Assembly (NCBI GenBank): GCA_018669475.1
Contig: JABHCC010000209.1
Location: 1-64,000 of the forward strand
DNA: 64,000 nucleotides
Origin: Bacteroidota bacterium
GTDB taxonomy: Bacteria > Bacteroidota > Bacteroidia > Bacteroidales > UBA12481
Direction: 5' to 3'
Part shown: positions 1 through 64,000 of the stretch, one piece after another
Position numbering within the stretch: the stretch's first letter is position 1
Layout: every line of letters starts with the position of its first letter
Made by a program: the position numbers and the translations under genes
The notes under the pieces: model-generated
Database searches by the model: none
The model's input: the letters and a program-made list of their open reading frames with translations, nothing else
What the model was told of the DNA's origin: nothing

Positions 1-2
1 AA

Positions 3-74
3 CTGGTCGCTCGCATATTTGCTGTTATTGAGAGAGGAACACCCTATGTGAACACTGCAAAGTTCGCAGCCTGA
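3..74 (+). CDS. C-terminal end of a gene cut by the window edge, possibly an IS110-type transposase
   Basis: A frame open from the window edge ends with TGA at 72-74 and encodes 23 residues containing RIFAVIERGTPYV. From memory, IS110-family transposases of Bacteroidota end in a similar segment (helix, then a GTPY-like motif), so this may be the tail of such a transposase, which acts as a recombinase in the cytoplasm. The rest of the gene lies outside the window and no inverted repeats can be seen. The piece is too short to be sure; it could also be a chance open frame. What is seen is only the open frame; the family is inferred. Confidence 0.35.
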   Translation: MVARIFAVIERGTPYVNTAKFAA

Positions 75-171
75 AAAAAATGAGCTAGAAATTTGGTTTA
101 GTCTTAGAATACGTAACCTCGCAACCATTCCCCCCCTTTTCGTATCTTCACGCCCATAAGAATTGTTTGAC

Positions 172-3100
172 ATGAAGACAAATTTTCGAATCTGGAATCG
201 GCTGGCCGGCTGGTCAACTTTTTTAATAGCTTTTATCACCTATTATCTTACTATGGAACCCACAGTATCATGGTGGGATTGTGGTGAGTTTATTGCTTCT
301 GCATCTAAACTGGAAGTTGGACACCCCCCAGGGGCTTCCTTGTTTATGCTTATCGGCCGTGTGTTTGCTTCCATCGCTCCCGATCCTACGAAGGTGGCCT
401 GGATAATTAACCTGATTTCTGTTCTGGCAAGTGCATTTACAGTGCTTTTTTTGTTTTGGACCATAACGCATATGGGTCGAAAACTTATTGCTTGGAATAA
501 AGCTTACTCACTTACAGAAAAGATAATGATAATAGGTGCAGGATTGGTGGGAAGCCTGGTTTTCGCTTTTTCAGATTCTTTTTGGTTTTCAGCTGTCGAA
601 GGGGAAGTATATGCTTTGTCATCATTGTTTACAGCAGTGGTTTTTTGGGCAATTCTCAAATGGGAGGCTGAATGGGATAGCCCTTATGCTTTGAGATGGA
701 TTTTATTGATCGCTTATCTGATGGGATTGTCGATTGGAATTCACCTCCTTAACCTTCTTGCAATTCCGGCTATTGTATTCATATACTATTTCAAAAAATA
801 TCCCACCTCCCTAAAGGGAATATTATTGACTTTCGCTCTGTCGGTTTTCCTCGTGTTGTTTATCATGTATGGTGTAATTCCGGGAGTGGTTACTCTGGCT
901 TCATGGTTTGAATTGTTTTTTATAAATCTCTTTGGTTTACCATTTAATTCAGGGGTAATCATATTTGCCATTTTAATTATCGGATTAACTGCCTGGGGGA
1001 TTTATGAGACACATAAGCGGGGTAAAGTGCTATGGAATACAGTGTTATTGGCTTTTTCAGTTATTATGCTTGGATATTCATCTTATGCAACCATTGTGGT
1101 GAGGGCCAATGCAAATCCACCAATGGAGCAGAATAATCCTGATGAGGTGTTCAAATTGATAAAATACCTGAACCGGGAACAATATGGAGACCATCCTTTG
1201 TTGTATGGAGCATATTTCAATGCTCCTGTTATCGGACAGAAAAAAGGAAAGCCAACCTATACACGGATAGATGGAAAGTACGAAATTACAGATCGTGTTA
1301 ATAAACGGGTATATGATAAGCGATTCATGACGATATTCCCTCGTATGTGGCACAACAGTCCTGCACATGAAGCATCATATAATGAATGGGCTCAGATTGA
1401 GGGCAGTCCGATTCAAGTGAAAAATAACGAGGGAGAACCTAAGCTGATTAACAAACCAAAATTCGGAGAGAACCTCAGGTTTTTCTTCTCATATCAGTTG
1501 GGACATATGTACTTCCGTTATTTCATGTGGAATTTTGTTGGGCGTCAGGATGATATCCAGTCGCACGGAGGGATACAGCATGGAAATTGGATGAGTGGAA
1601 TAAAGTTTATTGATGAGGCCAGGTTGGGTCCACTGGATAAACTACCGGATACAGCCAGGAATCACAGAGCCAGGAATGTGTATTATTTCCTGCCGTTTCT
1701 ATTAGGTTTGTTTGGAGTTATCCATCAATACAGAAAGGGAAACAAGGATTTCTGGGTGATTTTTCTATTATTCCTGTACACCGGAATAGCTATAGTTGTA
1801 TACCTGAATCAATGGCCTAACCAGCCACGAGAAAGGGATTATGCATTTGCCGGCTCCTATTATTCGTTTGCCATTTGGGTTGGATTAGGAGTTTTGGGCC
1901 TGTTTAGTGCTTTGAAGAGAAAAGCAAACTCTGAATCCCGATCATGGACCGAAACAAGATTTGGCCCCCTGGGAGGGATTGGGATTGTTTTGCTTGGATT
2001 GTTGATTCCCACCTTAATGGCTTTTGAAAATTGGGATGATCACGATCGCTCAAATCGATATATGGCTCGGGATTTTGCATACAACTACTTGAATTCGTGT
2101 GCCCCCAATGCTATTTTATTTACAAATGGGGATAATGATACCTTCCCATTATGGTATGCTCAGGAGGTTGAAGGTGTTAGAACTGACGTTCGGGTAATCT
2201 GTTTACCTTACCTCGCAGCCGACTGGTATATTGAGCAAATGACACGTAAGGCATATGAATCTGAACCCATTCCATTTAGTCTTAGCCCTGAGCAATATCG
2301 TATGGGAAAACGTGACTACCTCCCGTTTTTTCAACGTATTGAAGGGGCAGTTAACCTGAAAGATGCGATAGATTTTGTTGCTTCGGATGATGAGGGATCA
2401 AAAGTTCCATTACGGGATGGGACATCAATTGATCATTTTCCGACAAATAAGTTTAAACTGCCTGTCGATTCAGCAAAAGTAGTTCGGAATGGTACTGTTC
2501 CGCCCGAAGATGCTGATAAAATTGTTCCTGAAATAGTTTGGGAAATAAAGCGGGGGGGAATCGGAAAAAATGACCTGATGATTCTGGATTTACTAGCGCA
2601 TAACAACTGGGATCGTCCTGTATATTTCACCTCCATCATGCATCAGAATATGAATGGATTAAAAGATTATTTCAGATTAGAAGGACTTGCATATCGCTTT
2701 GTACCTATAAAAAATAGTCCGGAGTCAGGTCAGACTGCCAATATTAACACCACTATTTTATATGATAATTTCATGCATGTTTTCGATTGGGGAAATATGG
2801 AAGATCCGAAAACATGGGTAGATTACTATACTCAGCGAACATCGATAATTTTAAGAATCAGATATAATCATATTCAACTGGCTGATGCATTAAGAGCAGA
2901 GGGGAAAATTGAAAAGTCAAATGCTGTTTTAGACCGAATTGTTGAAATTATGCCCGGAAGTCAGTTCCCGATGGATGTTTTTACAATTGGAATTGCTGAA
3001 TCCTATTTTCGAAATGGTGAATCAGAAAAAGCAATCAGCTTAATCAAAACCTATCTTGAGGTCGTTTATGATGACCTGGCTTATTTTCTCGATATCCAGA

Positions 3101-3249
3101 AAAAATATGGTAATGCCATGAACGCAGAGGCTCAGCAAACAGCCACGGTACTTAATGAGATTATGCGATTAGTTGAAGAATTTGAACAAACAGAGTTAAG
3201 TCAGGAAATTGAATCACGTGTTAATCTCCTGGTGAAATCGGGTTCATGA
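172..3249 (+). CDS. GT117-family (DUF2723) membrane protein
   Basis: A 1025-residue inner-membrane protein of the DUF2723/GT117 family, related to protein O-mannosyltransferase-like proteins. The N-terminal family signature is clear: WWDCGEF at residues 34-40 (Asp36 and Glu39 are likely active-site acids) followed by HPPG at 51-54. About ten hydrophobic segments fill the first 330 residues and the 500-630 region, and a soluble domain with a TPR-like helical C-terminus (about 890-1025) follows. I chose ATG at 172; an in-frame TTG at 163 adds only three residues. The stop overlaps the ATG of the deacetylase gene by four bases, so the two are translationally coupled. Family membership is firm; the substrate is unknown, probably a lipid-linked sugar donor and exported protein acceptors. 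Confidence 0.9.
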   Translation: MKTNFRIWNRLAGWSTFLIAFITYYLTMEPTVSWWDCGEFIASASKLEVGHPPGASLFMLIGRVFASIAPDPTKVAWIINLISVLASAFTVLFLFWTITHMGRKLIAWNKAYSLTEKIMIIGAGLVGSLVFAFSDSFWFSAVEGEVYALSSLFTAVVFWAILKWEAEWDSPYALRWILLIAYLMGLSIGIHLLNLLAIPAIVFIYYFKKYPTSLKGILLTFALSVFLVLFIMYGVIPGVVTLASWFELFFINLFGLPFNSGVIIFAILIIGLTAWGIYETHKRGKVLWNTVLLAFSVIMLGYSSYATIVVRANANPPMEQNNPDEVFKLIKYLNREQYGDHPLLYGAYFNAPVIGQKKGKPTYTRIDGKYEITDRVNKRVYDKRFMTIFPRMWHNSPAHEASYNEWAQIEGSPIQVKNNEGEPKLINKPKFGENLRFFFSYQLGHMYFRYFMWNFVGRQDDIQSHGGIQHGNWMSGIKFIDEARLGPLDKLPDTARNHRARNVYYFLPFLLGLFGVIHQYRKGNKDFWVIFLLFLYTGIAIVVYLNQWPNQPRERDYAFAGSYYSFAIWVGLGVLGLFSALKRKANSESRSWTETRFGPLGGIGIVLLGLLIPTLMAFENWDDHDRSNRYMARDFAYNYLNSCAPNAILFTNGDNDTFPLWYAQEVEGVRTDVRVICLPYLAADWYIEQMTRKAYESEPIPFSLSPEQYRMGKRDYLPFFQRIEGAVNLKDAIDFVASDDEGSKVPLRDGTSIDHFPTNKFKLPVDSAKVVRNGTVPPEDADKIVPEIVWEIKRGGIGKNDLMILDLLAHNNWDRPVYFTSIMHQNMNGLKDYFRLEGLAYRFVPIKNSPESGQTANINTTILYDNFMHVFDWGNMEDPKTWVDYYTQRTSIILRIRYNHIQLADALRAEGKIEKSNAVLDRIVEIMPGSQFPMDVFTIGIAESYFRNGESEKAISLIKTYLEVVYDDLAYFLDIQKKYGNAMNAEAQQTATVLNEIMRLVEEFEQTELSQEIESRVNLLVKSGS

Positions 3250-3908
3250 AAATTAAACTGTCAAAGCGGATAAAAATCAGATTGATTGTCAGACCTCCTA
3301 ATTGGGCCAGGTTTTTTTCAGGCCCGATCATCTGGAGAATGGATGGTAGCGAGAATAAATTATATCTGACTTTCGACGATGGTCCGATTCCGGAGTTGAC
3401 CCCATGGATTTTAGGTGTTTTGAAGCAACATCAGGCGAAAGCAACTTTTTTTTGTGTTGGTGATAATGTACGTAAGTACCCGGATATTTATAAGCAGATC
3501 AGAGAGGAAGGCCATGGCATTGGTAATCATACATTCAGTCATCTGAATGGCTTCAGAACCAGTATTCGGCGATATGTAAGGGATGTGTACCGGGGAAGAA
3601 AATATATTGAATCAAAACTGTTCCGCCCACCATATGGCAGACTGCGTGGGAATGCCAGACGCTTGTTAAGGGCAAGATACAGAATCATTCTCTGGGATGT
3701 TCTCAGTATGGACTATGATCAGGGAATGGAGGGTAGACAAATTGTACGGAATGTGATTGGGAATATTAAGCCTGGTTCCATAATTGTTTTTCATGATAAC
3801 AGTAAAGCCAGGGCTAATCTGGAGTATGCTTTACCTCGAATATTAGAGTATTATTCGAAAAGAGGATATGAATTTGCTAATTTGCAAACTGAACTTGAAA
3901 GTAAATAA
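3246..3908 (+). CDS. polysaccharide deacetylase (NodB domain, CE4)
   Basis: A 220-residue NodB-homology deacetylase, expected to remove N- or O-acetyl groups from a cell-surface or wall polysaccharide. The CE4 motifs are present in order: LTFDDGP at 41-47 (Asp44 base, Asp45 metal ligand), HTFSH at 95-99 (metal-binding His95 and His99), RPPYGR near 127-132, a tryptophan motif in LWDVLSMDY, and IIVFHD near the end. There is no classical signal peptide, only a basic start, so the protein may act in the cytoplasm or on the inner membrane face. Its start codon overlaps the stop of the GT117 gene (ATGA), and purD follows after 11 bases. The length is typical of the short Bacteroidota form. Confidence 0.92.
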   Translation: MKIKLSKRIKIRLIVRPPNWARFFSGPIIWRMDGSENKLYLTFDDGPIPELTPWILGVLKQHQAKATFFCVGDNVRKYPDIYKQIREEGHGIGNHTFSHLNGFRTSIRRYVRDVYRGRKYIESKLFRPPYGRLRGNARRLLRARYRIILWDVLSMDYDQGMEGRQIVRNVIGNIKPGSIIVFHDNSKARANLEYALPRILEYYSKRGYEFANLQTELESK

Positions 3909-3919
3909 TATACCATCTC

Positions 3920-5188
3920 ATGAATGTACTAATCTTAGGATCAGGAGGAAGAGAACATGCTCTTAGTTGGAAGATAGCACGAAGTCCCTTATTGAAGAAG
4001 TTATTTATTGCTCCCGGTAACTCGGGAACATCTGAGCTGGGAACAAATGTGGATATGAATCCCGGGGATTTTGCTTCAATTGTTGAATTCATCCGTGATT
4101 TTGCAATTGATCTTATTGTTGTCGGCCCTGAAGATCCATTGGTTAATGGGCTTCATGATTTTATCCGGCAGGAGCCCTTTTTTAAAAATATTGTAATAGT
4201 TGGGCCTGCGAAGGCTGGAGCAAAGCTTGAAGGGAGTAAGGAGTTTGCTAAAGAATTTATGACACGGTATGGGATTCCAACTGCACGGTATGCCAGCTTC
4301 ACCAGAGATGAGCTGACAGATGGCAAGGCCTATATTGAAACTATGAAGCCACCATATGTTTTGAAAGCCGATGGACTTGCAGCCGGTAAAGGGGTGCTGA
4401 TTATGACTGATCTTGACAATACACTTGATGAACTTGAGGCCATGCTTGACGGGAAGTTTGGTATTGCATCATCTAAAGTGGTGGTTGAGGAGTTTTTAAA
4501 GGGAGTTGAATTATCTGTGTTTGTATTAACTGATGGAGAATCATATCATATCTTACCTGAAGCAAAGGACTATAAACGAATTGGGGAGGGTGATACAGGT
4601 TTAAACACTGGCGGTATGGGTGCAGTTTCTCCTGTTCCCTTTGCTGATGATGAGTTCATGAAAAAGGTTGTTGACAGAGTTATTGAACCAACTATCTCAG
4701 GTTTGAAAGATCAGGGAATCCCATATGAAGGATTTATTTTTTTCGGACTGATTAATGTCGATGGGAATCCTTTTGTTATTGAATATAATGTGCGGATGGG
4801 TGATCCCGAAGCTGAAGTAGTCATACCAAGAATTGAATCAGACTTGCTTGAGCTTATGTCAAAAATGGGATCTCCTGAATTTGCTAACTGTCAGATTAAG
4901 TTTGACAAACGGGCAGCAACTACAGTAATGATGGTTTCGGGTGGATATCCTGAGGCATATGAGAAAGAAAAGGAGATAACAGGACTGGATAATGTAGATG
5001 ATTCAATTATTTTTCATGCGGGAGCTAAACTATCGGATGGAAAAGTATTGAGCTCCGGGGGTCGTGTTCTTGCTGTGACTTCGCTGGCAGATCAGTGGCC
5101 GGATGCTTTGAAAAACAGCTACAAAAATGCGGAAAAAATCCGCTTTGATAAGATGTATTACCGTCGCGATATAGGATTTGATCTTTAA
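3920..5188 (+). CDS. purD: phosphoribosylamine--glycine ligase
   Basis: GAR synthetase joins 5-phosphoribosylamine to glycine with ATP, the second step of purine biosynthesis in the cytoplasm. The 422 residues match the family's usual length. The N-terminal domain begins MNVLILGSGGREHAL; the ATP-grasp core shows VLKADGLAAGKGV and then GGMGAVSPVP, and the metal-binding EYNVRMGDPEAEV lies near 290. The C-terminal domain is complete. It lies 11 bases after the deacetylase and 11 bases before the DUF6427 gene, so all are probably one transcript. No other purine gene is nearby. Confidence 0.98.
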   Translation: MNVLILGSGGREHALSWKIARSPLLKKLFIAPGNSGTSELGTNVDMNPGDFASIVEFIRDFAIDLIVVGPEDPLVNGLHDFIRQEPFFKNIVIVGPAKAGAKLEGSKEFAKEFMTRYGIPTARYASFTRDELTDGKAYIETMKPPYVLKADGLAAGKGVLIMTDLDNTLDELEAMLDGKFGIASSKVVVEEFLKGVELSVFVLTDGESYHILPEAKDYKRIGEGDTGLNTGGMGAVSPVPFADDEFMKKVVDRVIEPTISGLKDQGIPYEGFIFFGLINVDGNPFVIEYNVRMGDPEAEVVIPRIESDLLELMSKMGSPEFANCQIKFDKRAATTVMMVSGGYPEAYEKEKEITGLDNVDDSIIFHAGAKLSDGKVLSSGGRVLAVTSLADQWPDALKNSYKNAEKIRFDKMYYRRDIGFDL

Positions 5189-5199
5189 ATTATTGCAGG

Positions 5200-6189
5200 A
5201 TGATCGGGGCATTTAAATCCCAGAGTATCACAATGCAGGTTTTAATTCCTGTTCTTGGATTTCTTCCCTTTATTACTTTCATTCTGTTTAAGGCCGAGCC
5301 CCTTCTTTCTGAACATAATGCACAAGGTTGGTTGTATACCAGCTTTGCGATCGGATTAAGCAGATATCCGGTATGGATGATCCTGTTCTCTTATTTGCAA
5401 ATGGTGGTGATCAGTTTTGTCTTATTTCGCACCAATATCAAATATGAATTATTGGGGCAACGAACTGTACTTATTTCATACCTATTTATAATAATTAGCT
5501 GTATCCCTTTGGTTCAGCAATTTTTTCATCCGGCAGGCTTGTCAAGTCTTTTCATTTTTGCAGGTCTTGTTTCTCTGTTCAGATTATACCATAACCATAA
5601 AGGCCTGCCGGATATATTTAATGCCGGAGTATTGTTAGGGCTGGCAATTTTGTGTTATCCTCCTATGATCCTGGTGTTTGTCATTTACGTATTAGCGATA
5701 GCCAGATTGAAGCAGATCAGATGGCGGGATTTTGTGGTTCTGTTGCTGGGAATCATGGTTCCTGTATGGATCGTTGTGGCCATTTTATTGATAAACAAGA
5801 ATATTGAGTATGCATGGATTGGATTTATCCAGTGGTTTGAAATCAGAACAACCTGGCCTCCACCCTTATCCGGTAATTCAATATTATGGCTCATTTGGTT
5901 TGGCTGGATCTTGCTGAGCCTCCCGATGCTAATAAATGCCGGCAGATCCCGAAAAGATGTGGGTAGACGAATACTGAATGTATTTATTCAGTTTGTCTGG
6001 ATTGTTCCCTTGATGATTTTACTATTCGAGAGGGTATCGCTCGAGGTTTGGCAACTTGTGGCCATCCCTCTTTCCCTGATATATTCAATGATAATTATAA
6101 ATTCCAGACAAAACCGGAAAACCAGCTTACTCTTTTTGTCTTTTCTGATCTTTCTGGTGGTTTTTCAAATTCAGTATTTTATTGCATGA
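5200..6189 (+). CDS. DUF6427-like polytopic membrane protein
   Basis: A 329-residue inner-membrane protein of unknown function with about nine to ten hydrophobic helices spread over its whole length and short basic loops. Its start (MIGAFKSQ), its run of helices and its location after purD resemble the Bacteroidota family DUF6427, which often sits near purD or upp in these genomes. No catalytic motif is visible. The TGA stop overlaps the ATG of the next small gene in an ATGA arrangement, so that protein is probably translated by coupling. The family assignment is from memory of context and general look, so it is moderate. Confidence 0.75.
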   Translation: MIGAFKSQSITMQVLIPVLGFLPFITFILFKAEPLLSEHNAQGWLYTSFAIGLSRYPVWMILFSYLQMVVISFVLFRTNIKYELLGQRTVLISYLFIIISCIPLVQQFFHPAGLSSLFIFAGLVSLFRLYHNHKGLPDIFNAGVLLGLAILCYPPMILVFVIYVLAIARLKQIRWRDFVVLLLGIMVPVWIVVAILLINKNIEYAWIGFIQWFEIRTTWPPPLSGNSILWLIWFGWILLSLPMLINAGRSRKDVGRRILNVFIQFVWIVPLMILLFERVSLEVWQLVAIPLSLIYSMIIINSRQNRKTSLLFLSFLIFLVVFQIQYFIA

Positions 6190-6350
6190 TGGATATTATC
6201 GCTACCATGCTTGAAATTATTTCCCTTATCAATACTTCATTCAAGGTACGTGGAAAACCCATAGTGGATTTGGCTTCAGAAGCTTTGTCACAAGGTAGAG
6301 AAATGGGACTGGATTATGTTTTAATTGTACCTGCCGGATATAAAAGTTAA
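6186..6350 (+). CDS. small hypothetical protein coupled to the DUF6427 gene
   Basis: A 54-residue ORF that starts in an ATGA overlap with the preceding stop (two consecutive ATGs at 6186 and 6189) and ends in a stop that overlaps the stop of the convergent gene. The product starts with a mildly hydrophobic helix (MMDIIATMLEIISLI) followed by a basic, soluble part ending VLIVPAGYKS. The codons look like those of neighbouring genes. A longer reading from 6048 would run inside the DUF6427 gene and is unlikely. I do not recognise a family. The coupling and the clean boundaries are the reasons for calling it. Confidence 0.6.
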   Translation: MMDIIATMLEIISLINTSFKVRGKPIVDLASEALSQGREMGLDYVLIVPAGYKS

Positions 6351-6838
6351 TCAATAATATTTGCGTCTTCGGATTCTTCATTGAAGCTATCGAAAATCCT
6401 GCCTTTACCTTTTACTATATCAAGGAATCGCCAGAACCGCTTGTCTTTCACTTGCATATCTTTGACAATTTTCTTGAGTTTTTTATCCTGATTGATTTGA
6501 TCCTGAATAAACTCCTTACAAATTTTATCAAGATGAGTTAGGCTGACAATGAGGTCAGACGACCAGAGCTCGTATTTTTTGTACAATACTTTATCAGTAG
6601 CTACAGTTTCGCTATTGAGATAATCAGGAAGAGTATTCAGCATAAAATCTTCACATGATCTGCGATGCTTCCTGTCAAGATTCGTTATTTCAATGAATTG
6701 TTTATCAATCAGAGAGATTTTGCCTTTCAATTTCAGAACATCTAATATTTCAAGATTAACCTGAATCACATCAAGCAATTCCCTGACCAGATCAATACTA
6801 TCCCGCAGGTTTTTACCAATAGCTTTTCGTTGCTCCAT
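6347..6838 (-). CDS. hypothetical helical protein
   Basis: A 163-residue, charged, mostly helical protein without signal peptide or membrane segment. The sequence is rich in Lys, Glu, Asp, Leu and Ile with heptad-like spacing (for example around 15-45 and 120-140), suggesting a helical bundle or coiled coil in the cytoplasm. No known motif is recognised. Its start is at 6838; the carboxylase gene ends 39 bases upstream on the same strand, so it could be the last gene of that transcript, though a functional link is not evident. Its stop overlaps the stop of the convergent small gene. Confidence 0.7.
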   Translation of the reverse strand: MEQRKAIGKNLRDSIDLVRELLDVIQVNLEILDVLKLKGKISLIDKQFIEITNLDRKHRRSCEDFMLNTLPDYLNSETVATDKVLYKKYELWSSDLIVSLTHLDKICKEFIQDQINQDKKLKKIVKDMQVKDKRFWRFLDIVKGKGRIFDSFNEESEDANIID

Positions 6839-6877
6839 GCTGCAAAGTTAGTAAAAACTTAAACCAAGGGGACCTTA

Positions 6878-8410
6878 TTAAAGAGGGATATTACCATGCT
6901 TTTTTGGAGGATTGGAATGACTTTTGTTTTTGGTCATCTCCAGGGCTTGTATAAGCTTTTTTCGGGTTTCTTTTGGATAAATAATTTCATCAATATAGCC
7001 AAGTTCAGCTGCTCTGAATGGGTTGGCAAAATTTTCCTTGTATTCAGCAACGGCTTCTTTCTTTTTCTCATCGTCAAGATCGCGGTAAAGGATGTTAACA
7101 GCCCCGTCTGGTCCCATAACGGCAATTTCACCAGTTGGATATGAGTAGTTTACATCTGCGCCAATATGTTTTGACGACATCACATCATAGGCTCCACCAT
7201 ATGCTTTTCTTGTGATAAGGGTAATTTTCGGCACAGTAGCTTCAGAAAAGGCATATAATAATTTTGCTCCATGTTTAATAATTCCACCCAGTTCCTGATT
7301 AGTTCCGGGAAGGAATCCCGGTACATCAACGAATGTAATCAGGGGGATATTGAAGGCGTCACAAAACCGAACAAAGCGAGCGGCTTTCACTGAAGAGTTA
7401 ATGTCTAAACAACCAGCCAGGAATGCTGGTTGATTGGCTACAATACCTACTGTTCGTCCGCCTAAACGTCCAAAACCAACGATCATGTTTTTGGCGTAAT
7501 GAGCTTGTACCTCAAGAAAATTATGGTCATCAACAACTGAATTAATAATTTCAGTTATGTCATAGGGCTTGTTTGGATCATTCGGCACAAGGTTTTGCAG
7601 TTTCTCATCCTCGCGATTGGGATCATCATTGCTTGGCTTAAAAGGAGGATCCTCAAGATTATTCGATGGGATGAATGATATCAGATCACGGATCATCATC
7701 ATGCTTTGCTCATCGTCCTGGGCAGCGAAATGGGCTACTCCGGAGTCTGCATTGTGCGTCATTGCTCCACCGAGAGCTTCCTTAGTTACTTCCTCATGCG
7801 TTACTGTTTTGATAACATCAGGACCAGTAACAAACATATATGACGATTCTTTAACCATGAAGATGAAATCAGTGAGGGCAGGTGAATATACAGCACCTCC
7901 GGCACAGGGACCTAAAATCGCCGATATTTGTGGGACGACCCCACTGGCTCTTACATTTCGGTAAAAAATATCTGCATAGCCTGCAAGACTTCTGACACCT
8001 TCCTGAATACGTGCACCACCAGAATCGTTTAGTCCAATGAGGGGCGCACCCATTTTTACGGCCATATCCATAATCTTGACGACTTTGTCAGCATTCGACC
8101 GGCTCATGGTTCCGCCAAAAACAGTAAAATCCTGGGCAAAGACATACACTAATCGATCATCGATTTTTCCATAACCGGTTATCATACCATCACCAGCTAT
8201 TTTTTTGTCTTCCATTCCAAAATCTTTGGTCTGATGCTTGACCAGCTTGTCAATTTCAACAAAAGAGCCCGGGTCAATCAAATCATTGATTCTTTCCCTG
8301 GCTGTTTTTTTGCCGGCATTATGTTGTTTGTCAATTCTCTTTTGACCCCCGCCTAACTCGGCAGCTCTATTTTCGGATTCTAGTTTATCGAACTTTGATT
8401 GTAGTGACAT
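6878..8410 (-). CDS. acyl-CoA carboxylase carboxyltransferase (beta) subunit, propionyl-CoA type
   Basis: A 510-residue carboxyltransferase that moves the carboxyl group from carboxybiotin to an acyl-CoA, most likely propionyl-CoA giving methylmalonyl-CoA. It has both crotonase-fold halves: the N-terminal half carries [14 protein letters not shown] and a [13 protein letters not shown] oxyanion segment, and the C-terminal half carries [10 protein letters not shown] and [13 protein letters not shown]. The length fits PccB/MmdA. It is the last of three adjacent genes (biotin carboxylase, carrier, this) spaced by 10-14 bases, so the complete enzyme is encoded in one operon. A role as a decarboxylase subunit is less likely because a biotin carboxylase rather than a membrane pump accompanies it. 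Confidence 0.95.
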
Positions 8411-8424
8411 ATTATTATTTTTTT

Positions 8425-8934
8425 TCAGTCCAGAATTACCATTACCTGTCCACTGTCTACGGTATCACCTTCCTGTACTAATACTTCCTTAATTATTCCG
8501 TCTTTACCAGCTTTGTATTCACTTTCCATTTTCATGGCAGATACAATCACCAATGTTTCATCTTTTAAAACCTCTTGACCGGGTTTTGCCATCACGCTAA
8601 CAATTTTCCCGGGCATTGGAGCCAGTATGCGATTACCTCCTTCTTCCTGCTCGTCGCCCTTTCTGGCCTTTTGGTATTTAGCAGCAGCGTCTACAATTTC
8701 AAGCTCATATCTGGTAAAGAGGGTATTGACAATATATTCCCTTGGATTAACACCAGGGATTGTTTCAACATTATAAGATTTCCCGTTATACAAGATGGAG
8801 TACACCCCATCTTCTACCATCAGAATATCCAGATTGTATTCTTTACCGTCAACCATGAAGCAGAAGTTGGTGCCATTTTGGACACGAAGTTCAATCTGTG
8901 CTTCCCTGTTTAGTTTTGCAATATCAATTTGCAT
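8425..8934 (-). CDS. biotin carboxyl carrier protein of the acyl-CoA carboxylase
   Basis: A 169-residue carrier. The C-terminal biotinyl domain (about 100-169) has the biotinylation motif AMKMES, preceded by a PMPGKIV segment and followed by [11 protein letters not shown], as in biotin/lipoyl attachment domains. The N-terminal 95 residues form a separate beta-rich domain that probably contacts the other subunits. It lies 10 bases after the biotin carboxylase gene and 14 bases before the carboxyltransferase gene, all on the minus strand. The swinging carrier moves carboxybiotin between the two catalytic subunits in the cytoplasm. Confidence 0.95.
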
Positions 8935-8944
8935 AGTTGTAAAA

Positions 8945-10453
8945 TTAAAAACGATTCAAACTGGTTTTTTTACCAAAGGCTTTCCATGCAGATTGCCCAT
9001 TTTGTGAGCTTGAGGGAGCTTTTTGTTGTTGTAAGCGGTACTGGTAGTCAACAAAAGCAACCATAAGTGAGACATCCTGACAAAGGGAATCACAGCTTCT
9101 TTCTTCAAAAAGGCTGGCACTGTTCTTTTCGATAAATCCAGTATCGTAATTACCAATAATAAAATCCGGCGTATCCATAATTCTCTCTAAAAATTGAATT
9201 GAGGTTTTTATTCCGGTAATCTTATACTCATATAAAGCACGCCTCATTCTTTGGATAGCTTCATTTCTTGTTTTACCCCATACAATCAGCTTTGAGATCA
9301 GTGGGTCATAGTAAATTGGGATTTCATATCCTTCATATACATATCCATCCTGTCTTACACCTAGTCCGAGAGGTTCGGTCAGATGCCGAATTTTTCCCGG
9401 GCTGGGCATGAAATTATTGTCAGGATCCTCTGCGTATATCCGGCATTCAATAGCGTGTCCTTTTTGAATCACTTCATCCTGCTTCATTGAGAGTTCTTTT
9501 CCCTCAGCTATCAAGATCTGTTCTTTCACCAGATCGATACCAATTACTCTTTCTGTGATAGGATGTTCAACCTGAAGTCTGGTATTCATTTCCAGAAAAT
9601 AGTAATTCAGGTCATTGTCAACCAGAAATTCTATTGTTCCGGCACCTTCATAATTGACAGATTTAGCAGCAGCTACTGCATGTTTTCCCATTTCATTCCT
9701 GATTTTATCGTTTATCAGGGGTGAAGGGGTTTCTTCTATTACTTTCTGATGCCGGCGCTGCACTGAACACTCTCTTTCACAAAGATGGACCACATTTCCG
9801 TGCTTGTCTGCAATAATCTGAAATTCGATGTGGTGAGGGCCCTCAATATATTTCTCCACATAAACGGTTCCGTCGCCAAATGAAGCCAGTGCTTCTGACC
9901 GGGCTCCCCGTAATGATGGAAGAATGTCTTTTTCTTCCCTAACCAAGCGCATCCCTTTTCCTCCTCCACCAGCAGAAGCTTTCAACATTACAGGCAAGCC
10001 AATGTCGTTTATGGTTTCGAGGGCTATTTTTTCATCCGACAGGTCTTTATTCGTTCCAGGAACCACAGGGACACCAGATTTCATCATGGTTTTACGAGCA
10101 GTAATTTTATCGCCCATGGTTGAAATAACTTTTTCATCGGGTCCAATAAAGATGATGCCTTCTTTTTTGCAGAGGTTTGAAAAGCTTGCATTTTCTGACA
10201 GGAATCCATAACCAGGGTGAATAGCATCAGCACCTGACTGTTTGGCTACTTCGATAATTCTGTTCTGGTTGAGATATGATTCGGCTGATGGGGCTGGCCC
10301 GATATGAAAAGCTTCATCCGCATATCTTACATGCATTGAACTTCTGTCTGCATCTGAATAAACGGCTACAGAGAGGATGCCCATTTCCCGGCAGGATCGC
10401 ATCACCCGAACAGCGATTTCACCACGATTGGCAACGAGTATTTTCTTTATCAT
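8945..10453 (-). CDS. biotin carboxylase subunit of the acyl-CoA carboxylase
   Basis: A 502-residue ATP-grasp enzyme that carboxylates the biotin on the carrier using bicarbonate and ATP. The start MIKKILVANRGEIAVRV is the family signature. ATP-binding loop ASAGGGGKGMR, the ERECSVQRRHQKVIEE segment, and EMNTRLQVEHPITE are all present. The C-terminal extension after about 450 is short and variable. First gene of the carboxylase operon; 116 bases separate its start from the divergent gene at 10570, and a TACCTTTA box resembling a Bacteroidota -7 element lies about 20-30 bases before the ATG on the minus strand. Its use as part of a propionyl-CoA rather than acetyl-CoA carboxylase is inferred from the partner subunit. 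Confidence 0.95.
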   Translation of the reverse strand: MIKKILVANRGEIAVRVMRSCREMGILSVAVYSDADRSSMHVRYADEAFHIGPAPSAESYLNQNRIIEVAKQSGADAIHPGYGFLSENASFSNLCKKEGIIFIGPDEKVISTMGDKITARKTMMKSGVPVVPGTNKDLSDEKIALETINDIGLPVMLKASAGGGGKGMRLVREEKDILPSLRGARSEALASFGDGTVYVEKYIEGPHHIEFQIIADKHGNVVHLCERECSVQRRHQKVIEETPSPLINDKIRNEMGKHAVAAAKSVNYEGAGTIEFLVDNDLNYYFLEMNTRLQVEHPITERVIGIDLVKEQILIAEGKELSMKQDEVIQKGHAIECRIYAEDPDNNFMPSPGKIRHLTEPLGLGVRQDGYVYEGYEIPIYYDPLISKLIVWGKTRNEAIQRMRRALYEYKITGIKTSIQFLERIMDTPDFIIGNYDTGFIEKNSASLFEERSCDSLCQDVSLMVAFVDYQYRLQQQKAPSSSQNGQSAWKAFGKKTSLNRF

Positions 10454-10569
10454 TTCTTCAAACTTAGGTAAAGGTATTGAGGTGGATAAATATATAAATT
10501 TTTATATAGATTCATAAAATACCCCATAATAGTTTTTATATTCGCATTAAACCTACTAAATCAGAAACA

Positions 10570-11463
10570 ATGAATCGTAGTAAAAAGTTTATACTAATCC
10601 TTGGAGTTGCATTATTGAGTTTTTCTGCAATGTTTGCACAGGTGACTTATTCACCATATTATAAGGTAAAAGAAGTTAATGGTACGGTAGATGTTGCCAT
10701 GGAGGAAGTTAAGAAGCAATTGACTGAAAAGGGCTTTGAAGTACTGGGAACTTATCATCCGGAAGGCAAATCAACGATGGGTGTTTTAGTCTTTACTCGG
10801 GATGATTTGAAGAAGGCGGTAATTAGTAACAGGAAAAGAGGCATTCATGCTGCAGTTGTCAGAGTTGGTTTTATTTCAAAAGGAGGTAAAACAACTGTAT
10901 CATTCACTAATCCTGATTATTTTAATTACGCTTATTTACAAGGGGATGCTGGTAAATCAAGTAATCTCCGGAAAATAAATGCAGATGTGAAAGCTGTTTT
11001 CAGATCTATGGGCTCTCTGCGAGGATTTGGTGGTCGTCTGGAGGCTAAGAAGCTGGTAAAGTACAGATATATGGTCGGGATGGAAGGGTTTAAGAATCCT
11101 GTTGAGCTTCAGACTTTCTCGTCATTCAAAACCGGTGTATCGAAGATTCAGAAAGACCTGAAACAAAAAGAGGGTAAAACTCAACTGGTTTATTCTATTG
11201 TTGATGAAAAAAATCAGGTGGCGATATTTGGTATCGGATTGTTGAACAAAGATAAAGGCGAGCCTCATTTTCTACCAATAATTGGTGAGGATCATGTAGC
11301 AGCTATGCCATATGAAATTGTTATGATTGGCAAAGAGGCAACGATGTTGCACGGACGTTTCAGGATTGCTCTGCACTGGCCGGAGCTCACCATGGGGACC
11401 TTTTCTAAGATTATGTCAACTCCGGGAGACATAAAGGATCTTCTCAAAGCGCTGACAGAATAG
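10570..11463 (+). CDS. exported protein with DUF302-like N-terminal domain
   Basis: A 297-residue protein with a signal peptide (basic start, hydrophobic core, cleavage probable after FAQ at about 24), so periplasmic or outer-membrane associated. Residues about 30-140 (VDVAMEEVKKQLTEKGFEVLGTY, then beta-strands) look like the DUF302 fold; the second half (about 160-290) is another alpha/beta region of unknown type. No catalytic motif is recognised. It is monocistronic: a divergent start lies upstream and a perfect 33-bp palindrome follows the stop. The DUF302 comparison is from sequence pattern only. Confidence 0.75.
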   Translation: MNRSKKFILILGVALLSFSAMFAQVTYSPYYKVKEVNGTVDVAMEEVKKQLTEKGFEVLGTYHPEGKSTMGVLVFTRDDLKKAVISNRKRGIHAAVVRVGFISKGGKTTVSFTNPDYFNYAYLQGDAGKSSNLRKINADVKAVFRSMGSLRGFGGRLEAKKLVKYRYMVGMEGFKNPVELQTFSSFKTGVSKIQKDLKQKEGKTQLVYSIVDEKNQVAIFGIGLLNKDKGEPHFLPIIGEDHVAAMPYEIVMIGKEATMLHGRFRIALHWPELTMGTFSKIMSTPGDIKDLLKALTE

Positions 11464-11469
11464 GATCAC

Positions 11470-11557
11470 ACCCCCCCAAAAAGGAACTACCATATTTGGA
11501 ACCGCCAACGCTTCGCGTCGAGATGTTCCAAATATGGTAGTTCCTTTTTGGGGGGGT
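11470..11557. terminator. perfect 33-bp inverted repeat between convergent genes, probable bidirectional terminator
   Basis: The arms 11470-11502 and 11525-11557 are exact reverse complements over 33 bases, with a 22-base loop that itself contains a small hairpin (ACGC-TTC-GCGT). Each arm is C7 A5 followed by a 20-base mixed stem, so on either strand the hairpin is followed by T5 and then G7. It lies between two convergent genes (stops at 11463 and 11573) and could end both transcripts. The arm length and perfection are greater than usual for an intrinsic terminator, so a REP/MITE-like element is a second possibility. Confidence 0.8.
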
Positions 11558-11572
11558 TAGCAATTTGCTTTT

Positions 11573-13945
11573 TTATTCATCGTAGATACTGTCAGCAGGG
11601 TTGAGAATTGCTGCTTTATATGCATGAAAACTAACCGTTATACCAGTAAGAAGAATTGCCAATAATCCCGGCACCAGAAAGACATAAATATTCAGACTGC
11701 TATGGTAGGTGTAGTTGTTTAACCATTTCGCCATGAAATATCCTGCTGTAGGAAATGCTATGATCATGGATACTCCAACCAGAATCATGAATTCTTTCGA
11801 TATGAGTGCAACAATTGCTCTTTCTGTGGCTCCCAAAACCTTCCGGATACCAATTTCTTTAGTTCGTCGCTCAACTGTGAATGAAGCCAGACCAAACAGT
11901 CCTACACAGGCGATAAATATGGCCAGGAAGGTAAATACTGTAAATATGACACCTCTGTTTTTATCAGCGCCGAATTGATCCTCGAAACGATCCGTCAGAA
12001 ATTCATATTCGAATGGATGATTGGGGAATACCTTGTTCCAGCTTACTCCTATAGATTCGAGGGTATTATTAATGTTATCCGGACTTAACTTGATGTACAT
12101 GATAGGGTTTTCGTTTCGATAAAGCCACATAAGTGATTCCACTTCATTGTACATCCCGGTTTGATGATAGTCTTTCATAACTCCAATTACTTCAGCCCTG
12201 ATGGTGTTGTCATCCCCAAGTTCCACCTTCTTGCCTAAGGGTTCATCCCAGGCGAAACGATTTGCAAGAGTTTGATTTACTATAACGCCCAGAAGGGTAT
12301 CTGCAGGTCGGTCAGGAGAGAAATCCCTGCCTTCAATAATCTCTATACCCATCGTCTCAGCAAAATCATGATCCACAACATTGAAATTAACACCCCTTTG
12401 GGCCATGCCTTCACTGGTTTCAATATTAAATATGGTTTTAGAAGATCCTTCGCCTATTCTGCCATTTGTATTAGAGACATATTTTATTTGTGGATTGGAT
12501 ATAAGTTGTTCCTTTAGAACCGACATTTTAGCTACTTGTTCATTATTAGGAAGCTGCAAGCTAATTACCTCCTCCATATCCCATCCACGATCTTTGTCTC
12601 GCAAGAAATTCAATTGATTGTATACGACTATGGTGCAAACAATCATCGCTATTGACAGGGAAAACTGAATTACAACGAGAATTTTTCTTAACCAGGTACC
12701 TTTTTTTCCTGAATTTGATTCACCACTAATTGCCACTGCGGGTGAGAATCGTGATAGGTAAAAAGCCGGATAGCTACCTCCGATTATCCCAACAAGAATA
12801 ACCAGACCAATCAAACTGAAGAGTATTATTGGACTATAAATAACATCCAGTCCAAAGTTCTTGCCTGCCAGATGATTGAAACTTGGCAGCAATAATCCCA
12901 TGAGAACTGTACTCAATATCAGGGAAATAAGAGTCAGGCTTATTGATTCAGTGAGAAATTGTAAAATTAATGCTCCTCGTCCGGAGCCGACTACTTTACG
13001 CAGTCCAACTTCTTTGGCTCTTTTAGCTGAACGAGCGGTGGCAAGATTCATATAATTCATTACCGCAATTAGAATCAGGAACAGAGCTACGAGAGCGAAA
13101 ATGTACACATATATTATGCTACCAGTTGGCTCAGGTTCCTGGGCATTATCCGAATATAAATGAATCTTGGTTATTGGAATTAATTCGTATTCAATGGTGA
13201 TTCCAATAGCCTCAAAAATTGTAGCCATGTATTTCTCATACATCTCCTGAATCTTCACTTCAAATGCATTCACATCTACATTATCGGGGAACAGCAGATA
13301 GGTGAAAACTCCGAAATTACCCCAGGTACCAAACTCCTGAGGCAGACTTAAACGGGATACCAGGGCATCAAAGCGAAAATGTGAATGTCGGGGGACATCT
13401 TCGATGACCCCGGTAACCTCGTAAAAAGTATCGCCTGACTTCATTGATTGACCTATTGGGTTACTTTTCCCAAAATATTTTAAGGCAATTGTTTGAGTCA
13501 GAACAATATCGTTGGGCCGGCTTAAGCTTTGCTCTGCCGATCCATGAATAAAATTATAACTGAAAATATCGAATACTGTTGTGTCAGCAAAGAAGAAATT
13601 TTCTTCAAAATTTTCTATATCATCAACAGAGAAAAGGGCCCTGCCGAAATCGATAAACCGGGTTACGTTCTCCACCTCAGGGTAATCAAGTTTTACCTGA
13701 TCTGCGAAGGGAGACTGGGCCACAATCCAGGTAAATTCATCGTCTGTTTCTGTGATATGAGATTGAACTCTGTAAATTCTATCTGATTTTTCGTGGTAAC
13801 GATCGTATGATAGCTCATCAGCAATATATAGAATTAGAAAAAGTGCACTGGTAAGCCCAAGAGTCAGTCCAAGGACATTAAGAACGCTATATCCGATACT
13901 TTTTGAAATATTTCGGAGAGCGGTTTTCAGAAGGTTTTTGAACAT
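11573..13945 (-). CDS. ABC transporter permease, FtsX/MacB type
   Basis: A 790-residue permease of the Bacteroidota FtsX-like class. An N-terminal helix (about 20-42) is followed by a large MacB-type periplasmic domain, then a three-helix FtsX core (about 275-400), a second helix and periplasmic domain (about 425-660), and a second FtsX core (about 670-785) with the typical RRTKEIGIRKVLGA motif; the first core has KRAKEVGLRKVVGS. It is the usual length for the class. No ATPase gene lies beside it, so it must pair with a MacB/LolD-like ATPase encoded elsewhere. Likely role: mechanotransmission export of a small molecule, peptide or lipoprotein; substrate unknown. Confidence 0.92.
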   Translation of the reverse strand: MFKNLLKTALRNISKSIGYSVLNVLGLTLGLTSALFLILYIADELSYDRYHEKSDRIYRVQSHITETDDEFTWIVAQSPFADQVKLDYPEVENVTRFIDFGRALFSVDDIENFEENFFFADTTVFDIFSYNFIHGSAEQSLSRPNDIVLTQTIALKYFGKSNPIGQSMKSGDTFYEVTGVIEDVPRHSHFRFDALVSRLSLPQEFGTWGNFGVFTYLLFPDNVDVNAFEVKIQEMYEKYMATIFEAIGITIEYELIPITKIHLYSDNAQEPEPTGSIIYVYIFALVALFLILIAVMNYMNLATARSAKRAKEVGLRKVVGSGRGALILQFLTESISLTLISLILSTVLMGLLLPSFNHLAGKNFGLDVIYSPIILFSLIGLVILVGIIGGSYPAFYLSRFSPAVAISGESNSGKKGTWLRKILVVIQFSLSIAMIVCTIVVYNQLNFLRDKDRGWDMEEVISLQLPNNEQVAKMSVLKEQLISNPQIKYVSNTNGRIGEGSSKTIFNIETSEGMAQRGVNFNVVDHDFAETMGIEIIEGRDFSPDRPADTLLGVIVNQTLANRFAWDEPLGKKVELGDDNTIRAEVIGVMKDYHQTGMYNEVESLMWLYRNENPIMYIKLSPDNINNTLESIGVSWNKVFPNHPFEYEFLTDRFEDQFGADKNRGVIFTVFTFLAIFIACVGLFGLASFTVERRTKEIGIRKVLGATERAIVALISKEFMILVGVSMIIAFPTAGYFMAKWLNNYTYHSSLNIYVFLVPGLLAILLTGITVSFHAYKAAILNPADSIYDE

Positions 13946-14056
13946 AATCTGTTAAATTAATGACTGTAAATAGTAAGACTATGTTTTTGTAAAATAGTTA
14001 CAATATCAGCAGCCTGAATATTATTTGTATTTTTATAATACCTAAAAATCATTACC

Positions 14057-17050
14057 ATGAAAAATCCCTTTATTGTTTTAGTAATATCAATGTTGCTTTT
14101 AACAAATTATCTGGAGGCTCAGACAACAGATGATTCAGGACATACATTTAACAATTACTATGAAGATGAATATCTGAACCATGTAGCTTTTCCTATCGGA
14201 GGTATTGGGGCAGGGATGCTATGCATAGAAGGCTCAGGAGCATGGTCTCATTTTTCGATTCGGAACAAGCCAGATGTGTTTAATGAACCACTATGTTTTG
14301 CAGCAATTCATGTGAAAGGCCAGGAAAATGGCACGAAATTATTGCAGGGACCTGTCCCAAAAAGAAAGGTATTTGGTGGTCCTGGAACTGGTAATGGTAA
14401 AAGAGAGCGTTCATTTGGCTTGCCCCGCTTTGATGAGGCTCGTTTTTTAGCCCGATTTCCTTTCGCCGAAATTGAATTGATTGACCAGGATATTCCTTTG
14501 GATATAAAACTTACAGGATGGAGCCCTTTCACACCGGGAGATGAGGATAATTCAAGTTTACCAGTTGGAGCTGTCGAATACAGTTTTCATAACCCGGGGG
14601 ATGTTGTTATTGAGGCCGTGTTCAGTTGGAATACTACTCAGATTATTGCCTTGAATAGCAATAATGAGATTCAGGCTTTCAATAATGGGATTAAGCATTA
14701 TCAAGCCGGTTCTGAAGATCAGCCGGAGAATGAATCCTGGTTTGCTGTTTGGGTTGATGATCCTGAAACGACAGTAGATTATTGCTGGTTCAGAGGAGGG
14801 TGGTTTGATGCTCTTACCATGGCCTGGAAGCAGATTGAATCGGGTGAATTGATTCAGGATGATCCGAAGGGGAAGAATCCTCCGGGAGCTTCTTTTTTCG
14901 TACCAATAAGATTGGAGCCAGGGGAAACCCGTGTGATACCCCTCAAGTTTTGTTGGTATGTGCCTCAAACAAATCTGACTGTTGGTGCCTCTGCAAAACC
15001 ACAGGGACCAGCTTTCAGTAAGAGTCCCTCAGGAGGAGCTGCATCAGGTCAGCAGGAAGTGACCGGGTTCAAGGGAAGCGGATTAATCAATTCTTATGAT
15101 CCACTTGGGGATGGACAAACCGGGGTTCTTACTTCAAAAGAGTTTATTATCGAAAAGCAATTAATCCGATTTCTGATAGGTGGGGGAGCACAAAAAGGGC
15201 TTACATGTGTCAATCTTCTGATTAATGATGAAGTTATTTACTCAAGTACGGGAAATAATGATGAGCATCTTGACTGGGAAGAATGGGATGTTACGGAATA
15301 TGCAGGTCAAATGGCCAGGATTCAGATCGTTGATAAGGTCACAGGTGCATGGGGACATATAAATGTTGATCATCTTGTCATGGTCAATAAGGCAGAGGGC
15401 AGAAAGCAGAAGGTCGAAGTTGTAGTTTTTGAGGATTTTGAGCAGGGCCAGGAGGGGTGGGTCTTATCTGATACTCCCGAAGATGAAGAACCCTGCTGCG
15501 AAGATGGGGAAGAATGTTGTGAGGAGAGTCCATTTTATAAGCCCTGGTATGCCGGAAGATTTAAGTCTGTTGATGCTGTAGCCAAATACTGGAATATTCA
15601 TTATGAAGATTTGCGTCGGACATCAGCTTTGTTCAGGGATGCAATTTATGCCAGTACATTACCTCAGGAGGTAATGGAAGCTGTTACTGCAAATCTTACA
15701 ATATTGAAATCGCCAACTGTTTTACGTCAGACCGATGGTAAATTATGGGCATGGGAAGGCTGCAGTGATAATTCTGGCTGTTGTTCGGGTAGCTGCACTC
15801 ATGTCTGGAATTATGCACAGGCAATTTGTCATCTCTTCCCGGCTCTGGAGAGAAGCTTACGTGAAACAGAGTTTTTTATAAGCCAGGATGAACGAGGACA
15901 TCAGACCTTTAGGTCGAGATTGCCTATCTCACCTGTGCTTCACAGTTACCATGCAGCTTCAGATGGTCAGTTGGGTGGGATCATGAAGGTTCACAGAGAA
16001 TGGAGAATCAGTGGTGACACCAACTGGTTAAAAGCAATCTATCCATCTGTTAAACAAAGTCTTGATTTTTGCATGTCTGCCTGGGATCCCGGTCAACAAG
16101 GTGTATTGACTGAACCCCACCATAATACATATGATATTGAGTTCTGGGGCCCGGATGGAATGTGTAGCAGCTTCTATCTAGGTGCTCTGACAGCTTTCCT
16201 TGAAATGAGCAAAGCCCTGAACGAGCCTGCTCAGGTATATTTGGATATACTGAAACGAGGGAAAAAATATATGGAGAGCGAGTTATACGATGGAGAGTAT
16301 TACATACAAAAAATTCAATGGACTGGCCTCGCAGCCAATGATCCCACTGATCTGACTGAGGAGCAGAAAAAGCGAATGAATGATGAAGAATTAGTAAGAT
16401 TATTGGATGAAGGCCCAAAGTATCAATATGGCACAGGATGCCTGTCGGATGGGATACTTGGTATGTGGATGGCAACAGTTTGCGGTTTGGATGAGGTTCT
16501 GGATACTGATCAGGTCACATCTCATTTGAAATCTATACATAAATATAATCTGAAGTGGGATTTGAGTGATCATGTCAATCCTCAGAGACCCTCTTTTGCC
16601 TGCTCTGATGATGGAGGTCTTCTTCTTTGCTCATGGCCAAAAGGAGGTGCTTTAAGTTTGCCTTTTGTTTATAGCAATGAGGTATGGACCGGTATTGAAT
16701 ATCAGGTAGCCAGTCATTTGATGTTTAAAGGTGAAATCCAAAGGGGCCTGGATATTGTTCAGGCCTGCCGGATCAGATATGACGGAAGAATACGTAATCC
16801 ATTCAATGAATATGAATGCGGACACTGGTATGCGAGAGCAATGTCTAGTTATGGGCTGATTGAAGGGTTGACTGGGATACGTTTTGATGCTGTAGACGGC
16901 ACCTTATATATTCAGTCGAGAATTGGACAGGATTTTGTGAGCTTTCTGTCAACTGAGACTGGGTTTGCCAATGTAGGCTTGAGAAATGGTGAACCTTTCA
17001 TTGATGTGAAATGGGGACATATCCCGGTCAGGAAAATTGTTAATCTCTAA
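14057..17050 (+). CDS. GH116-family glycoside hydrolase with an inserted binding-type domain
   Basis: A 997-residue exported enzyme (signal peptide, cleavage probable after LEAQ at 22) related to GBA2-type beta-glucosidases/glucosylceramidases. The N-terminal beta domain begins AFPIGGIGAGM. The catalytic alpha/alpha barrel (about 525-990) contains WAWEG with Glu567 as candidate nucleophile, the HVWNYAQA motif, and NTYDIEFWG with Asp693 as candidate acid/base. Residues about 335-445 are an inserted beta-sandwich resembling the binding module found in some GH32-like proteins (IGGGAQKGL, EEWDVTEYAGQ, WGHINVD). A cysteine cluster (two CC pairs within about 475-490) follows. The activity is probably on a beta-linked glucoside or xyloside; substrate not shown by sequence. 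Confidence 0.88.
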   Translation: MKNPFIVLVISMLLLTNYLEAQTTDDSGHTFNNYYEDEYLNHVAFPIGGIGAGMLCIEGSGAWSHFSIRNKPDVFNEPLCFAAIHVKGQENGTKLLQGPVPKRKVFGGPGTGNGKRERSFGLPRFDEARFLARFPFAEIELIDQDIPLDIKLTGWSPFTPGDEDNSSLPVGAVEYSFHNPGDVVIEAVFSWNTTQIIALNSNNEIQAFNNGIKHYQAGSEDQPENESWFAVWVDDPETTVDYCWFRGGWFDALTMAWKQIESGELIQDDPKGKNPPGASFFVPIRLEPGETRVIPLKFCWYVPQTNLTVGASAKPQGPAFSKSPSGGAASGQQEVTGFKGSGLINSYDPLGDGQTGVLTSKEFIIEKQLIRFLIGGGAQKGLTCVNLLINDEVIYSSTGNNDEHLDWEEWDVTEYAGQMARIQIVDKVTGAWGHINVDHLVMVNKAEGRKQKVEVVVFEDFEQGQEGWVLSDTPEDEEPCCEDGEECCEESPFYKPWYAGRFKSVDAVAKYWNIHYEDLRRTSALFRDAIYASTLPQEVMEAVTANLTILKSPTVLRQTDGKLWAWEGCSDNSGCCSGSCTHVWNYAQAICHLFPALERSLRETEFFISQDERGHQTFRSRLPISPVLHSYHAASDGQLGGIMKVHREWRISGDTNWLKAIYPSVKQSLDFCMSAWDPGQQGVLTEPHHNTYDIEFWGPDGMCSSFYLGALTAFLEMSKALNEPAQVYLDILKRGKKYMESELYDGEYYIQKIQWTGLAANDPTDLTEEQKKRMNDEELVRLLDEGPKYQYGTGCLSDGILGMWMATVCGLDEVLDTDQVTSHLKSIHKYNLKWDLSDHVNPQRPSFACSDDGGLLLCSWPKGGALSLPFVYSNEVWTGIEYQVASHLMFKGEIQRGLDIVQACRIRYDGRIRNPFNEYECGHWYARAMSSYGLIEGLTGIRFDAVDGTLYIQSRIGQDFVSFLSTETGFANVGLRNGEPFIDVKWGHIPVRKIVNL

Positions 17051-17073
17051 GCAGTGAAAAGACTGAAAATATC

Positions 17074-18054
17074 TTATTGAAAAATACCAATTGTTCCTCC
17101 TGTATGCCAGAATAGTACTTTATCATCAGGCTTCAACAGGCCTTTCATATAATAATCTATTACGGCAGCAGCAGCCTTTGCTGAATAAGTTTGGTCGAGT
17201 AGAATTCCTGTTTTCATAGCAAATAATTTCTCTGCCTCAATTGAGGCAGTACTGGGTATTCCATAGCCCTCACCTATATATTGGGTATCGACCTCTATGT
17301 CTTTTGTTGTTACAGGATGAGACATCTCAATACGTTTTTCAATTGGCCGTACAGCTTGAAGAACAGATGCCTGTAATTCCTTCACAGAACTATCCACACT
17401 AATTCCGATAATTCTGGCCTTTAATCCAAAAAGCTTTTTGCCAAGAACAAGTCCCCCTTGTGTCCCTCCGGATGAGCTTGCATGAAAAATATGATCGAAT
17501 TCAACGTCCAGTTCTTCTTCCTGCTTTTTCAATTCCTGAACAGCATTCACGAATCCAAGAGTTCCGAATTCATCTGATGCTCCCAGAGGTATTATATAGA
17601 CTTTTCTCCCTTCCTGCTCAAGTGAGCTCTTTAATTCCAACATTTTGGGCATTCTTTCAGAGCGATCTCTGACAGCATGAATTTCTACTCCAAGTTTTCG
17701 GTTTACCAAAAAGTTTGCCACGGGAGGATCAGGAAATTCTCCATTTAGGACCAGGATAACTTTCAAGCCCAATTGCACTGCTGTTTGGGCTGTAGTTCTT
17801 GCATGATTGGATTGCATGCCACCAGTGGTGATTATGGTATCAGCGCCCTGCTTCAATGCTTCGGCAAAGGTATACTCTAGTTTTCGCAGTTTATTACCCC
17901 AGACCAATGGGCCTATGAAATCATCTCTTTTACAGTACAATCCTGAAATTTCAGTAATTGTATCCAGGGAAAGAGATAATCTATGTATTGGTGTGTTTAG
18001 TGGTGCTAAGTGGGTGGTTTTAATTGAATTAAAGGCGTGGATGCTTTTTTTCAT
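17074..18054 (-). CDS. PLP-dependent D-cysteine desulfhydrase / ACC deaminase family protein
   Basis: A 326-residue fold-type II PLP enzyme of the DcyD/ACC-deaminase group, acting in the cytoplasm. The PLP lysine is in the motif GNKLRKLEY (about residues 52-60), followed by ITTGGMQSNHARTTA, which binds substrate carboxylate, and a phosphate-binding SSSGGTQGG loop near 193-201. DcyD converts D-cysteine to pyruvate, sulfide and ammonia; ACC deaminase opens 1-aminocyclopropane-1-carboxylate, and the two cannot be separated safely here. Length fits. It is convergent with the GH116 gene and appears to be a single-gene unit. Confidence 0.88.
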   Translation of the reverse strand: MKKSIHAFNSIKTTHLAPLNTPIHRLSLSLDTITEISGLYCKRDDFIGPLVWGNKLRKLEYTFAEALKQGADTIITTGGMQSNHARTTAQTAVQLGLKVILVLNGEFPDPPVANFLVNRKLGVEIHAVRDRSERMPKMLELKSSLEQEGRKVYIIPLGASDEFGTLGFVNAVQELKKQEEELDVEFDHIFHASSSGGTQGGLVLGKKLFGLKARIIGISVDSSVKELQASVLQAVRPIEKRIEMSHPVTTKDIEVDTQYIGEGYGIPSTASIEAEKLFAMKTGILLDQTYSAKAAAAVIDYYMKGLLKPDDKVLFWHTGGTIGIFQ

Positions 18055-18117
18055 AATAAATAAAGATACTTTTTTTACATAATCAGATTACTATGTTGTT
18101 TAAAATATTTTTACTCA

Positions 18118-18148
18118 TTTGAATTCATAATATTTCGACTTAGCTTTA
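18118..18148 (+). promoter_or_regulatory. probable Bacteroidota-type promoter of the T9SS cargo gene
   Basis: TTTG at 18118-18121 and TAGCTTTA at 18141-18148 are separated by 19 bases, matching the -33 TTTG / -7 TAnnTTTG consensus except for the last base. The predicted start of transcription lies about 15 bases before the ATG at 18169. Confidence 0.55.
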
Positions 18149-18168
18149 CTGTACAAACACAAACCTTA

Positions 18169-20085
18169 ATGCGTATGAAAAAAATTACTCTATTATTAGC
18201 AGCTATTGGCTTGCTTATTGGCTCGTCAGGCATGAGCCAATCCACAAGTTTAAAAGGTAATGGGGAGACCTTTTACAAAACAACTTTTGATTGGGGAAAT
18301 CCTGCAGATGAAAAAGGCTGGACTGCCCCGGAGGGGTTCACAATGGAAGATCCTGATGATATTGGGTATAATTTCCACTGGTATCCCAATGACTCTCTCA
18401 TTTCTGAATGGACCCGGGAAATACCCTGGCAATCATCATCAAAAGAAGATGGTCATCTGGCCCTCTTTTTAGGTATGTATACAGGCTATGATGAAAACTA
18501 CTCAGATGTTAATAACTCTATTGTATTCCCACTCTTTGACTGCTCAGATAAATCATCTGTTATTGTGCGTTATGAAACAAGCTTTATGTGCTATTCATCA
18601 GGATGGGATATGCTTGTCGAAGTTTCAAATGATGATGGAGTTCACTGGGCTGCCTATGATGCAGGCTTTAGTTGTGGGCATAAGGATCGCCCGGATGATA
18701 TTAGTACTGGACAGGTTGCAATTTTTGAAACGAACATTTCTGAGGTAGCATCTGGAATGGCTAACGTCATTATTAAATTGACATGGAGAGGTACATCTGA
18801 TTATTTCTGGTTGATTGATGATTTTGAACTTGCTGAAGCATATAATAATGACCTGCGTATGAGGCATTATGTTCTTGAGTGGGATGATGGGGATGAGAAC
18901 ACCATTGAAAGTTTTATTCATAATATTCCAATTTCTCAAGTGGGTGGTTCATTTAAGAATTTCGAGGCAGGAGTTTATAATTTTGGTGAAGAGGACCAGT
19001 GGGGTACTTATTTTGAGCTAGATATCAGTAAGAATTCGCAAAGTGTTTTTAACCAAACCACTGAGACTGATATCATGCCTACTTTGTATCTTGATACAAT
19101 GCGGGTAGCTGAACCCTATACTCCAACTGAATTCGGACATTACAAAATCACCTATGATTTCAAGCAAGAAGCAGAGGAGCAAACTCCTGAAAATGATATG
19201 GTAGATGTGTTTTTCAATGTTACCGACAGCGTATATTCTCGTTGTGATGACACTTCAGAAGAGTCTTATGTTTATGGATTTGAGGCTTACGGGGAAGAAG
19301 GTGTACCAAATGAGCAACACTTCGTTGGATCACAATTCCCAATATATGGTGATTGCGAAATTGACGGGGTAGCTGTTTATGTTGCTGGAGGAATGGCGGA
19401 TGGACAAATTGAGTTCAGGGGTGCGCTATACTGGTTACCACCTGAAGATGAGGACCCTGAAGGTCTCGGAGCTATAGAGTGGTTGTTATCAGATATTGTT
19501 TTACTGGATTCCAGTATGTTTGATACATGGGTATATTTCCCATTTGATAAAGATGGTGAATCTGAATTCCTCTTTGAAGGTGACCGGGTTTATGCTGGTA
19601 TTGAATACTGGAACTGGCATACTGAAGTACGACCATATAAACGATATGAGAACTTTAAAATCGGATCGGATGTTGGTGTGAAATTGAATGATCCTGTATC
19701 GATTGTAAGAGGTGGTGCTGAGGGTTCATGGGATTCAGGTACAACTGTGACCAAGCGTAAATTTATGGTTAAACTATTCCTGAACGACCATAGTAATGTT
19801 ATTGACGGTGTGGAGCAGAATCGTGCATTGAGTTCATTAGCTCAGAATTATCCTAATCCATTTGTTGGAAGTACTGAAATACCTTATGAATTGGGTCTGG
19901 CAAGTGATGTAACAATTGATATTAAAGATCTTACCGGAAGAGTTGTTATGCAGATTGATGAAGGAACACAGCCGGCAGGACAGCACAACTTTGTCCTTAA
20001 CGCAACTCAGCTTGAAGCAGGTGTATATTTCTATACCCTCAAAGCTGGTCAGTTTCAAGAAACCAAGCGTATGATTATTAACTAG
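18169..20085 (+). CDS. secreted protein with T9SS type A sorting domain
   Basis: A 638-residue exported protein. An N-terminal signal peptide (cleavage probable after GMSQ at about 24) is followed by an adhesin- or MAM-like beta-sandwich (about 35-225, with SDYFWLIDDFEL at its end), a middle beta-rich region rich in Asp and Glu, and a C-terminal type IX secretion sorting domain (about 555-638) beginning NYPNPF and ending GVYFYTLKAG...KRMIIN. T9SS should carry it through the outer membrane and attach or release it. No catalytic residues are evident; it may bind a polymer or host surface. ATG at 18169 was chosen; ATG at 18175 is equally possible. A strong terminator follows the stop. Confidence 0.88.
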   Translation: MRMKKITLLLAAIGLLIGSSGMSQSTSLKGNGETFYKTTFDWGNPADEKGWTAPEGFTMEDPDDIGYNFHWYPNDSLISEWTREIPWQSSSKEDGHLALFLGMYTGYDENYSDVNNSIVFPLFDCSDKSSVIVRYETSFMCYSSGWDMLVEVSNDDGVHWAAYDAGFSCGHKDRPDDISTGQVAIFETNISEVASGMANVIIKLTWRGTSDYFWLIDDFELAEAYNNDLRMRHYVLEWDDGDENTIESFIHNIPISQVGGSFKNFEAGVYNFGEEDQWGTYFELDISKNSQSVFNQTTETDIMPTLYLDTMRVAEPYTPTEFGHYKITYDFKQEAEEQTPENDMVDVFFNVTDSVYSRCDDTSEESYVYGFEAYGEEGVPNEQHFVGSQFPIYGDCEIDGVAVYVAGGMADGQIEFRGALYWLPPEDEDPEGLGAIEWLLSDIVLLDSSMFDTWVYFPFDKDGESEFLFEGDRVYAGIEYWNWHTEVRPYKRYENFKIGSDVGVKLNDPVSIVRGGAEGSWDSGTTVTKRKFMVKLFLNDHSNVIDGVEQNRALSSLAQNYPNPFVGSTEIPYELGLASDVTIDIKDLTGRVVMQIDEGTQPAGQHNFVLNATQLEAGVYFYTLKAGQFQETKRMIIN

Positions 20086-20106
20086 ATTTGTTAATAAAAA
20101 TAGATT

Positions 20107-20137
20107 AAAAGCCCCGTTTGTCGGGGCTTTTCTTTTT
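20107..20137 (+). terminator. intrinsic terminator
   Basis: GCCCCG at 20111-20116 pairs with CGGGGC at 20122-20127 around a TTTGT loop, with A4 before and T4CT5 after. It lies 22 bases after the stop of the T9SS cargo gene and isolates it from the downstream pair. Confidence 0.92.
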
Positions 20138-20181
20138 ACCCTTTTTGTAGTTTAACAGGCAAATATTACATCAATAGCACT

Positions 20182-21078
20182 ATGAATATCCCTGTAATTT
20201 GTGTTGAAGAGAATACTTTGGCTGAAGCATACGAAAAAGCATTAATCAGATTGTATAAAGAAGGAACAAAGTTTCAAACCCAGTATGATAAGCCGGGGGA
20301 TCCTTTAAGCCTTGACTGCACTGTCAATATTACCATTATTGAGCCTGAGACCGACCCCATGATTCATAAGGCTTTCCCGGGTGGGATTGATGATCTGAAA
20401 GAATATGTTCTTGAACTGAAAGGTTATAAGGATGGCTGGGTGAAAAACATGAATGATCCCGGGGATACTCGCTGGGAATATACCTATCATGGGAGACTCG
20501 CTGACTATGGTTCATGGAAAGAACTTTCTGATCTTGCCGACAAGGATTCATCACATATTGCCGGATTCAGGGTTGACCAGATTGAGGCTGTTATTGCAAA
20601 GCTTGTGGACCAACCTTTTACACGTCAGGCTCAGATGATCACATGGATGCCAAATATTGACACACAAGTTTATGATCCTCCATGCTTGCAATCTCTGTGG
20701 TATCGTATTCTTGAGGACAAGGATGGAGTTTATTGGTTGAATTCTAATATACGGTTCAGAAGTAATGATGCCTGGGGAGCCAATTTTATGAATATGTTTG
20801 GATTTGTTCAGTTTTCTAGAGAGGAAATCGCGGATGAAATACAAAAAAGGACTGGGAAAAAAGTGAAACTTGGACGAATGAACTGGCAGGCTGATTCTTT
20901 TCATATTTATGGCAGAGATATTGAAAAAGCAAAGGGAATGCTGTTCGATCGGGTTGATAGCATGAGCTTTGAAGAGAGAACATATAATTTCCATGATGAA
21001 TTCATCCAGGAAATGTATCAGATGGCAGAGCCTGTTATTTTGCAAAAAATCAAAGATTATCAAGAAAGAAATGCATAA
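20182..21078 (+). CDS. thymidylate synthase-fold pyrimidine (hydroxy)methyltransferase
   Basis: A 298-residue cytoplasmic protein of the thymidylate synthase superfamily but not the ordinary ThyA. Seen: catalytic Cys168 in DPPCLQSLW; RSNDAWGANFMN, which aligns with the RSxD...N motif of ThyA and keeps both the Asp and the Asn that read the pyrimidine; DSFHIYGRDI, equivalent to the His/Tyr that bind the sugar; YTYHGRL near the folate site. The N-terminal part resembles archaeal TS and the CMP-hydroxymethylases (MilA/BcmA type). It could make dTMP, or 5-hydroxymethyl-(d)UMP or -(d)CMP. The next gene overlaps by eight bases and encodes a nucleotide N-hydrolase, which favours linked nucleotide chemistry. 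Superfamily firm, exact reaction open. Confidence 0.8.
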   Translation: MNIPVICVEENTLAEAYEKALIRLYKEGTKFQTQYDKPGDPLSLDCTVNITIIEPETDPMIHKAFPGGIDDLKEYVLELKGYKDGWVKNMNDPGDTRWEYTYHGRLADYGSWKELSDLADKDSSHIAGFRVDQIEAVIAKLVDQPFTRQAQMITWMPNIDTQVYDPPCLQSLWYRILEDKDGVYWLNSNIRFRSNDAWGANFMNMFGFVQFSREEIADEIQKRTGKKVKLGRMNWQADSFHIYGRDIEKAKGMLFDRVDSMSFEERTYNFHDEFIQEMYQMAEPVILQKIKDYQERNA

Positions 21079-21487
21079 AAAAATATATTTCTGCGGATCA
21101 ATAAGAGGAGGCAGAGAGGATTATAAAATTTATCAGGAACTGATAAACTACATCTCGGATTTTGCAATTGTGCTTACAGAGCATATTGGTGATGTGAATG
21201 TTTCGGGTGATCATTTATTAAGTGACATTGAAATTCATGATCGGGATATGGATTGGCTCAGGGAATCAGATATGATTATTGCTGAGGTTACGCAAACAAG
21301 TTTGGGAGTGGGATATGAGATAGGAAGGGCTATTGAATTGGGGAAACCGGTAGTTTGCCTGTACAGACAGCAAAAAGGAAGGCCTTTGTCAGCGATGATT
21401 ACAGGCTCTTCAGAAATTCAAACCTTTAGCTATTCTGATATGAAAGAGGCAAAAGAAATTATTTTTAATCAGCTGAAAACAAACTGA
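21071..21487 (+). CDS. DNPH1/Rcl-type 2'-deoxynucleoside 5'-phosphate N-hydrolase
   Basis: A 138-residue enzyme close to mammalian DNPH1 (Rcl), which cleaves the base from deoxynucleoside monophosphates, notably 5-hydroxymethyl-dUMP. The shared motifs are YFCGSIRGGRED near the start, VLTEH at about 34-38, IAEVTQTSLGVGYEIGRA at 70-87 (Glu83 aligns with the catalytic Glu), and a GRPLSAMI segment. The start is ATG at 21071, eight bases inside the preceding gene, since an upstream reading would lie wholly inside that gene. The overlap makes a translationally coupled pair with the thymidylate-synthase-like protein, as in MilA/MilB-type pairs. It acts on soluble nucleotides in the cytoplasm. MilB-like ribonucleotide activity is an alternative. 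Confidence 0.88.
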   Translation: MHKKIYFCGSIRGGREDYKIYQELINYISDFAIVLTEHIGDVNVSGDHLLSDIEIHDRDMDWLRESDMIIAEVTQTSLGVGYEIGRAIELGKPVVCLYRQQKGRPLSAMITGSSEIQTFSYSDMKEAKEIIFNQLKTN

Positions 21488-21502
21488 AAAGAAAGGAAAC
21501 AA

Positions 21503-23992
21503 TTATCTGACTATGCCAAGTCCCTTATATTCTTTTACCTCTCCTGTTATTTCATCAACTACTCTAATAGTATATTGCCCTTTTGAAAAAACAAAAGCCT
21601 TGAAAGTGTTGCTCTCAGGACGAAGAGCATATACCAGTTCACCAGTATTTTCAGAATACAATTGGAGATACTGCTGTTCTGGATTCAATTCAATTTCCTT
21701 CAGATAAGCAAGTTTCTTTTTACCGTAATTATCTAATTGACCTATCGTTACTGGCCAACCAGGAAACTGATTGTCAGAGTTTTCGCGATCAGCCATGTTG
21801 GCCAGAAAACGAAACGCTTCAGACTGGATAGTTCTATTATCAGTATTGAAATGAATCAGCCCGAATCCGGATGAACATTTCTGAGCCTTTACATATCTGT
21901 TAGGATCTGAGGTGTTATCTTCAGGATTTCCAACAGCATATACATAGCTTGGATGACCAAAAGGATCCCTGTATTTTCCAGTATTGGGAAGATTATGTTC
22001 AGGGCGTTCAGAGATTGGCCAGGCCAGCTTTTCAGGCTGGAAACGTCTTTGATACCCAACTGAAATGGCAGGAGTGCAAAAAGCCCATCCAGCATCCCGA
22101 TAGTTTTCAGTACCGTATTGAATCATTGATGGTAAGTGCTGATCACCGGCAATATGAAAGGAGAAACATGAACGCATTACTTCAACTGCCTCATTTCGAG
22201 CTGTCATCGGCCATCCTCCTGAGTCAAGATCTGCGAAAAGAACCATTTTATTTCCGCCATGATGAGTGGCAATATTGCTGAAGATCGTCTGACTGAGCAA
22301 ACATTTCATTTTAGCCCCACTCCAGTTTTGAGCCCAGTTTTTGAGAAAATTCATTTGTCTGTCTCCTAATAACTGTAAGCCGGGAGGATTTATTCTGGAT
22401 AAATTTCTGATCGTATCTTTAATGTGATCTTGTCTTCCCGGCCAATAAGCCACAGTATTTGGTCCGGATTTAAACATGCGGTCACCCACTATGGCAAAAC
22501 TGACATCCCCATATAACAGCTCTGTGTAATAAGGCGGAATACCCTGATCCATTGGGGTGGAATCGTAAGGGTCGGGGAGATGACTGCACTGAGTGAGATG
22601 AACAACGCTTACCATTTTGGCCGGCTCAATGTACCCACCACTGGTGCCATGGAATTTGCTGAATGTTTCCTGAGATATCTCCCTTCCACCATCGCCCCAC
22701 AGATTACCCTGAAAAATATCATGATCGTCAGGTATGGTGATGGTGGGACGATCTTTCATAAGATCACCAAAGGCCCATCCGAACATATACCATTTACCCA
22801 AATAATTCAAAATAGCTGCATCAGCAGGAAAGCGGACAATTCCGTAGCCACCATTGCCTTCATACAATTGATCACCTGAAAAATACAGCATGTCAGGATT
22901 AGTTTGTTGCAGGTTTTCAACAAGTGGGCGATATGGGAAGCCATAGTGATACTGACAAGTCAAACCTCCCAGAACAAGAGTCTTCTTTTTGGGTTCTTTA
23001 CGAATAATTCCCTGCCGGAGGTGCTCTGTTTCCTCTCCGGATACTGATTTTTCCCGGTAGATCAGTTTATAATCTTTGTCGATAGCACTATTCCAATTAT
23101 CAATTGCAAAAACGGCTGTCCGGCTATCAGGATTCATTTTTACTGATTGATTTATCTCCCAAACATCGTTTTCAAGAAAGTGCAATTCAATATACTGATT
23201 GTCTTTTGGTCCTAGCGGTGGCATTTGAACGCTCAGTTTTAGTTTGTTCTTACTCAGGGTATACATTGACCAGAGGATAGGTCCGAAAGCATTTTCTTCA
23301 TGTGATATCACCGCCGTACCTGACAAACTCAGGTCATCAAACCAAAATCGGGTGTTTCCGCTGTATTTTTTCCCTGATGGATGATGATTAACTAAAGCAA
23401 TAGCCCCTGCAAAAGATTCTATGTCATCTTTTTCAAGAATAGTAGTACTGTTTCCATTCTCGTCACTTGCTTGTAATCGTACTACAGCATGGCCATCTTT
23501 GTACAAGCCATCAATATGCAAGGTGAAATCTTTCAAATCAAATTTATCCGGAATAGTACTGGATAATTCTCCCAGGAATAATTGCCGATCAGTATCTATT
23601 CCTACATTCAGACCAGTTCCGAAAAAGGTCAGGCTTTTTATATCCATGTCGGTATCATCCTGCATACCGATAATCAATCCTCCTGATCCTGTTTTTTCAC
23701 CGTCATTCAAAACACCCATCCGGAGGTTAATCAAAAACTCACCTTTCTGATCGAGCAAATGAGTTAGAAGAACCGTTTTGTTGTTGTTTTTTACACCAGT
23801 ACATTCGAGACGGCCTTCATGAATCATCCAGTTCTCTATCGGAACCGACCAAAAATTTTCATTTATCCAGTTTCGATTATTTTGTGCATCAAAATTTTCA
23901 TTGAAACTGTCCTGAATCGTGCAAGCGGAAGACACAAGCATCAGAATAAGCCCGCTGAGTATTAAAAACGATCTGGATTTCATATTCTTCAT
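21503..23992 (-). CDS. PhoD-like metallophosphatase lipoprotein
   Basis: An 829-residue lipoprotein (lipobox SSAC, Cys24). Residues about 30-225 form a LamG-like or concanavalin-type beta-sandwich with a DDIESFAGAIALV strand and a WFDDL segment; the catalytic PhoD-like domain covers about 330-740, with YFSGDQLYEG, TIPDDHDIFQGN and HIAGDQHLP as metal-binding motifs. It probably cleaves phosphomono- or diesters at the cell surface or periplasm. The gene starts directly at the stop of the LolA-like gene, so it ends the minus-strand operon beginning near 30308. Substrate unknown. The start at 23992 or 23983 (second Met) cannot be separated. Confidence 0.88.
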   Translation of the reverse strand: MKNMKSRSFLILSGLILMLVSSACTIQDSFNENFDAQNNRNWINENFWSVPIENWMIHEGRLECTGVKNNNKTVLLTHLLDQKGEFLINLRMGVLNDGEKTGSGGLIIGMQDDTDMDIKSLTFFGTGLNVGIDTDRQLFLGELSSTIPDKFDLKDFTLHIDGLYKDGHAVVRLQASDENGNSTTILEKDDIESFAGAIALVNHHPSGKKYSGNTRFWFDDLSLSGTAVISHEENAFGPILWSMYTLSKNKLKLSVQMPPLGPKDNQYIELHFLENDVWEINQSVKMNPDSRTAVFAIDNWNSAIDKDYKLIYREKSVSGEETEHLRQGIIRKEPKKKTLVLGGLTCQYHYGFPYRPLVENLQQTNPDMLYFSGDQLYEGNGGYGIVRFPADAAILNYLGKWYMFGWAFGDLMKDRPTITIPDDHDIFQGNLWGDGGREISQETFSKFHGTSGGYIEPAKMVSVVHLTQCSHLPDPYDSTPMDQGIPPYYTELLYGDVSFAIVGDRMFKSGPNTVAYWPGRQDHIKDTIRNLSRINPPGLQLLGDRQMNFLKNWAQNWSGAKMKCLLSQTIFSNIATHHGGNKMVLFADLDSGGWPMTARNEAVEVMRSCFSFHIAGDQHLPSMIQYGTENYRDAGWAFCTPAISVGYQRRFQPEKLAWPISERPEHNLPNTGKYRDPFGHPSYVYAVGNPEDNTSDPNRYVKAQKCSSGFGLIHFNTDNRTIQSEAFRFLANMADRENSDNQFPGWPVTIGQLDNYGKKKLAYLKEIELNPEQQYLQLYSENTGELVYALRPESNTFKAFVFSKGQYTIRVVDEITGEVKEYKGLGIVR

Positions 23993-24661
23993 CTATTTTT
24001 TTGTAATCTGAAGGTTGTTATATTCCACAGTAACTTTTGCTTCGTCCGGGACAGAGTCATCCTTAAGTTTTCCGTCAGACATTAGATCGTTCATCATGGA
24101 TCCCGGAAGCATATTGATGTTTTTAATATCAAAAACTACTTCCAGTTTATTTGGTAAAATGATATCAGGAGAGCCAAAGAAAAAATCAATAAGGTAGGAG
24201 CCTGAACTTCGTGTGAAAGTTTTCATTCTTACAATTCTGGCTAATACCGGATCAATCCATAATTGGGCTAAGATAATATCTGAGTCAATTGATTCAGGTA
24301 TGAGTTTGATTATAACAGTATTTTGTTCCCTTATGCTTTCAGGACCTGCATTTATGGCGGTATATTCGCTACGTAATAAGTCCATATACTCCATCTTGAA
24401 TCCATTCTTCGGTAGAAGTGCTAATCCTTTTATGTCGAAATCGAATTTGTCGGGTGAGGTAAAACTGATCTTGACTTCACGATCTTTTATGTTAATGAAA
24501 TCTACATCTACTTTGATAAGTGCATCTGCTTCAAAGCCTGCAATCTCGTCGAATTTTAACAAAACAGAACTTAGAATTTCATCGGTCTGATTCTGTGCCT
24601 GCGATTGAAAAACCGGCAGACTCATCAGTATGGATAATAGTATTATTCGGGTTGTATTCAT
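23993..24661 (-). CDS. LolA/RseB-like outer-membrane lipoprotein-sorting family protein
   Basis: A 222-residue periplasmic protein with signal peptide (cleavage probable after SQAQ at about 23). The rest is an antiparallel beta-sheet protein with the pattern of the LolA/MucB fold: amphipathic strands such as FEADALIKVDVDF, FTSPDKFDF, and LARIVRMKTFTRSSGSYLIDFFFG. These proteins carry lipids or lipoprotein acyl chains across the periplasm, but many Bacteroidota members have unknown cargo. It lies one base after the ABC permease gene and directly before the PhoD-like gene, so it may work with the ABC system. No direct evidence fixes its cargo. Confidence 0.65.
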   Translation of the reverse strand: MNTTRIILLSILMSLPVFQSQAQNQTDEILSSVLLKFDEIAGFEADALIKVDVDFINIKDREVKISFTSPDKFDFDIKGLALLPKNGFKMEYMDLLRSEYTAINAGPESIREQNTVIIKLIPESIDSDIILAQLWIDPVLARIVRMKTFTRSSGSYLIDFFFGSPDIILPNKLEVVFDIKNINMLPGSMMNDLMSDGKLKDDSVPDEAKVTVEYNNLQITKK

Positions 24662-24662
24662 T

Positions 24663-25499
24663 TTAACTCAGGATATCTTTCTTTCGGAAATATATTAAAG
24701 TGGCAGAGAGGAATAATAATATGTAGATGAATTGAATGAGCACGGCATGCCATATTAATCCGGGATTGAGATCGGAATGAAAAAAGTATTGCCATGAAGG
24801 TAAATAGGTGGTAAACACATATTTATTGACAGGCCCCATTAAGGATGCCCCCACCGTGCTTATAATTGTGACACCGATAATAATAGCCACAGTACCTATT
24901 ATCGGCCCTATGGAGTTATCTGCAAAAGCAGAGAGGAAAAATGAGAGGGCTCCAACAGTGGTCATCGCTAACAATCCGTATGCATAAGCCAATCCAAACC
25001 TCCATAAGAGATCATCTGCTGCAAAAATATTGACCTTATCTGTTACAGCGATAAGATCTCCCATTCCGAAGAAGATTGACCCGACTCCAATGCTGAGCAG
25101 GATCATTAATATAATGATCAACAAAGTGTAAATCCATCCAGCAATGAATTTTGCCAGAACAAGCTGGATTCGACTGACAGGTCTGGAAAGTAAAATTCGA
25201 TAAGTACCGCTGTTGGCCTCACCGGCAAGCAGATCTCCTGTAACCAGAGTAATCAGAAGGGGAACATGAAACCATAGAGTATTGAGAATAACATAAGAGA
25301 TCAGGTAAACATTAATGATATTTCCTTCAAAAATGAAACGATCTTTGATATTTTGGATGATGAAATCCATCATCTCATCTCCTTCTACTCCGATACCAAT
25401 CTGAATGGCGATGATAATGATAAAAATGGCACCAAATCCAATATAGGTTCTTGGTTTGGTGAAAATTTTATAAAGCTCTATGCTAATTAGTTTTCTCAT
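24663..25499 (-). CDS. ABC-2 type transporter permease
   Basis: A 278-residue membrane protein with six hydrophobic helices (about 20-37, 60-85, 110-135, 165-190, 195-220, 248-272). The motif LAGEANSGTYRILLSRPVSR near 90-110 is typical of ABC-2 permeases of the Nat/GldF kind. The start overlaps the ATPase gene's end by 17 bases, so both are translated together and form one exporter or membrane-remodelling complex. The cargo is not evident from sequence. Confidence 0.9.
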   Translation of the reverse strand: MRKLISIELYKIFTKPRTYIGFGAIFIIIIAIQIGIGVEGDEMMDFIIQNIKDRFIFEGNIINVYLISYVILNTLWFHVPLLITLVTGDLLAGEANSGTYRILLSRPVSRIQLVLAKFIAGWIYTLLIIILMILLSIGVGSIFFGMGDLIAVTDKVNIFAADDLLWRFGLAYAYGLLAMTTVGALSFFLSAFADNSIGPIIGTVAIIIGVTIISTVGASLMGPVNKYVFTTYLPSWQYFFHSDLNPGLIWHAVLIQFIYILLFLSATLIYFRKKDILS

Positions 25500-26397
25500 T
25501 GTCAGTAACTTGAAGAAAATAGTCTTCTAATGATCGTATTGGTTCAATTGAGATAATGCCAGAGCCTTTTTCAGCCAGGTAGGCATTTAAAGCAGGTATA
25601 TCATCTTTGGAGATTTTAAAAAAGAATTTCTCCTGCGCTGAACTCACCATCTTGTTCGCCCAATCAGATTCATTTATCAGTTGAAGTGTTTTTTCCGGAT
25701 TATTGACTGTGATGGTAACTTGTTGTTGACTTTCTTTCAGAAGACCGTTTACACTGCCTTCGATAATTGCTTCGCCTTTGTTTATAATGATCATACGGGA
25801 AGCTATCAACTCTATTTCGTGCAGAAGATGACTGGAAATGAGAATAGTAATATTCCTTTCCTCCTTTAATCTCAGGATAAGTTCACGAATTTCTTTTTGT
25901 CCCTGGGGATCTAATCCATTTGTGGGTTCATCCAGAATGATCAGATCAGGATTATGCAGTATGGTTTGAGCGATACCCAGTCTTTGCTTCATACCTTGAG
26001 AGAAGGTACGAACTTTACTGTGGCCTCGATCTGATAAGCCCACAATATCCAATACTTCATCAACTCTTTTTTTCAGCGGAGTAACTTCGGAAAGTTTACC
26101 CAGAATTTCCAGATTTTTTTTTGCTGAGAGGTAATTATAAAAATCAGGTTTTTCTATGAGGGCTCCAATCCTGTTAAGGGTCATATTCTTTCCGGATGTG
26201 ATTGCTTTTCCAAAAAGCTTAATCTCCCCTGATGTTGGTTTAATTAATGAAAGGATCATCCTGATGGTTGTGCTTTTCCCTGAACCATTTGGACCCAGAA
26301 AACCATAAATATCACCTTCCTGAACAGTTAAGGACAGTTGGTCAACAGCCTTAAACTTCTTATAATACTTGGTAATAGATTCAACTTCAATAAACAT
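25483..26397 (-). CDS. ABC transporter ATP-binding protein
   Basis: A 304-residue ATPase with Walker A GPNGSGKST, signature FSQGMKQRLGIA, and Walker B LIILDEPTNGLDP. The C-terminal 80 residues form a separate regulatory region common in ABC-2 partners. ATG at 26397 (MFIEVESITKYY) is the probable start; an upstream in-frame reading to 26472 gives a cysteine-rich, unlikely N-terminus that overlaps the GH38 end. It pairs with the permease whose gene overlaps its end. It lies 26 bases downstream of the GH38 gene, so it could be in the same transcript, though the functional link to mannose metabolism is unproven. Confidence 0.94.
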   Translation of the reverse strand: MFIEVESITKYYKKFKAVDQLSLTVQEGDIYGFLGPNGSGKSTTIRMILSLIKPTSGEIKLFGKAITSGKNMTLNRIGALIEKPDFYNYLSAKKNLEILGKLSEVTPLKKRVDEVLDIVGLSDRGHSKVRTFSQGMKQRLGIAQTILHNPDLIILDEPTNGLDPQGQKEIRELILRLKEERNITILISSHLLHEIELIASRMIIINKGEAIIEGSVNGLLKESQQQVTITVNNPEKTLQLINESDWANKMVSSAQEKFFFKISKDDIPALNAYLAEKGSGIISIEPIRSLEDYFLQVTDNEKTN

Positions 26398-26423
26398 AGT
26401 GTAAAGATAGATTAATAGGCGAA

Positions 26424-28550
26424 TTAGGAGATAGGAAGATGCGGAAAAACAAGAGCAGGTGCATTCAGCCATTCAGCAAGTGTTTCGATTTTTGGCAAAT
26501 CCTTTTGTGGCTTCCAGATTGCCAAGCTGATATCATGATTTCCTATATCCATAAATCCTGGTGCTGGTCCGGTGCGGGATTCGGGTTTGATATCATATTC
26601 GTGCCAATGACAATAAGCTGCAGATCTGAGAACACTGAGGCGAAGCTCAGAATTGACAAAATCATAGCCGTGAAGTCCGTTGTGGGCAATACAAATCTCC
26701 TCCTGATTTTGGTTCTTCTGTCCGATTTTCATCCAAGTACCATGGCAATGTTCCTGGCCATCAGCTTTTCTGGTGATCATACCACCGGGGATTTCACAAG
26801 TACAACTGTCGTAAGACGGATCAAGGGGTAGCACCAATTTGATTCTTTTCTGCTCTTCATGCCAATTTATCTGAATGCGGTATTCAGTAAGAGGCCAGTC
26901 AGCATATTTGATGACTTGAAGTATTATGCTGCTATTATTATAGCTAAGCAATGATTCCTGTATGGTTCTTACTGATCCGTGAGATACAATTCTCTTTGAT
27001 TTTTTTTCATCAGTGAATTCACCAATGACATCATCCCATTTCCAGGTTTGTGTGCCCCAGGAGTCAGCAATATCTCTGACGACAATAAACTTAACCTTAA
27101 AAGGATCATCTATTAGCTCTGGTTCGATTTCCTGCCTCGATAAAGCCGGGACAGGATTCAAACCGAAATGATGTATTCCCGGCTGCATATCCCTGGCCAT
27201 AAAAACTATTTTTCTTCTCCATCGATGAAAAGGAAGTAAGGCATCAGCTTGCTCTTCCTGACATGGAATAACAACACCTTCCCTGTTGGTCAGAATCAGT
27301 TCTTTTTCTTCATCCCAGAATGGACGATAGTCTGACATACACTCAAATTCAATTGGCAGTTTCGTGAACCCACTGTGGTCGTGAAAAACAGTAAGTGGAA
27401 TATGAGCAACAAGAGGCATAGCACTACTGTTTATCAGGGAAACAGATTTCATATTCTCCTCCCGGATGTTTTCCATGGCTCTGCCAAACAGATCCATAGC
27501 ATCTTCCTCAGCAGTAGAGATGCAGGTGCCTGTGAGAATATCATGAAAATCGTTGAACAAAATGTCGTGCCAGATTTTGCCGTGAGCTGTTTCCTTTTCA
27601 GAATCAATATTCGTTTTACTGTCGTGCGGGATTATGTTGGATAGTTTTTCCATTTGACTGGCAGCAGCACTTGCCTGCAAAGCCTTTCTTTTCAAGCGGG
27701 CCATGGAAGTATATGTACCAGTAAAAACCCTTTGCAGTTCACCTTGATAAACCGGAGCTTTGACAATATACCGGCTCAGTGATTGAAAAAATCTGTCAGG
27801 AGTACTATGTATAAAATTCACTCTATTTTCTTCAGTAATATATTCCTGAATTTTTTTCAGGTCTTCCCGTGTGGCACCACCACCATGATTTCCCAAACCC
27901 CAGAAGACTGCTACATCCCGATTAAGCTGAACCGACAGGTCAGCACCCTCTTTCATGCGTTGTTTGATATTGTTGCGCTCAGTGTGGTAAAGTCCGATCT
28001 CAATGCGATAAGCTGGAATGATGCTTCCATCCGATCCTTCCCAATTATATAGACTGGATGGTAGTTCAAGAAGATCCAGCTCAGGACGTTGATGGATATA
28101 AAACTCATATCCATGCTCATTAAGCAAGCCTGGCAAGCCTGCTGAATGGCCAAATGAGTCAAAATTATAGGCCACCCTGGGTTCACTATCGAAGTGTTTT
28201 TTAAAGAATTTTTTTCCCTCCCGGATGTGTTTGATGAGATTGCGGGTGGGCAGGAGGTTCAGATCGGGCTGTAAAAACCATCCACCAGAAATAAACCAGC
28301 GTTTTTGGTGAACCAGGTCCTGAATCTGCCTGAAAAGACGAGGGTCATATCGCATAACCCATTCGTATAATATTGCTTCATTGTGATTGAAAATCAGCTG
28401 GGGATTTTCCTTGAGTAACTGAACAGCATTCTTAAAAGTAGCCAGAGCTTCTGCACATCCTTCTGTCCAACGCCATTGCCAAACCGGATCGAGATGTGCA
28501 TTACAAATAAGGTGGACTGTATTTTTATGATTATTATAATCCTTGTTCAT
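26424..28550 (-). CDS. GH38-family alpha-mannosidase
   Basis: A 708-residue GH38 enzyme without signal peptide, so probably cytoplasmic. Zinc-binding His19 and Asp21 are in NAHLDPVWQW; the nucleophile region YNFDSFGHSAGLP follows near 130, and GLGNHGGGATREDL near 215. The C-terminal beta domains (about 375-700) are present but short for the family, which often reaches 800-1000 residues. It removes alpha-linked mannose from imported oligosaccharides or glycoconjugates. Its start is adjacent to the stop of the symporter gene, which points to uptake followed by cytoplasmic cleavage. The divergent lyxose/mannose isomerase supports mannose as product. Confidence 0.93.
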   Translation of the reverse strand: MNKDYNNHKNTVHLICNAHLDPVWQWRWTEGCAEALATFKNAVQLLKENPQLIFNHNEAILYEWVMRYDPRLFRQIQDLVHQKRWFISGGWFLQPDLNLLPTRNLIKHIREGKKFFKKHFDSEPRVAYNFDSFGHSAGLPGLLNEHGYEFYIHQRPELDLLELPSSLYNWEGSDGSIIPAYRIEIGLYHTERNNIKQRMKEGADLSVQLNRDVAVFWGLGNHGGGATREDLKKIQEYITEENRVNFIHSTPDRFFQSLSRYIVKAPVYQGELQRVFTGTYTSMARLKRKALQASAAASQMEKLSNIIPHDSKTNIDSEKETAHGKIWHDILFNDFHDILTGTCISTAEEDAMDLFGRAMENIREENMKSVSLINSSAMPLVAHIPLTVFHDHSGFTKLPIEFECMSDYRPFWDEEKELILTNREGVVIPCQEEQADALLPFHRWRRKIVFMARDMQPGIHHFGLNPVPALSRQEIEPELIDDPFKVKFIVVRDIADSWGTQTWKWDDVIGEFTDEKKSKRIVSHGSVRTIQESLLSYNNSSIILQVIKYADWPLTEYRIQINWHEEQKRIKLVLPLDPSYDSCTCEIPGGMITRKADGQEHCHGTWMKIGQKNQNQEEICIAHNGLHGYDFVNSELRLSVLRSAAYCHWHEYDIKPESRTGPAPGFMDIGNHDISLAIWKPQKDLPKIETLAEWLNAPALVFPHLPIS

Positions 28551-30308
28551 TTATTCATCTTTTGAAGGGAGATTTCTGTACCAGGTGATATACAAAACCA
28601 CAACAAGCAAAGCGGCAATCCCAAGCCATATCCAGAATTTATTCCATTCTCTGAGAAAGAGGTAAAATGGTATTAGAGCCAAAGAAAACTGAAAAACCGG
28701 AACAATGAGTCCGTTCAGAGCATCCCATAAAGGCTCCTTGTTTTTAGGATCAATGAGTCCTTGTGAGATGGCTTCTTTTTTAATTGGTTTCCAGAAACCA
28801 AAGGGCTTTATACTCGTATAGAAGTTGACTAGAATTTTTTGATCTGTTGGTTTAAATATCCATCCCATTGTGATTGAAATAATGAGACTGGCCAGCACAT
28901 TTACCCCCAGTGAATAGCTAATTATAAGGTCGCTTAGAAAGACTTTCTGAAAAACAATAAAGATTGCTGTGCCAATCATGCTGAAAACAAAAGCTTTACC
29001 ACTATAGCGCCACCAATGCCATCGTAGAGTGGCAGGCACCAATATCATGGTTACCACTATGAAAAGCATGGTTTCCCATGCCGAGATAATATCCTGGAAG
29101 GCCAGACTGAAAACAAAACCTATGAGGAGGGCAATAACTGAAGCTAACTGTCCAATTCTGATAATTTTCTTTTCGCTAAGGGATTTAATAAAATATCTTT
29201 TGATGAAGTCATTAACCACTACATTGCTGGTAACATTTATCATGGCATCCAGGGTTGACATTAATGCTGCCAGAAGAATGGCCATGAATAATCCACTTAT
29301 TCCTACAGGGAGGTTTGTCAGAACCATGGGCATAATCTTTTCTGCGTCAAAACCTGAAGTGGTTCCGAGATAATAGACACCTAATACTAAGAATGCAACA
29401 CCAAGAAACCATCTGATGGTGTATCCCAGAGTCCACATTCCACCAGCCAGAGATGCATCCCGAGTGCTTCGCGCGCTAAGGAAGAACTGGAAATCCCAAA
29501 CGTTCGGGCCTGCCAGAACTCTGAAGATCATCCATCAGAAGCCTATAAATATTAAAGGTCCGAATAAATCAAAATGCTGGTAGGCAGCAGGTGTTGAATT
29601 AAGGTATCCATCCCAAAGATTCCAGCTTGGTGCGAGCTGGCTCCATCCGGCAGGTTGAGATTGTGCTAAATCGATTCCAATACCATTTGAGAAAATAATT
29701 ATTGTGAGCAAAACTGCTCCTGCTGCGATTAGAACAGTTTGGATCATGTCGGTGATAATAACACCATAAAAGCCTGCAACAGTGACATATAAGCCTACTA
29801 CACCAAATACTATGAGAGTTGCCTGCCATCGGCTGATAGGAAAGAAGGCTTCAGCAAATTTCCCGATTCCGACAGCAATATACATCAGATTGAAAATCAT
29901 AAGTACCAGGAGAAAAATGGCAGATGCAAGGCGGGCCATCTCAGCATCACGATTTTTGCCGAAGCGGGTTTCGTTCCATTCAGCAAAGGTCATTACTCCT
30001 GAGCGTCTGATCCATTTGGCTTGAAAGGCCATGTATCCTGCTATAATAAACCATCCCCAGAAAATATGGGTCATCCATACAGATTTCAATCCCAGGTAAA
30101 ACAAGGCGCCAACCATTGCCATTGTCCCTCCGATATCGATATAGCTTGAACATCCTGCAATACCCAGCATCCACCAGGGAACGTTGCGACCAGCCAGGTA
30201 ATAATTGTCTAATTTTGATGAAGCTTTTTTTCGTATTACCAGGCCTAAAATTCCAACCAGAACTAAGTATAAAATAATCAGGGAAGTATCAATCCAGTGC
30301 AATTTCAT
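28551..30308 (-). pseudogene. sodium:solute symporter (SSS) family gene interrupted by one in-frame TGA
   Basis: Two pieces in the same frame read as one SSS symporter of 585 codons before the final stop: 257 residues (30308-29535), a TGA codon at 29537-29535, then TGG ATG and 326 more residues (to 28551). There is no frameshift. The first piece has about six helices starting with IDTSLIILYLVLVGILGLV; the second starts with the conserved FRVLAGPNVWDFQFFLSARSTRDA region and carries the remaining helices. The TGA stands directly before TGG and may be a mutated Trp codon. It could be a recent nonsense mutation, a sequencing error, or readthrough. It is followed directly by GH38, so the substrate was probably a sugar. 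Confidence 0.85.
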
Positions 30309-30417
30309 AAATGGAAGATTATTACCACATTAATTTCACAAAATAATCGGATAATTACAAGTTGGTCATTTACAATTTCCGTTTTTTTTCACCACATTTA
30401 TATCAACACTTAAAAGC

Positions 30418-30948
30418 ATGGATAAAGCTATTGTAAAAAAAGTAAAAAGTCAGGCATTGGATCTTGTTGAGCAAGCAGGAATAGTATTGACGGATGATGA
30501 GAGGGAAGGCTTGGAAATTGCTGATTTGGGTTTGAATGACATAGAACGTATTGGACTGGAGGTGATTGAATATGTGAATAATGATCGATATTGTGCAAAA
30601 GAGATCATACTCCTGCCCTGGCAGATATGTCCGGAGCATCGACATCCGAAGATATCTGATAAGAATATTGGAAAGAAGGAAACTTTCAGGTGCCGATGGG
30701 GTGTTGTTTATTTGTATGTTTCAGGAGATGCTGCTCTAAATCCGAAAGCTAAGGTACCTGAAGTGTATCGTGAGCATTTACATGTTTGGCATGAGATTAT
30801 TCTGCATCCGGGGGAACAGTACACCATTCAGCCAAACGGATTACACTGGTTTCAGGCTGGTGATGATGGAGCTGTTATATCAGAGTTTTCCTCCACCAGT
30901 TCAGATGACAATGATGTGTTCAGTGATCCGAATGTTAACCGAACTTGA
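30418..30948 (+). CDS. D-lyxose/D-mannose isomerase (cupin)
   Basis: A 176-residue cupin sugar isomerase of the D-lyxose isomerase family, which interconverts D-lyxose with D-xylulose and D-mannose with D-fructose. The metal ligands are visible: His74 and His76 in CPEHRHP, Glu88 in GKKETFR, and His143 in NGLHWF. It has no signal peptide and is cytoplasmic. It is divergent from the symporter/GH38 operon, so its likely task is to turn released mannose into fructose. The tail (NVNRT) overlaps the beginning of the repeated regulatory leader of the downstream DPP-IV gene. Confidence 0.88.
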   Translation: MDKAIVKKVKSQALDLVEQAGIVLTDDEREGLEIADLGLNDIERIGLEVIEYVNNDRYCAKEIILLPWQICPEHRHPKISDKNIGKKETFRCRWGVVYLYVSGDAALNPKAKVPEVYREHLHVWHEIILHPGEQYTIQPNGLHWFQAGDDGAVISEFSSTSSDDNDVFSDPNVNRT

Positions 30949-31038
30949 CAAAGGGAAAAATAATTAACACAAACGCGGATGATTGTTTTTGTTATGCGTG
31001 CTCCAATCGACAAATAAAAATCTAAATATAAACGGATG
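30946..31038 (+). promoter_or_regulatory. repeated promoter-leader element, copy A (DPP-IV gene)
   Basis: Ends with the ATG of the DPP-IV gene and shares the core CGGATGATTGTTTTTGTTAT and the leader end TATAAACGGATGA with copies B (51087-51179) and C (60686-60765, minus strand). The TGTTTTTG segment is in the position of a -7 box. Compared with the other two, it has small insertions and deletions around 31003-31025, which shift any reading frame through the leader; conservation is thus of DNA or RNA, not of a leader peptide. It starts at the end of the lyxose isomerase gene. Confidence 0.7.
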
Positions 31039-33252
31039 AAAAAAATTAATATCAGTGTTTTATTGGTGCTATGTATAAGCATCTTTTTTGTTTATAATGC
31101 CCAGGGCCAAAAACAGAAGTATGAATCATTCAGAGATGCCTTGTTTGCATCAGGACAAATAGGTGGACAGGGAGGGCCTTCAAATATGACATGGATTGAG
31201 GGTGGTGCAAAATATTCTTTTACAAAGAACAATCAGGGAGCTCAGGAAATATGGACTCATACAATGAAAAGCGGGGATGAAGAGCTGGTTTTCAGCACAA
31301 AGGACCTTAGTGTTCCTGGTAGTGATCAAGCTTTTCGTTATGTTTCTTTTCAGTGGACTGAGGATTTCAAATATTTGTTTTTCCAAACCAATTTCAGACC
31401 TATCTGGCGTTATTCAGGAAATTCTGATTATTTCTATTGGAGTGTTGAGGATAAGACATTAAAGCAGATTGTTGGTTCAGCATTCTCTGCTGAGATATCT
31501 CCTGATGGTACTAAGGTAGGGTATGGTAAAGACGGTGAATTATTTGTGTTTGATTTTGCCACTGGTAAAAACACAAAGCTTACTAATGATGCAGCCACAA
31601 ATAAATATAATGGTCGATTCGGATGGGCTCAGGAAGAGGAATTTGGACTTGTACAGGGATGGATTTGGTCGCCTGAAAGCAAGTATATGGCTTACTGGCA
31701 ATCAGATGAGACACATGTTCCGATTTATAAACTGACAGATTTCGCGGGGATGCACCCTGAATATATGGAAGTGCCATATCCTAAGGTTGGTGATCCTACG
31801 CCCATTGTAAAGATTGGTATTCTGAATACTCAGGACGATAGTCAGAAATGGTTGAATATTGATTTGCATGATGGTTATATACCACGAATGTATTGGACAA
31901 ATGATGCCGATAAGCTGGCTGTGGTTTGGATGAATCGTGAGCAGAATCACCTGAAATTATATATGATTGATGTTTTAAGAGGGACTAAAACGGTTGTTCT
32001 GGAAGAGAAATCTAAATCATGGATAGATGTTTCTGACTTTTTCGGTGGCAGATTGCATCATTTCTATTTTCCTGATGAGCTGAAGTCATTCTTTCTGGTT
32101 TCAGAATCAGATGGATATGCACACATCTACCATTATGATTATGATGGTAATTTGTTGAATCAGGTCACAAAAGGTGATTTTGAAGTGATAGGTATCGATG
32201 CCCTTGATCTGAAGAAGAAGAAAATTTATTTTACTTCAACAGAGGGTTCTTCAACTGAAAGGCATTTGTATGTGGCCAAGTTTGATGGCTCATCGAAAAA
32301 GCGTTTGACCCCGGAGCCTGGCCAACACTCAGTTTCAGTCAGTCCTGATGGCAAGTATTATTTGGATAGCTACTCAAACGTTAGTACACCCCGACAGGTT
32401 GAAATGTGGACAACTAAGGGGAAGATGATTGAGAAAATGGTTGACAATCAATCGGTTTTAGAGTTTATTGAAAAAACAGCCTATGCGGCAAAAGAATTAT
32501 TCAGTTTTACTGCATCAGATGGTCAGAAACTGGATGGATATTACATAAAACCAATTGATTTTGATCCGGGTAAATCATACCCTATGGTATTAAGTGTTTA
32601 TGGTGGTCCTGGTTCTCAGGGTGTATATAATTCGTGGGAAGGAAATCCTTTTTCACAGTATCTTGCTCACCAGGGTTATGTCGTTGCCAATGTAAATAAT
32701 CGTGGAAATGGCGGATATGGGGATGCTTTTGAGAAAATTGTGTATGAGCAGCTAGGAAAATACGAAAGTCAGGATTTTGTTGAAACAGCTCAATATCTTG
32801 CATCTACTTTTTCGTGGATTGATGGAGAGCGTCTTGCCATTTACGGACACAGTTATGGAGGGTACACCTCTGCTTTCACTATGCTTACACATCCGGGAGT
32901 TTTTAAGGCCGCGATCGTTGCAGCTCCTGTAACCGACCATCTTCTGTATGATTGCATCCTGACTGAAAGATCGATGGGGCTGATAGAGAATAATGCTGAA
33001 GGTTACAAGCAAAGTTCTGTGATTACTCATGCTGGTAATCTTGAGGGAGAGCTATTACTGGCGCATTCACTGATGGATGAAAATGTTCATCCTCAGAATA
33101 CTTTCCAGCTGGTAAATGCTTTTAATATGGCGGGTAAAGATTTTGTGCTGAAGATTTATCCCCCGGGGGCTCATGGTATTGCTACAGATCTGACAACTTA
33201 TATGCTGTTGAATGGGCAGTATTTTAAGTTTCTGGAGAGGGTTTTGAAGTAA
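31036..33252 (+). CDS. dipeptidyl peptidase IV family serine peptidase (S9B)
   Basis: A 738-residue exported peptidase (signal peptide, cleavage probable after NAQGQ at about 25). An eight-bladed propeller (about 50-480) includes the double-Glu region QEEEFGLVQGW that binds the peptide N-terminus in DPP-IV, followed by the alpha/beta hydrolase domain with the triad Ser606 (GHSYGG), Asp681 and His713. It releases X-Pro or X-Ala dipeptides from peptides in the periplasm or at the surface. Length is standard. Its promoter-leader is shared with a sensor kinase and an M14 peptidase gene, suggesting joint regulation of peptide breakdown. Confidence 0.95.
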   Translation: MKKINISVLLVLCISIFFVYNAQGQKQKYESFRDALFASGQIGGQGGPSNMTWIEGGAKYSFTKNNQGAQEIWTHTMKSGDEELVFSTKDLSVPGSDQAFRYVSFQWTEDFKYLFFQTNFRPIWRYSGNSDYFYWSVEDKTLKQIVGSAFSAEISPDGTKVGYGKDGELFVFDFATGKNTKLTNDAATNKYNGRFGWAQEEEFGLVQGWIWSPESKYMAYWQSDETHVPIYKLTDFAGMHPEYMEVPYPKVGDPTPIVKIGILNTQDDSQKWLNIDLHDGYIPRMYWTNDADKLAVVWMNREQNHLKLYMIDVLRGTKTVVLEEKSKSWIDVSDFFGGRLHHFYFPDELKSFFLVSESDGYAHIYHYDYDGNLLNQVTKGDFEVIGIDALDLKKKKIYFTSTEGSSTERHLYVAKFDGSSKKRLTPEPGQHSVSVSPDGKYYLDSYSNVSTPRQVEMWTTKGKMIEKMVDNQSVLEFIEKTAYAAKELFSFTASDGQKLDGYYIKPIDFDPGKSYPMVLSVYGGPGSQGVYNSWEGNPFSQYLAHQGYVVANVNNRGNGGYGDAFEKIVYEQLGKYESQDFVETAQYLASTFSWIDGERLAIYGHSYGGYTSAFTMLTHPGVFKAAIVAAPVTDHLLYDCILTERSMGLIENNAEGYKQSSVITHAGNLEGELLLAHSLMDENVHPQNTFQLVNAFNMAGKDFVLKIYPPGAHGIATDLTTYMLLNGQYFKFLERVLK

Positions 33253-33262
33253 AAAAAAGAAG

Positions 33263-33320
33263 TTATCAGTCTTCAGTTATCAGTCTTCAGAAAGAAAAAA
33301 AAGAAGTTTTCAGTCTTCAG
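33263..33320. repeat. short direct repeats, TTATCAGTCTTCAG
   Basis: Two tandem copies of TTATCAGTCTTCAG (33263-33276 and 33277-33290) and a third with one change (33307-33320) lie between convergent genes, in A-rich sequence. Related simple repeats are common between genes in Bacteroidota. They have no associated cas gene, so they are not CRISPR. Confidence 0.85.
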
Positions 33321-33368
33321 CAAGACAAAAAAAGTCTTTAGTTAGAGAGAAAAAAGATTTCAGTTTTT

Positions 33369-35060
33369 TTAGTTGTTTGGGATTGTTGATGGGTGGGATT
33401 TGATTTTTTTTACTTTGATTTTTAGGGAGAAGGCCTTTTTTGTACCGTAAATTCTTACTGGAATATTTTGTTGCTGGAGTTGCCTGGCTTGTGTTTTTAA
33501 TTCATCAGTGGGTAGAATTAAAGGATTTGTGAAGGTGTTGTTTGTGATTTGTATTTCTCCTTCTGGTGTGCTGATCAGTTTACCTGCTGCCAGAGCTTTT
33601 TCGGCTATATCGGGTGTTCCTGCCGGAGGATCGGGCAAGTAAATGAGAGTAAAATATGACCCTTGCCAGGCAATTTCAGATCCGGGAGGGGCGGGTGGTT
33701 CTTCAAATTGAACCTGGCCCCTGTGGTACTGTTTGTTGGGCCGATAATGTTGATTAAGTAAATATATTCGTCTGTAGTTACTGAATAAGGAAGTCTCCAT
33801 CATATGGGTTTGTGCAATTTTGCAATTCAGGGCCCATGCTGTCCACCATTCAAGCCCGTGACGTGCAAGAACTAAATCATCATCATTTATTTGGAGAACC
33901 TGATCCATTTCATGCAATTCTGATAATGCATCCGGATGTATGCTGGAAGGTCGGTTGCCAGTAGTGGCTGCAAATATTGATAAGGCTAATGTTATAATCA
34001 GAAAACTACTCAGCCATTGCTGTGATTTGTTTGAAAGGACTGGCAATAAAACAGCCCAACTAAGTATCAGCGGGATATGGGCCATCATTACCAATCGTAA
34101 AGCCCATTCAGTTCCGATCAGGGGTGTAGAGAAAATCAGAGCGGTGATACTACTGGCCATGGCTAGTCTGAACTTATTATTATCCAGCACATTTTTATAA
34201 TATGAGCTGATAATCACAGTTACTATTGCAAAAGTGTGGGTGATAATAAGCATTAGAGTTAAAGCTGGCGTGAGAACCTTTTGCCCCTTGAGCAGATAGA
34301 ATAGTAAGGGTTGGTCGAAAAGACTGATTGGTGAAAACAGAAGTTCGCTTATTCTTTCAAACCGCCCGGGTATCAGCCAATAGATTAATACTGCTATGAA
34401 TCCAAGGCCAAAAAAGCCAATAATAAGTTGTTTCCAGTTTTTACTTAGCAGGAATAATATAAGAGCAAATATGAGAACCAAAAGAATGGAGCCAAAATGA
34501 GTTAGCAAACATAAAGTAAGAGAAAGGACAGTAAAGGAAACAGACTTGAGTTTTTTGTTCGAATCCCATGTGGCTATTGATAAAAGAAACAATATGACCA
34601 TTAGCAGCCCGATTGCGTTTTTATGCATCTCGCCGGTGAGAAGGAAAATTGAAGGGAAGTACAAAATACTGAAAGCTATCAATAGTACAGGAGCCAGCGA
34701 CAGTCGTTTGTTCCAAAAATGCTTAACTAAATAAAATGCTGGAACAGCTGTCAGGGGAGGCAGAATGCTGTCAATAATTTTAGATGCTACTATAATACCT
34801 GAATGTCGGGTAGAATTAAACAGGTCAATAAACCAGGCTAATCCTGCTTCAAACCAAAAAACCAGCGGAAGGTCTTCAATAGCCAGATGACCTGATTCCA
34901 ATAAGCTTCTGACTTGAACTGGATAGTAGCCACCATTGACTCCCGGGAGCAATGGTGAGCTAAAATTCAGCTTCAGTCTGATCAGAGATGCTGACAGGAT
35001 TATTCCGAACAGAACCAAGTATTGAAAATGTCGGCTTTGTATTTTGTATTTCACAAGCAT
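33369..35060 (-). CDS. polytopic membrane protein, GT39/PMT-like glycosyltransferase candidate
   Basis: A 563-residue inner-membrane protein with about ten to twelve hydrophobic helices over the first 380 residues and a soluble C-terminal domain. The start LFGIILSASLIRLKLNFSSP with the following luminal-type loop (GVNGGYYPVQVRSLLESG) is like lipid-linked sugar glycosyltransferases or oligosaccharyltransferase-like proteins. An upstream ATG at 35129 would overlap the divergent small lipoprotein gene, so ATG at 35060 is chosen. No nearby glycan gene explains the substrate. The activity is inferred only from topology; it could be an uncharacterised membrane protein. Confidence 0.65.
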   Translation of the reverse strand: MLVKYKIQSRHFQYLVLFGIILSASLIRLKLNFSSPLLPGVNGGYYPVQVRSLLESGHLAIEDLPLVFWFEAGLAWFIDLFNSTRHSGIIVASKIIDSILPPLTAVPAFYLVKHFWNKRLSLAPVLLIAFSILYFPSIFLLTGEMHKNAIGLLMVILFLLSIATWDSNKKLKSVSFTVLSLTLCLLTHFGSILLVLIFALILFLLSKNWKQLIIGFFGLGFIAVLIYWLIPGRFERISELLFSPISLFDQPLLFYLLKGQKVLTPALTLMLIITHTFAIVTVIISSYYKNVLDNNKFRLAMASSITALIFSTPLIGTEWALRLVMMAHIPLILSWAVLLPVLSNKSQQWLSSFLIITLALSIFAATTGNRPSSIHPDALSELHEMDQVLQINDDDLVLARHGLEWWTAWALNCKIAQTHMMETSLFSNYRRIYLLNQHYRPNKQYHRGQVQFEEPPAPPGSEIAWQGSYFTLIYLPDPPAGTPDIAEKALAAGKLISTPEGEIQITNNTFTNPLILPTDELKTQARQLQQQNIPVRIYGTKKAFSLKIKVKKIKSHPSTIPNN

Positions 35061-35104
35061 CAGCAAGTCAAATCCTTTTATTACCTTTGGTTGAGTCCAA
35101 TGTA

Positions 35105-35257
35105 ATGAATATGAAAAAAATATCTGCAAAAATTGCCCTAATTCTTTTCGTGGCAGGATTACTGGCTATCGGTCTGCAAGCTTGTGATGATTCCTATGCT
35201 GACTGCGGAGATTATGGTAATTACGGTGATCCCTATGGTGGCGGTCAGCTCCCCTGA
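35105..35257 (+). CDS. small lipoprotein rich in Gly, Tyr and Asp
   Basis: A 50-residue protein: a basic N-terminus (MNMKKISAK), a hydrophobic core, and a lipobox GLQAC with lipidated Cys27, leaving a 24-residue mature peptide with a DYGNYGDPYGGG tail. It would sit in the inner or outer membrane. A longer reading from 34988 would enter the divergent gene and is rejected. No family is recognised; the signal peptide and lipobox are clear enough to make it a real gene candidate. Its stop lies 10 bases from the convergent cyclophilin gene's stop. Confidence 0.72.
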   Translation: MNMKKISAKIALILFVAGLLAIGLQACDDSYADCGDYGNYGDPYGGGQLP

Positions 35258-35267
35258 TTATCAGTTG

Positions 35268-35705
35268 TTATTCCTCAGTTACCAGAATTTTTGTGATTTT
35301 ATCACCCTCCCGGATTTGATCAATAAAGTCAAGCCCTTCAGTTACTTTTCCAAAACATGTGTGATTCCGATCAAGATGGGCTGTATTGTTTCTCGAGTGA
35401 CATATAAAGAATTGTGAACCACCTGTATTTCTACCTGCATGAGCCATGGACAGAACTCCACGATCATGATACTGGTTATCGCCGTCTAACTCACAATCGA
35501 TCGAGTATCCTGGTCCACCTGCTCCGGTTCCGTCAGGACAACCACCCTGAACAACAAAATCGGGGATCACCCGGTGAAAATTAAGGCCATCATAATAACC
35601 ATCTTTTGACAGTTTAATGAAATTATCAACTGTTTTTGGGGCATCCTTATCGTAGAATTCAACTTTCATGATCCCTTTTTCGGTATGGATTTCTGCTTTT
35701 TTCAT
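35268..35705 (-). CDS. cyclophilin-type peptidyl-prolyl cis-trans isomerase
   Basis: A 145-residue cyclophilin, starting at ATG 35705 (MKKAEIHTEKG). The active-site pattern is clear: FHRVIPDFVVQGG, GVLSMAHAGRNTGGSQFFI, and CFGKVTEGLDFID. It has no signal peptide, so it works in the cytoplasm as a proline isomerase in protein folding. A codon further upstream (35726) adds only seven residues; the short distance to the promoter at 35724-35754 rules it out. Gene alone, with its own promoter. Confidence 0.95.
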   Translation of the reverse strand: MKKAEIHTEKGIMKVEFYDKDAPKTVDNFIKLSKDGYYDGLNFHRVIPDFVVQGGCPDGTGAGGPGYSIDCELDGDNQYHDRGVLSMAHAGRNTGGSQFFICHSRNNTAHLDRNHTCFGKVTEGLDFIDQIREGDKITKILVTEE

Positions 35706-35723
35706 TTTGAATAATTTATCCTG

Positions 35724-35754
35724 CAAAGATATGAGTTATTCAAAACGCACCAAA
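35724..35754 (-). promoter_or_regulatory. Bacteroidota-type promoter of the cyclophilin gene
   Basis: On the minus strand TTTG (35754-35751) and TATCTTTG (35731-35724) are separated by exactly 19 bases, a perfect match to the -33 TTTG / -7 TAnnTTTG pattern. Transcription would begin about 12 bases before the ATG at 35705, giving a very short leader. The rest of the gap to 35909 shows no further clear feature. Confidence 0.75.
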
Positions 35755-35908
35755 TAGCATTCTGAGCCATTATGAATCATTGAAAATCCCTATTCGGCAT
35801 GTTAACTCCATGAAAAGGGCCGGGTCAAAATATTCACTGCTGCATTTATGCAAAAGTTTATATATTTAACTACTTAAATATGAGTTATTTCCTTAACAGT
35901 ATAGTTAT

Positions 35909-37822
35909 ATGATTAACAAAATAGCAACATTAGGTGGATATATCCATGAATATCAAAAAAGTGTAGCTAATCCCCAGGATTTCTGGAGTCAGATTGCTGA
36001 GTCATTTTATTGGAGAAAAAAGTGGGATCGGGTATTGGAATGGGATTTCAAGGAGCCTGAGATCAAGTGGTTTATAAATGGCAAGCTCAATATTACAGAG
36101 AATATATTTGAGCGACATCAATTTACCAGAGGGGATCAGCCGGCAATCATATGGGAGCCAAATAATCCCAAGGATGATAATCGGACTTTAACATATTTCG
36201 AATTATTTACTGAAGTCAAGAAGTTTGCAAATGTTCTGCTTGGCCTGGGAATAAAAAAGGGTGATCGCATCGCCATATATATGCCGATGGTTCCTGAATT
36301 GGCTATTTCAATGTTGGCTTGTGCTCGTATCGGAGCTATTCATTCAGTTGTATTTGCTGGTTTTTCAGCCAATTCTTTAGCAGATCGTATCAATGATGCT
36401 GAGGCTAAATTGGTGCTTACTTCAGATGGAGGATTTCGTGGGAGTAAGATTACTCCAATAAAGGAAATTGTTGACGAAGCTCTTGAGTCATGCACGACAG
36501 TGGAGTCTGTTGTGATGGTTCAAAGAACTCATACGAAAGTTAATGTAAAGGATGGCCGTGATTTCTGGTGGCATGATCTGATGAATTACGCATCAGACAA
36601 TAATAAAGCTGAGGAGATGGATGCTGAAGATATGTTATTCATTTTGTATACTTCAGGATCAACTGATAAGCCTAAGGGTATTGTGCATACCATAGGAGGT
36701 TATATGGTTTACAGTGCGTATAGTTTTAAGAATGTGTTTCAGTATAGCGATGGAGACATTTATTTTTGCTCAGCTGATATTGGTTGGATTACGGGTCATT
36801 CATACATTGTTTACGGGCCATTATTATGTGGGGCTACCTCGTTGATGTTTGAAGGAATACCGACATATCCAGATGCAGGCAGATACTGGGATATCGTTGA
36901 TAAATACAAGGTTAATCAATTTTATACGGCACCAACAGCAATACGATCATTAATTGCGCTGGGACAGGAATTTGTTGAAAACAGAAAAATGGATTCACTT
37001 AAAGTTCTGGGTACTGTTGGGGAGCCAATAAATGAGGAAGCCTGGCACTGGTATCATGATCATGTTGGTGGGAATAAATGCCCGATCGTCGACACCTGGT
37101 GGCAGACAGAAACAGGAGGGATTGCTATCAGTCCTCTGGCTGGTATTATTCCCACAAAACCATCTTTTGCAACTTTGCCTTTGCCAGGAATTCAGCCAAT
37201 TATTGTAGATGCTGAGGGTAAAGAATTGCCGGGGAAAAGTGTTGAGGGAAATCTATGTATCAAATATCCATGGCCTGGTATTCTCAGAACCGTGTATAAG
37301 GATCATGCGAGATTTAAAAAGACTTATTTTTCAAGTTATGAAGGCTTGTATTTTACAGGTGATGGTGTAAAACGTGACGAGGATGGCTATTACCGAATAT
37401 TGGGTAGGGTTGACGATGTTATAAATGTATCTGGTCATAGAATGGGAACGGCTGAGGTGGAGAATGCGATAAATGAGCACCCTCTGGTTAATGAATCTGC
37501 AGTTGTAGGATATCCTCATCCTATCAAAGGTCAGGGGATATATGCTTATGTTGTGTGTGGTGAACTTTCCGCCGGTGGTGAGCCAGGAATAACAGATAGT
37601 ATCAAGAAGGGAGTAACAAAAATTATTGGCCCGATAGCCAAGCCTGATAAGATCTTACTAGTCGATAGTCTTCCTAAAACCCGATCGGGTAAAATTATGC
37701 GGCGTATTTTACGGAAAATTGCAGAAGGGGATTATGATAATTTTGGTGATATATCCACCTTGCTGGATACTTCTGTTGTAGAGCAGATTGTTGAACGGGC
37801 CCAAAACAAGGCACAAAATTAA
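35909..37822 (+). CDS. acs: acetate--CoA ligase
   Basis: A 637-residue AMP-forming acetyl-CoA synthetase that turns acetate, ATP and CoA into acetyl-CoA in the cytoplasm. The P-loop-like motif YTSGSTDKPKG is near 247-257, the acetate-pocket motif WWQTETGG near 396, and the C-terminal motif PKTRSGKIMRR near 590-600 contains the Lys that is acetylated in other Acs proteins. Length is close to the 650 usual. It is preceded by an intergenic region of about 200 bases shared with the divergent cyclophilin promoter, and the M28 peptidase gene follows after 166 bases. Confidence 0.97.
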   Translation: MINKIATLGGYIHEYQKSVANPQDFWSQIAESFYWRKKWDRVLEWDFKEPEIKWFINGKLNITENIFERHQFTRGDQPAIIWEPNNPKDDNRTLTYFELFTEVKKFANVLLGLGIKKGDRIAIYMPMVPELAISMLACARIGAIHSVVFAGFSANSLADRINDAEAKLVLTSDGGFRGSKITPIKEIVDEALESCTTVESVVMVQRTHTKVNVKDGRDFWWHDLMNYASDNNKAEEMDAEDMLFILYTSGSTDKPKGIVHTIGGYMVYSAYSFKNVFQYSDGDIYFCSADIGWITGHSYIVYGPLLCGATSLMFEGIPTYPDAGRYWDIVDKYKVNQFYTAPTAIRSLIALGQEFVENRKMDSLKVLGTVGEPINEEAWHWYHDHVGGNKCPIVDTWWQTETGGIAISPLAGIIPTKPSFATLPLPGIQPIIVDAEGKELPGKSVEGNLCIKYPWPGILRTVYKDHARFKKTYFSSYEGLYFTGDGVKRDEDGYYRILGRVDDVINVSGHRMGTAEVENAINEHPLVNESAVVGYPHPIKGQGIYAYVVCGELSAGGEPGITDSIKKGVTKIIGPIAKPDKILLVDSLPKTRSGKIMRRILRKIAEGDYDNFGDISTLLDTSVVEQIVERAQNKAQN

Positions 37823-37988
37823 TGGATAGACCATAAGGAGTTTATTTTGTGAAAATTAAACTTTTAATAAAGTTAATGCCGATCTTTACTTTGAGTTTTA
37901 CAGAGATAAAAGTCAAAGCAACAAGGTAAGATCATAGGTAGGATATCTCTGTGGATTCATTATTCAATGAATTTTAGAACATCAGATA

Positions 37989-39452
37989 ATGAATAGAAAA
38001 ATTTTCACAGTTGTCCTGTCAATTTTCATCGGCATTAATGTTTTTGGACAAGCCAATATCAAGGCAGATAAACTTAAAAGTCACGTTTACTTCCTTGCCA
38101 GCGATTCGCTCGAGGGTAGAGGACTATCTACAAAATCCGGACACAAAGCAGCAAATTATGTTGCTGATCACTTCAGACAAATAGGTCTTCAAGCTATTGG
38201 AGACAGTTACTTCCACCCCTTCTTTGCCCGGATTGGACAGACCATGTTAGAAGGCAAAAATGTTGTTGGATTGATTGAAGGATCTGATCCTGAACTCAAA
38301 AGCGAGTACATTGTCTTAGGAGCCCATTTTGATCATATCTCATACAAAATAGTTAATGGGGAAAAGGTAGTTTACAATGGGGCCGATGATAATGCGTCTG
38401 GAACTGCAGCGGTAATAGAACTTGGCAGGGCACTTATGCGGCAGAAAGACAAACTGAAAAGGTCTGTTGTACTGGTGGGCTTTGATGCTGAGGAGAGTGG
38501 TCTGATTGGATCACGTAGTTTTGTGAGGAACAATACTGTTCCGATGGATCAGGTGAAAGTAATGATGAGTATAGATATGATTGGAAGGTATGCCGAAAGC
38601 AATTATCTGGTTATGGGAGCTATGGAGAGTCTGAAGCAGGGACAAGAAAAGCTCTTTAAAGTTACTGACAATTATGACATCAAGATTAAGGGGATCAATA
38701 ATGAGATATCGAACAGAACTGATTCAAAATCTTTTGGTGATGCAGGTATTCCATCCATTTATGTTTCCTCAGGGATCGTAGGACCCTACCATAAGCCCGA
38801 AGATGATCCTGAAACAATCGATTACGCAGGAATGGAATTAATCTCCAATCTACTGCTTGATCTTACTTTGGAACTTGCCGGGGACGAAGAGCTGATTCCG
38901 AACAAGAAAACGACAGCCGGGGCTGAGAGTAAGGGTTTGCCATTTTTCAGATTGGGAGTAAAAGGTAATATTGGAGGAAGTTCGCATATTTATCCCAATG
39001 AGTTTTACAAAGGCAAGAGTCGTTTTAGTTCAGAGCTGGGCCTGATGTCTCAATTTCGAATATCTAAAAACTTCTCCCTTCAGCCAGAGCTTTTGTATTC
39101 CACTATGGCCGCCAAAAGTAAATCTGGCAATTTCAGAACTCACAGTATTACAATGCCAATGAGCCTGGTGATTGCATCCAACATTGATCGTAATGTGAGC
39201 CAGCGCTTCTACGCTACAATTGGTGCTTATTACAGTTATCACTTCGCTGGTAGAATGGCTAAAAAGCCAATGGATTTTGCAAATAGTTATGCTAGAAATG
39301 AAACCGGATTAGTGTATGGTTTTGGATTTGAGGTAATGTCGGTTTTTGTTAGTGTTAGCTTTAAGCATGGATTTACAAATCTCTTAAGTGATGAAACTAA
39401 GGGTGTGATTCGTTCGCGGGGCACTTATCTAACAGTTGGCTATGTTTTTTAA
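37989..39452 (+). CDS. M28-family zinc aminopeptidase with C-terminal outer-membrane beta-barrel-like domain
   Basis: A 487-residue exported protein (signal peptide, cleavage probable after VFGQ at about 20). The M28 catalytic domain (about 25-300) has the metal motifs GAHFDH, NGADDNASG, FDAEESG, and MSIDMIGR. After a linker at about 305-315, residues 316-487 form alternating amphipathic beta-strands ending in GTYLTVGYVF, with terminal Phe, like an outer-membrane barrel of the PorT/OMP_b-brl type. The protein could thus be a peptidase anchored in the outer membrane by its own barrel. The fusion is real unless a frameshift was removed; the frame is uninterrupted. Confidence 0.85.
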   Translation: MNRKIFTVVLSIFIGINVFGQANIKADKLKSHVYFLASDSLEGRGLSTKSGHKAANYVADHFRQIGLQAIGDSYFHPFFARIGQTMLEGKNVVGLIEGSDPELKSEYIVLGAHFDHISYKIVNGEKVVYNGADDNASGTAAVIELGRALMRQKDKLKRSVVLVGFDAEESGLIGSRSFVRNNTVPMDQVKVMMSIDMIGRYAESNYLVMGAMESLKQGQEKLFKVTDNYDIKIKGINNEISNRTDSKSFGDAGIPSIYVSSGIVGPYHKPEDDPETIDYAGMELISNLLLDLTLELAGDEELIPNKKTTAGAESKGLPFFRLGVKGNIGGSSHIYPNEFYKGKSRFSSELGLMSQFRISKNFSLQPELLYSTMAAKSKSGNFRTHSITMPMSLVIASNIDRNVSQRFYATIGAYYSYHFAGRMAKKPMDFANSYARNETGLVYGFGFEVMSVFVSVSFKHGFTNLLSDETKGVIRSRGTYLTVGYVF

Positions 39453-39468
39453 GCAATTGGGGATGCAG

Positions 39469-41721
39469 CTATAAGGAAGATATTTCAAGTATAAAAGTGC
39501 TTCTGCCATGAGTTCCAATAACCAATTTATCATCTCTGGGGTGGACTACGAGATCATATACGGCTGTTGTTGGCAGGTTATTACATAATGAATGCCAGGA
39601 TTTTCCCAGGTTTTGACTTAGATAAACTCCCAGATCAGTACCCAGAAATAGCTGTTCCGGATTTCCAGGATCTTCCCTGATAACGTTCACCATTTCATCC
39701 GGCAGGTTTGATTTGATTGACTTCCAGTTTTGGCCAAAATCTTCGGACATATAGACATATGTTGTGAAATCGTCTTCACGGTAACCTGTAAAAGTGGCGT
39801 ATACCCGGTTTAGTTTGTGCTGAGATGCGATTATCCGGCTACACCATTTATCCGGGAGGCCTTTATTAATCTTATTCCAGCTTTTCCCATCATCACGGGT
39901 AACATGGATATTTCCATCATCTGTCCCTGCATAGATCAGGCCTTGATGCAGGATAGATTCAGACAGGCTGGTAATGGTACCAAATGGCACGTTGCCTTGC
40001 TTTTCCGGGCCAGGATTTGTACTCAGATCGGGACTGATAACTGTCCAGTTGTCACCTCGATTTGTTGATTTAAATAAGTAATTAGCACCGTAATACAGGG
40101 TGTTAGAGTCATATGCAGATATAAAAAACGGAGTCATCCAATTAGTTTTGAGCTTTTCCCCATTTGGTCCTTTTCGGGGTTTGATCCATTTTATTTCCTG
40201 TTTTTTCATGTTTTTCCTAACCAGATCACCGAATTGATGTTCATAATAGATGGTATTTGAATCTGCAGGATCTACATAGGTGAAATAGGAGTCACCGCCT
40301 CCCCAGGGGTCAACATAGATCTGGGTCCAGGGATCAGATACATTGTCTTTCATGACAAAATCTGATGGTCCGAATAATGCAGCATCATCCTGAGTGCCAA
40401 TATATATATTGAATGGGTCGGCCATATCGACAGTTACAGCGTAGCATTCAGCTATTGGAATGTTATTGTAGTGCATCCAGGTGTCACCACGGTCCCATGA
40501 AATGTGAATTCCACCATCATTTCCGAGCAAAATGCGGTTTGGATTCAGCGGATCAATCCACATTTCATGGTGATCAAGGTGTAAAACAGAAGATTGATGG
40601 GCTTGAATATGAACCAGGGTGCCAAGAATCTCATAGTAATTATTTCCGCCGTCATCAGATCTTAATAGTTTATTACCAAGAATATAGATTTGGTTTTCAT
40701 TATCGGGGGATACACGAACCAGACAAAAATCGTATCCAATTGCGGTAGGAATTCTGTCGTCGTTCATTTTGGTCCAGCTCTTACCATGGTCGATTGACTG
40801 GTATAACTCTCCCCCCACTACTCCCTTTTTCTTTGGTGTTCGATTATCAATTAAAGCATATATTTTGCTGGGATTGGATGGTGCTATAGCCAGGCCCATC
40901 CGACCAATATGCTCACCAGAGGGTAATCCATTGGTAATTTTCTCCCAGTTTTCTCCTCCATCTGTACTTTTATATAATGCACTTTCGGGCCCGCTTTGGC
41001 TATGTCCCCATGCTTTTCTATTTCGCTCCCACATAATTGCAAAAAGAGTCAGATTGTCATCAGGATGCATGAACACATCAACACAGCCCGTACGCTCAGA
41101 AGTGTAAAGGATTTTCTCCCAGTTTTCTCCTCCGTCTGTTGTTTTATACAATCCTCTTTCATCATTGTATGTGTAGAGATGACCCATAGCCGCTACATAA
41201 ACAATATCAGGGTTTTGAGGATCTATCAGCACCCTCCCAATATGGTGTGATTCGGGCAGACCCATATAATCCCAGGATTCACCGGCATTTAGGGATTTGA
41301 AGACTCCCGTTCCGGCATATGATGATCGGGCCATAAGGATTTCTCCAGTACCAACCCAAATAATTTCGGGATCAGATTGAGCTACTGCAAGGGCCCCAAT
41401 TGTAAATGTGGATTCATCCTCAAATATGGGTTTCCAGGTAGTACCATTATTCACAGTTTTCCACACGTTTCCTGAGCCTACACCTACATAAATTGTTGAT
41501 GGATCATTTGCCGGACAAGCAATACTCTCGATTCTGCCTCCTTGTTTCATCGGGCCGCTTGCCTGCCATTCAAGATGCTTAAATGGAGATTCCTTCTCCA
41601 TTTTCTGATGCAGGTTCCAGGAAGCCAATCGTTCTGAGGCAGAAGTCTGGGCACATACAATGGCAGGGAAGGACAATAGAAATATAAAAATAATGGCGAC
41701 AGAGGAAAGGCGATTAATCAT
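39469..41721 (-). CDS. BNR/sortilin-like beta-propeller exported protein
   Basis: A 750-residue exported protein (signal peptide ending FPAIVCAQ). About ten BNR/Asp-box type repeats (for example KTTDGGENW, KSTDGGENW, QSIDHGKSW, KSTNRGDNW, SEDFGQNW) run through its length, making one or two VPS10/sortilin-like propellers. Bacterial homologues are often called glycosyl hydrolases, but no sialidase Arg triad or catalytic motif is visible, so binding or a structural role is as likely. Start at 41721 is chosen because the upstream reading to 41799 is encoded by the simple repeats at 41767-41835. Confidence 0.88.
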   Translation of the reverse strand: MINRLSSVAIIFIFLLSFPAIVCAQTSASERLASWNLHQKMEKESPFKHLEWQASGPMKQGGRIESIACPANDPSTIYVGVGSGNVWKTVNNGTTWKPIFEDESTFTIGALAVAQSDPEIIWVGTGEILMARSSYAGTGVFKSLNAGESWDYMGLPESHHIGRVLIDPQNPDIVYVAAMGHLYTYNDERGLYKTTDGGENWEKILYTSERTGCVDVFMHPDDNLTLFAIMWERNRKAWGHSQSGPESALYKSTDGGENWEKITNGLPSGEHIGRMGLAIAPSNPSKIYALIDNRTPKKKGVVGGELYQSIDHGKSWTKMNDDRIPTAIGYDFCLVRVSPDNENQIYILGNKLLRSDDGGNNYYEILGTLVHIQAHQSSVLHLDHHEMWIDPLNPNRILLGNDGGIHISWDRGDTWMHYNNIPIAECYAVTVDMADPFNIYIGTQDDAALFGPSDFVMKDNVSDPWTQIYVDPWGGGDSYFTYVDPADSNTIYYEHQFGDLVRKNMKKQEIKWIKPRKGPNGEKLKTNWMTPFFISAYDSNTLYYGANYLFKSTNRGDNWTVISPDLSTNPGPEKQGNVPFGTITSLSESILHQGLIYAGTDDGNIHVTRDDGKSWNKINKGLPDKWCSRIIASQHKLNRVYATFTGYREDDFTTYVYMSEDFGQNWKSIKSNLPDEMVNVIREDPGNPEQLFLGTDLGVYLSQNLGKSWHSLCNNLPTTAVYDLVVHPRDDKLVIGTHGRSTFILEISSL

Positions 41722-41766
41722 CGTTATAGGTTTTGAAGTACTAAGGTACGACTTAAAGATTAAAGG

Positions 41767-41835
41767 GTCCGGGGTCCGAAGTCCGGGGTCCGGGGTCAAA
41801 AGATAAAAGTCCGGGGTCCAAAGTCAAAAGTTTGG
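41767..41835. repeat. degenerate direct repeats based on AGTCCGGGGTC
   Basis: At least three near-copies of GTCCGGGGTC alternate with shorter AAAAGTC-like units. They lie between the BNR-protein start and the terminator at 41861. The pattern is like the AAGTC-type simple repeats seen between genes in many Bacteroidota; no coding role. Confidence 0.8.
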
Positions 41836-41860
41836 GGTGAAATTACTTAGTGGGGGGATC

Positions 41861-41903
41861 TATAAAAAATAAGCCCCCGGAAGAACCTTGGTCCTTACCG
41901 GGG
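41861..41903 (-). terminator. intrinsic terminator after the 201-residue gene
   Basis: On the minus strand, CCCCGG (41903-41898) pairs with CCGGGG (41880-41875), extended by AAGGACC/GGTTCTT with one G-U pair and a small bulge, then a TTATTTTTTAT stretch follows. It would stop transcription from the gene at 41999-42604 before the BNR gene. Confidence 0.8.
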
Positions 41904-41998
41904 TGAGCATATGGTATAATTGATTATTAATCAATCTTCTGTTGCGATATCTTCTGTGCTTTCAGCCTTTACAGAAGAGACACAAAAGCCGTGCCAAA

Positions 41999-42604
41999 CT
42001 ACCTCCAACTTTCCTTAAGGTTTCTAACAGCGATGAACATTTTTTCAATAGTAGATCCATCCAGTATCCAATCTTTATATGCATACAGGCTTAGCTGGGA
42101 GAAGCCTTTGAATGATTCCATCTGTTCAGTGACTAATTCGTTTATGGAGATGGTGAATCCATCTGATAAGTCGAGAGCAGACATTGCGGCATTCTGTGAA
42201 TCCAGGCCCGAAAAAAGTCGGTGAACCATTTGCGGATTATTGGAAGTGATTTTTGTTTTTTTATCAAAGGGGATTGATCCGGTTTTTATAGACTTATAGC
42301 CGCTTCTGAAACTAAGGCGATCGAGCCAGTCTTTTTTAACTACACTAAGTTTACTTTGACAGGGCTCAGAACCCGCTGAAAAAACACCACTATAAACAGA
42401 GTAAAGGCTTCCTGATTTTAGATCGGAGTAGGCAATAAAAAATAGATCTCCATCATCAATCTCAGGAATAACAACCGTTATCCGGTATTCTTCTTCCTGG
42501 TCGGATGAGGTTGTTGGATAAGGATCCTTTTTAACTTTAATTTTTCTTCCTGATTCTGTGGCAAATAGTTTTAGTTGCTCGATGAACGAATTCTGGTCAG
42601 ACAT
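41999..42604 (-). CDS. hypothetical soluble protein
   Basis: A 201-residue protein with no signal peptide or membrane helix. Charged and mixed alpha/beta, with a beta-strand region at about 40-75 (YRITVVIPEIDDGDLFFIAYSDL) and helices at the C-terminus. I do not recognise a family. It lies between GH92 (87 bases upstream on the same strand) and a terminator, so it could be cotranscribed with GH92. The codons are ordinary. Confidence 0.7.
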   Translation of the reverse strand: MSDQNSFIEQLKLFATESGRKIKVKKDPYPTTSSDQEEEYRITVVIPEIDDGDLFFIAYSDLKSGSLYSVYSGVFSAGSEPCQSKLSVVKKDWLDRLSFRSGYKSIKTGSIPFDKKTKITSNNPQMVHRLFSGLDSQNAAMSALDLSDGFTISINELVTEQMESFKGFSQLSLYAYKDWILDGSTIEKMFIAVRNLKESWR

Positions 42605-42691
42605 GCTTGAGTTTGTTATTGGTTTTCACTAGCAAGGTATAGCATGTATTGTACAAATAACATGATAAAAATCAAGACATTCAATGCTTTT

Positions 42692-44977
42692 TTACTTGCG
42701 TGAATGTTTCGGTGACATAATAAAAACCAATTCTCCTCCTTGTGCTAATTCGTTATGGTTCAGCTTATTGTTTTTTATTTCTTTATTGTTAAACAGGAGT
42801 TTTTTTACATAGACATTCTTGTCGCTTTGATTCTTTGTTTTGATTATTAGTGACTTGCCATTCTCCATTTTAATAGTAGCAGCGATAACAGATGGGCTTC
42901 CAACAGCATATTCCAGAGATCCCGGACAAACCGGGTAGAATCCCAAAGCACTGAAAATATACCATGCTGACATTTGTCCGCAATCATCGTTGCCACATAG
43001 TCCATCCGGAGCATCTGCATACATTGTTTTGCATATCATCCTAACCCTTTCCTGGGTTTTCCAGGCCTTATCTGTCCAATTATATAAGTAGGGAATATGA
43101 TGTCCGGGTTCATTACCATGAACATAATTACCAATGATTCCATCACGAGTGATATCTTCTGTGGCCTCAATATATTTATCATCAAGCCTCATAGTGAATA
43201 GAGAGTCCAGCATTTGCACAAATCGTGATTGCCCGCCCATCAATTCAATAAGTTTGGCTGGTTGATGAGGAACGTAAAGCCCATAATTCCATGCATTTCC
43301 TTCGATATAACCTTGTCCATGAGTATCCATGGGATCAAAGCTCTTTTTGAAATTTCCATTTGCCAGTTTAGGGCGCATAAATCCGGATTTGGAATCAAAG
43401 AGTTCTAAGAAGGATTCAGATCTTTTCAAAAACTCATTTGTAAGTTTGGAATTCCCAGTGCGCTGTGCAATTTGAGCTATTGCCCAGTCGTCATATGCAT
43501 ATTCAAGCGTTTTGCTTACCGATGAGCTATTTTTATCTTCCGGGACATAACCATAATCCATATAATAACCGAGACCGTCATAGGGGGCATATGAAGCTGT
43601 ATTTACACAAGCTTCCAGGGCAGATTCCATGTTTTTAGTATAGACTCCCTTTACAATAGCATCTGCTATAACCGACACGCTATGATACCCTATCATACAC
43701 CAGTTCTCATTAGCATAATGAGACCAAACTGGTAGCATAGGGTGTACACTTTGATCGTAATGCGCCAGCATTGATTCCACCATATCGCTATTTCGTTTTG
43801 TTTGAATCAGATTAAATAAGGGGTGCAGAGCACGATATGTATCCCACAGGGAGAAAATAGTATAGTTAGTAAAATCTTTTGCCACATGAGTGTTCTGATC
43901 CAATCCGCGATATTGCCGGTCAGTATCCATATAAATGATTGGGCTCAAAAAACTGTGATACATAGCTGTATAGAAGATTTTTTTATCGTCGGGGGATATA
44001 GTTTCAACTTTTATCCGTTCAAGTTCCCGATTCCAGAAGGCTTGGCCCTCCTTTTTTGTTTGTTCGAAATTCCAATGAGGAATTTCATCAAAAAGGTTCT
44101 GCAAGGCACCCTCTGTACTCACAGAAGAGAGAGCGAATTTAATTTTAATCTTTTCCTGATCCTGTGTTTTGAAACCGAACCAGGCCACAATATCCTGTCC
44201 GGCCATCTCGGGAAAATTTTCCGATTCATTAAATTTCCGATAGAATCCTTTATAAGGACCCTGGTCTTTTTTATGATGTCCATATTTTTCTATCCTTTTA
44301 TTAAATGTCATCGCAAAATACACAGTCCGGGTTCGCGCCCATCCATTTGTTTGTCTGTATCCGGTAATCAGGGTGTCATTCTCAACTCGCAGGAAGGTCC
44401 ATACATTTTTCTCAGTATGATTATAAATCCCGGATGACAGGTCGAGGATAATATTTGCTGAATCAGTTTGCGGGAAGGTATATTGATGAAAGCCTACTCT
44501 GCTTGAGGTGGTTAATTCTGCAAGTATATTATAGTCAGTTAAATTCACTCTGTAATATGCTGGCTCGGCTTTTTCGTGAGAATGTGAATAATTTGAACGA
44601 TAACCTCCTGCCGGATGATTCGCTGTGCCTGGGTTAAGTTGTAATTTACCTTCTGTAGGCATAATCAGGAAATCACCCAGATCAGAATGACCGGTACCAC
44701 TGAAATGGGTGTGTGCAAAACCCACAATAGTCGGGTCGTCATACTGGTAACCTGCGCAATAGGCATAAACATTTTTATTGTAGCTTTTCCCGAGATCATA
44801 TTGAACAGAATCTGTTTCCGGGCTTAATTGCACCATTCCAAAAGGTACAGTTGCTCCAGGGTAGGTGTGTCCCATTCGTTGGGTTCCCACCATTGGATTT
44901 ACGTATTGTATCAGGTTTTCCTGAGCATTGAGATTAAATGCTATGATGCAAACCGACAGTAAAATTCTAGTTCTCAT
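42692..44977 (-). CDS. GH92-family exo-alpha-mannosidase
   Basis: A 761-residue GH92 enzyme (signal peptide, cleavage probable after LNAQ at about 19), thus periplasmic. The N-terminal beta domain begins with YVNPMVGTQRMGHTYPGATVPFGMVQLSPET, and the catalytic barrel has SLWDTYRALHPL, the acid region EGNAWNYGLYVPH, and GNEPGHHIPYLYN followed by GNDDCGQMSAWY. These are calcium-dependent alpha-mannosidases acting on N-glycans or mannan. No SusC/SusD is near; the cytoplasmic GH38 and the mannose isomerase are about 12-16 kb away. Confidence 0.95.
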   Translation of the reverse strand: MRTRILLSVCIIAFNLNAQENLIQYVNPMVGTQRMGHTYPGATVPFGMVQLSPETDSVQYDLGKSYNKNVYAYCAGYQYDDPTIVGFAHTHFSGTGHSDLGDFLIMPTEGKLQLNPGTANHPAGGYRSNYSHSHEKAEPAYYRVNLTDYNILAELTTSSRVGFHQYTFPQTDSANIILDLSSGIYNHTEKNVWTFLRVENDTLITGYRQTNGWARTRTVYFAMTFNKRIEKYGHHKKDQGPYKGFYRKFNESENFPEMAGQDIVAWFGFKTQDQEKIKIKFALSSVSTEGALQNLFDEIPHWNFEQTKKEGQAFWNRELERIKVETISPDDKKIFYTAMYHSFLSPIIYMDTDRQYRGLDQNTHVAKDFTNYTIFSLWDTYRALHPLFNLIQTKRNSDMVESMLAHYDQSVHPMLPVWSHYANENWCMIGYHSVSVIADAIVKGVYTKNMESALEACVNTASYAPYDGLGYYMDYGYVPEDKNSSSVSKTLEYAYDDWAIAQIAQRTGNSKLTNEFLKRSESFLELFDSKSGFMRPKLANGNFKKSFDPMDTHGQGYIEGNAWNYGLYVPHQPAKLIELMGGQSRFVQMLDSLFTMRLDDKYIEATEDITRDGIIGNYVHGNEPGHHIPYLYNWTDKAWKTQERVRMICKTMYADAPDGLCGNDDCGQMSAWYIFSALGFYPVCPGSLEYAVGSPSVIAATIKMENGKSLIIKTKNQSDKNVYVKKLLFNNKEIKNNKLNHNELAQGGELVFIMSPKHSRK

Positions 44978-45054
44978 GATATGTTTATTGGATCGATAAA
45001 GGTATTGAAATTTGAAAACCGTAAATTGGATGGCGATATATCATACAACACATC

Positions 45055-46395
45055 ATGGGAAAAAAGAAATACAGCAAGGATCTAACAAAGGGGCGTATAG
45101 CTCCTTTACTGGCCAAATTAACCTGGCCTATGATTTTTGGTATGGCTGGGATGGTCATTTTTAACATGGTAGATACTTTTTGGGTTGGACGTCTTGGAGT
45201 TTCTGAGCTGGCAGCAATAGGGTTTACTTTTCCTGTTATCATGATGATCAGTAGTATTGCCATGGGATTGGGTATTGGAACCGGCTCATTAATATCCAGA
45301 ATGATAGTTAAGGAGCCCAAACAGCTTATTCAGCAATACGGTGTAGATGCAATCAATTTGTCGGTGCTGATTATTATTGTATTTGTAACTATAGGTCAAT
45401 TAACCTTAGATCCTCTTTTCAGGGCCTTAGGAGCATCGGAGACACTTTTGCCATTAATCAAGCAGTATATGGTGACCTGGTACTGGGGTATGATATTTTT
45501 AGTGGTGCCTATGGTTGGAAATAATATTATCAGAGCTACGGGTGACACTTTCAGGCCGGGCATGATTATGGTAGCAGCCTCAATACTAAATATTGTTCTG
45601 GATCCCTTTCTTATTTTTGGATGGGGACCTTTCCCGGAGATGGGACTCAAAGGAGCTGCCCTGGCAACTGTAATAGCAAGGGCCTTCGGTATGATGATCA
45701 CAGTATGGATCCTGGTTTTTAATGAAAGGCTTCTCCGGTTTTACATTCCCAGGTTTAGTAAAATGTTAGGCACGTGGAGAAAGATTTTATATGTTTCGGG
45801 ACCTGCTGCTTTGGGAATGATGGTAACACCTCTGTCAATGGCAATAATAACACGATTGATATCCACTTTTGGTAAAGAGGCTGTTGCTGGATTAGGTGTG
45901 GCCACAAGACTAGAATCTCTCGGAATGTTGATTATTCATGCTCTGGCCTCGGTTATGACTATTTATGGAGGACAAAACTGGGGAGCTGGTGAAAAGGGGC
46001 GTTTGCGGTCGGGTATTAAAATTAGCTCTATATTTTCCCTGATGTGGGGTCTGTTCCTTTTTGTTGCAGGACTGATTTTTGCTGAACCTATTGCAAGAAT
46101 TTTCTCAGATGATCCATTAGTAATTGCAGTGACTGCAAATTATATGAAAATTGTTTCACTGAGTTACTGCTTTCTGGGTATCATGATGATTTGTCTTTCC
46201 ATGATGAATGGAATCAATAAACCCATGTATGCAATGCTTGTCACATCAACCAGAATGTTTGTTTTGTATGTTCCTTTTGCATTTTTACTCAGTAGTTTAA
46301 TGGGTCTTAATGGTATTTTCTGGGCAGCTTTTGGAGCTAATATTCTGGCCGGTCTGACTGGTTTGGGTTTCCTTTGGAAGAAATTGAAAGACTGA
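45055..46395 (+). CDS. MATE-family efflux transporter
   Basis: A 446-residue inner-membrane protein with twelve helices in two six-helix halves. The MATE start region PLLAKLTWPMIFGMAGMVIFNMVDTFWVGRLG is clear, and the second half repeats it (GPAALGMMVTPLSMAIITRLIS). It exports cationic drugs or metabolites by sodium or proton exchange. It is divergent from GH92, with 77 bases between the two starts. The gene at 46420 follows 24 bases later, on the same strand. Confidence 0.94.
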   Translation: MGKKKYSKDLTKGRIAPLLAKLTWPMIFGMAGMVIFNMVDTFWVGRLGVSELAAIGFTFPVIMMISSIAMGLGIGTGSLISRMIVKEPKQLIQQYGVDAINLSVLIIIVFVTIGQLTLDPLFRALGASETLLPLIKQYMVTWYWGMIFLVVPMVGNNIIRATGDTFRPGMIMVAASILNIVLDPFLIFGWGPFPEMGLKGAALATVIARAFGMMITVWILVFNERLLRFYIPRFSKMLGTWRKILYVSGPAALGMMVTPLSMAIITRLISTFGKEAVAGLGVATRLESLGMLIIHALASVMTIYGGQNWGAGEKGRLRSGIKISSIFSLMWGLFLFVAGLIFAEPIARIFSDDPLVIAVTANYMKIVSLSYCFLGIMMICLSMMNGINKPMYAMLVTSTRMFVLYVPFAFLLSSLMGLNGIFWAAFGANILAGLTGLGFLWKKLKD

Positions 46396-46422
46396 TACAA
46401 AAATATTAAATATAGACGGATG
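46390..46422 (+). promoter_or_regulatory. partial copy of the repeated leader before the beta-helix gene
   Basis: The sequence just before the ATG at 46420, AAATATAGACGGATGAAAAG, closely matches the end of copy A at 31023-31041. Only this 3' half is shared; the upstream promoter-like half is missing and the MATE gene occupies its place. It may be a relict or a chance A-rich initiation region. Confidence 0.4.
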
Positions 46423-48333
46423 AAAAGTATATTGACTTTCCCAATTGCGCTTATTGTGGCCATAGTACTAATCTCTTGTCAGCCACGGACGATTAAAATA
46501 TTTGTATCTCCGGATGGTAATAGATTGAATACCGGTACAATAAAGTTACCGGTACAAACTATTCCCCAGGCTCAACAGTTAATTCGCGAGAAAAAGGCTG
46601 AATTTCCTGGTTTAGACATTGAGGTTATCTTTCGTGAGGGTGTATATAATCTTCAGGAAACCCTTGTAATCCATGCAGACGAAGGAGGAGGTGATGATTT
46701 TTCTCTGACCTTTAAGGCATATGGTGATGAATCTGTTGTCTTTTCAGGTGGTCAGGCTGTACATGACTGGGAGTTTGAGAATGGTTTGTGGATGGCACAA
46801 ATAGATGATGTTCCCGATGTTCAGCAATTGTATGTTAGCAATCTGAGGGCAACACGAGCCCGAACTCCTAATTTGGGAGATGATCCTCAACGATGGTATC
46901 TTGATTCTGTGCATACTGTGAGGAGTCGTGATCAAGACGGATTTTTACAGGTGGATTTATGGGTCAGAGATCAGCAATTTTTGCAGAGATTTGAAGAGCT
47001 GAGTGATTTTGAGATTATTATTTTCAAGGACTGGGCAACCTTCAGAAAGCAAGTTGCAGCTTGTAATACTCAAAACGGCAGGATGATTCTTTCTCCTCCC
47101 TTCGCAATCTTTGATGGTAATTACAATGGCATCATGGCTCCATACGTAAATCGGTTTACCTGCTATCTTGAAGGACACTATGATTTTATTGATCTCCCTG
47201 GAGAATGGGCTTTCAATAAAAAAGCAGGGACATTATATTACAAACCTTTCCCTGGTCAGGAGCCAGAAAATACAGAAGTAATTATCCCACTAAAAGATCA
47301 GTTACTACAGCTGTCTGGCAACAAGGATGAAAAAGTCAAAAATGTGCATTTTCAAGGAATTTCATTTAAACATGCCTCATATTTATTGCCTGATTATGGT
47401 CATGATGGCCGTCAGGCTTGTTTTTTCTATAGTAAGGGAACAGGACTTACCAATCAGGAGGCTCTTATTGAGGAAGCGATTTTGCTTGAATGGGCTTCTG
47501 ATTGTAGTTTCATTGATTGTAAGGTTTCACATACCGGTGCTAATGGACTATTTGTAACAACTGGTTCAAAAGATATTAAAATTGATGCTATGGCCCTCGA
47601 GGATATCGGAGGTAATTCTGTTATGATAGGTAATTCCTACGATCCGGGAAATGAAGATCCTGCTTTGGTTCAGAGAGTAAGTTTTTCAAATGGCAAGGTT
47701 AATCACGGAGGACGACATTACCAATCAGCAGTCGGGATATGGTTAGGATTTGGCACAGATATGATAATCAGCAATAATGAAGTTTTTGACCAGCCTTACA
47801 CCGGGATTTCTGTTGGATGGCAATGGAATCCGGTACCCAGCTCATCGCGAGACAATACGATTTCGGATAATCACATCTATGAGGTGATGAAAATGCTGGG
47901 AGATGGAGGGGGTATATACACGCTTGGTAACCAACCGGGATCTGTAATCCGAGGCAATCGAATTCATGATATACTTAGAAGTGAACTGAATCATGCTTCT
48001 CCCAATAACGGGATGTTTATTGATGAGGGAAGCAAGGGATATTTAGTAGAGGATAATCTGATATACAGGGTATCTCATACTTGCATAAGGGGACACAGGG
48101 CTTCTGGTGTTCAGCTTTCAAATAATACTTTTGTTGTTGATGAAATGGCTGCCATTAGCCATACTCCTCCTTATGGAAATATGATCTTTGCCAACCAGGA
48201 TTCTACAATCGTATGGCCAAATCCAGGATGGCCGGTTGAATGGGGCTATCCAGATTCCATTACTGCTTTCACGATGAACAACAATAGGTTTATCCGCTAC
48301 AGTGAATGGGAAAGCGAATTAAAAACTGAATGA
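46420..48333 (+). CDS. parallel beta-helix lipoprotein, possibly GH141-type
   Basis: A 637-residue lipoprotein (lipobox LISC, Cys20). The start IFVSPDGNRLNTGTIKLPVQTIPQAQQLI is typical of right-handed parallel beta-helix proteins, and beta-helix rungs with repeated N-x-I and D-N-x-I patterns run through 300-620 (for example SNNEVFDQPYTGISVG, RGNRIHDILRSEL, EDNLIYRVSHTC). Its length and an N-terminal FSGGQAVHDWEF segment are like GH141 enzymes (fucosidase/xylanase), but this is only a comparison from memory. It would act at the cell surface or periplasm on a polysaccharide. It could be cotranscribed with the MATE gene. Confidence 0.8.
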   Translation: MKSILTFPIALIVAIVLISCQPRTIKIFVSPDGNRLNTGTIKLPVQTIPQAQQLIREKKAEFPGLDIEVIFREGVYNLQETLVIHADEGGGDDFSLTFKAYGDESVVFSGGQAVHDWEFENGLWMAQIDDVPDVQQLYVSNLRATRARTPNLGDDPQRWYLDSVHTVRSRDQDGFLQVDLWVRDQQFLQRFEELSDFEIIIFKDWATFRKQVAACNTQNGRMILSPPFAIFDGNYNGIMAPYVNRFTCYLEGHYDFIDLPGEWAFNKKAGTLYYKPFPGQEPENTEVIIPLKDQLLQLSGNKDEKVKNVHFQGISFKHASYLLPDYGHDGRQACFFYSKGTGLTNQEALIEEAILLEWASDCSFIDCKVSHTGANGLFVTTGSKDIKIDAMALEDIGGNSVMIGNSYDPGNEDPALVQRVSFSNGKVNHGGRHYQSAVGIWLGFGTDMIISNNEVFDQPYTGISVGWQWNPVPSSSRDNTISDNHIYEVMKMLGDGGGIYTLGNQPGSVIRGNRIHDILRSELNHASPNNGMFIDEGSKGYLVEDNLIYRVSHTCIRGHRASGVQLSNNTFVVDEMAAISHTPPYGNMIFANQDSTIVWPNPGWPVEWGYPDSITAFTMNNNRFIRYSEWESELKTE

Positions 48334-48354
48334 TCGTATCAGAATATTGAATTA

Positions 48355-49548
48355 TCAGTTAAATAGTTTTGAAAGAATGGCTTCCCTGAAGTCCTCATCT
48401 ATTAACCGCTTTACAGGTCCATTTGTAATTGTACCGGCATTAATGCAATAAATAAGATATGCGTTTTGCTCAGGATAGTACCAGGCTTCACTTGTAAACC
48501 CCGAAGAACGACCGCCATGTCCGATTGCAGTTCCATATATATCATGCTGCCTGAACTCCAGCCCCAAGCCGTATTTGATGTTAGAGAGGTTTTCTGGTTC
48601 TTTTGTATAATCTTTCATCAAATCCAGGCTTGATTCTGAAATTAATTCTGCTTCCATCAATGCTTTCAGAAACATATATAAATCAACAACATTACTTACT
48701 ACTCCGTGGGATCCTGTTTGCCCACTGGCCATGCTAATCGAAAGATCAGTTGCATTTTCCAACTTGCCATCACTCATCCGGTCATAATACCCATTGGCCA
48801 TACTATTCGAATGCAAGCTGAAATAGTCAGTTTCGTTTTTATAAAAGCTCCGGTTCAATCCAAGACGCCGTATGAGTCTGAATGAGTAGAAAGAAGCATG
48901 GCCCTTAGAATAGACCTGATCCATTATTAGAGTAAGGAGTTCGTAATTACTGGCAGAATATCCGTATTCAGTTCCTGGAGAAAACTTTGCTGCTTGTCCC
49001 ATGAGGTATTTCTCCAGAATTATTTCACGGTTGAAATCCATGTTTTTATTGTTGAGCATTTCTAAGCTGAAATCTGAATTATCTGAATAATCCGGAATGC
49101 CAGATGTGTGACTCAGTAATTGTGCTATTGTGGCTGTTTTGGAATTTGGAATATTCATGACATAATCATCCGGCAGGAAATTCTGAATCTTAGATTCCAA
49201 GTTTAAAATCCCATCCTCTATCATTAACATGCAAGCTGCTGCGCAAAACAACTGGCTTATATCGCCAACAGGCATTATATGGCATGGTGCAAGAGGCTGG
49301 CCTGATTCCAGCTCGGCCAATCCAGCTGAAGAAACCCATATGTCTTCATCAGCTTTAGCTATTAGTACCGTCACTCCCGGAATACCTCTGGAGTGGAAGT
49401 CATTCAGAAGATTCTGATAGTCATCGTGTCTGGAGTGTTCAGTTGACAGGTCACGCCAAAAACAATCGGTGCTTGGAAAAATAATTACTTCTTTGGAACA
49501 TGAGGTCAGAAATACCAGACTTGTAATGAGCGACAGCAAAAATCTCAT
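48355..49548 (-). CDS. beta-lactamase-fold (serine hydrolase family) lipoprotein, probably inactive
   Basis: A 397-residue lipoprotein (lipobox LTSC, Cys17). The class C beta-lactamase/DD-peptidase-like fold is clear from LLSHTSGIPDYS, the YGYSASNYELL region, and HGGRSSGF near the end. The catalytic SxxK motif, normally in a (G)SVSK context, reads GDISQ at 95-99: Asp96 replaces the nucleophile Ser and Gln99 replaces the Lys, and the YxN motif is YSA. The enzyme is therefore probably not a normal serine hydrolase, perhaps a binding protein. Its start overlaps the stop of the small barrel gene by four bases, so they are coupled. Confidence 0.88.
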   Translation of the reverse strand: MRFLLSLITSLVFLTSCSKEVIIFPSTDCFWRDLSTEHSRHDDYQNLLNDFHSRGIPGVTVLIAKADEDIWVSSAGLAELESGQPLAPCHIMPVGDISQLFCAAACMLMIEDGILNLESKIQNFLPDDYVMNIPNSKTATIAQLLSHTSGIPDYSDNSDFSLEMLNNKNMDFNREIILEKYLMGQAAKFSPGTEYGYSASNYELLTLIMDQVYSKGHASFYSFRLIRRLGLNRSFYKNETDYFSLHSNSMANGYYDRMSDGKLENATDLSISMASGQTGSHGVVSNVVDLYMFLKALMEAELISESSLDLMKDYTKEPENLSNIKYGLGLEFRQHDIYGTAIGHGGRSSGFTSEAWYYPEQNAYLIYCINAGTITNGPVKRLIDEDFREAILSKLFN

Positions 49549-50147
49549 AATGATCTTTTTTTAAGATTGTATTTTAATCCAAGGTTCAAAAATGTCATTG
49601 GTAGCACTTTTATGTCTTCGTTATATTTCAGCAAAGAAAGAATCTCGTAGCGGACAAATATGGAAAGTTGTTTTACTGTATAGTCAAGACCGACTTTCAG
49701 ACTAAAGCCAGGTTTTATTTGGCCTAAATCCACTATTTCTGTGAAGCTACCCTCATTTAGTTCGAATAATCTTTTCGGACGAAAAAGATGAGCAAATCCA
49801 GCTCCTAATTCAAATATCGCAGAAAGGTCGAAAAGTGAGGGCGTTTGGTATCCGCTATGACTAAGAATCAAGTAGCCTGAACCTGCTGAAGCATTTTCGT
49901 AAATACTTAGATCAACTGTTTGATAGAACGGGCTCGAGCTTGATTGACTCCAGCTTCTCTGAAGTCCGAAATGAAAAGAGGAATGTACTGGAAATGCAAA
50001 TAAACTCCTTCCGGGAAGATCTATTTTTTGCCTTCCTATTCCAATGTAGATGCTATATATACTGAGGTGATCTGTCCGGACCTGGCCTAAAGAGTAAGTA
50101 TCACATAATATTACAATGATGAGACTGCTTAGCAATATCTTTTTCAT
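49545..50147 (-). CDS. small outer-membrane beta-barrel-like protein
   Basis: A 200-residue exported protein (signal peptide, cleavage probable after YSLGQ at about 22). The rest is made of alternating beta-strands typical of a small eight-stranded barrel (for example ELGAGFAHLFRP, FSLKVGLDYTVKQLSIFVRYEIL, FLNLGLKYNL). No family is recognised. Its stop overlaps the start of the downstream beta-lactamase-fold gene (ATGA), so the two proteins are probably made together and may form a surface unit. Confidence 0.75.
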   Translation of the reverse strand: MKKILLSSLIIVILCDTYSLGQVRTDHLSIYSIYIGIGRQKIDLPGRSLFAFPVHSSFHFGLQRSWSQSSSSPFYQTVDLSIYENASAGSGYLILSHSGYQTPSLFDLSAIFELGAGFAHLFRPKRLFELNEGSFTEIVDLGQIKPGFSLKVGLDYTVKQLSIFVRYEILSLLKYNEDIKVLPMTFLNLGLKYNLKKRSL

Positions 50148-50278
50148 GACTCTAAGGTACTACTATTCAGAGTGAAAGAATAAGCTCTTATGAACTTCCC
50201 GGAGGCAATTGTTTAGCCAAAGCCAACCTGTATCAAATTAGGAATTGGATCAGGTGTCGTTTTTCTTGTTAATAAAGA

Positions 50279-50746
50279 CTAATCATCAAAATGATAAAGG
50301 AAGGTTATGAGTGCATCAAAAGCTGGCTTTTTTTCTCCCTTTATCTCCATGGATACCTTTAATTGTGCCTTTGCAATACCGCGTAAATTAATGATTGAAT
50401 CAAGATAAACATGAATGCGGACCTCGTCATTCACTTTTACAGGCTGACCAAATTTCAGTTGATTAATACCATAATTAACCTGGAGTTTTACATTGGTTAC
50501 TTCTGCCAGGCAATTCCAGTGGTAAGCAAGTAGTGAAACTGTAAGATATCCATGAGCAATAGTTGTTCCAAAAGGAGATTCTTTTTCGGCTCTTTTCTCA
50601 TCAGTGTGAATCCACTGGTGATCCATGGTTGCATCAGCGAACAGATTAATCTGATCCTGGGTAATTTTTTGGTATTCAGTTACTCCAATCTTCTTTCCAA
50701 GAAAAGATTCAAATTCTGCATAGCTGCGTATCTTAATCTTACTCAT
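50279..50746 (-). CDS. MaoC-like (R)-specific enoyl-CoA hydratase
   Basis: A 155-residue hot-dog-fold protein starting at ATG 50746 (MSKIKIRSYAEFESFLGKKIG). The hydratase motif is intact: ITQDQINLFADATMDHQWIHTDEKRA with the Asp-His pair, followed by GTTIAHGYLTVSLL. It hydrates 2-enoyl-CoA to (R)-3-hydroxyacyl-CoA. An upstream reading to 50854 (MSVPYHML...) is cysteine-rich and probably not translated. Single gene; no fatty acid genes are close except the acyl-CoA carboxylase, about 40 kb away. Confidence 0.92.
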   Translation of the reverse strand: MSKIKIRSYAEFESFLGKKIGVTEYQKITQDQINLFADATMDHQWIHTDEKRAEKESPFGTTIAHGYLTVSLLAYHWNCLAEVTNVKLQVNYGINQLKFGQPVKVNDEVRIHVYLDSIINLRGIAKAQLKVSMEIKGEKKPAFDALITFLYHFDD

Positions 50747-51086
50747 GTCGCTAATTGTATTTGTCAGGGAGTAATTATAGTAAAAAATTGATGAAATTGG
50801 TGATTTAGCACAGCAGAATGTTACTGATTGAAGCATGTGATACGGTACAGACACACTTAAAGTTTTAGATTAAGTCAGGTTCATCTGATAATTTAATTAG
50901 ATTATGTTAAATTACTATGGACTAATTATATAAATGGGGGCTGTGAGTTTAATAGTGGATGCTTACTATCTTATGAAGATGACGATCTGTTTTTGAATAA
51001 ATGCTACTAGCTTAAATGCTTGTATTTTCAATATTCTATTGGTTACCTTAGAAATCTCTTTCCATTTTGTGAAATATGAACCGAGC
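50747..51086. other. intergenic region between divergent genes
   Basis: About 340 bases without a convincing ORF, between the divergent MaoC and sensor kinase starts and before leader copy B. No tRNA, terminator or repeat is evident. The last 14 bases (51073-51086) still resemble the 3' end of the lyxose isomerase gene at 30931, four bases of 14 apart. Confidence 0.6.
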
Positions 51087-51179
51087 ATGACAAAAGGAAA
51101 AATATTTTAACACACACGCGGATGATTATTTTTGTTGTGCGAGCTCAATCCGATAAATAAAATTAATTATAAACGGATG
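51087..51179 (+). promoter_or_regulatory. repeated promoter-leader element, copy B (sensor kinase gene)
   Basis: Contains TATTTTTG at 51127-51134, an exact TAnnTTTG -7 box, and a TTTT in the -33 place at 51105-51108. From there to the ATG at 51177 it matches copies A and C; to C about 70 of 78 aligned positions by eye. Part of the leader, CGGAT at 51119-51123 and ATCCG about 35 bases later, could form a small stem. The ORF reading through it from TTG at 51132 is thought not to be translated. Confidence 0.72.
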
Positions 51180-53300
51180 AAATATCAGAAGAATACAGAA
51201 ATAAAACTCAGGCCCTTACTTTTTGCCAGAAAATTGATTTTTATTGGTTTGTTTATGACTGTATGCATATCTATCATCGGGCACTTTTATTTTAGTGCTC
51301 AAAAGCAAGCAGTTCGTTCAAGCAAGGAAATGGACTTACAGGCTGTTGCTAAATTGAAGGTCAAAGAAATAAGCAATTGGGATTATGAGCGACAAGCGGA
51401 TATCAAATCAATTACGCAAAGTCCGTTTTTTCTGACAGCATTCGGGGATTTTTTAAAAGCAGGAGACAGAAGTATAGCTGAGGTAATTGTAAAGAGAATG
51501 GACATTCTGAAGGAACAATATCATTATCAAAATGTCTTCATCGGTGATTCTGAAGGGAGGATAGTCCTATCGACTGAGCCTGAATTGAAAGATTTTGATA
51601 ATGAAACGGTAAATATTGTCAAGGAAACTATAGGAGGTGATCATTCAATTGTTCAAAAGAAATTGTACAGATGTGATAACCACGATAACATGCATCTGGA
51701 CTATTCTATGTCATTTAGTGTTCAAAATCAGGTTTTTGTACTTGTTTTCCGGGTTGATCCGAATGAAATCTTTTTTCCAATGATTCAACTATGGCCAAGT
51801 TCCAGTGAAAGTGCTGAATCCCTTATTGTACGTAGGGAAGGTGAAAATGCTTTGTTTTTAAATGAATTGCGCCATCAGAAGGATACATCTTTCCTTAAAA
51901 AGATGTCTCTTGGCAATACTGAAATGGTTGCTGTTCAGGCGATTAAAGGATATAGAGGGATTTGTCAGGGTATAGATTCTCATGGAGAAAAGGTATTAGC
52001 TGACATTCGGGATATAAAGGGTACAAGATGGATACTAATCACAAAAATTGATGTCAGGGAAGCTTTTGCAGATTTAGTCATGAGGAATATCATCATTGGA
52101 GTATTGTTTTTTATTCTGATACTGGCATCTGTCTTTGGATTGTTCTGGTATTATAACAAAAAGCAAAGTAACTTGTACAGGAGTCTTTACGATAAGGAAA
52201 AGGAGCTTGCTGCCTCCAAAAAAGAATATAGTAGTTTATTTACCCAATCTAATGATGGGATTGCCTTACATGAAATGATTTTCAATGAGAAAGGTAAGGC
52301 AATTGATTACAGATTATTGCAGGTGAATCCCAAATTTGAAGAATATTCTGACATAAGATTTCAAGATGCGGTAAACAATCTCGCATCAGACTTGTATGGT
52401 AAACCGGCTTATATTGAAACATATTCAGAGGTGGTTTTATCAGGAAAACCTCATGTTTTTGAGACTTTTTTCGCCCCAATGAATAGGCATTTTTTCATAT
52501 CTGTATTTAAGACGGGAGAGAATAAATTTGCTACTGCTTTTCAGGATATTACGAAAAGAAAAACTCTCATGACTGAATTGAAGATGGCAAGCAAAACAGC
52601 AGAGGATGCAAGTAATCTTAAATCCAGGATACTGGCTAATATGAGTCATGAAATACGTACTCCTCTGAACGGAATACTTGGATTTGCTGAATTGCTGAAA
52701 GAGGAGCTGGAAGGTCATAAATCAAAAGATATGGCATCCATAATTTACTCAAGTGGGAGCAGATTGTTGGAAACATTGAATGGAATTATTGATTTGTCTT
52801 TTGCAGAATCTAAAGTGGAGGGTACAAGTATTGTCAAAATTGACCTGAGAAAAGTGATCAGAGAGTCAGTGAATTTGTTTGAAGCAAATGCTCGTAAAAA
52901 GGGGCTCAGTATTTCCACAATTGATTACCAGGATCCTCAGTTTGCTTTTGCCAATGAAGAGTTGATTTCAAAAATTCTTAATAATCTGATTAATAATGCC
53001 ATAAAATTCACCCAGGAGGGTGGCGTTGAAGTGAAATTATCAAGGGCTCTTCTGGAGGAAACTCCAATGATTTGTATTGATGTCCATGATACAGGGATTG
53101 GCATTAAGGAAGAAAACATGCAGATCATTTTTGATGAATTCCGGCAAGCCAGTGAAGGTAATACAAGAATTTATGATGGGGCTGGTTTGGGGCTTCACAT
53201 ATCCCGGCGTTTCGCCTCATTAATGGAAGGAACCGTATCTGTAAAGAGCAAATGGAATGAAGGCTCAGTATTTACTGTATGGCTGCCGGAATACAAATAG
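51177..53300 (+). CDS. membrane-bound PAS sensor histidine kinase
   Basis: A 707-residue sensor kinase with a first helix at about 12-36, a periplasmic sensing domain of about 265 residues (Cache-like), a second helix at about 303-328, a PAS domain (about 355-460), a HisKA domain with phospho-His in MSHEIRTPLNGILGF (about His490), and a HATPase domain with the N-box NLINNAIKF, DTGIGI, and GAGLGLHIS. No receiver domain or response regulator gene is near, so it is an orphan kinase. ATG at 51177 is chosen because the leader upstream is a repeat shared with other genes. The M14 peptidase gene follows after 33 bases, suggesting it is cotranscribed. Confidence 0.93.
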   Translation: MKYQKNTEIKLRPLLFARKLIFIGLFMTVCISIIGHFYFSAQKQAVRSSKEMDLQAVAKLKVKEISNWDYERQADIKSITQSPFFLTAFGDFLKAGDRSIAEVIVKRMDILKEQYHYQNVFIGDSEGRIVLSTEPELKDFDNETVNIVKETIGGDHSIVQKKLYRCDNHDNMHLDYSMSFSVQNQVFVLVFRVDPNEIFFPMIQLWPSSSESAESLIVRREGENALFLNELRHQKDTSFLKKMSLGNTEMVAVQAIKGYRGICQGIDSHGEKVLADIRDIKGTRWILITKIDVREAFADLVMRNIIIGVLFFILILASVFGLFWYYNKKQSNLYRSLYDKEKELAASKKEYSSLFTQSNDGIALHEMIFNEKGKAIDYRLLQVNPKFEEYSDIRFQDAVNNLASDLYGKPAYIETYSEVVLSGKPHVFETFFAPMNRHFFISVFKTGENKFATAFQDITKRKTLMTELKMASKTAEDASNLKSRILANMSHEIRTPLNGILGFAELLKEELEGHKSKDMASIIYSSGSRLLETLNGIIDLSFAESKVEGTSIVKIDLRKVIRESVNLFEANARKKGLSISTIDYQDPQFAFANEELISKILNNLINNAIKFTQEGGVEVKLSRALLEETPMICIDVHDTGIGIKEENMQIIFDEFRQASEGNTRIYDGAGLGLHISRRFASLMEGTVSVKSKWNEGSVFTVWLPEYK

Positions 53301-53333
53301 TCATATTGACACTTCGTAACACACAAAGATGAC

Positions 53334-55217
53334 ATGAGCAAATTCCTGAGCACAAGAATTCATGGTTTTATTATTATTGCAATAGTCAGTTCCGTTTTCC
53401 TCCAGGCTCAAGAGCCAGGCTTACCTGATGAGCTGTTTAGCAGACCTGAACGGACAAAGTATCAGGAAACCTCAGTTCATGCTGATATCATGGCTTTTGT
53501 GCAGAGTTTGGAAGAGAATAGTGATAAAGTACATGTTGAGATCATGGGAACAAGTTTTGAGGGGCGTGATCTTCCTTTGGTTATTATTTCTAATCCTAAA
53601 GTGACCAGCCCGGAGCAAGCTTTTACATCTGGCAAGCCTGTTTTTTATATACAAGGAAATATTCATGGGGGAGAAGTTGAAGGCAAGGAGGCCATTTTAA
53701 AACTGCTCCGTGAAATCGCTTTTGAGCAAAAGGGGTATTTACTTGACAATCAAATTCTTTTGTTCTGCCCTTTATTTAATCCCGACGGGAACGATGATTT
53801 AGGTCCTAACAATCGACCTAATCAGGATGGAAGTCCTTTTTTGGCTGGAAAGAGAACCAATGGCCAGGATTTTGATCTTAATCGTGATGGCCTGAAACTT
53901 GAGACTTTCGAAGGAAAAGCATTAGTTGAAAATGTGATGAATCGTTGGGATCCGTTGATGTTTGTTGATTTACATACCACAAACGGAACATGGCATGGTT
54001 ACTCTATTACATATGCCCCGGGGATTCATACAGCAGGACATCCGGCTGTATCTACATATTTGAATGAAGAGTTGTTTCCGCGAATTACAAACAGGATCAG
54101 ACAAAGATCGGGGCATGAGACCCATCAGTATGGAGGCTTCTATGAGTATCCTCCCCAATCATATTATGGAATGTATCCTGAGCCCAGGTTTCTGACCAAT
54201 AGCTTTGCCCTTAAAAATAAACTGGCGATTCTTGTTGAGACCTTCTCTCATGATCATTTTGAGAAAAGGATTGATAGCAATATTGCCTTTCTAACTGCTT
54301 TACTTGAATACACAAATGATTATGGTTTTGAAATTCAGGAATTGGTTGATAATGCAAATCAGGAAGTTATTGATCAAATCATTGATAATGGTGGATCTTT
54401 TTCTCGGGGTGTGGAGTTTTCATATGAGGAACCTGGTTTAAGTACGGATTTGTATGTATATGAGGTGAAGAGTGGTAAAAGGAAAGGTAAGAAAATTTGG
54501 TATTCAGGTGTAAATCAGTACTTTGATATGTCTGCAGACAGGGAAGCTATAGTTCCCAGGGCCTATGTTTTTCCAGAGGAGCTATGGAAGGTGGCAGAGA
54601 AGCTTCGTGAGCATGGAGTATTAGTTACTCAGCTAAGTGATGCAAGCAGTTTTCAGGGTGAGAAATACACAGTAATGCAGCTAAATAAGCAAAACAGGTC
54701 GTATCAGGGTCATTATCCTGCCAGTCTTGAGGGGTATTTTGAGAATGCAAGTTTGGATATGCCTGCCGGATCTTATTTTGTTGATATGGCCCAGGCCTAT
54801 GCCTTTCTCATTTTTTATATGCTTGAACCTGAGGCTGATGATGGCCTGGTTCATTGGAATTATTTCGATGATTATCTCGAGGACAGGGGAGTAGGTGCTA
54901 ACAGGGTTGATTTTCCGGTTTTTAAAATCGGTGAGCTTGGATCCGGGATGAACGAGGAAATTATTTCAAGCATGGGAGTGAGCTATAATCCTGATCAAAA
55001 GGCTATTCTGATAAGGGACTTACCTGAAAGTGTCAATCAGGGAGTAATTGAGTTGGTTTCCTCTTCAGGTCAGATCATGATACGCAGAAAACTCGCCAAG
55101 GGTGAAACTCATCTTGAACTGAATGTTTCTTCTATAGCTCTGGGTCTTTATCTCATTCGCTTATCAGGAGATAATCTTATGCAGACTCAAAAAGTTCTGA
55201 TCAGAAATCTAGAGTAA
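53334..55217 (+). CDS. M14 zinc carboxypeptidase family protein with T9SS-like C-terminal domain
   Basis: A 627-residue exported peptidase (signal peptide, cleavage probable after FLQAQ at about 26). The M14 motifs are GNIHGGEVEGKEA (zinc His and Glu), LMFVDLHTTNG (zinc His), and the catalytic Glu in LAILVETFSHDHF. Residues about 545-627 end with a type IX secretion sorting-like segment (SSGQIMIRRKLAKGE...GLYLIRLSGDN...KVLIRNLE). It removes C-terminal or other residues from peptides at the surface. It lies 33 bases after the sensor kinase gene and may be controlled with it. Confidence 0.9.
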   Translation: MSKFLSTRIHGFIIIAIVSSVFLQAQEPGLPDELFSRPERTKYQETSVHADIMAFVQSLEENSDKVHVEIMGTSFEGRDLPLVIISNPKVTSPEQAFTSGKPVFYIQGNIHGGEVEGKEAILKLLREIAFEQKGYLLDNQILLFCPLFNPDGNDDLGPNNRPNQDGSPFLAGKRTNGQDFDLNRDGLKLETFEGKALVENVMNRWDPLMFVDLHTTNGTWHGYSITYAPGIHTAGHPAVSTYLNEELFPRITNRIRQRSGHETHQYGGFYEYPPQSYYGMYPEPRFLTNSFALKNKLAILVETFSHDHFEKRIDSNIAFLTALLEYTNDYGFEIQELVDNANQEVIDQIIDNGGSFSRGVEFSYEEPGLSTDLYVYEVKSGKRKGKKIWYSGVNQYFDMSADREAIVPRAYVFPEELWKVAEKLREHGVLVTQLSDASSFQGEKYTVMQLNKQNRSYQGHYPASLEGYFENASLDMPAGSYFVDMAQAYAFLIFYMLEPEADDGLVHWNYFDDYLEDRGVGANRVDFPVFKIGELGSGMNEEIISSMGVSYNPDQKAILIRDLPESVNQGVIELVSSSGQIMIRRKLAKGETHLELNVSSIALGLYLIRLSGDNLMQTQKVLIRNLE

Positions 55218-55323
55218 ATTCCGTTCACTTTTTTGTCAAATCAGAGTTACGGTTTTTCTACTCCATTCAGCGTAGAGAAACGCACCTGCTATTTTGTTGT
55301 GTGGTACCGGTCTGGTCTTTATC

Positions 55324-57096
55324 TCATTCTTGCTTCAGGATAAGCTCCCAAAATTCAGGCAGATGATCAGTGTAAATACTTCTTGGGGAGCTATTATATT
55401 TCAGGCATAGTGATGCTGCTATTCCAACTGCTGCGCCCATTTGTCCGGTAGTACGCATGACTCTTGGACCACCCAGGCCAATGTGAGAGCAACTGAAACA
55501 GCGGCCCGCCATAAATAGGTTATTGATATCTTTTGAATATAAACTTCTGTATGGAATGTAGTATCTGCCGGCATGATAAAACATTGCATCTGTTAGGAAA
55601 TCAGGTTTGTTATCATTTAAGAGGTTTTGAGGATAATGTACGTCTACCTCTCTGATTTCAACAACTACTGAATCGGAAAATTCCCGGTTCTCTCGTGCAT
55701 CATTAAATGTATAAATATGGTCGCCCACGAGTCTTCGTGATTCCCGTTTTCCCAGTAGGTAGGACATCCATTCAAGTTTAAGGTTTTCATTTCCCTGTCT
55801 TTGTTTTTGGTTGTAAAAAGATCCATAAATAGCTTTGAACATATGATCCCGAATGGCTTCTCCATCGTCAACCTGATGTAAGTCGTATGAGATAAGTTCC
55901 CAATTCCAGGTACCTTTCTTTGCGGAATATCCATCAGCTACATCCATAGCCCAGGGTACCTCCGGGAAGTGTGATACTTGCTCCGATAATGCAGTTCTCC
56001 ATAGTACTGATGCCCCCATGACTCCATTGTCTGCAAGATCAGGGCTCCATATTTCTCCAAACTCATCCCATGCTTCATTGTAGGTGTCAGCACTTTCCCG
56101 ACCATAGAAATATTCAGCTCCGGCCCAATATCCTATCCAGGCATCACCTGTACAGTCAACGAAATATGGGGCTGTGAATCTTAGTTCTTCACCAGTGGCA
56201 GTATGTCTGGCATCTACTGAATTGATTGTGTTTCTGTTTGTATTTGCCGCATAGGCCCGCCAATTAAGGAATAGATGAATGTTTTCATAGGCTTCAATGC
56301 TGGAATGCCGTTTAATTTCATCAATGCCTGCCAGTGGATCTCCATTTGGATAGTGCTTGGTATCAAGCATTTTTAGTATTCTTTCGAATTTCCCATATAT
56401 GCCTAATGTATGAACTCTTATTTCACTACTGGCATTCCCTCCGAGAACGGGGCGGTCGTGAATTAGTGCCACATTCAAACCGTGTTCAGCCCCTGCAATG
56501 GCTGCAGCACATCCAGCTATTCCACCCCCAATGATTACAAGGTCAAACTGTTCTGTTTTGTTTGGAGCTGATGGTCTATTCAGTTGTTTTGTTCTCCAAT
56601 CTGCAAGATTATTTGGTTCAGATGGTGGTGATGTTTCCTTCTGACTTACCCATATTGCATCACATCGTCCGTTGAAGCCACTCAGGTCAACCAGTTCCAG
56701 AATAAACTCTCCAGAAGATAAGGTAAGCTCACCAGCATACTCCCAATTCCAGCCAGCCTGATTTCCCAGTCTGTTTGGCAGAAGGCTGGAACCAATTTTT
56801 ATTCTGAATTGTCCGGGTGCCTCCCATGGCCCTGGTGCCCAATTGATTGTTCTGGCCCATATATGATAAGAGCCTTTTTTGGAAACAGTAAAGGAAGTTT
56901 GGGCATTTTTGACAGGTTTTCCCATTCCATGTGCCATGAGATAAGGGGAACCCATTTGCTCAACAAATTGGGGATCAATTAGCCATCCTCCTTGATAGTC
57001 AAAGCTCTCTGCTTCTATCAGGATAGATTCTGAACATCCCGAAGAAAGTAAAACAGATATCCAGACAAGGCTCATTATCAGCAATTTATTTTTCAT
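55324..57096 (-). CDS. secreted FAD-dependent oxidoreductase lipoprotein
   Basis: A 590-residue lipoprotein (lipobox LSSGC, Cys21). An N-terminal carbohydrate-binding-like beta-sandwich (about 25-150) with AESFDYQGGW and SYHIWARTINW precedes the FAD domain (about 185-590): the dinucleotide motif is LVIIGGGIAGCAAAIAGA with NASSEIRVH, and the C-terminal FAD loop LFMAGRCFSCSHIGLGG then MRTTGQMGAAVG. This is the FAD_oxidored/PF12831-type family, found in Bacteroidota polysaccharide gene clusters. Substrate unknown. Start ATG 57096 is preferred over 57138, since only the former gives a signal peptide directly. Confidence 0.88.
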   Translation of the reverse strand: MKNKLLIMSLVWISVLLSSGCSESILIEAESFDYQGGWLIDPQFVEQMGSPYLMAHGMGKPVKNAQTSFTVSKKGSYHIWARTINWAPGPWEAPGQFRIKIGSSLLPNRLGNQAGWNWEYAGELTLSSGEFILELVDLSGFNGRCDAIWVSQKETSPPSEPNNLADWRTKQLNRPSAPNKTEQFDLVIIGGGIAGCAAAIAGAEHGLNVALIHDRPVLGGNASSEIRVHTLGIYGKFERILKMLDTKHYPNGDPLAGIDEIKRHSSIEAYENIHLFLNWRAYAANTNRNTINSVDARHTATGEELRFTAPYFVDCTGDAWIGYWAGAEYFYGRESADTYNEAWDEFGEIWSPDLADNGVMGASVLWRTALSEQVSHFPEVPWAMDVADGYSAKKGTWNWELISYDLHQVDDGEAIRDHMFKAIYGSFYNQKQRQGNENLKLEWMSYLLGKRESRRLVGDHIYTFNDARENREFSDSVVVEIREVDVHYPQNLLNDNKPDFLTDAMFYHAGRYYIPYRSLYSKDINNLFMAGRCFSCSHIGLGGPRVMRTTGQMGAAVGIAASLCLKYNSSPRSIYTDHLPEFWELILKQE

Positions 57097-57211
57097 AGTT
57101 GTGAATATTTCGATGATGCAGATTTGAGATACTAACAAATGTAATAGTTTACTTGAAAAAGAGAGGTTTCAATGACGTTGATTTTTTGTAATTTGGACAA
57201 TCCTTTAAGCC

Positions 57212-59404
57212 ATGAAAAAAACTATTCTTCTACTCTTTCTTAGTCTTTCTACCATTTTACAGGCCCAGTCTCCACTTGAGATCAAGAAAATGAAAGGTAA
57301 TTTGTTATTTGACGGTATGCCTGATGATAAAGAATGGCAAAACCATGATCCTTTGGATTTTGTAATGTATCAACCAATAAATGGGAACGAACCTTCAGAG
57401 AGGCTGGATGTAAGATTGTGTTTTGATGAAGAATTTCTCTATGTCGGAGCTCATCTTTATTATGAGGATGTCTCAATTATTCAGGCTATTGGAAAGAAAA
57501 GGGATTATGATCAGGTGACATGTGATTATTTTGGGATTCATCTGGACACCTATTTCGACAAGCAAAACTCTATGATTTTTTACACCAATCCTAATGGATT
57601 ACGGTTTGATGCGGCAGTAAAACGAGATCTTAAGTATTTTGACAGTGATGTTAATTTTAACTGGAACACTTATTGGGAAGTAAAAACCCTGATTGATGAC
57701 AAGGGTTGGCATACTGAATTCAAAATTCCCCTGTCTAGTTTAAGATACCAGCTTAATGATGGTATTGTTACTATGGGCTTAACTTCCTGTTGGTTTATCC
57801 CTGCAAAGAACGAACTTGTTTGTTCCCCGTCTATATTGCCGGATTATGCACTTGGAAACTGGAAACCATCAATGGCTCAGGAGGTTTTTTTTGAAGAGCT
57901 GAATTCAAAAAAGCCTTTGTATATCAGTCCTTATTTGTTAGGTGGAATTGCTTATCAGCATGAGTTGAATGAAACAGAAACAAGCTATATAAAAACTACC
58001 ACTCCAAAGTTTGATGCCGGATTAGATCTTAAACTTGGAATAACAAATAATCTCACCTTAGACCTCACTTTAAATACTGATTTTGCTCAGGTTGAGGCTG
58101 ATGATCAGCAAATTAATTTGACAAGATACTCATTGTTTCTGCCAGAGAAAAGAGTCTTTTTCCAAGAGAAGGCAGATGCCTTCGATTTTTCAATGGGTGG
58201 ACCCAATTCCTTATTTTACAGTAGAAGGATTGGGCTGGATGATGGTGAGCCGGTTAGGATTCTTGGCGGACTCAGGCTGTCGGGCAGGGCAGGAGCCTGG
58301 GATGTGGGTATTCTTGATATGCAAACAGCATCAATAACTAATTTAGCAAGTGAGAATTTTGGAGTTGTACGCCTGAAAAGGACTGTTTTTAATCAAAGTT
58401 CTTATGTAGGAGGGATGTTTACTTCTAGGGTTGGTCTGGATGGGAATTACAATATTTCATCAGGTTTTGATGCTAACATTCGACTATTCGGAGATGAGTA
58501 CATATCTGTTCATGTGGCAAATACCATACAAAATGGTATCAGGCCTGATAAACCTATGGATCCGTTACGTGTGCAGTTAGCACTTGAACGCCGTGGTGAA
58601 AAGGGTTTGGGCTATAATTTTATATTTACCTGGTCAGGATCGGATTTTGATCCGGGAATCGGGTTTCTACGTAAACAGAACTATTTCGGTTCTTTTGTAA
58701 ATGTTTTGTACGGCTGGATACCCAATGAGTCATCTCCCATACTCAGACACCGGTTTTACTCCCGATTACTGAACTATAATCATATCCCTGATCGATCCGT
58801 TGAGACTGTTAATATAGAAACGGGATGGCATTTTGAGATGCGATCCGGTTTATCAGGTAATCTGGCGCACAACTATTCAATTGAGATCTTGCGTGATAGT
58901 CTTGATCTTACCGAGGACGTAAGTTTTTCGCCTGATCGATATGAATTCCATTCTTTTAAAACCGAATGGATGCTGCCCCCGTCATCTCCGATTGTTGGCA
59001 TGTTTATGACAGAGATAGGTTCTTTTTATGATGGATGGAAGGTGTCGGCAACATTAATGCCTACCTGGAGTGCCTCACCAAGTTTGGATTTGAGCAGTAC
59101 TTACCGATTAGACCGGGTTGACATTCCGACAAGGGGTATAGGTTTTTTCAATCATATTATTGGTTTGAAAGCCTTATTGACTTTCAGTGTTAAGACCTCC
59201 TTGTCAGCTTTTATTCAATACAATACAGCAATAGATGGGGTTATCGCCAATCTTAGATTTAGATATAATCCCCGTGAAGGAGTTGACTTCTATCTTGTAT
59301 ATAATGAAGGTCTTAATACTTATCCCTATTCACATGAACCTGTACTTCCGCTATCTGAACAACGCACTATAATGGCCAAGTTTACATATACTTTTGGATC
59401 CTAG
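57212..59404 (+). CDS. DUF5916 protein with CBM9-like N-terminal domain and outer-membrane barrel
   Basis: A 730-residue exported protein (signal peptide, cleavage probable after LQAQ at about 19). Residues 25-220 have the CBM9-like/DOMON fold (GNLLFDGMPDDKEWQNHDPL, then LCFDEEFLYVGAHLYYED), and the rest, DUF5916, is beta-rich with the barrel-like pattern ending LSEQRTIMAKFTYTFGS, suggesting an outer-membrane barrel of 14-16 strands. The family is common in Bacteroidota but its role is not known; sugar or heme binding is speculative. It stands alone, divergent from the FAD gene and convergent with the M14 gene. Confidence 0.88.
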   Translation: MKKTILLLFLSLSTILQAQSPLEIKKMKGNLLFDGMPDDKEWQNHDPLDFVMYQPINGNEPSERLDVRLCFDEEFLYVGAHLYYEDVSIIQAIGKKRDYDQVTCDYFGIHLDTYFDKQNSMIFYTNPNGLRFDAAVKRDLKYFDSDVNFNWNTYWEVKTLIDDKGWHTEFKIPLSSLRYQLNDGIVTMGLTSCWFIPAKNELVCSPSILPDYALGNWKPSMAQEVFFEELNSKKPLYISPYLLGGIAYQHELNETETSYIKTTTPKFDAGLDLKLGITNNLTLDLTLNTDFAQVEADDQQINLTRYSLFLPEKRVFFQEKADAFDFSMGGPNSLFYSRRIGLDDGEPVRILGGLRLSGRAGAWDVGILDMQTASITNLASENFGVVRLKRTVFNQSSYVGGMFTSRVGLDGNYNISSGFDANIRLFGDEYISVHVANTIQNGIRPDKPMDPLRVQLALERRGEKGLGYNFIFTWSGSDFDPGIGFLRKQNYFGSFVNVLYGWIPNESSPILRHRFYSRLLNYNHIPDRSVETVNIETGWHFEMRSGLSGNLAHNYSIEILRDSLDLTEDVSFSPDRYEFHSFKTEWMLPPSSPIVGMFMTEIGSFYDGWKVSATLMPTWSASPSLDLSSTYRLDRVDIPTRGIGFFNHIIGLKALLTFSVKTSLSAFIQYNTAIDGVIANLRFRYNPREGVDFYLVYNEGLNTYPYSHEPVLPLSEQRTIMAKFTYTFGS

Positions 59405-59443
59405 GAAGCACTTATACTATTCAGGATAAACCAAAAATTAGTC

Positions 59444-60688
59444 CTATTCCGTTAAAATTTTCATCATGGCTATGGCCGCAACTCTGGCTTTCTCAGAAAT
59501 AAAATCTCTGGGTGTATTATCACCTACTTCGTAAATGATCCCCTCAGTTTGAAATTCGGCATAGAACCAGTTTTTAGAGGTTGCAACCGGCAGGTATTCA
59601 GAGGCTTCCACGCGAGGTGTATATTCAGGGAAGACTTTATCAATTTGGTCAATCCAATCAGATGTGAAGGTACCTACTGACAAAGCGCCAGGATCTACAT
59701 CATTAGTATAATAGATGTCGTAATGAGTAGAGTGGAAGTCAATTCCCAATATCACCTCAGATCGATTAACTTTCGATTGTTTTACTATATGATCGGCAAC
59801 CTGCCGGATTTCAGGCTGATTGTAATTACCCCAGTCGCGGTTCAGGTCGATTCCGCCGGTATTGTGCCTCCAGTGTCCTAAATCAACTCCATCAGGATTT
59901 AAAATGGGGTATACCAATAGCCGGTATTTTTCATGAAAATGCTGGGTAAGCGGGGTCTTTTCAAGCAGAGTTTCGACAAAGGATTGCATTGCTAAATGGC
60001 CACTAACTTCAGGTGGATGTTGTCTTGCAAGTATTACTACGATTGGCTTTTTACGTTTCTTACCTGAATATATATCCATAAATATTAAAGGCCGGCCTTC
60101 TTTGCTTGTACCGAAAGAATGAAATTCAACATTGTTGCTGTGAGATAGGTTCTGACACCAGTTCATAACTTTGCCGGAGCTAAATAATTCCTGTCCGGCA
60201 ATCCAGGTTGTTCCTGCCTGTAAATTGAATTTTATTGTTGCCACAGAATCGCCATTGGAGAGATGAATCTGGTCATCTTCCAGGGGGATCCACAGATTTC
60301 CATCATAACTGGCTTTTGGTTTATACCGGTGTTTAGCTGCAGTATATTCAAGATTGATATATAGAGTCTGATCGGTTCTGCTGTTTATTCTGAAAGCATA
60401 CCAGGGAGAAGCATTAATTGGAGTATTTTCAGGAAGTATACTGATGGTGTATGTTGAATCATTTAATTTACGGCAATCGTTCATCCTGGCCATATCGAAC
60501 AGATTATCAAAACTTATTGTACCCTGATTAAAGGTGTATTTTTTCTTTATCTGATTAGTAATGGTCTTACTGTGTGTATCAACCCTGGGATTGGGTTCAA
60601 TGTATTTTGCCTGATAACGCAGCAGTGAGCAAGAGCTTACAATAAGAGCAAATAAAAGTGTTGAAACAGCAAAGATTCGGGTTTTCAT
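59444..60688 (-). CDS. M14 zinc carboxypeptidase lipoprotein
   Basis: A 414-residue lipoprotein (lipobox VSSC) with an N-terminal beta domain (about 40-190) and an M14 domain with zinc motif ARQHPPEVSG (His and Glu), NPDGVDLGHWRHNTGGIDLNRDW, zinc His in DFHSTHYDIYY, and catalytic Glu in TEGIIYEVGDN. The combined arrangement is like cytosolic carboxypeptidase-type M14 proteins (M14 domain after an N-terminal beta domain). It cleaves peptides in the periplasm or on the surface. Start ATG 60688; reading upstream to 60739 goes through the repeated leader (copy C) and is not accepted. Confidence 0.9.
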   Translation of the reverse strand: MKTRIFAVSTLLFALIVSSCSLLRYQAKYIEPNPRVDTHSKTITNQIKKKYTFNQGTISFDNLFDMARMNDCRKLNDSTYTISILPENTPINASPWYAFRINSRTDQTLYINLEYTAAKHRYKPKASYDGNLWIPLEDDQIHLSNGDSVATIKFNLQAGTTWIAGQELFSSGKVMNWCQNLSHSNNVEFHSFGTSKEGRPLIFMDIYSGKKRKKPIVVILARQHPPEVSGHLAMQSFVETLLEKTPLTQHFHEKYRLLVYPILNPDGVDLGHWRHNTGGIDLNRDWGNYNQPEIRQVADHIVKQSKVNRSEVILGIDFHSTHYDIYYTNDVDPGALSVGTFTSDWIDQIDKVFPEYTPRVEASEYLPVATSKNWFYAEFQTEGIIYEVGDNTPRDFISEKARVAAIAMMKILTE

Positions 60689-60765
60689 CCGTTTATAATT
60701 AATTCTATTTGTCGGATGTAGCTCGCATAACAAAAACAATCATCCGTGTGTGTGTGTTAAAATTC
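60686..60765 (-). promoter_or_regulatory. repeated promoter-leader element, copy C (M14 lipoprotein gene)
   Basis: Minus-strand copy of the leader seen at 30946 and 51087. From TTTTAACACACACAC (partly inside the stop region of the upstream VOC gene) to the ATG at 60688 it matches copy B at about 70 of 78 aligned positions. TGTTTTTG takes the -7 place. CGGATG and CATCCG, about 30 bases apart, can pair in this copy. It lets the M14 gene be transcribed apart from the VOC gene. Confidence 0.72.
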
Positions 60766-62106
60766 TAGATTAAGGTATTCCAATAGTAATGAATTATCGG
60801 GGTGCTTATAGAATTTGTCAAATTCAAGGAAATAACCTTCCGGATCATAGCCTACGAAGGCTTTGTATTTTGATTCCGGACCAATTTCCATATCTCCTGA
60901 TCTGAGGGGGAAGATATGATTGCTTTTAGCGTACTCGTACCAGGACTCAATATCATCAATAATAAAGGACACTGTTACTGCCTTTTCCTTTGTATAGCTA
61001 TGCATTCCACGCATTTCATCGACCAATCCCAGAAAACCAGATGGGGTGACCTGATAAATTTTTGCCCATCCCTGATCTGCTACTATTTCAAGTCCTAATA
61101 CATCCTGAAGAAAGTGTTGCATTGACAACAGATCTTTATAGTAAAGCCATGTAATTGTAGAATGAAAACCCAGGCCTTCAGGAGTCAGCCGCTTTTCATG
61201 TTTTGATCCAGTGATTGTCGGATTTTGATTCAGTACAGGAAGGAAAAACTCATTTTCGGGATGTTGTTTGAAGGTCTCAAATTCAAGAAGATATCCTTCC
61301 GGATCAACAATAACAAATCCATCGTGAGCTCCGCCTTCTTTTGGATGATAGCCGTATTTTATCTGAACATTCTGAGTTTTTAAGTAAGCATTCCATTCGG
61401 CCAACTGATTGGTAAGAAGAGCAATAGCCACTGTTTTTGCCTCGCTTGAGTTATGCATTCCATATTTTTCATCCACAAGAATGAGGTATGATGATTTTGC
61501 CAATCTCAGAATTGTGGCCATTCCATAATCAGCAACTATTTCCATACCAAGAATATTTGAGTAGAAATTGCTGGCTTGGGACAAATCTTTATAATAAAGG
61601 AAAAGGTTTGATGCTCGAATTCCGAAATTTGAAAGGGTTCTGAAATCAGTATTCAAGGACAGTAATTGATTGATTTTTTTTGGTGAATAGCCTAATAATC
61701 GACCAAAGCGTTTTGAAATTTCTCGCCGTGCTGATTCTGAATACTCTCCTCTTTCTTCAAGTTTTGTTTTATCGGCTTTGATTTTCTTATAAACCTCCAG
61801 TGTGTTGCCCTGGTATATCAGGAGAATTTCTTTCCCATCCAGTCGCGCTCCCGGGAAGAGATCATTTTCGAGAAGTTCAGTTTCCCGATAAAGATTACAG
61901 TCGTGTTTATTAGCAATATCCTTTGCCCTTTCAAGGATTGTTTCTATATCAGATGGAGTCATAGGCTCGCTGAGAGCCAGGGGTTTGACTCCGGCATTTA
62001 CCACCTCACAAAAGGCATATATTACACCAAGATGGTGTTCATGTTGATTTGTTTTGCAGGCATTCATCATGAATATAATTAGGCTTAAGGTAATAGTAAA
62101 TCTCAT
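60757..62106 (-). CDS. exported lipoprotein with two VOC (glyoxalase-like) domains
   Basis: A 449-residue lipoprotein (lipobox MNAC, Cys17; ATG at 62106). An N-terminal 130-residue region of unknown fold precedes two VOC domains (about 165-290 and 315-440), each with the pattern LYYKDL...F...LGLEIVAD...DPEGY.LEF. VOC proteins usually work in the cytoplasm; an exported, lipid-anchored one is unusual. The metal-binding His/Glu set is only partly visible (for example E in YLLEFE and YFLEFD). Function unknown: small-molecule binding, dioxygenase or resistance. The M14 gene follows on the same strand. Confidence 0.82.
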   Translation of the reverse strand: MRFTITLSLIIFMMNACKTNQHEHHLGVIYAFCEVVNAGVKPLALSEPMTPSDIETILERAKDIANKHDCNLYRETELLENDLFPGARLDGKEILLIYQGNTLEVYKKIKADKTKLEERGEYSESARREISKRFGRLLGYSPKKINQLLSLNTDFRTLSNFGIRASNLFLYYKDLSQASNFYSNILGMEIVADYGMATILRLAKSSYLILVDEKYGMHNSSEAKTVAIALLTNQLAEWNAYLKTQNVQIKYGYHPKEGGAHDGFVIVDPEGYLLEFETFKQHPENEFFLPVLNQNPTITGSKHEKRLTPEGLGFHSTITWLYYKDLLSMQHFLQDVLGLEIVADQGWAKIYQVTPSGFLGLVDEMRGMHSYTKEKAVTVSFIIDDIESWYEYAKSNHIFPLRSGDMEIGPESKYKAFVGYDPEGYFLEFDKFYKHPDNSLLLEYLNLEF

Positions 62107-62175
62107 GCAAATATTGTTTAGTCTTAGAACAAAGCATACTTTTATATGTATTGAATAATACAATATGCAAAGCTC

Positions 62176-62679
62176 ATGGAAAATACAAAAACCTTAGAGA
62201 TTTTAAAACAAGCAATTTTACTTGAGAAAAGGGGAAAAGCTTTTTATTCGAATGCTGCTGCCAGTGCAAAAGATCCAGATGTAAAAAAAGTTTTTCAGAT
62301 TATGGCAGACGAGGAGGAAGATCACATTAAGTTTTTGTCTCAACAATATATGAACTACCAATCAGTTGGACAATTCGACTCGGCTACTATAGAAAGGCAC
62401 ATAAAAGATTCTGTTGCTGATGATGTATTACCCAATGATCTCGCTGATAAAATAGCTGCGGCAAGCTTTGAAGCAGCTGCGATATCCTCAGCGATAGATA
62501 TGGAGAATCGAGCCATTGCTGTTTATTCTGAAAGGGCCAAAAATGCCAATGATGAAGAGGAGAGAAAGTTTTATCAATGGCTTTGTGATTGGGAAAAAGG
62601 TCATCACAAATTATTGTTTACACTGGATCAGGAATTAAAGGAAAAAATCTGGTTTGACAACAATTTCTGGCCAATGTAG
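62176..62679 (+). CDS. rubrerythrin/ferritin-like diiron protein
   Basis: A 167-residue four-helix bundle protein. The two helix pairs carry the diiron ligand pattern: AILLEKRGKAFY and MADEEEDHIKF in the first, AIDMENRAIAVYSE and WLCDWEKGHHKL in the second (Glu and His ligands). It lacks the rubredoxin domain of classical rubrerythrins. Likely a cytoplasmic peroxide-reducing or iron-related protein, as in other anaerobes. It is divergent from the VOC lipoprotein gene, with 69 bases between the two starts. Confidence 0.88.
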   Translation: MENTKTLEILKQAILLEKRGKAFYSNAAASAKDPDVKKVFQIMADEEEDHIKFLSQQYMNYQSVGQFDSATIERHIKDSVADDVLPNDLADKIAAASFEAAAISSAIDMENRAIAVYSERAKNANDEEERKFYQWLCDWEKGHHKLLFTLDQELKEKIWFDNNFWPM

Positions 62680-62716
62680 GATTCCTCTAATCCCGCTTTT
62701 TTGTTTCATTTGGTAT

Positions 62717-63418
62717 TCAAATGCCTGACAAAATGAGCTTTCTAAACTCTACTTCTGATCCTTCTGCCTGAATAGCTATCTGACCTTTATTTACTGTACA
62801 CTTAGATCCATGATTTACCAATTCATCATTAACCCAGACTTTTATTTCTCTGTCAGTGCATTCTATAAGCATATGGTTCCATTCTCCAAGTGAGTTTTCT
62901 GAATCATCAGTAAGGTTTTCTATTCTTCTGTTTTTCCCTTCTACGATTCCCCATTTCTTTTTGGGTCCGCGTCGTTTTACCATATCCGGAACAGTGATAT
63001 CTTCGACGATACACCAGAAATCGCCAGCGTGCTTATGCTGCATCTGAACTTCGAGTGATTTTGGGAACATTTCATATAATGATCTGGGTGTGGAGGCATG
63101 AACCAGTACTCCGCAATTTCCGGGCTCAGCGGCAAAACGATATTCAATTTCCAGTTTGTAATTTTGATAAACTGCATCAGTAATCAGATGGCCGCCCGGC
63201 GTACCCAGACTCACCAGCATCCCATCTCTGACAATAAAAGGGCTTTTTACTTCTGAGTTTTTATCCATTTCCGGGACATCAACATGCCAACCGGTTAGGT
63301 CGACACCATTAAACAAGTTGACAGAGCTTTGAGCCCTTAAAGATGAGTAAGTGCCATTATGGAGAAAAACCATAATGAAAGAAAATAGTATGATTTTAGT
63401 AATCTTAAAATTCTTCAT
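62717..63418 (-). CDS. DUF1080 family (3-keto-disaccharide hydrolase-like) exported protein
   Basis: A 233-residue exported protein (signal peptide, cleavage probable after SLRAQ at about 30). The single DUF1080 beta-sandwich starts LFNGVDLTGWHV and has the typical GNCGVLVHAS, YEMFPKSLEVQMQHKHAGDFW and GEWNHMLIECTDREIKVWVNDELVNHG segments. Homologues hydrolyse 3-keto-glycosides or bind glycans. No oxidoreductase of the 3-keto pathway is directly adjacent, so the substrate is open. Ends a minus-strand pair with the transporter fragment. Confidence 0.9.
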   Translation of the reverse strand: MKNFKITKIILFSFIMVFLHNGTYSSLRAQSSVNLFNGVDLTGWHVDVPEMDKNSEVKSPFIVRDGMLVSLGTPGGHLITDAVYQNYKLEIEYRFAAEPGNCGVLVHASTPRSLYEMFPKSLEVQMQHKHAGDFWCIVEDITVPDMVKRRGPKKKWGIVEGKNRRIENLTDDSENSLGEWNHMLIECTDREIKVWVNDELVNHGSKCTVNKGQIAIQAEGSEVEFRKLILSGI

Positions 63419-63439
63419 TGTATGATAGATTAAAGGATA

Positions 63440-64000
63440 TTATTGGCCTACATTCCCTTTCTGAGAAAGGAGGATGGCGATGGGTTTTGTGTCCTTGAAT
63501 TCTGATAAGATAATGATGAGAATCACCGTAATTGGTACGCTTAGGAGCATTCCTGTAATTCCCCAGATCAGTCCCCAGAGGGCCAAGGTGAGGAAAACCA
63601 CCAGTGGGCTGATGTTGAGGCTTGTACCCATAAGTTTTGGTTCGATCAGATTCCCAACCAATAGCTGGATGGCTCCTACAATTGATAATACAAGTATGGC
63701 CGGGGATAGTTCACCAAATTGTAGCATTGAAAAGACTGCCGGAAATATTGTAGCAATTAGTGAACCAATGGTTGGGATAAAGTTCAGTATAAAAATCAGA
63801 AATGCCCAAAATAAAGGTGCATCCACACCTATGAAGAGGAGGGCGAAATAGCTCAGGAATCCGGTTAGTATACTTACCAGTGATTTTAGTGTGATGTAAC
63901 TTCTGATTGACATGTCAATTTTTGAAACCAGACCCTCAATCTGCTTATAGCGATCATCCGAAGGGTACATTCTTCGGAGCTTTCTTCTGAAGGTTGGTTC
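63440..64000 (-). CDS. AI-2E family transporter, C-terminal part (gene runs off the window)
   Basis: The frame is open from the window edge (64000) with no start, so the gene is partial; 186 residues are seen. The family motif FILNFIPTIGSLIATIFPAVF and the hydrophobic helices (about 45-70, 75-110, 118-142, 145-175 of the fragment) match the C-terminal half of AI-2E/PerM family proteins, including FVNLI/GNLIEPKLMG-type (here GNLIEPKLMGTSLNISP). Members are membrane proteins linked to autoinducer or sodium export. The function of this one cannot be determined further. Confidence 0.9.
   Translation of the reverse strand, partial: EPTFRRKLRRMYPSDDRYKQIEGLVSKIDMSIRSYITLKSLVSILTGFLSYFALLFIGVDAPLFWAFLIFILNFIPTIGSLIATIFPAVFSMLQFGELSPAILVLSIVGAIQLLVGNLIEPKLMGTSLNISPLVVFLTLALWGLIWGITGMLLSVPITVILIIILSEFKDTKPIAILLSQKGNVGQ

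Follow-up and report, generated by a model that had tools for sequence, protein, structure and literature searches.

Enzymes that hydroxymethylate pyrimidine nucleotides are known from phages and from antibiotic gene clusters. In the mildiomycin (MilA/MilB) and bacimethrin (BcmA/BcmB) systems, a hydroxymethylase of the thymidylate synthase (TS) fold is paired with an N-glycosidase of the deoxyribosyltransferase superfamily. Hydroxymethylation returns tetrahydrofolate (PMC6400193; PMC9931769), and in the T4 dCMP hydroxymethylase the water needed for the final step is considered to be activated by Asp145, whose change to Asn (D145N) abolishes activity (PMC6400193). A signature proposed for such hydroxymethylases combines Asp or Glu three residues before the catalytic Cys with Ser or Thr two residues before the equivalent of Tyr94 (PMC6400193). 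For the substrate, Asn177 is the uracil determinant (PMC8670742; PMC6400193), and Ser167 and Arg126 are the deoxyribose determinants, for which MilA, with its ribose preference, has Ala176 and Lys133 instead (PMC5175136). In humans, 5-hydroxymethyl-dUMP is prevented from entering DNA by DNPH1, which hydrolyses it (PMC12699328).

We analyzed a gene pair in a 64,000-nt stretch of a Bacteroidota contig (hereafter, the window), for which a first-pass annotation had proposed an overlapping TS-fold protein and DNPH1/Rcl nucleotide N-hydrolase; the coordinates, the families and the 8-nt overlap were all as it described. The first gene (20182-21078, + strand, ATG start) encodes a TS-superfamily protein of 298 aa, predicted to be a dUMP 5-hydroxymethylase. 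The second (21071-21487, +, with its ATG at 21071) encodes a DNPH1/Rcl-type 2'-deoxynucleoside 5'-phosphate N-hydrolase of 138 aa, and the two frames share exactly 8 nt (21071-21078, +), including the TAA of the first, an overlap common to the relatives at loci L024 and L025. Compared with L024, the TS-like protein is 85% identical in amino acids (dN 0.09) and the hydrolase 67% (dN 0.27), with dS saturated or ~2.9; on this basis we consider both genes real. A Rho-independent terminator-like hairpin (20107-20131, +; 10-pair stem with 6 G-C pairs and a T-rich tail) separates the pair from the upstream gene and reads likewise as a terminator on the opposite strand, although two such hairpins were found versus 1.2 by chance, so that it is a consensus match only. 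Because of this hairpin and because the next gene 3' of the pair (21503-23992) lies on the other strand, the pair seems to stand alone as a unit of two genes. The upstream gene (18169-20085, +) encodes a 638-aa, probably secreted protein, and its family occurs in at least two copies at the same place in the relatives at L014, L015, L017, L018 and L019. We found no plasmid match, PADLOC gave no match to a known defence family above chance, and neither a biosynthetic cluster nor a hypermodification gene was found near the pair.

The TS-like protein scores 32.8 bits against the Pfam model for thymidylate synthase (PF00303), above the cut-off of 24.3. The catalytic Cys168 and RSxD...N residues claimed for it are present, the latter as an RSND motif (residues 193-196) and Asn204, and Cys168, Arg193, Ser194, Asp196 and Asn204 are invariant in 81 of 81 cellular copies; its other key residues are E74, W98, Y102, R148, D165, H241 and Y243. 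We aligned the family with the T4 dCMP hydroxymethylase, the SPO1 dUMP hydroxymethylase, the RB69 5-hydroxy-dCMP synthase, MilA and three ThyAs (E. coli ThyA served as a yardstick, as human DNPH1 did for the partner, and the PDB matches support both independently). The equivalents of Glu58, Cys146, Arg166, Ser167, Asp169, Asn177, His207 and Tyr209 are kept. The residue three before the catalytic Cys is Leu in the three ThyAs and Asp in all 81 cellular copies, as it is in the T4 and SPO1 hydroxymethylases and in MilA; here it is Asp165, within D165-P-P-C168 (codons at 20674-20685, +, computed as 20182 + 3*(165-1)). At the positions where ThyA has His147, Leu143 and Trp83, the TS-like protein has Leu169, Asp165 and Thr101. 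The C-terminal closing tail of ThyA is absent as well, and the C-terminus is helical; Trp83 and the tail are likewise missing from all 81 cellular copies. In ThyA, the bulky Trp83 and the C-terminal tail shield the active site; with Thr aligned at the Trp83 position and no closing tail, the TS-like protein resembles the T4 enzyme. The T4 half-signature Ser94-x-Tyr96 is matched only approximately, with Thr101 one residue before Tyr102.

At the substrate determinants, the equivalents of Asn177, Ser167 and Arg126 are of the dUMP type in 81/81 cellular copies, and SPO1 gp29, annotated as a dUMP hydroxymethylase, has Arg-Gln, Asp and Asn at the same sites as the TS-like family. These residues probably point to dUMP hydroxymethylation, which narrows the generic hydroxymethyl-pyrimidine nucleotide envisaged by the first-pass annotation to one derived from dUMP. 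Our literature search found no assayed enzyme of this clade.

Structure and phylogeny place the protein in the same company. The best structural match (VIA-align) of its AlphaFold (AF2) model, which has a pLDDT of 89, is MilA (Z 19.6), followed by the flavin-linked phage dCMP hydroxylase AfhB (18.6), with ThyA at 16.9 or lower; MilA is also the best PDB match of the wider-family profile, and the analogy to MilA/MilB drawn earlier is borne out on both counts. In the tree, ThyA is split from the TS-like family and the hydroxymethylases with 99/95 support, the deeper branching among long branches being unsure. The protein therefore falls outside ThyA rather than clustering within it, in agreement with its description as a diverged member of the fold.

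It is also not the only thymidylate synthase homolog in its genome. An ordinary ThyA (413 bits) with a DHFR neighbour lies on another contig, G000:C59, and no ThyX was found in the source genome. Among 50 ortholog-carrying genomes, ThyA is present in 34 and ThyX in nine of the other 16, which leaves 43 with either enzyme, Maribellus, Draconibacterium and Pontiella isolates among them; the seven without both are all metagenome-assembled genomes (MAGs), in which gaps are expected. Since the source genome has a separate ThyA and 43 of the 50 ortholog genomes have ThyA or ThyX, it is not the TS-like protein that serves the cell as thymidylate synthase. The separate ThyA, together with the missing ThyA tail and Leu143/Trp83, leaves unsupported the earlier suggestion that the pair couples dTMP synthesis to disposal of a side product. 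A FolA-type DHFR is missing from five of the ThyX genomes that carry the TS-like gene, Pontiella sulfatireligans among them; such genomes suit a reaction that returns tetrahydrofolate, because a dihydrofolate product would be awkward there. As a candidate identity, ordinary ThyA was rejected on the tree, the residues and the separate ThyA in the genome. The ThyA and DHFR genes adjoin at G000:C59:125392-126677, the usual thymidylate pair, and a second DHFR gene lies at G000:C22:27716-28138.

The second protein is DNPH1-like, as had been noted: it matches rat and human DNPH1 (Rcl) in the PDB with E values of 1e-37 to 1e-34, as against 0.06 for MilB; the DNPH1 alignment spans 124-127 residues and preserves the catalytic Tyr, Asp, Glu and Ser. 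The aligned Tyr, Asp and Glu are retained across the DNPH1-like proteins; here they are Y6, D59 and E83, whose human counterparts we take to be Y24, D80 and E104. A DNPH1 gene lies near the TS-like gene in the window and in 20 of 80 fetched loci, and all 21 linked loci belong to one Bacteroidota clade of 29 members (SH-aLRT 99), no linkage being seen outside it. Eight of the 21 have DNPH1 downstream in the same direction; in the other 13 the genes converge tail to tail, in many cases with an overlap of 23-35 nt; two of the linked pairs are 2.7 kb apart. Neighbour clustering over the 80 loci gave no family besides DNPH1 in more than 11, and on this ground a conserved operon beyond DNPH1 was rejected; nor does the TS-like gene have a kinase, transferase or nuclease as a constant companion. 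Across 393 genomes of the order, seven carry both genes, three the TS-like gene alone, 13 DNPH1 alone and 370 neither (Fisher p 3e-8, a value inflated by shared descent, as all linked pairs belong to a single clade and only 4 changes are seen on the tree). The expectation that DNPH1 neighbours would be non-random thus holds within one clade (21/29, in both orientations) and fails elsewhere: the pairing with DNPH1 is real but clade-limited. Neither gene needs the other, since 31 of the 50 TS-like genomes are without detectable DNPH1 (nine of the 19 positive ones have it unlinked) and 13 of the 20 DNPH1-positive genomes of the order are without the TS-like gene.

Taken with the residues and the model, we give about an even chance to a reading in which the TS-like enzyme makes 5-hydroxymethyl-dUMP and the DNPH1-like enzyme cleaves it. 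The TS-like protein, a chromosomal member of a phage-type branch of the superfamily, would take up dUMP and methylene-tetrahydrofolate, and Cys168 would attack C6; the exocyclic methylene would then be quenched by a water activated by Asp165 and not by hydride, so that dUMP, methylene-tetrahydrofolate and H2O would yield 5-hydroxymethyl-dUMP and tetrahydrofolate. The DNPH1-like hydrolase would in turn cleave 5-hydroxymethyl-dUMP to 5-hydroxymethyluracil and deoxyribose 5-phosphate, making the pair a make-and-cleave module, the deoxyuridine counterpart of MilA/MilB in the cytidine series. While the analysis shows the two genes, their families, the conserved residues, the position outside ThyA and the linkage in one clade, we infer the reaction, its substrate, the coupling and the purpose, which may be supply of the base or guarding of the nucleotide pool against what the TS-like enzyme makes. 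Because no DNPH1 was detectable in most TS-like carriers, these would seem to tolerate or use the product, and DNPH1 would be an extra control that one clade has gained.

In the main rival reading, the TS-like protein is a methanogen-type alternative thymidylate synthase making dTMP, and DNPH1 lies beside it by accident or to clean the pool. Among named models, that of the methanogen enzyme (TIGR03283) does fit the protein best, with a full-length match that includes the N-terminal strand, and the dUMP-type Asn and the seven genomes without both ThyA and ThyX would fit; however, the score of 104.3 bits does not reach the cut-off of 174.5. TIGR03283 also gathers the SPO1 dUMP hydroxymethylase (84 bits) and the RB69 5-hydroxy-dCMP synthase (69) above a phage ThyA (54), and is therefore non-specific. 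Methanogen TS is itself presumed to make dTMP, archaeal TS enzymology having had no follow-up (PMC9931769). The archaeal-virus protein vir249, the closest to TIGR03283 (136 bits), shares the CLQ motif of the TS-like protein and also the Asp, which may thus not exclude methylation, in a comparison that draws on this one homolog of methanogen TS; a viral scan with vir249 as query found nothing. With ThyA or ThyX also present in 43/50 genomes and five ThyX genomes lacking FolA, we regard a methanogen-type synthase as unlikely.

The gene's history appears to involve phages. Phage orthologs (42-67% identity) lie on large phage contigs that also encode terminase, tail tube, UvsX, DNA polymerase and ribonucleotide reductase, and in the tree the majority of them branch below most of the bacterial proteins. 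Bacteroidota copies are 66-70% identical to those of other phyla, and occurrence is patchy, with three strong matches in 395 genomes of the phylum. The branching, the cross-phylum identity and the patchiness suggest phage capture and later horizontal spread as the simplest account. One phage ortholog (L113:4992-7142, +) has an intein-like insert exactly at the catalytic Cys (C-FAAGTLVSTPSG ... HN-C) in an ORF of 717 aa, and a 332-kb phage contig (L106:3001-6899, +) carries an ordinary ThyA, the TS-like gene and DHFR within 4 kb.

This phage connection and the patchy distribution would also accord with a phage-derived precursor enzyme through which DNA would come to contain 5-hydroxymethyluracil or one of its derivatives, perhaps as protection from phages or restriction, with DNPH1 tuning the pool. 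There is a precedent for defence in chromosomal gene sets that include a TS domain and a 5-hmdU DNA kinase and were validated as defensive (PMC13092281), but nothing in our analysis ties the TS-like gene to them. The absence of an accompanying kinase, transferase or nuclease speaks against this role, and a monophosphate-destroying hydrolase works against incorporation. A search of 27 genomes or records, drawn from the TS-like carriers and phages, gave no 5-hmdU DNA kinase, with no control giving a match either. We consider the DNA-precursor role improbable. A flavin-dependent 5-hydroxylase acting on dUMP, like AfhB or the RB69 5-hydroxy-dCMP synthase, is highly improbable: the second structural match (9iqu/9iqc, with Z 18.6 and an rmsd of 2.8 over 201 residues, a riboflavin/FAD-dependent dCMP enzyme by its title) favours it, but the sequence match is weak (E 0.005), and the Asp, Asn, Asp and Tyr of the TS-like family are replaced in RB69 by Glu, Asp (cytosine), Asn and Phe.

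Extending the make-and-cleave reading beyond the window, we tentatively propose, with rather less than even confidence, that many Bacteroidota, Kiritimatiellota/Verrucomicrobiota, Ignavibacteria and Fibrobacterota carry a chromosomal, phage-derived dUMP hydroxymethylase, that 5-hydroxymethyl-dUMP is a deliberate metabolite in them, and that the DNPH1 of the one clade cleaves it. If true, bacteria would have their own equivalent of the human pathway for 5-hmdU sanitation, one in which the enzyme that makes the substrate is known; and a widespread chromosomal enzyme of the dUMP type, in cells that also have ThyA or ThyX, would add a new cellular origin for 5-hydroxymethyl-dUMP. Human DNPH1, a close homolog of the partner, is a proposed drug target in BRCA-deficient cancer. 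Judging from sequence and model, the TS-like enzyme is real, conserved and probably mis-labelled as thymidylate synthase; such labels in these genomes may be wrong, and phage-to-host gene capture is likely.

The pair can be placed among known systems as follows. It resembles MilA/MilB and BcmA/BcmB in joining a TS-fold protein to a hydrolase, and MilA in the Asp three before the Cys, but it has Asn204, Ser194 and Arg148 (dUMP-type) where MilA has Asp, Ala and Lys (CMP-type), its hydrolase is of the DNPH1 and not the MilB type, and no antibiotic gene cluster is seen. With ThyA it shares the catalytic Cys, RSxD and the equivalents of Asn177, His207 and Tyr209. The methanogen-type TS is its closest named model, from which it differs in falling below the equivalog cut-off and in having bacterial hosts with their own ThyA or ThyX. 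AfhB and the RB69 5-hydroxy-dCMP synthase have the same fold, with a cytosine-type Asp and other active-site changes. Unlike mammalian DNPH1 (Rcl), the hydrolase gene adjoins a TS-like gene in one bacterial clade. The phage dUMP hydroxymethylase SPO1 gp29 has the same Asp before the Cys, the Arg-Gln and the Asn177 equivalent, whereas it sits on another branch of the tree, is 383 aa long and belongs to a phage that replaces thymine by hydroxymethyluracil.
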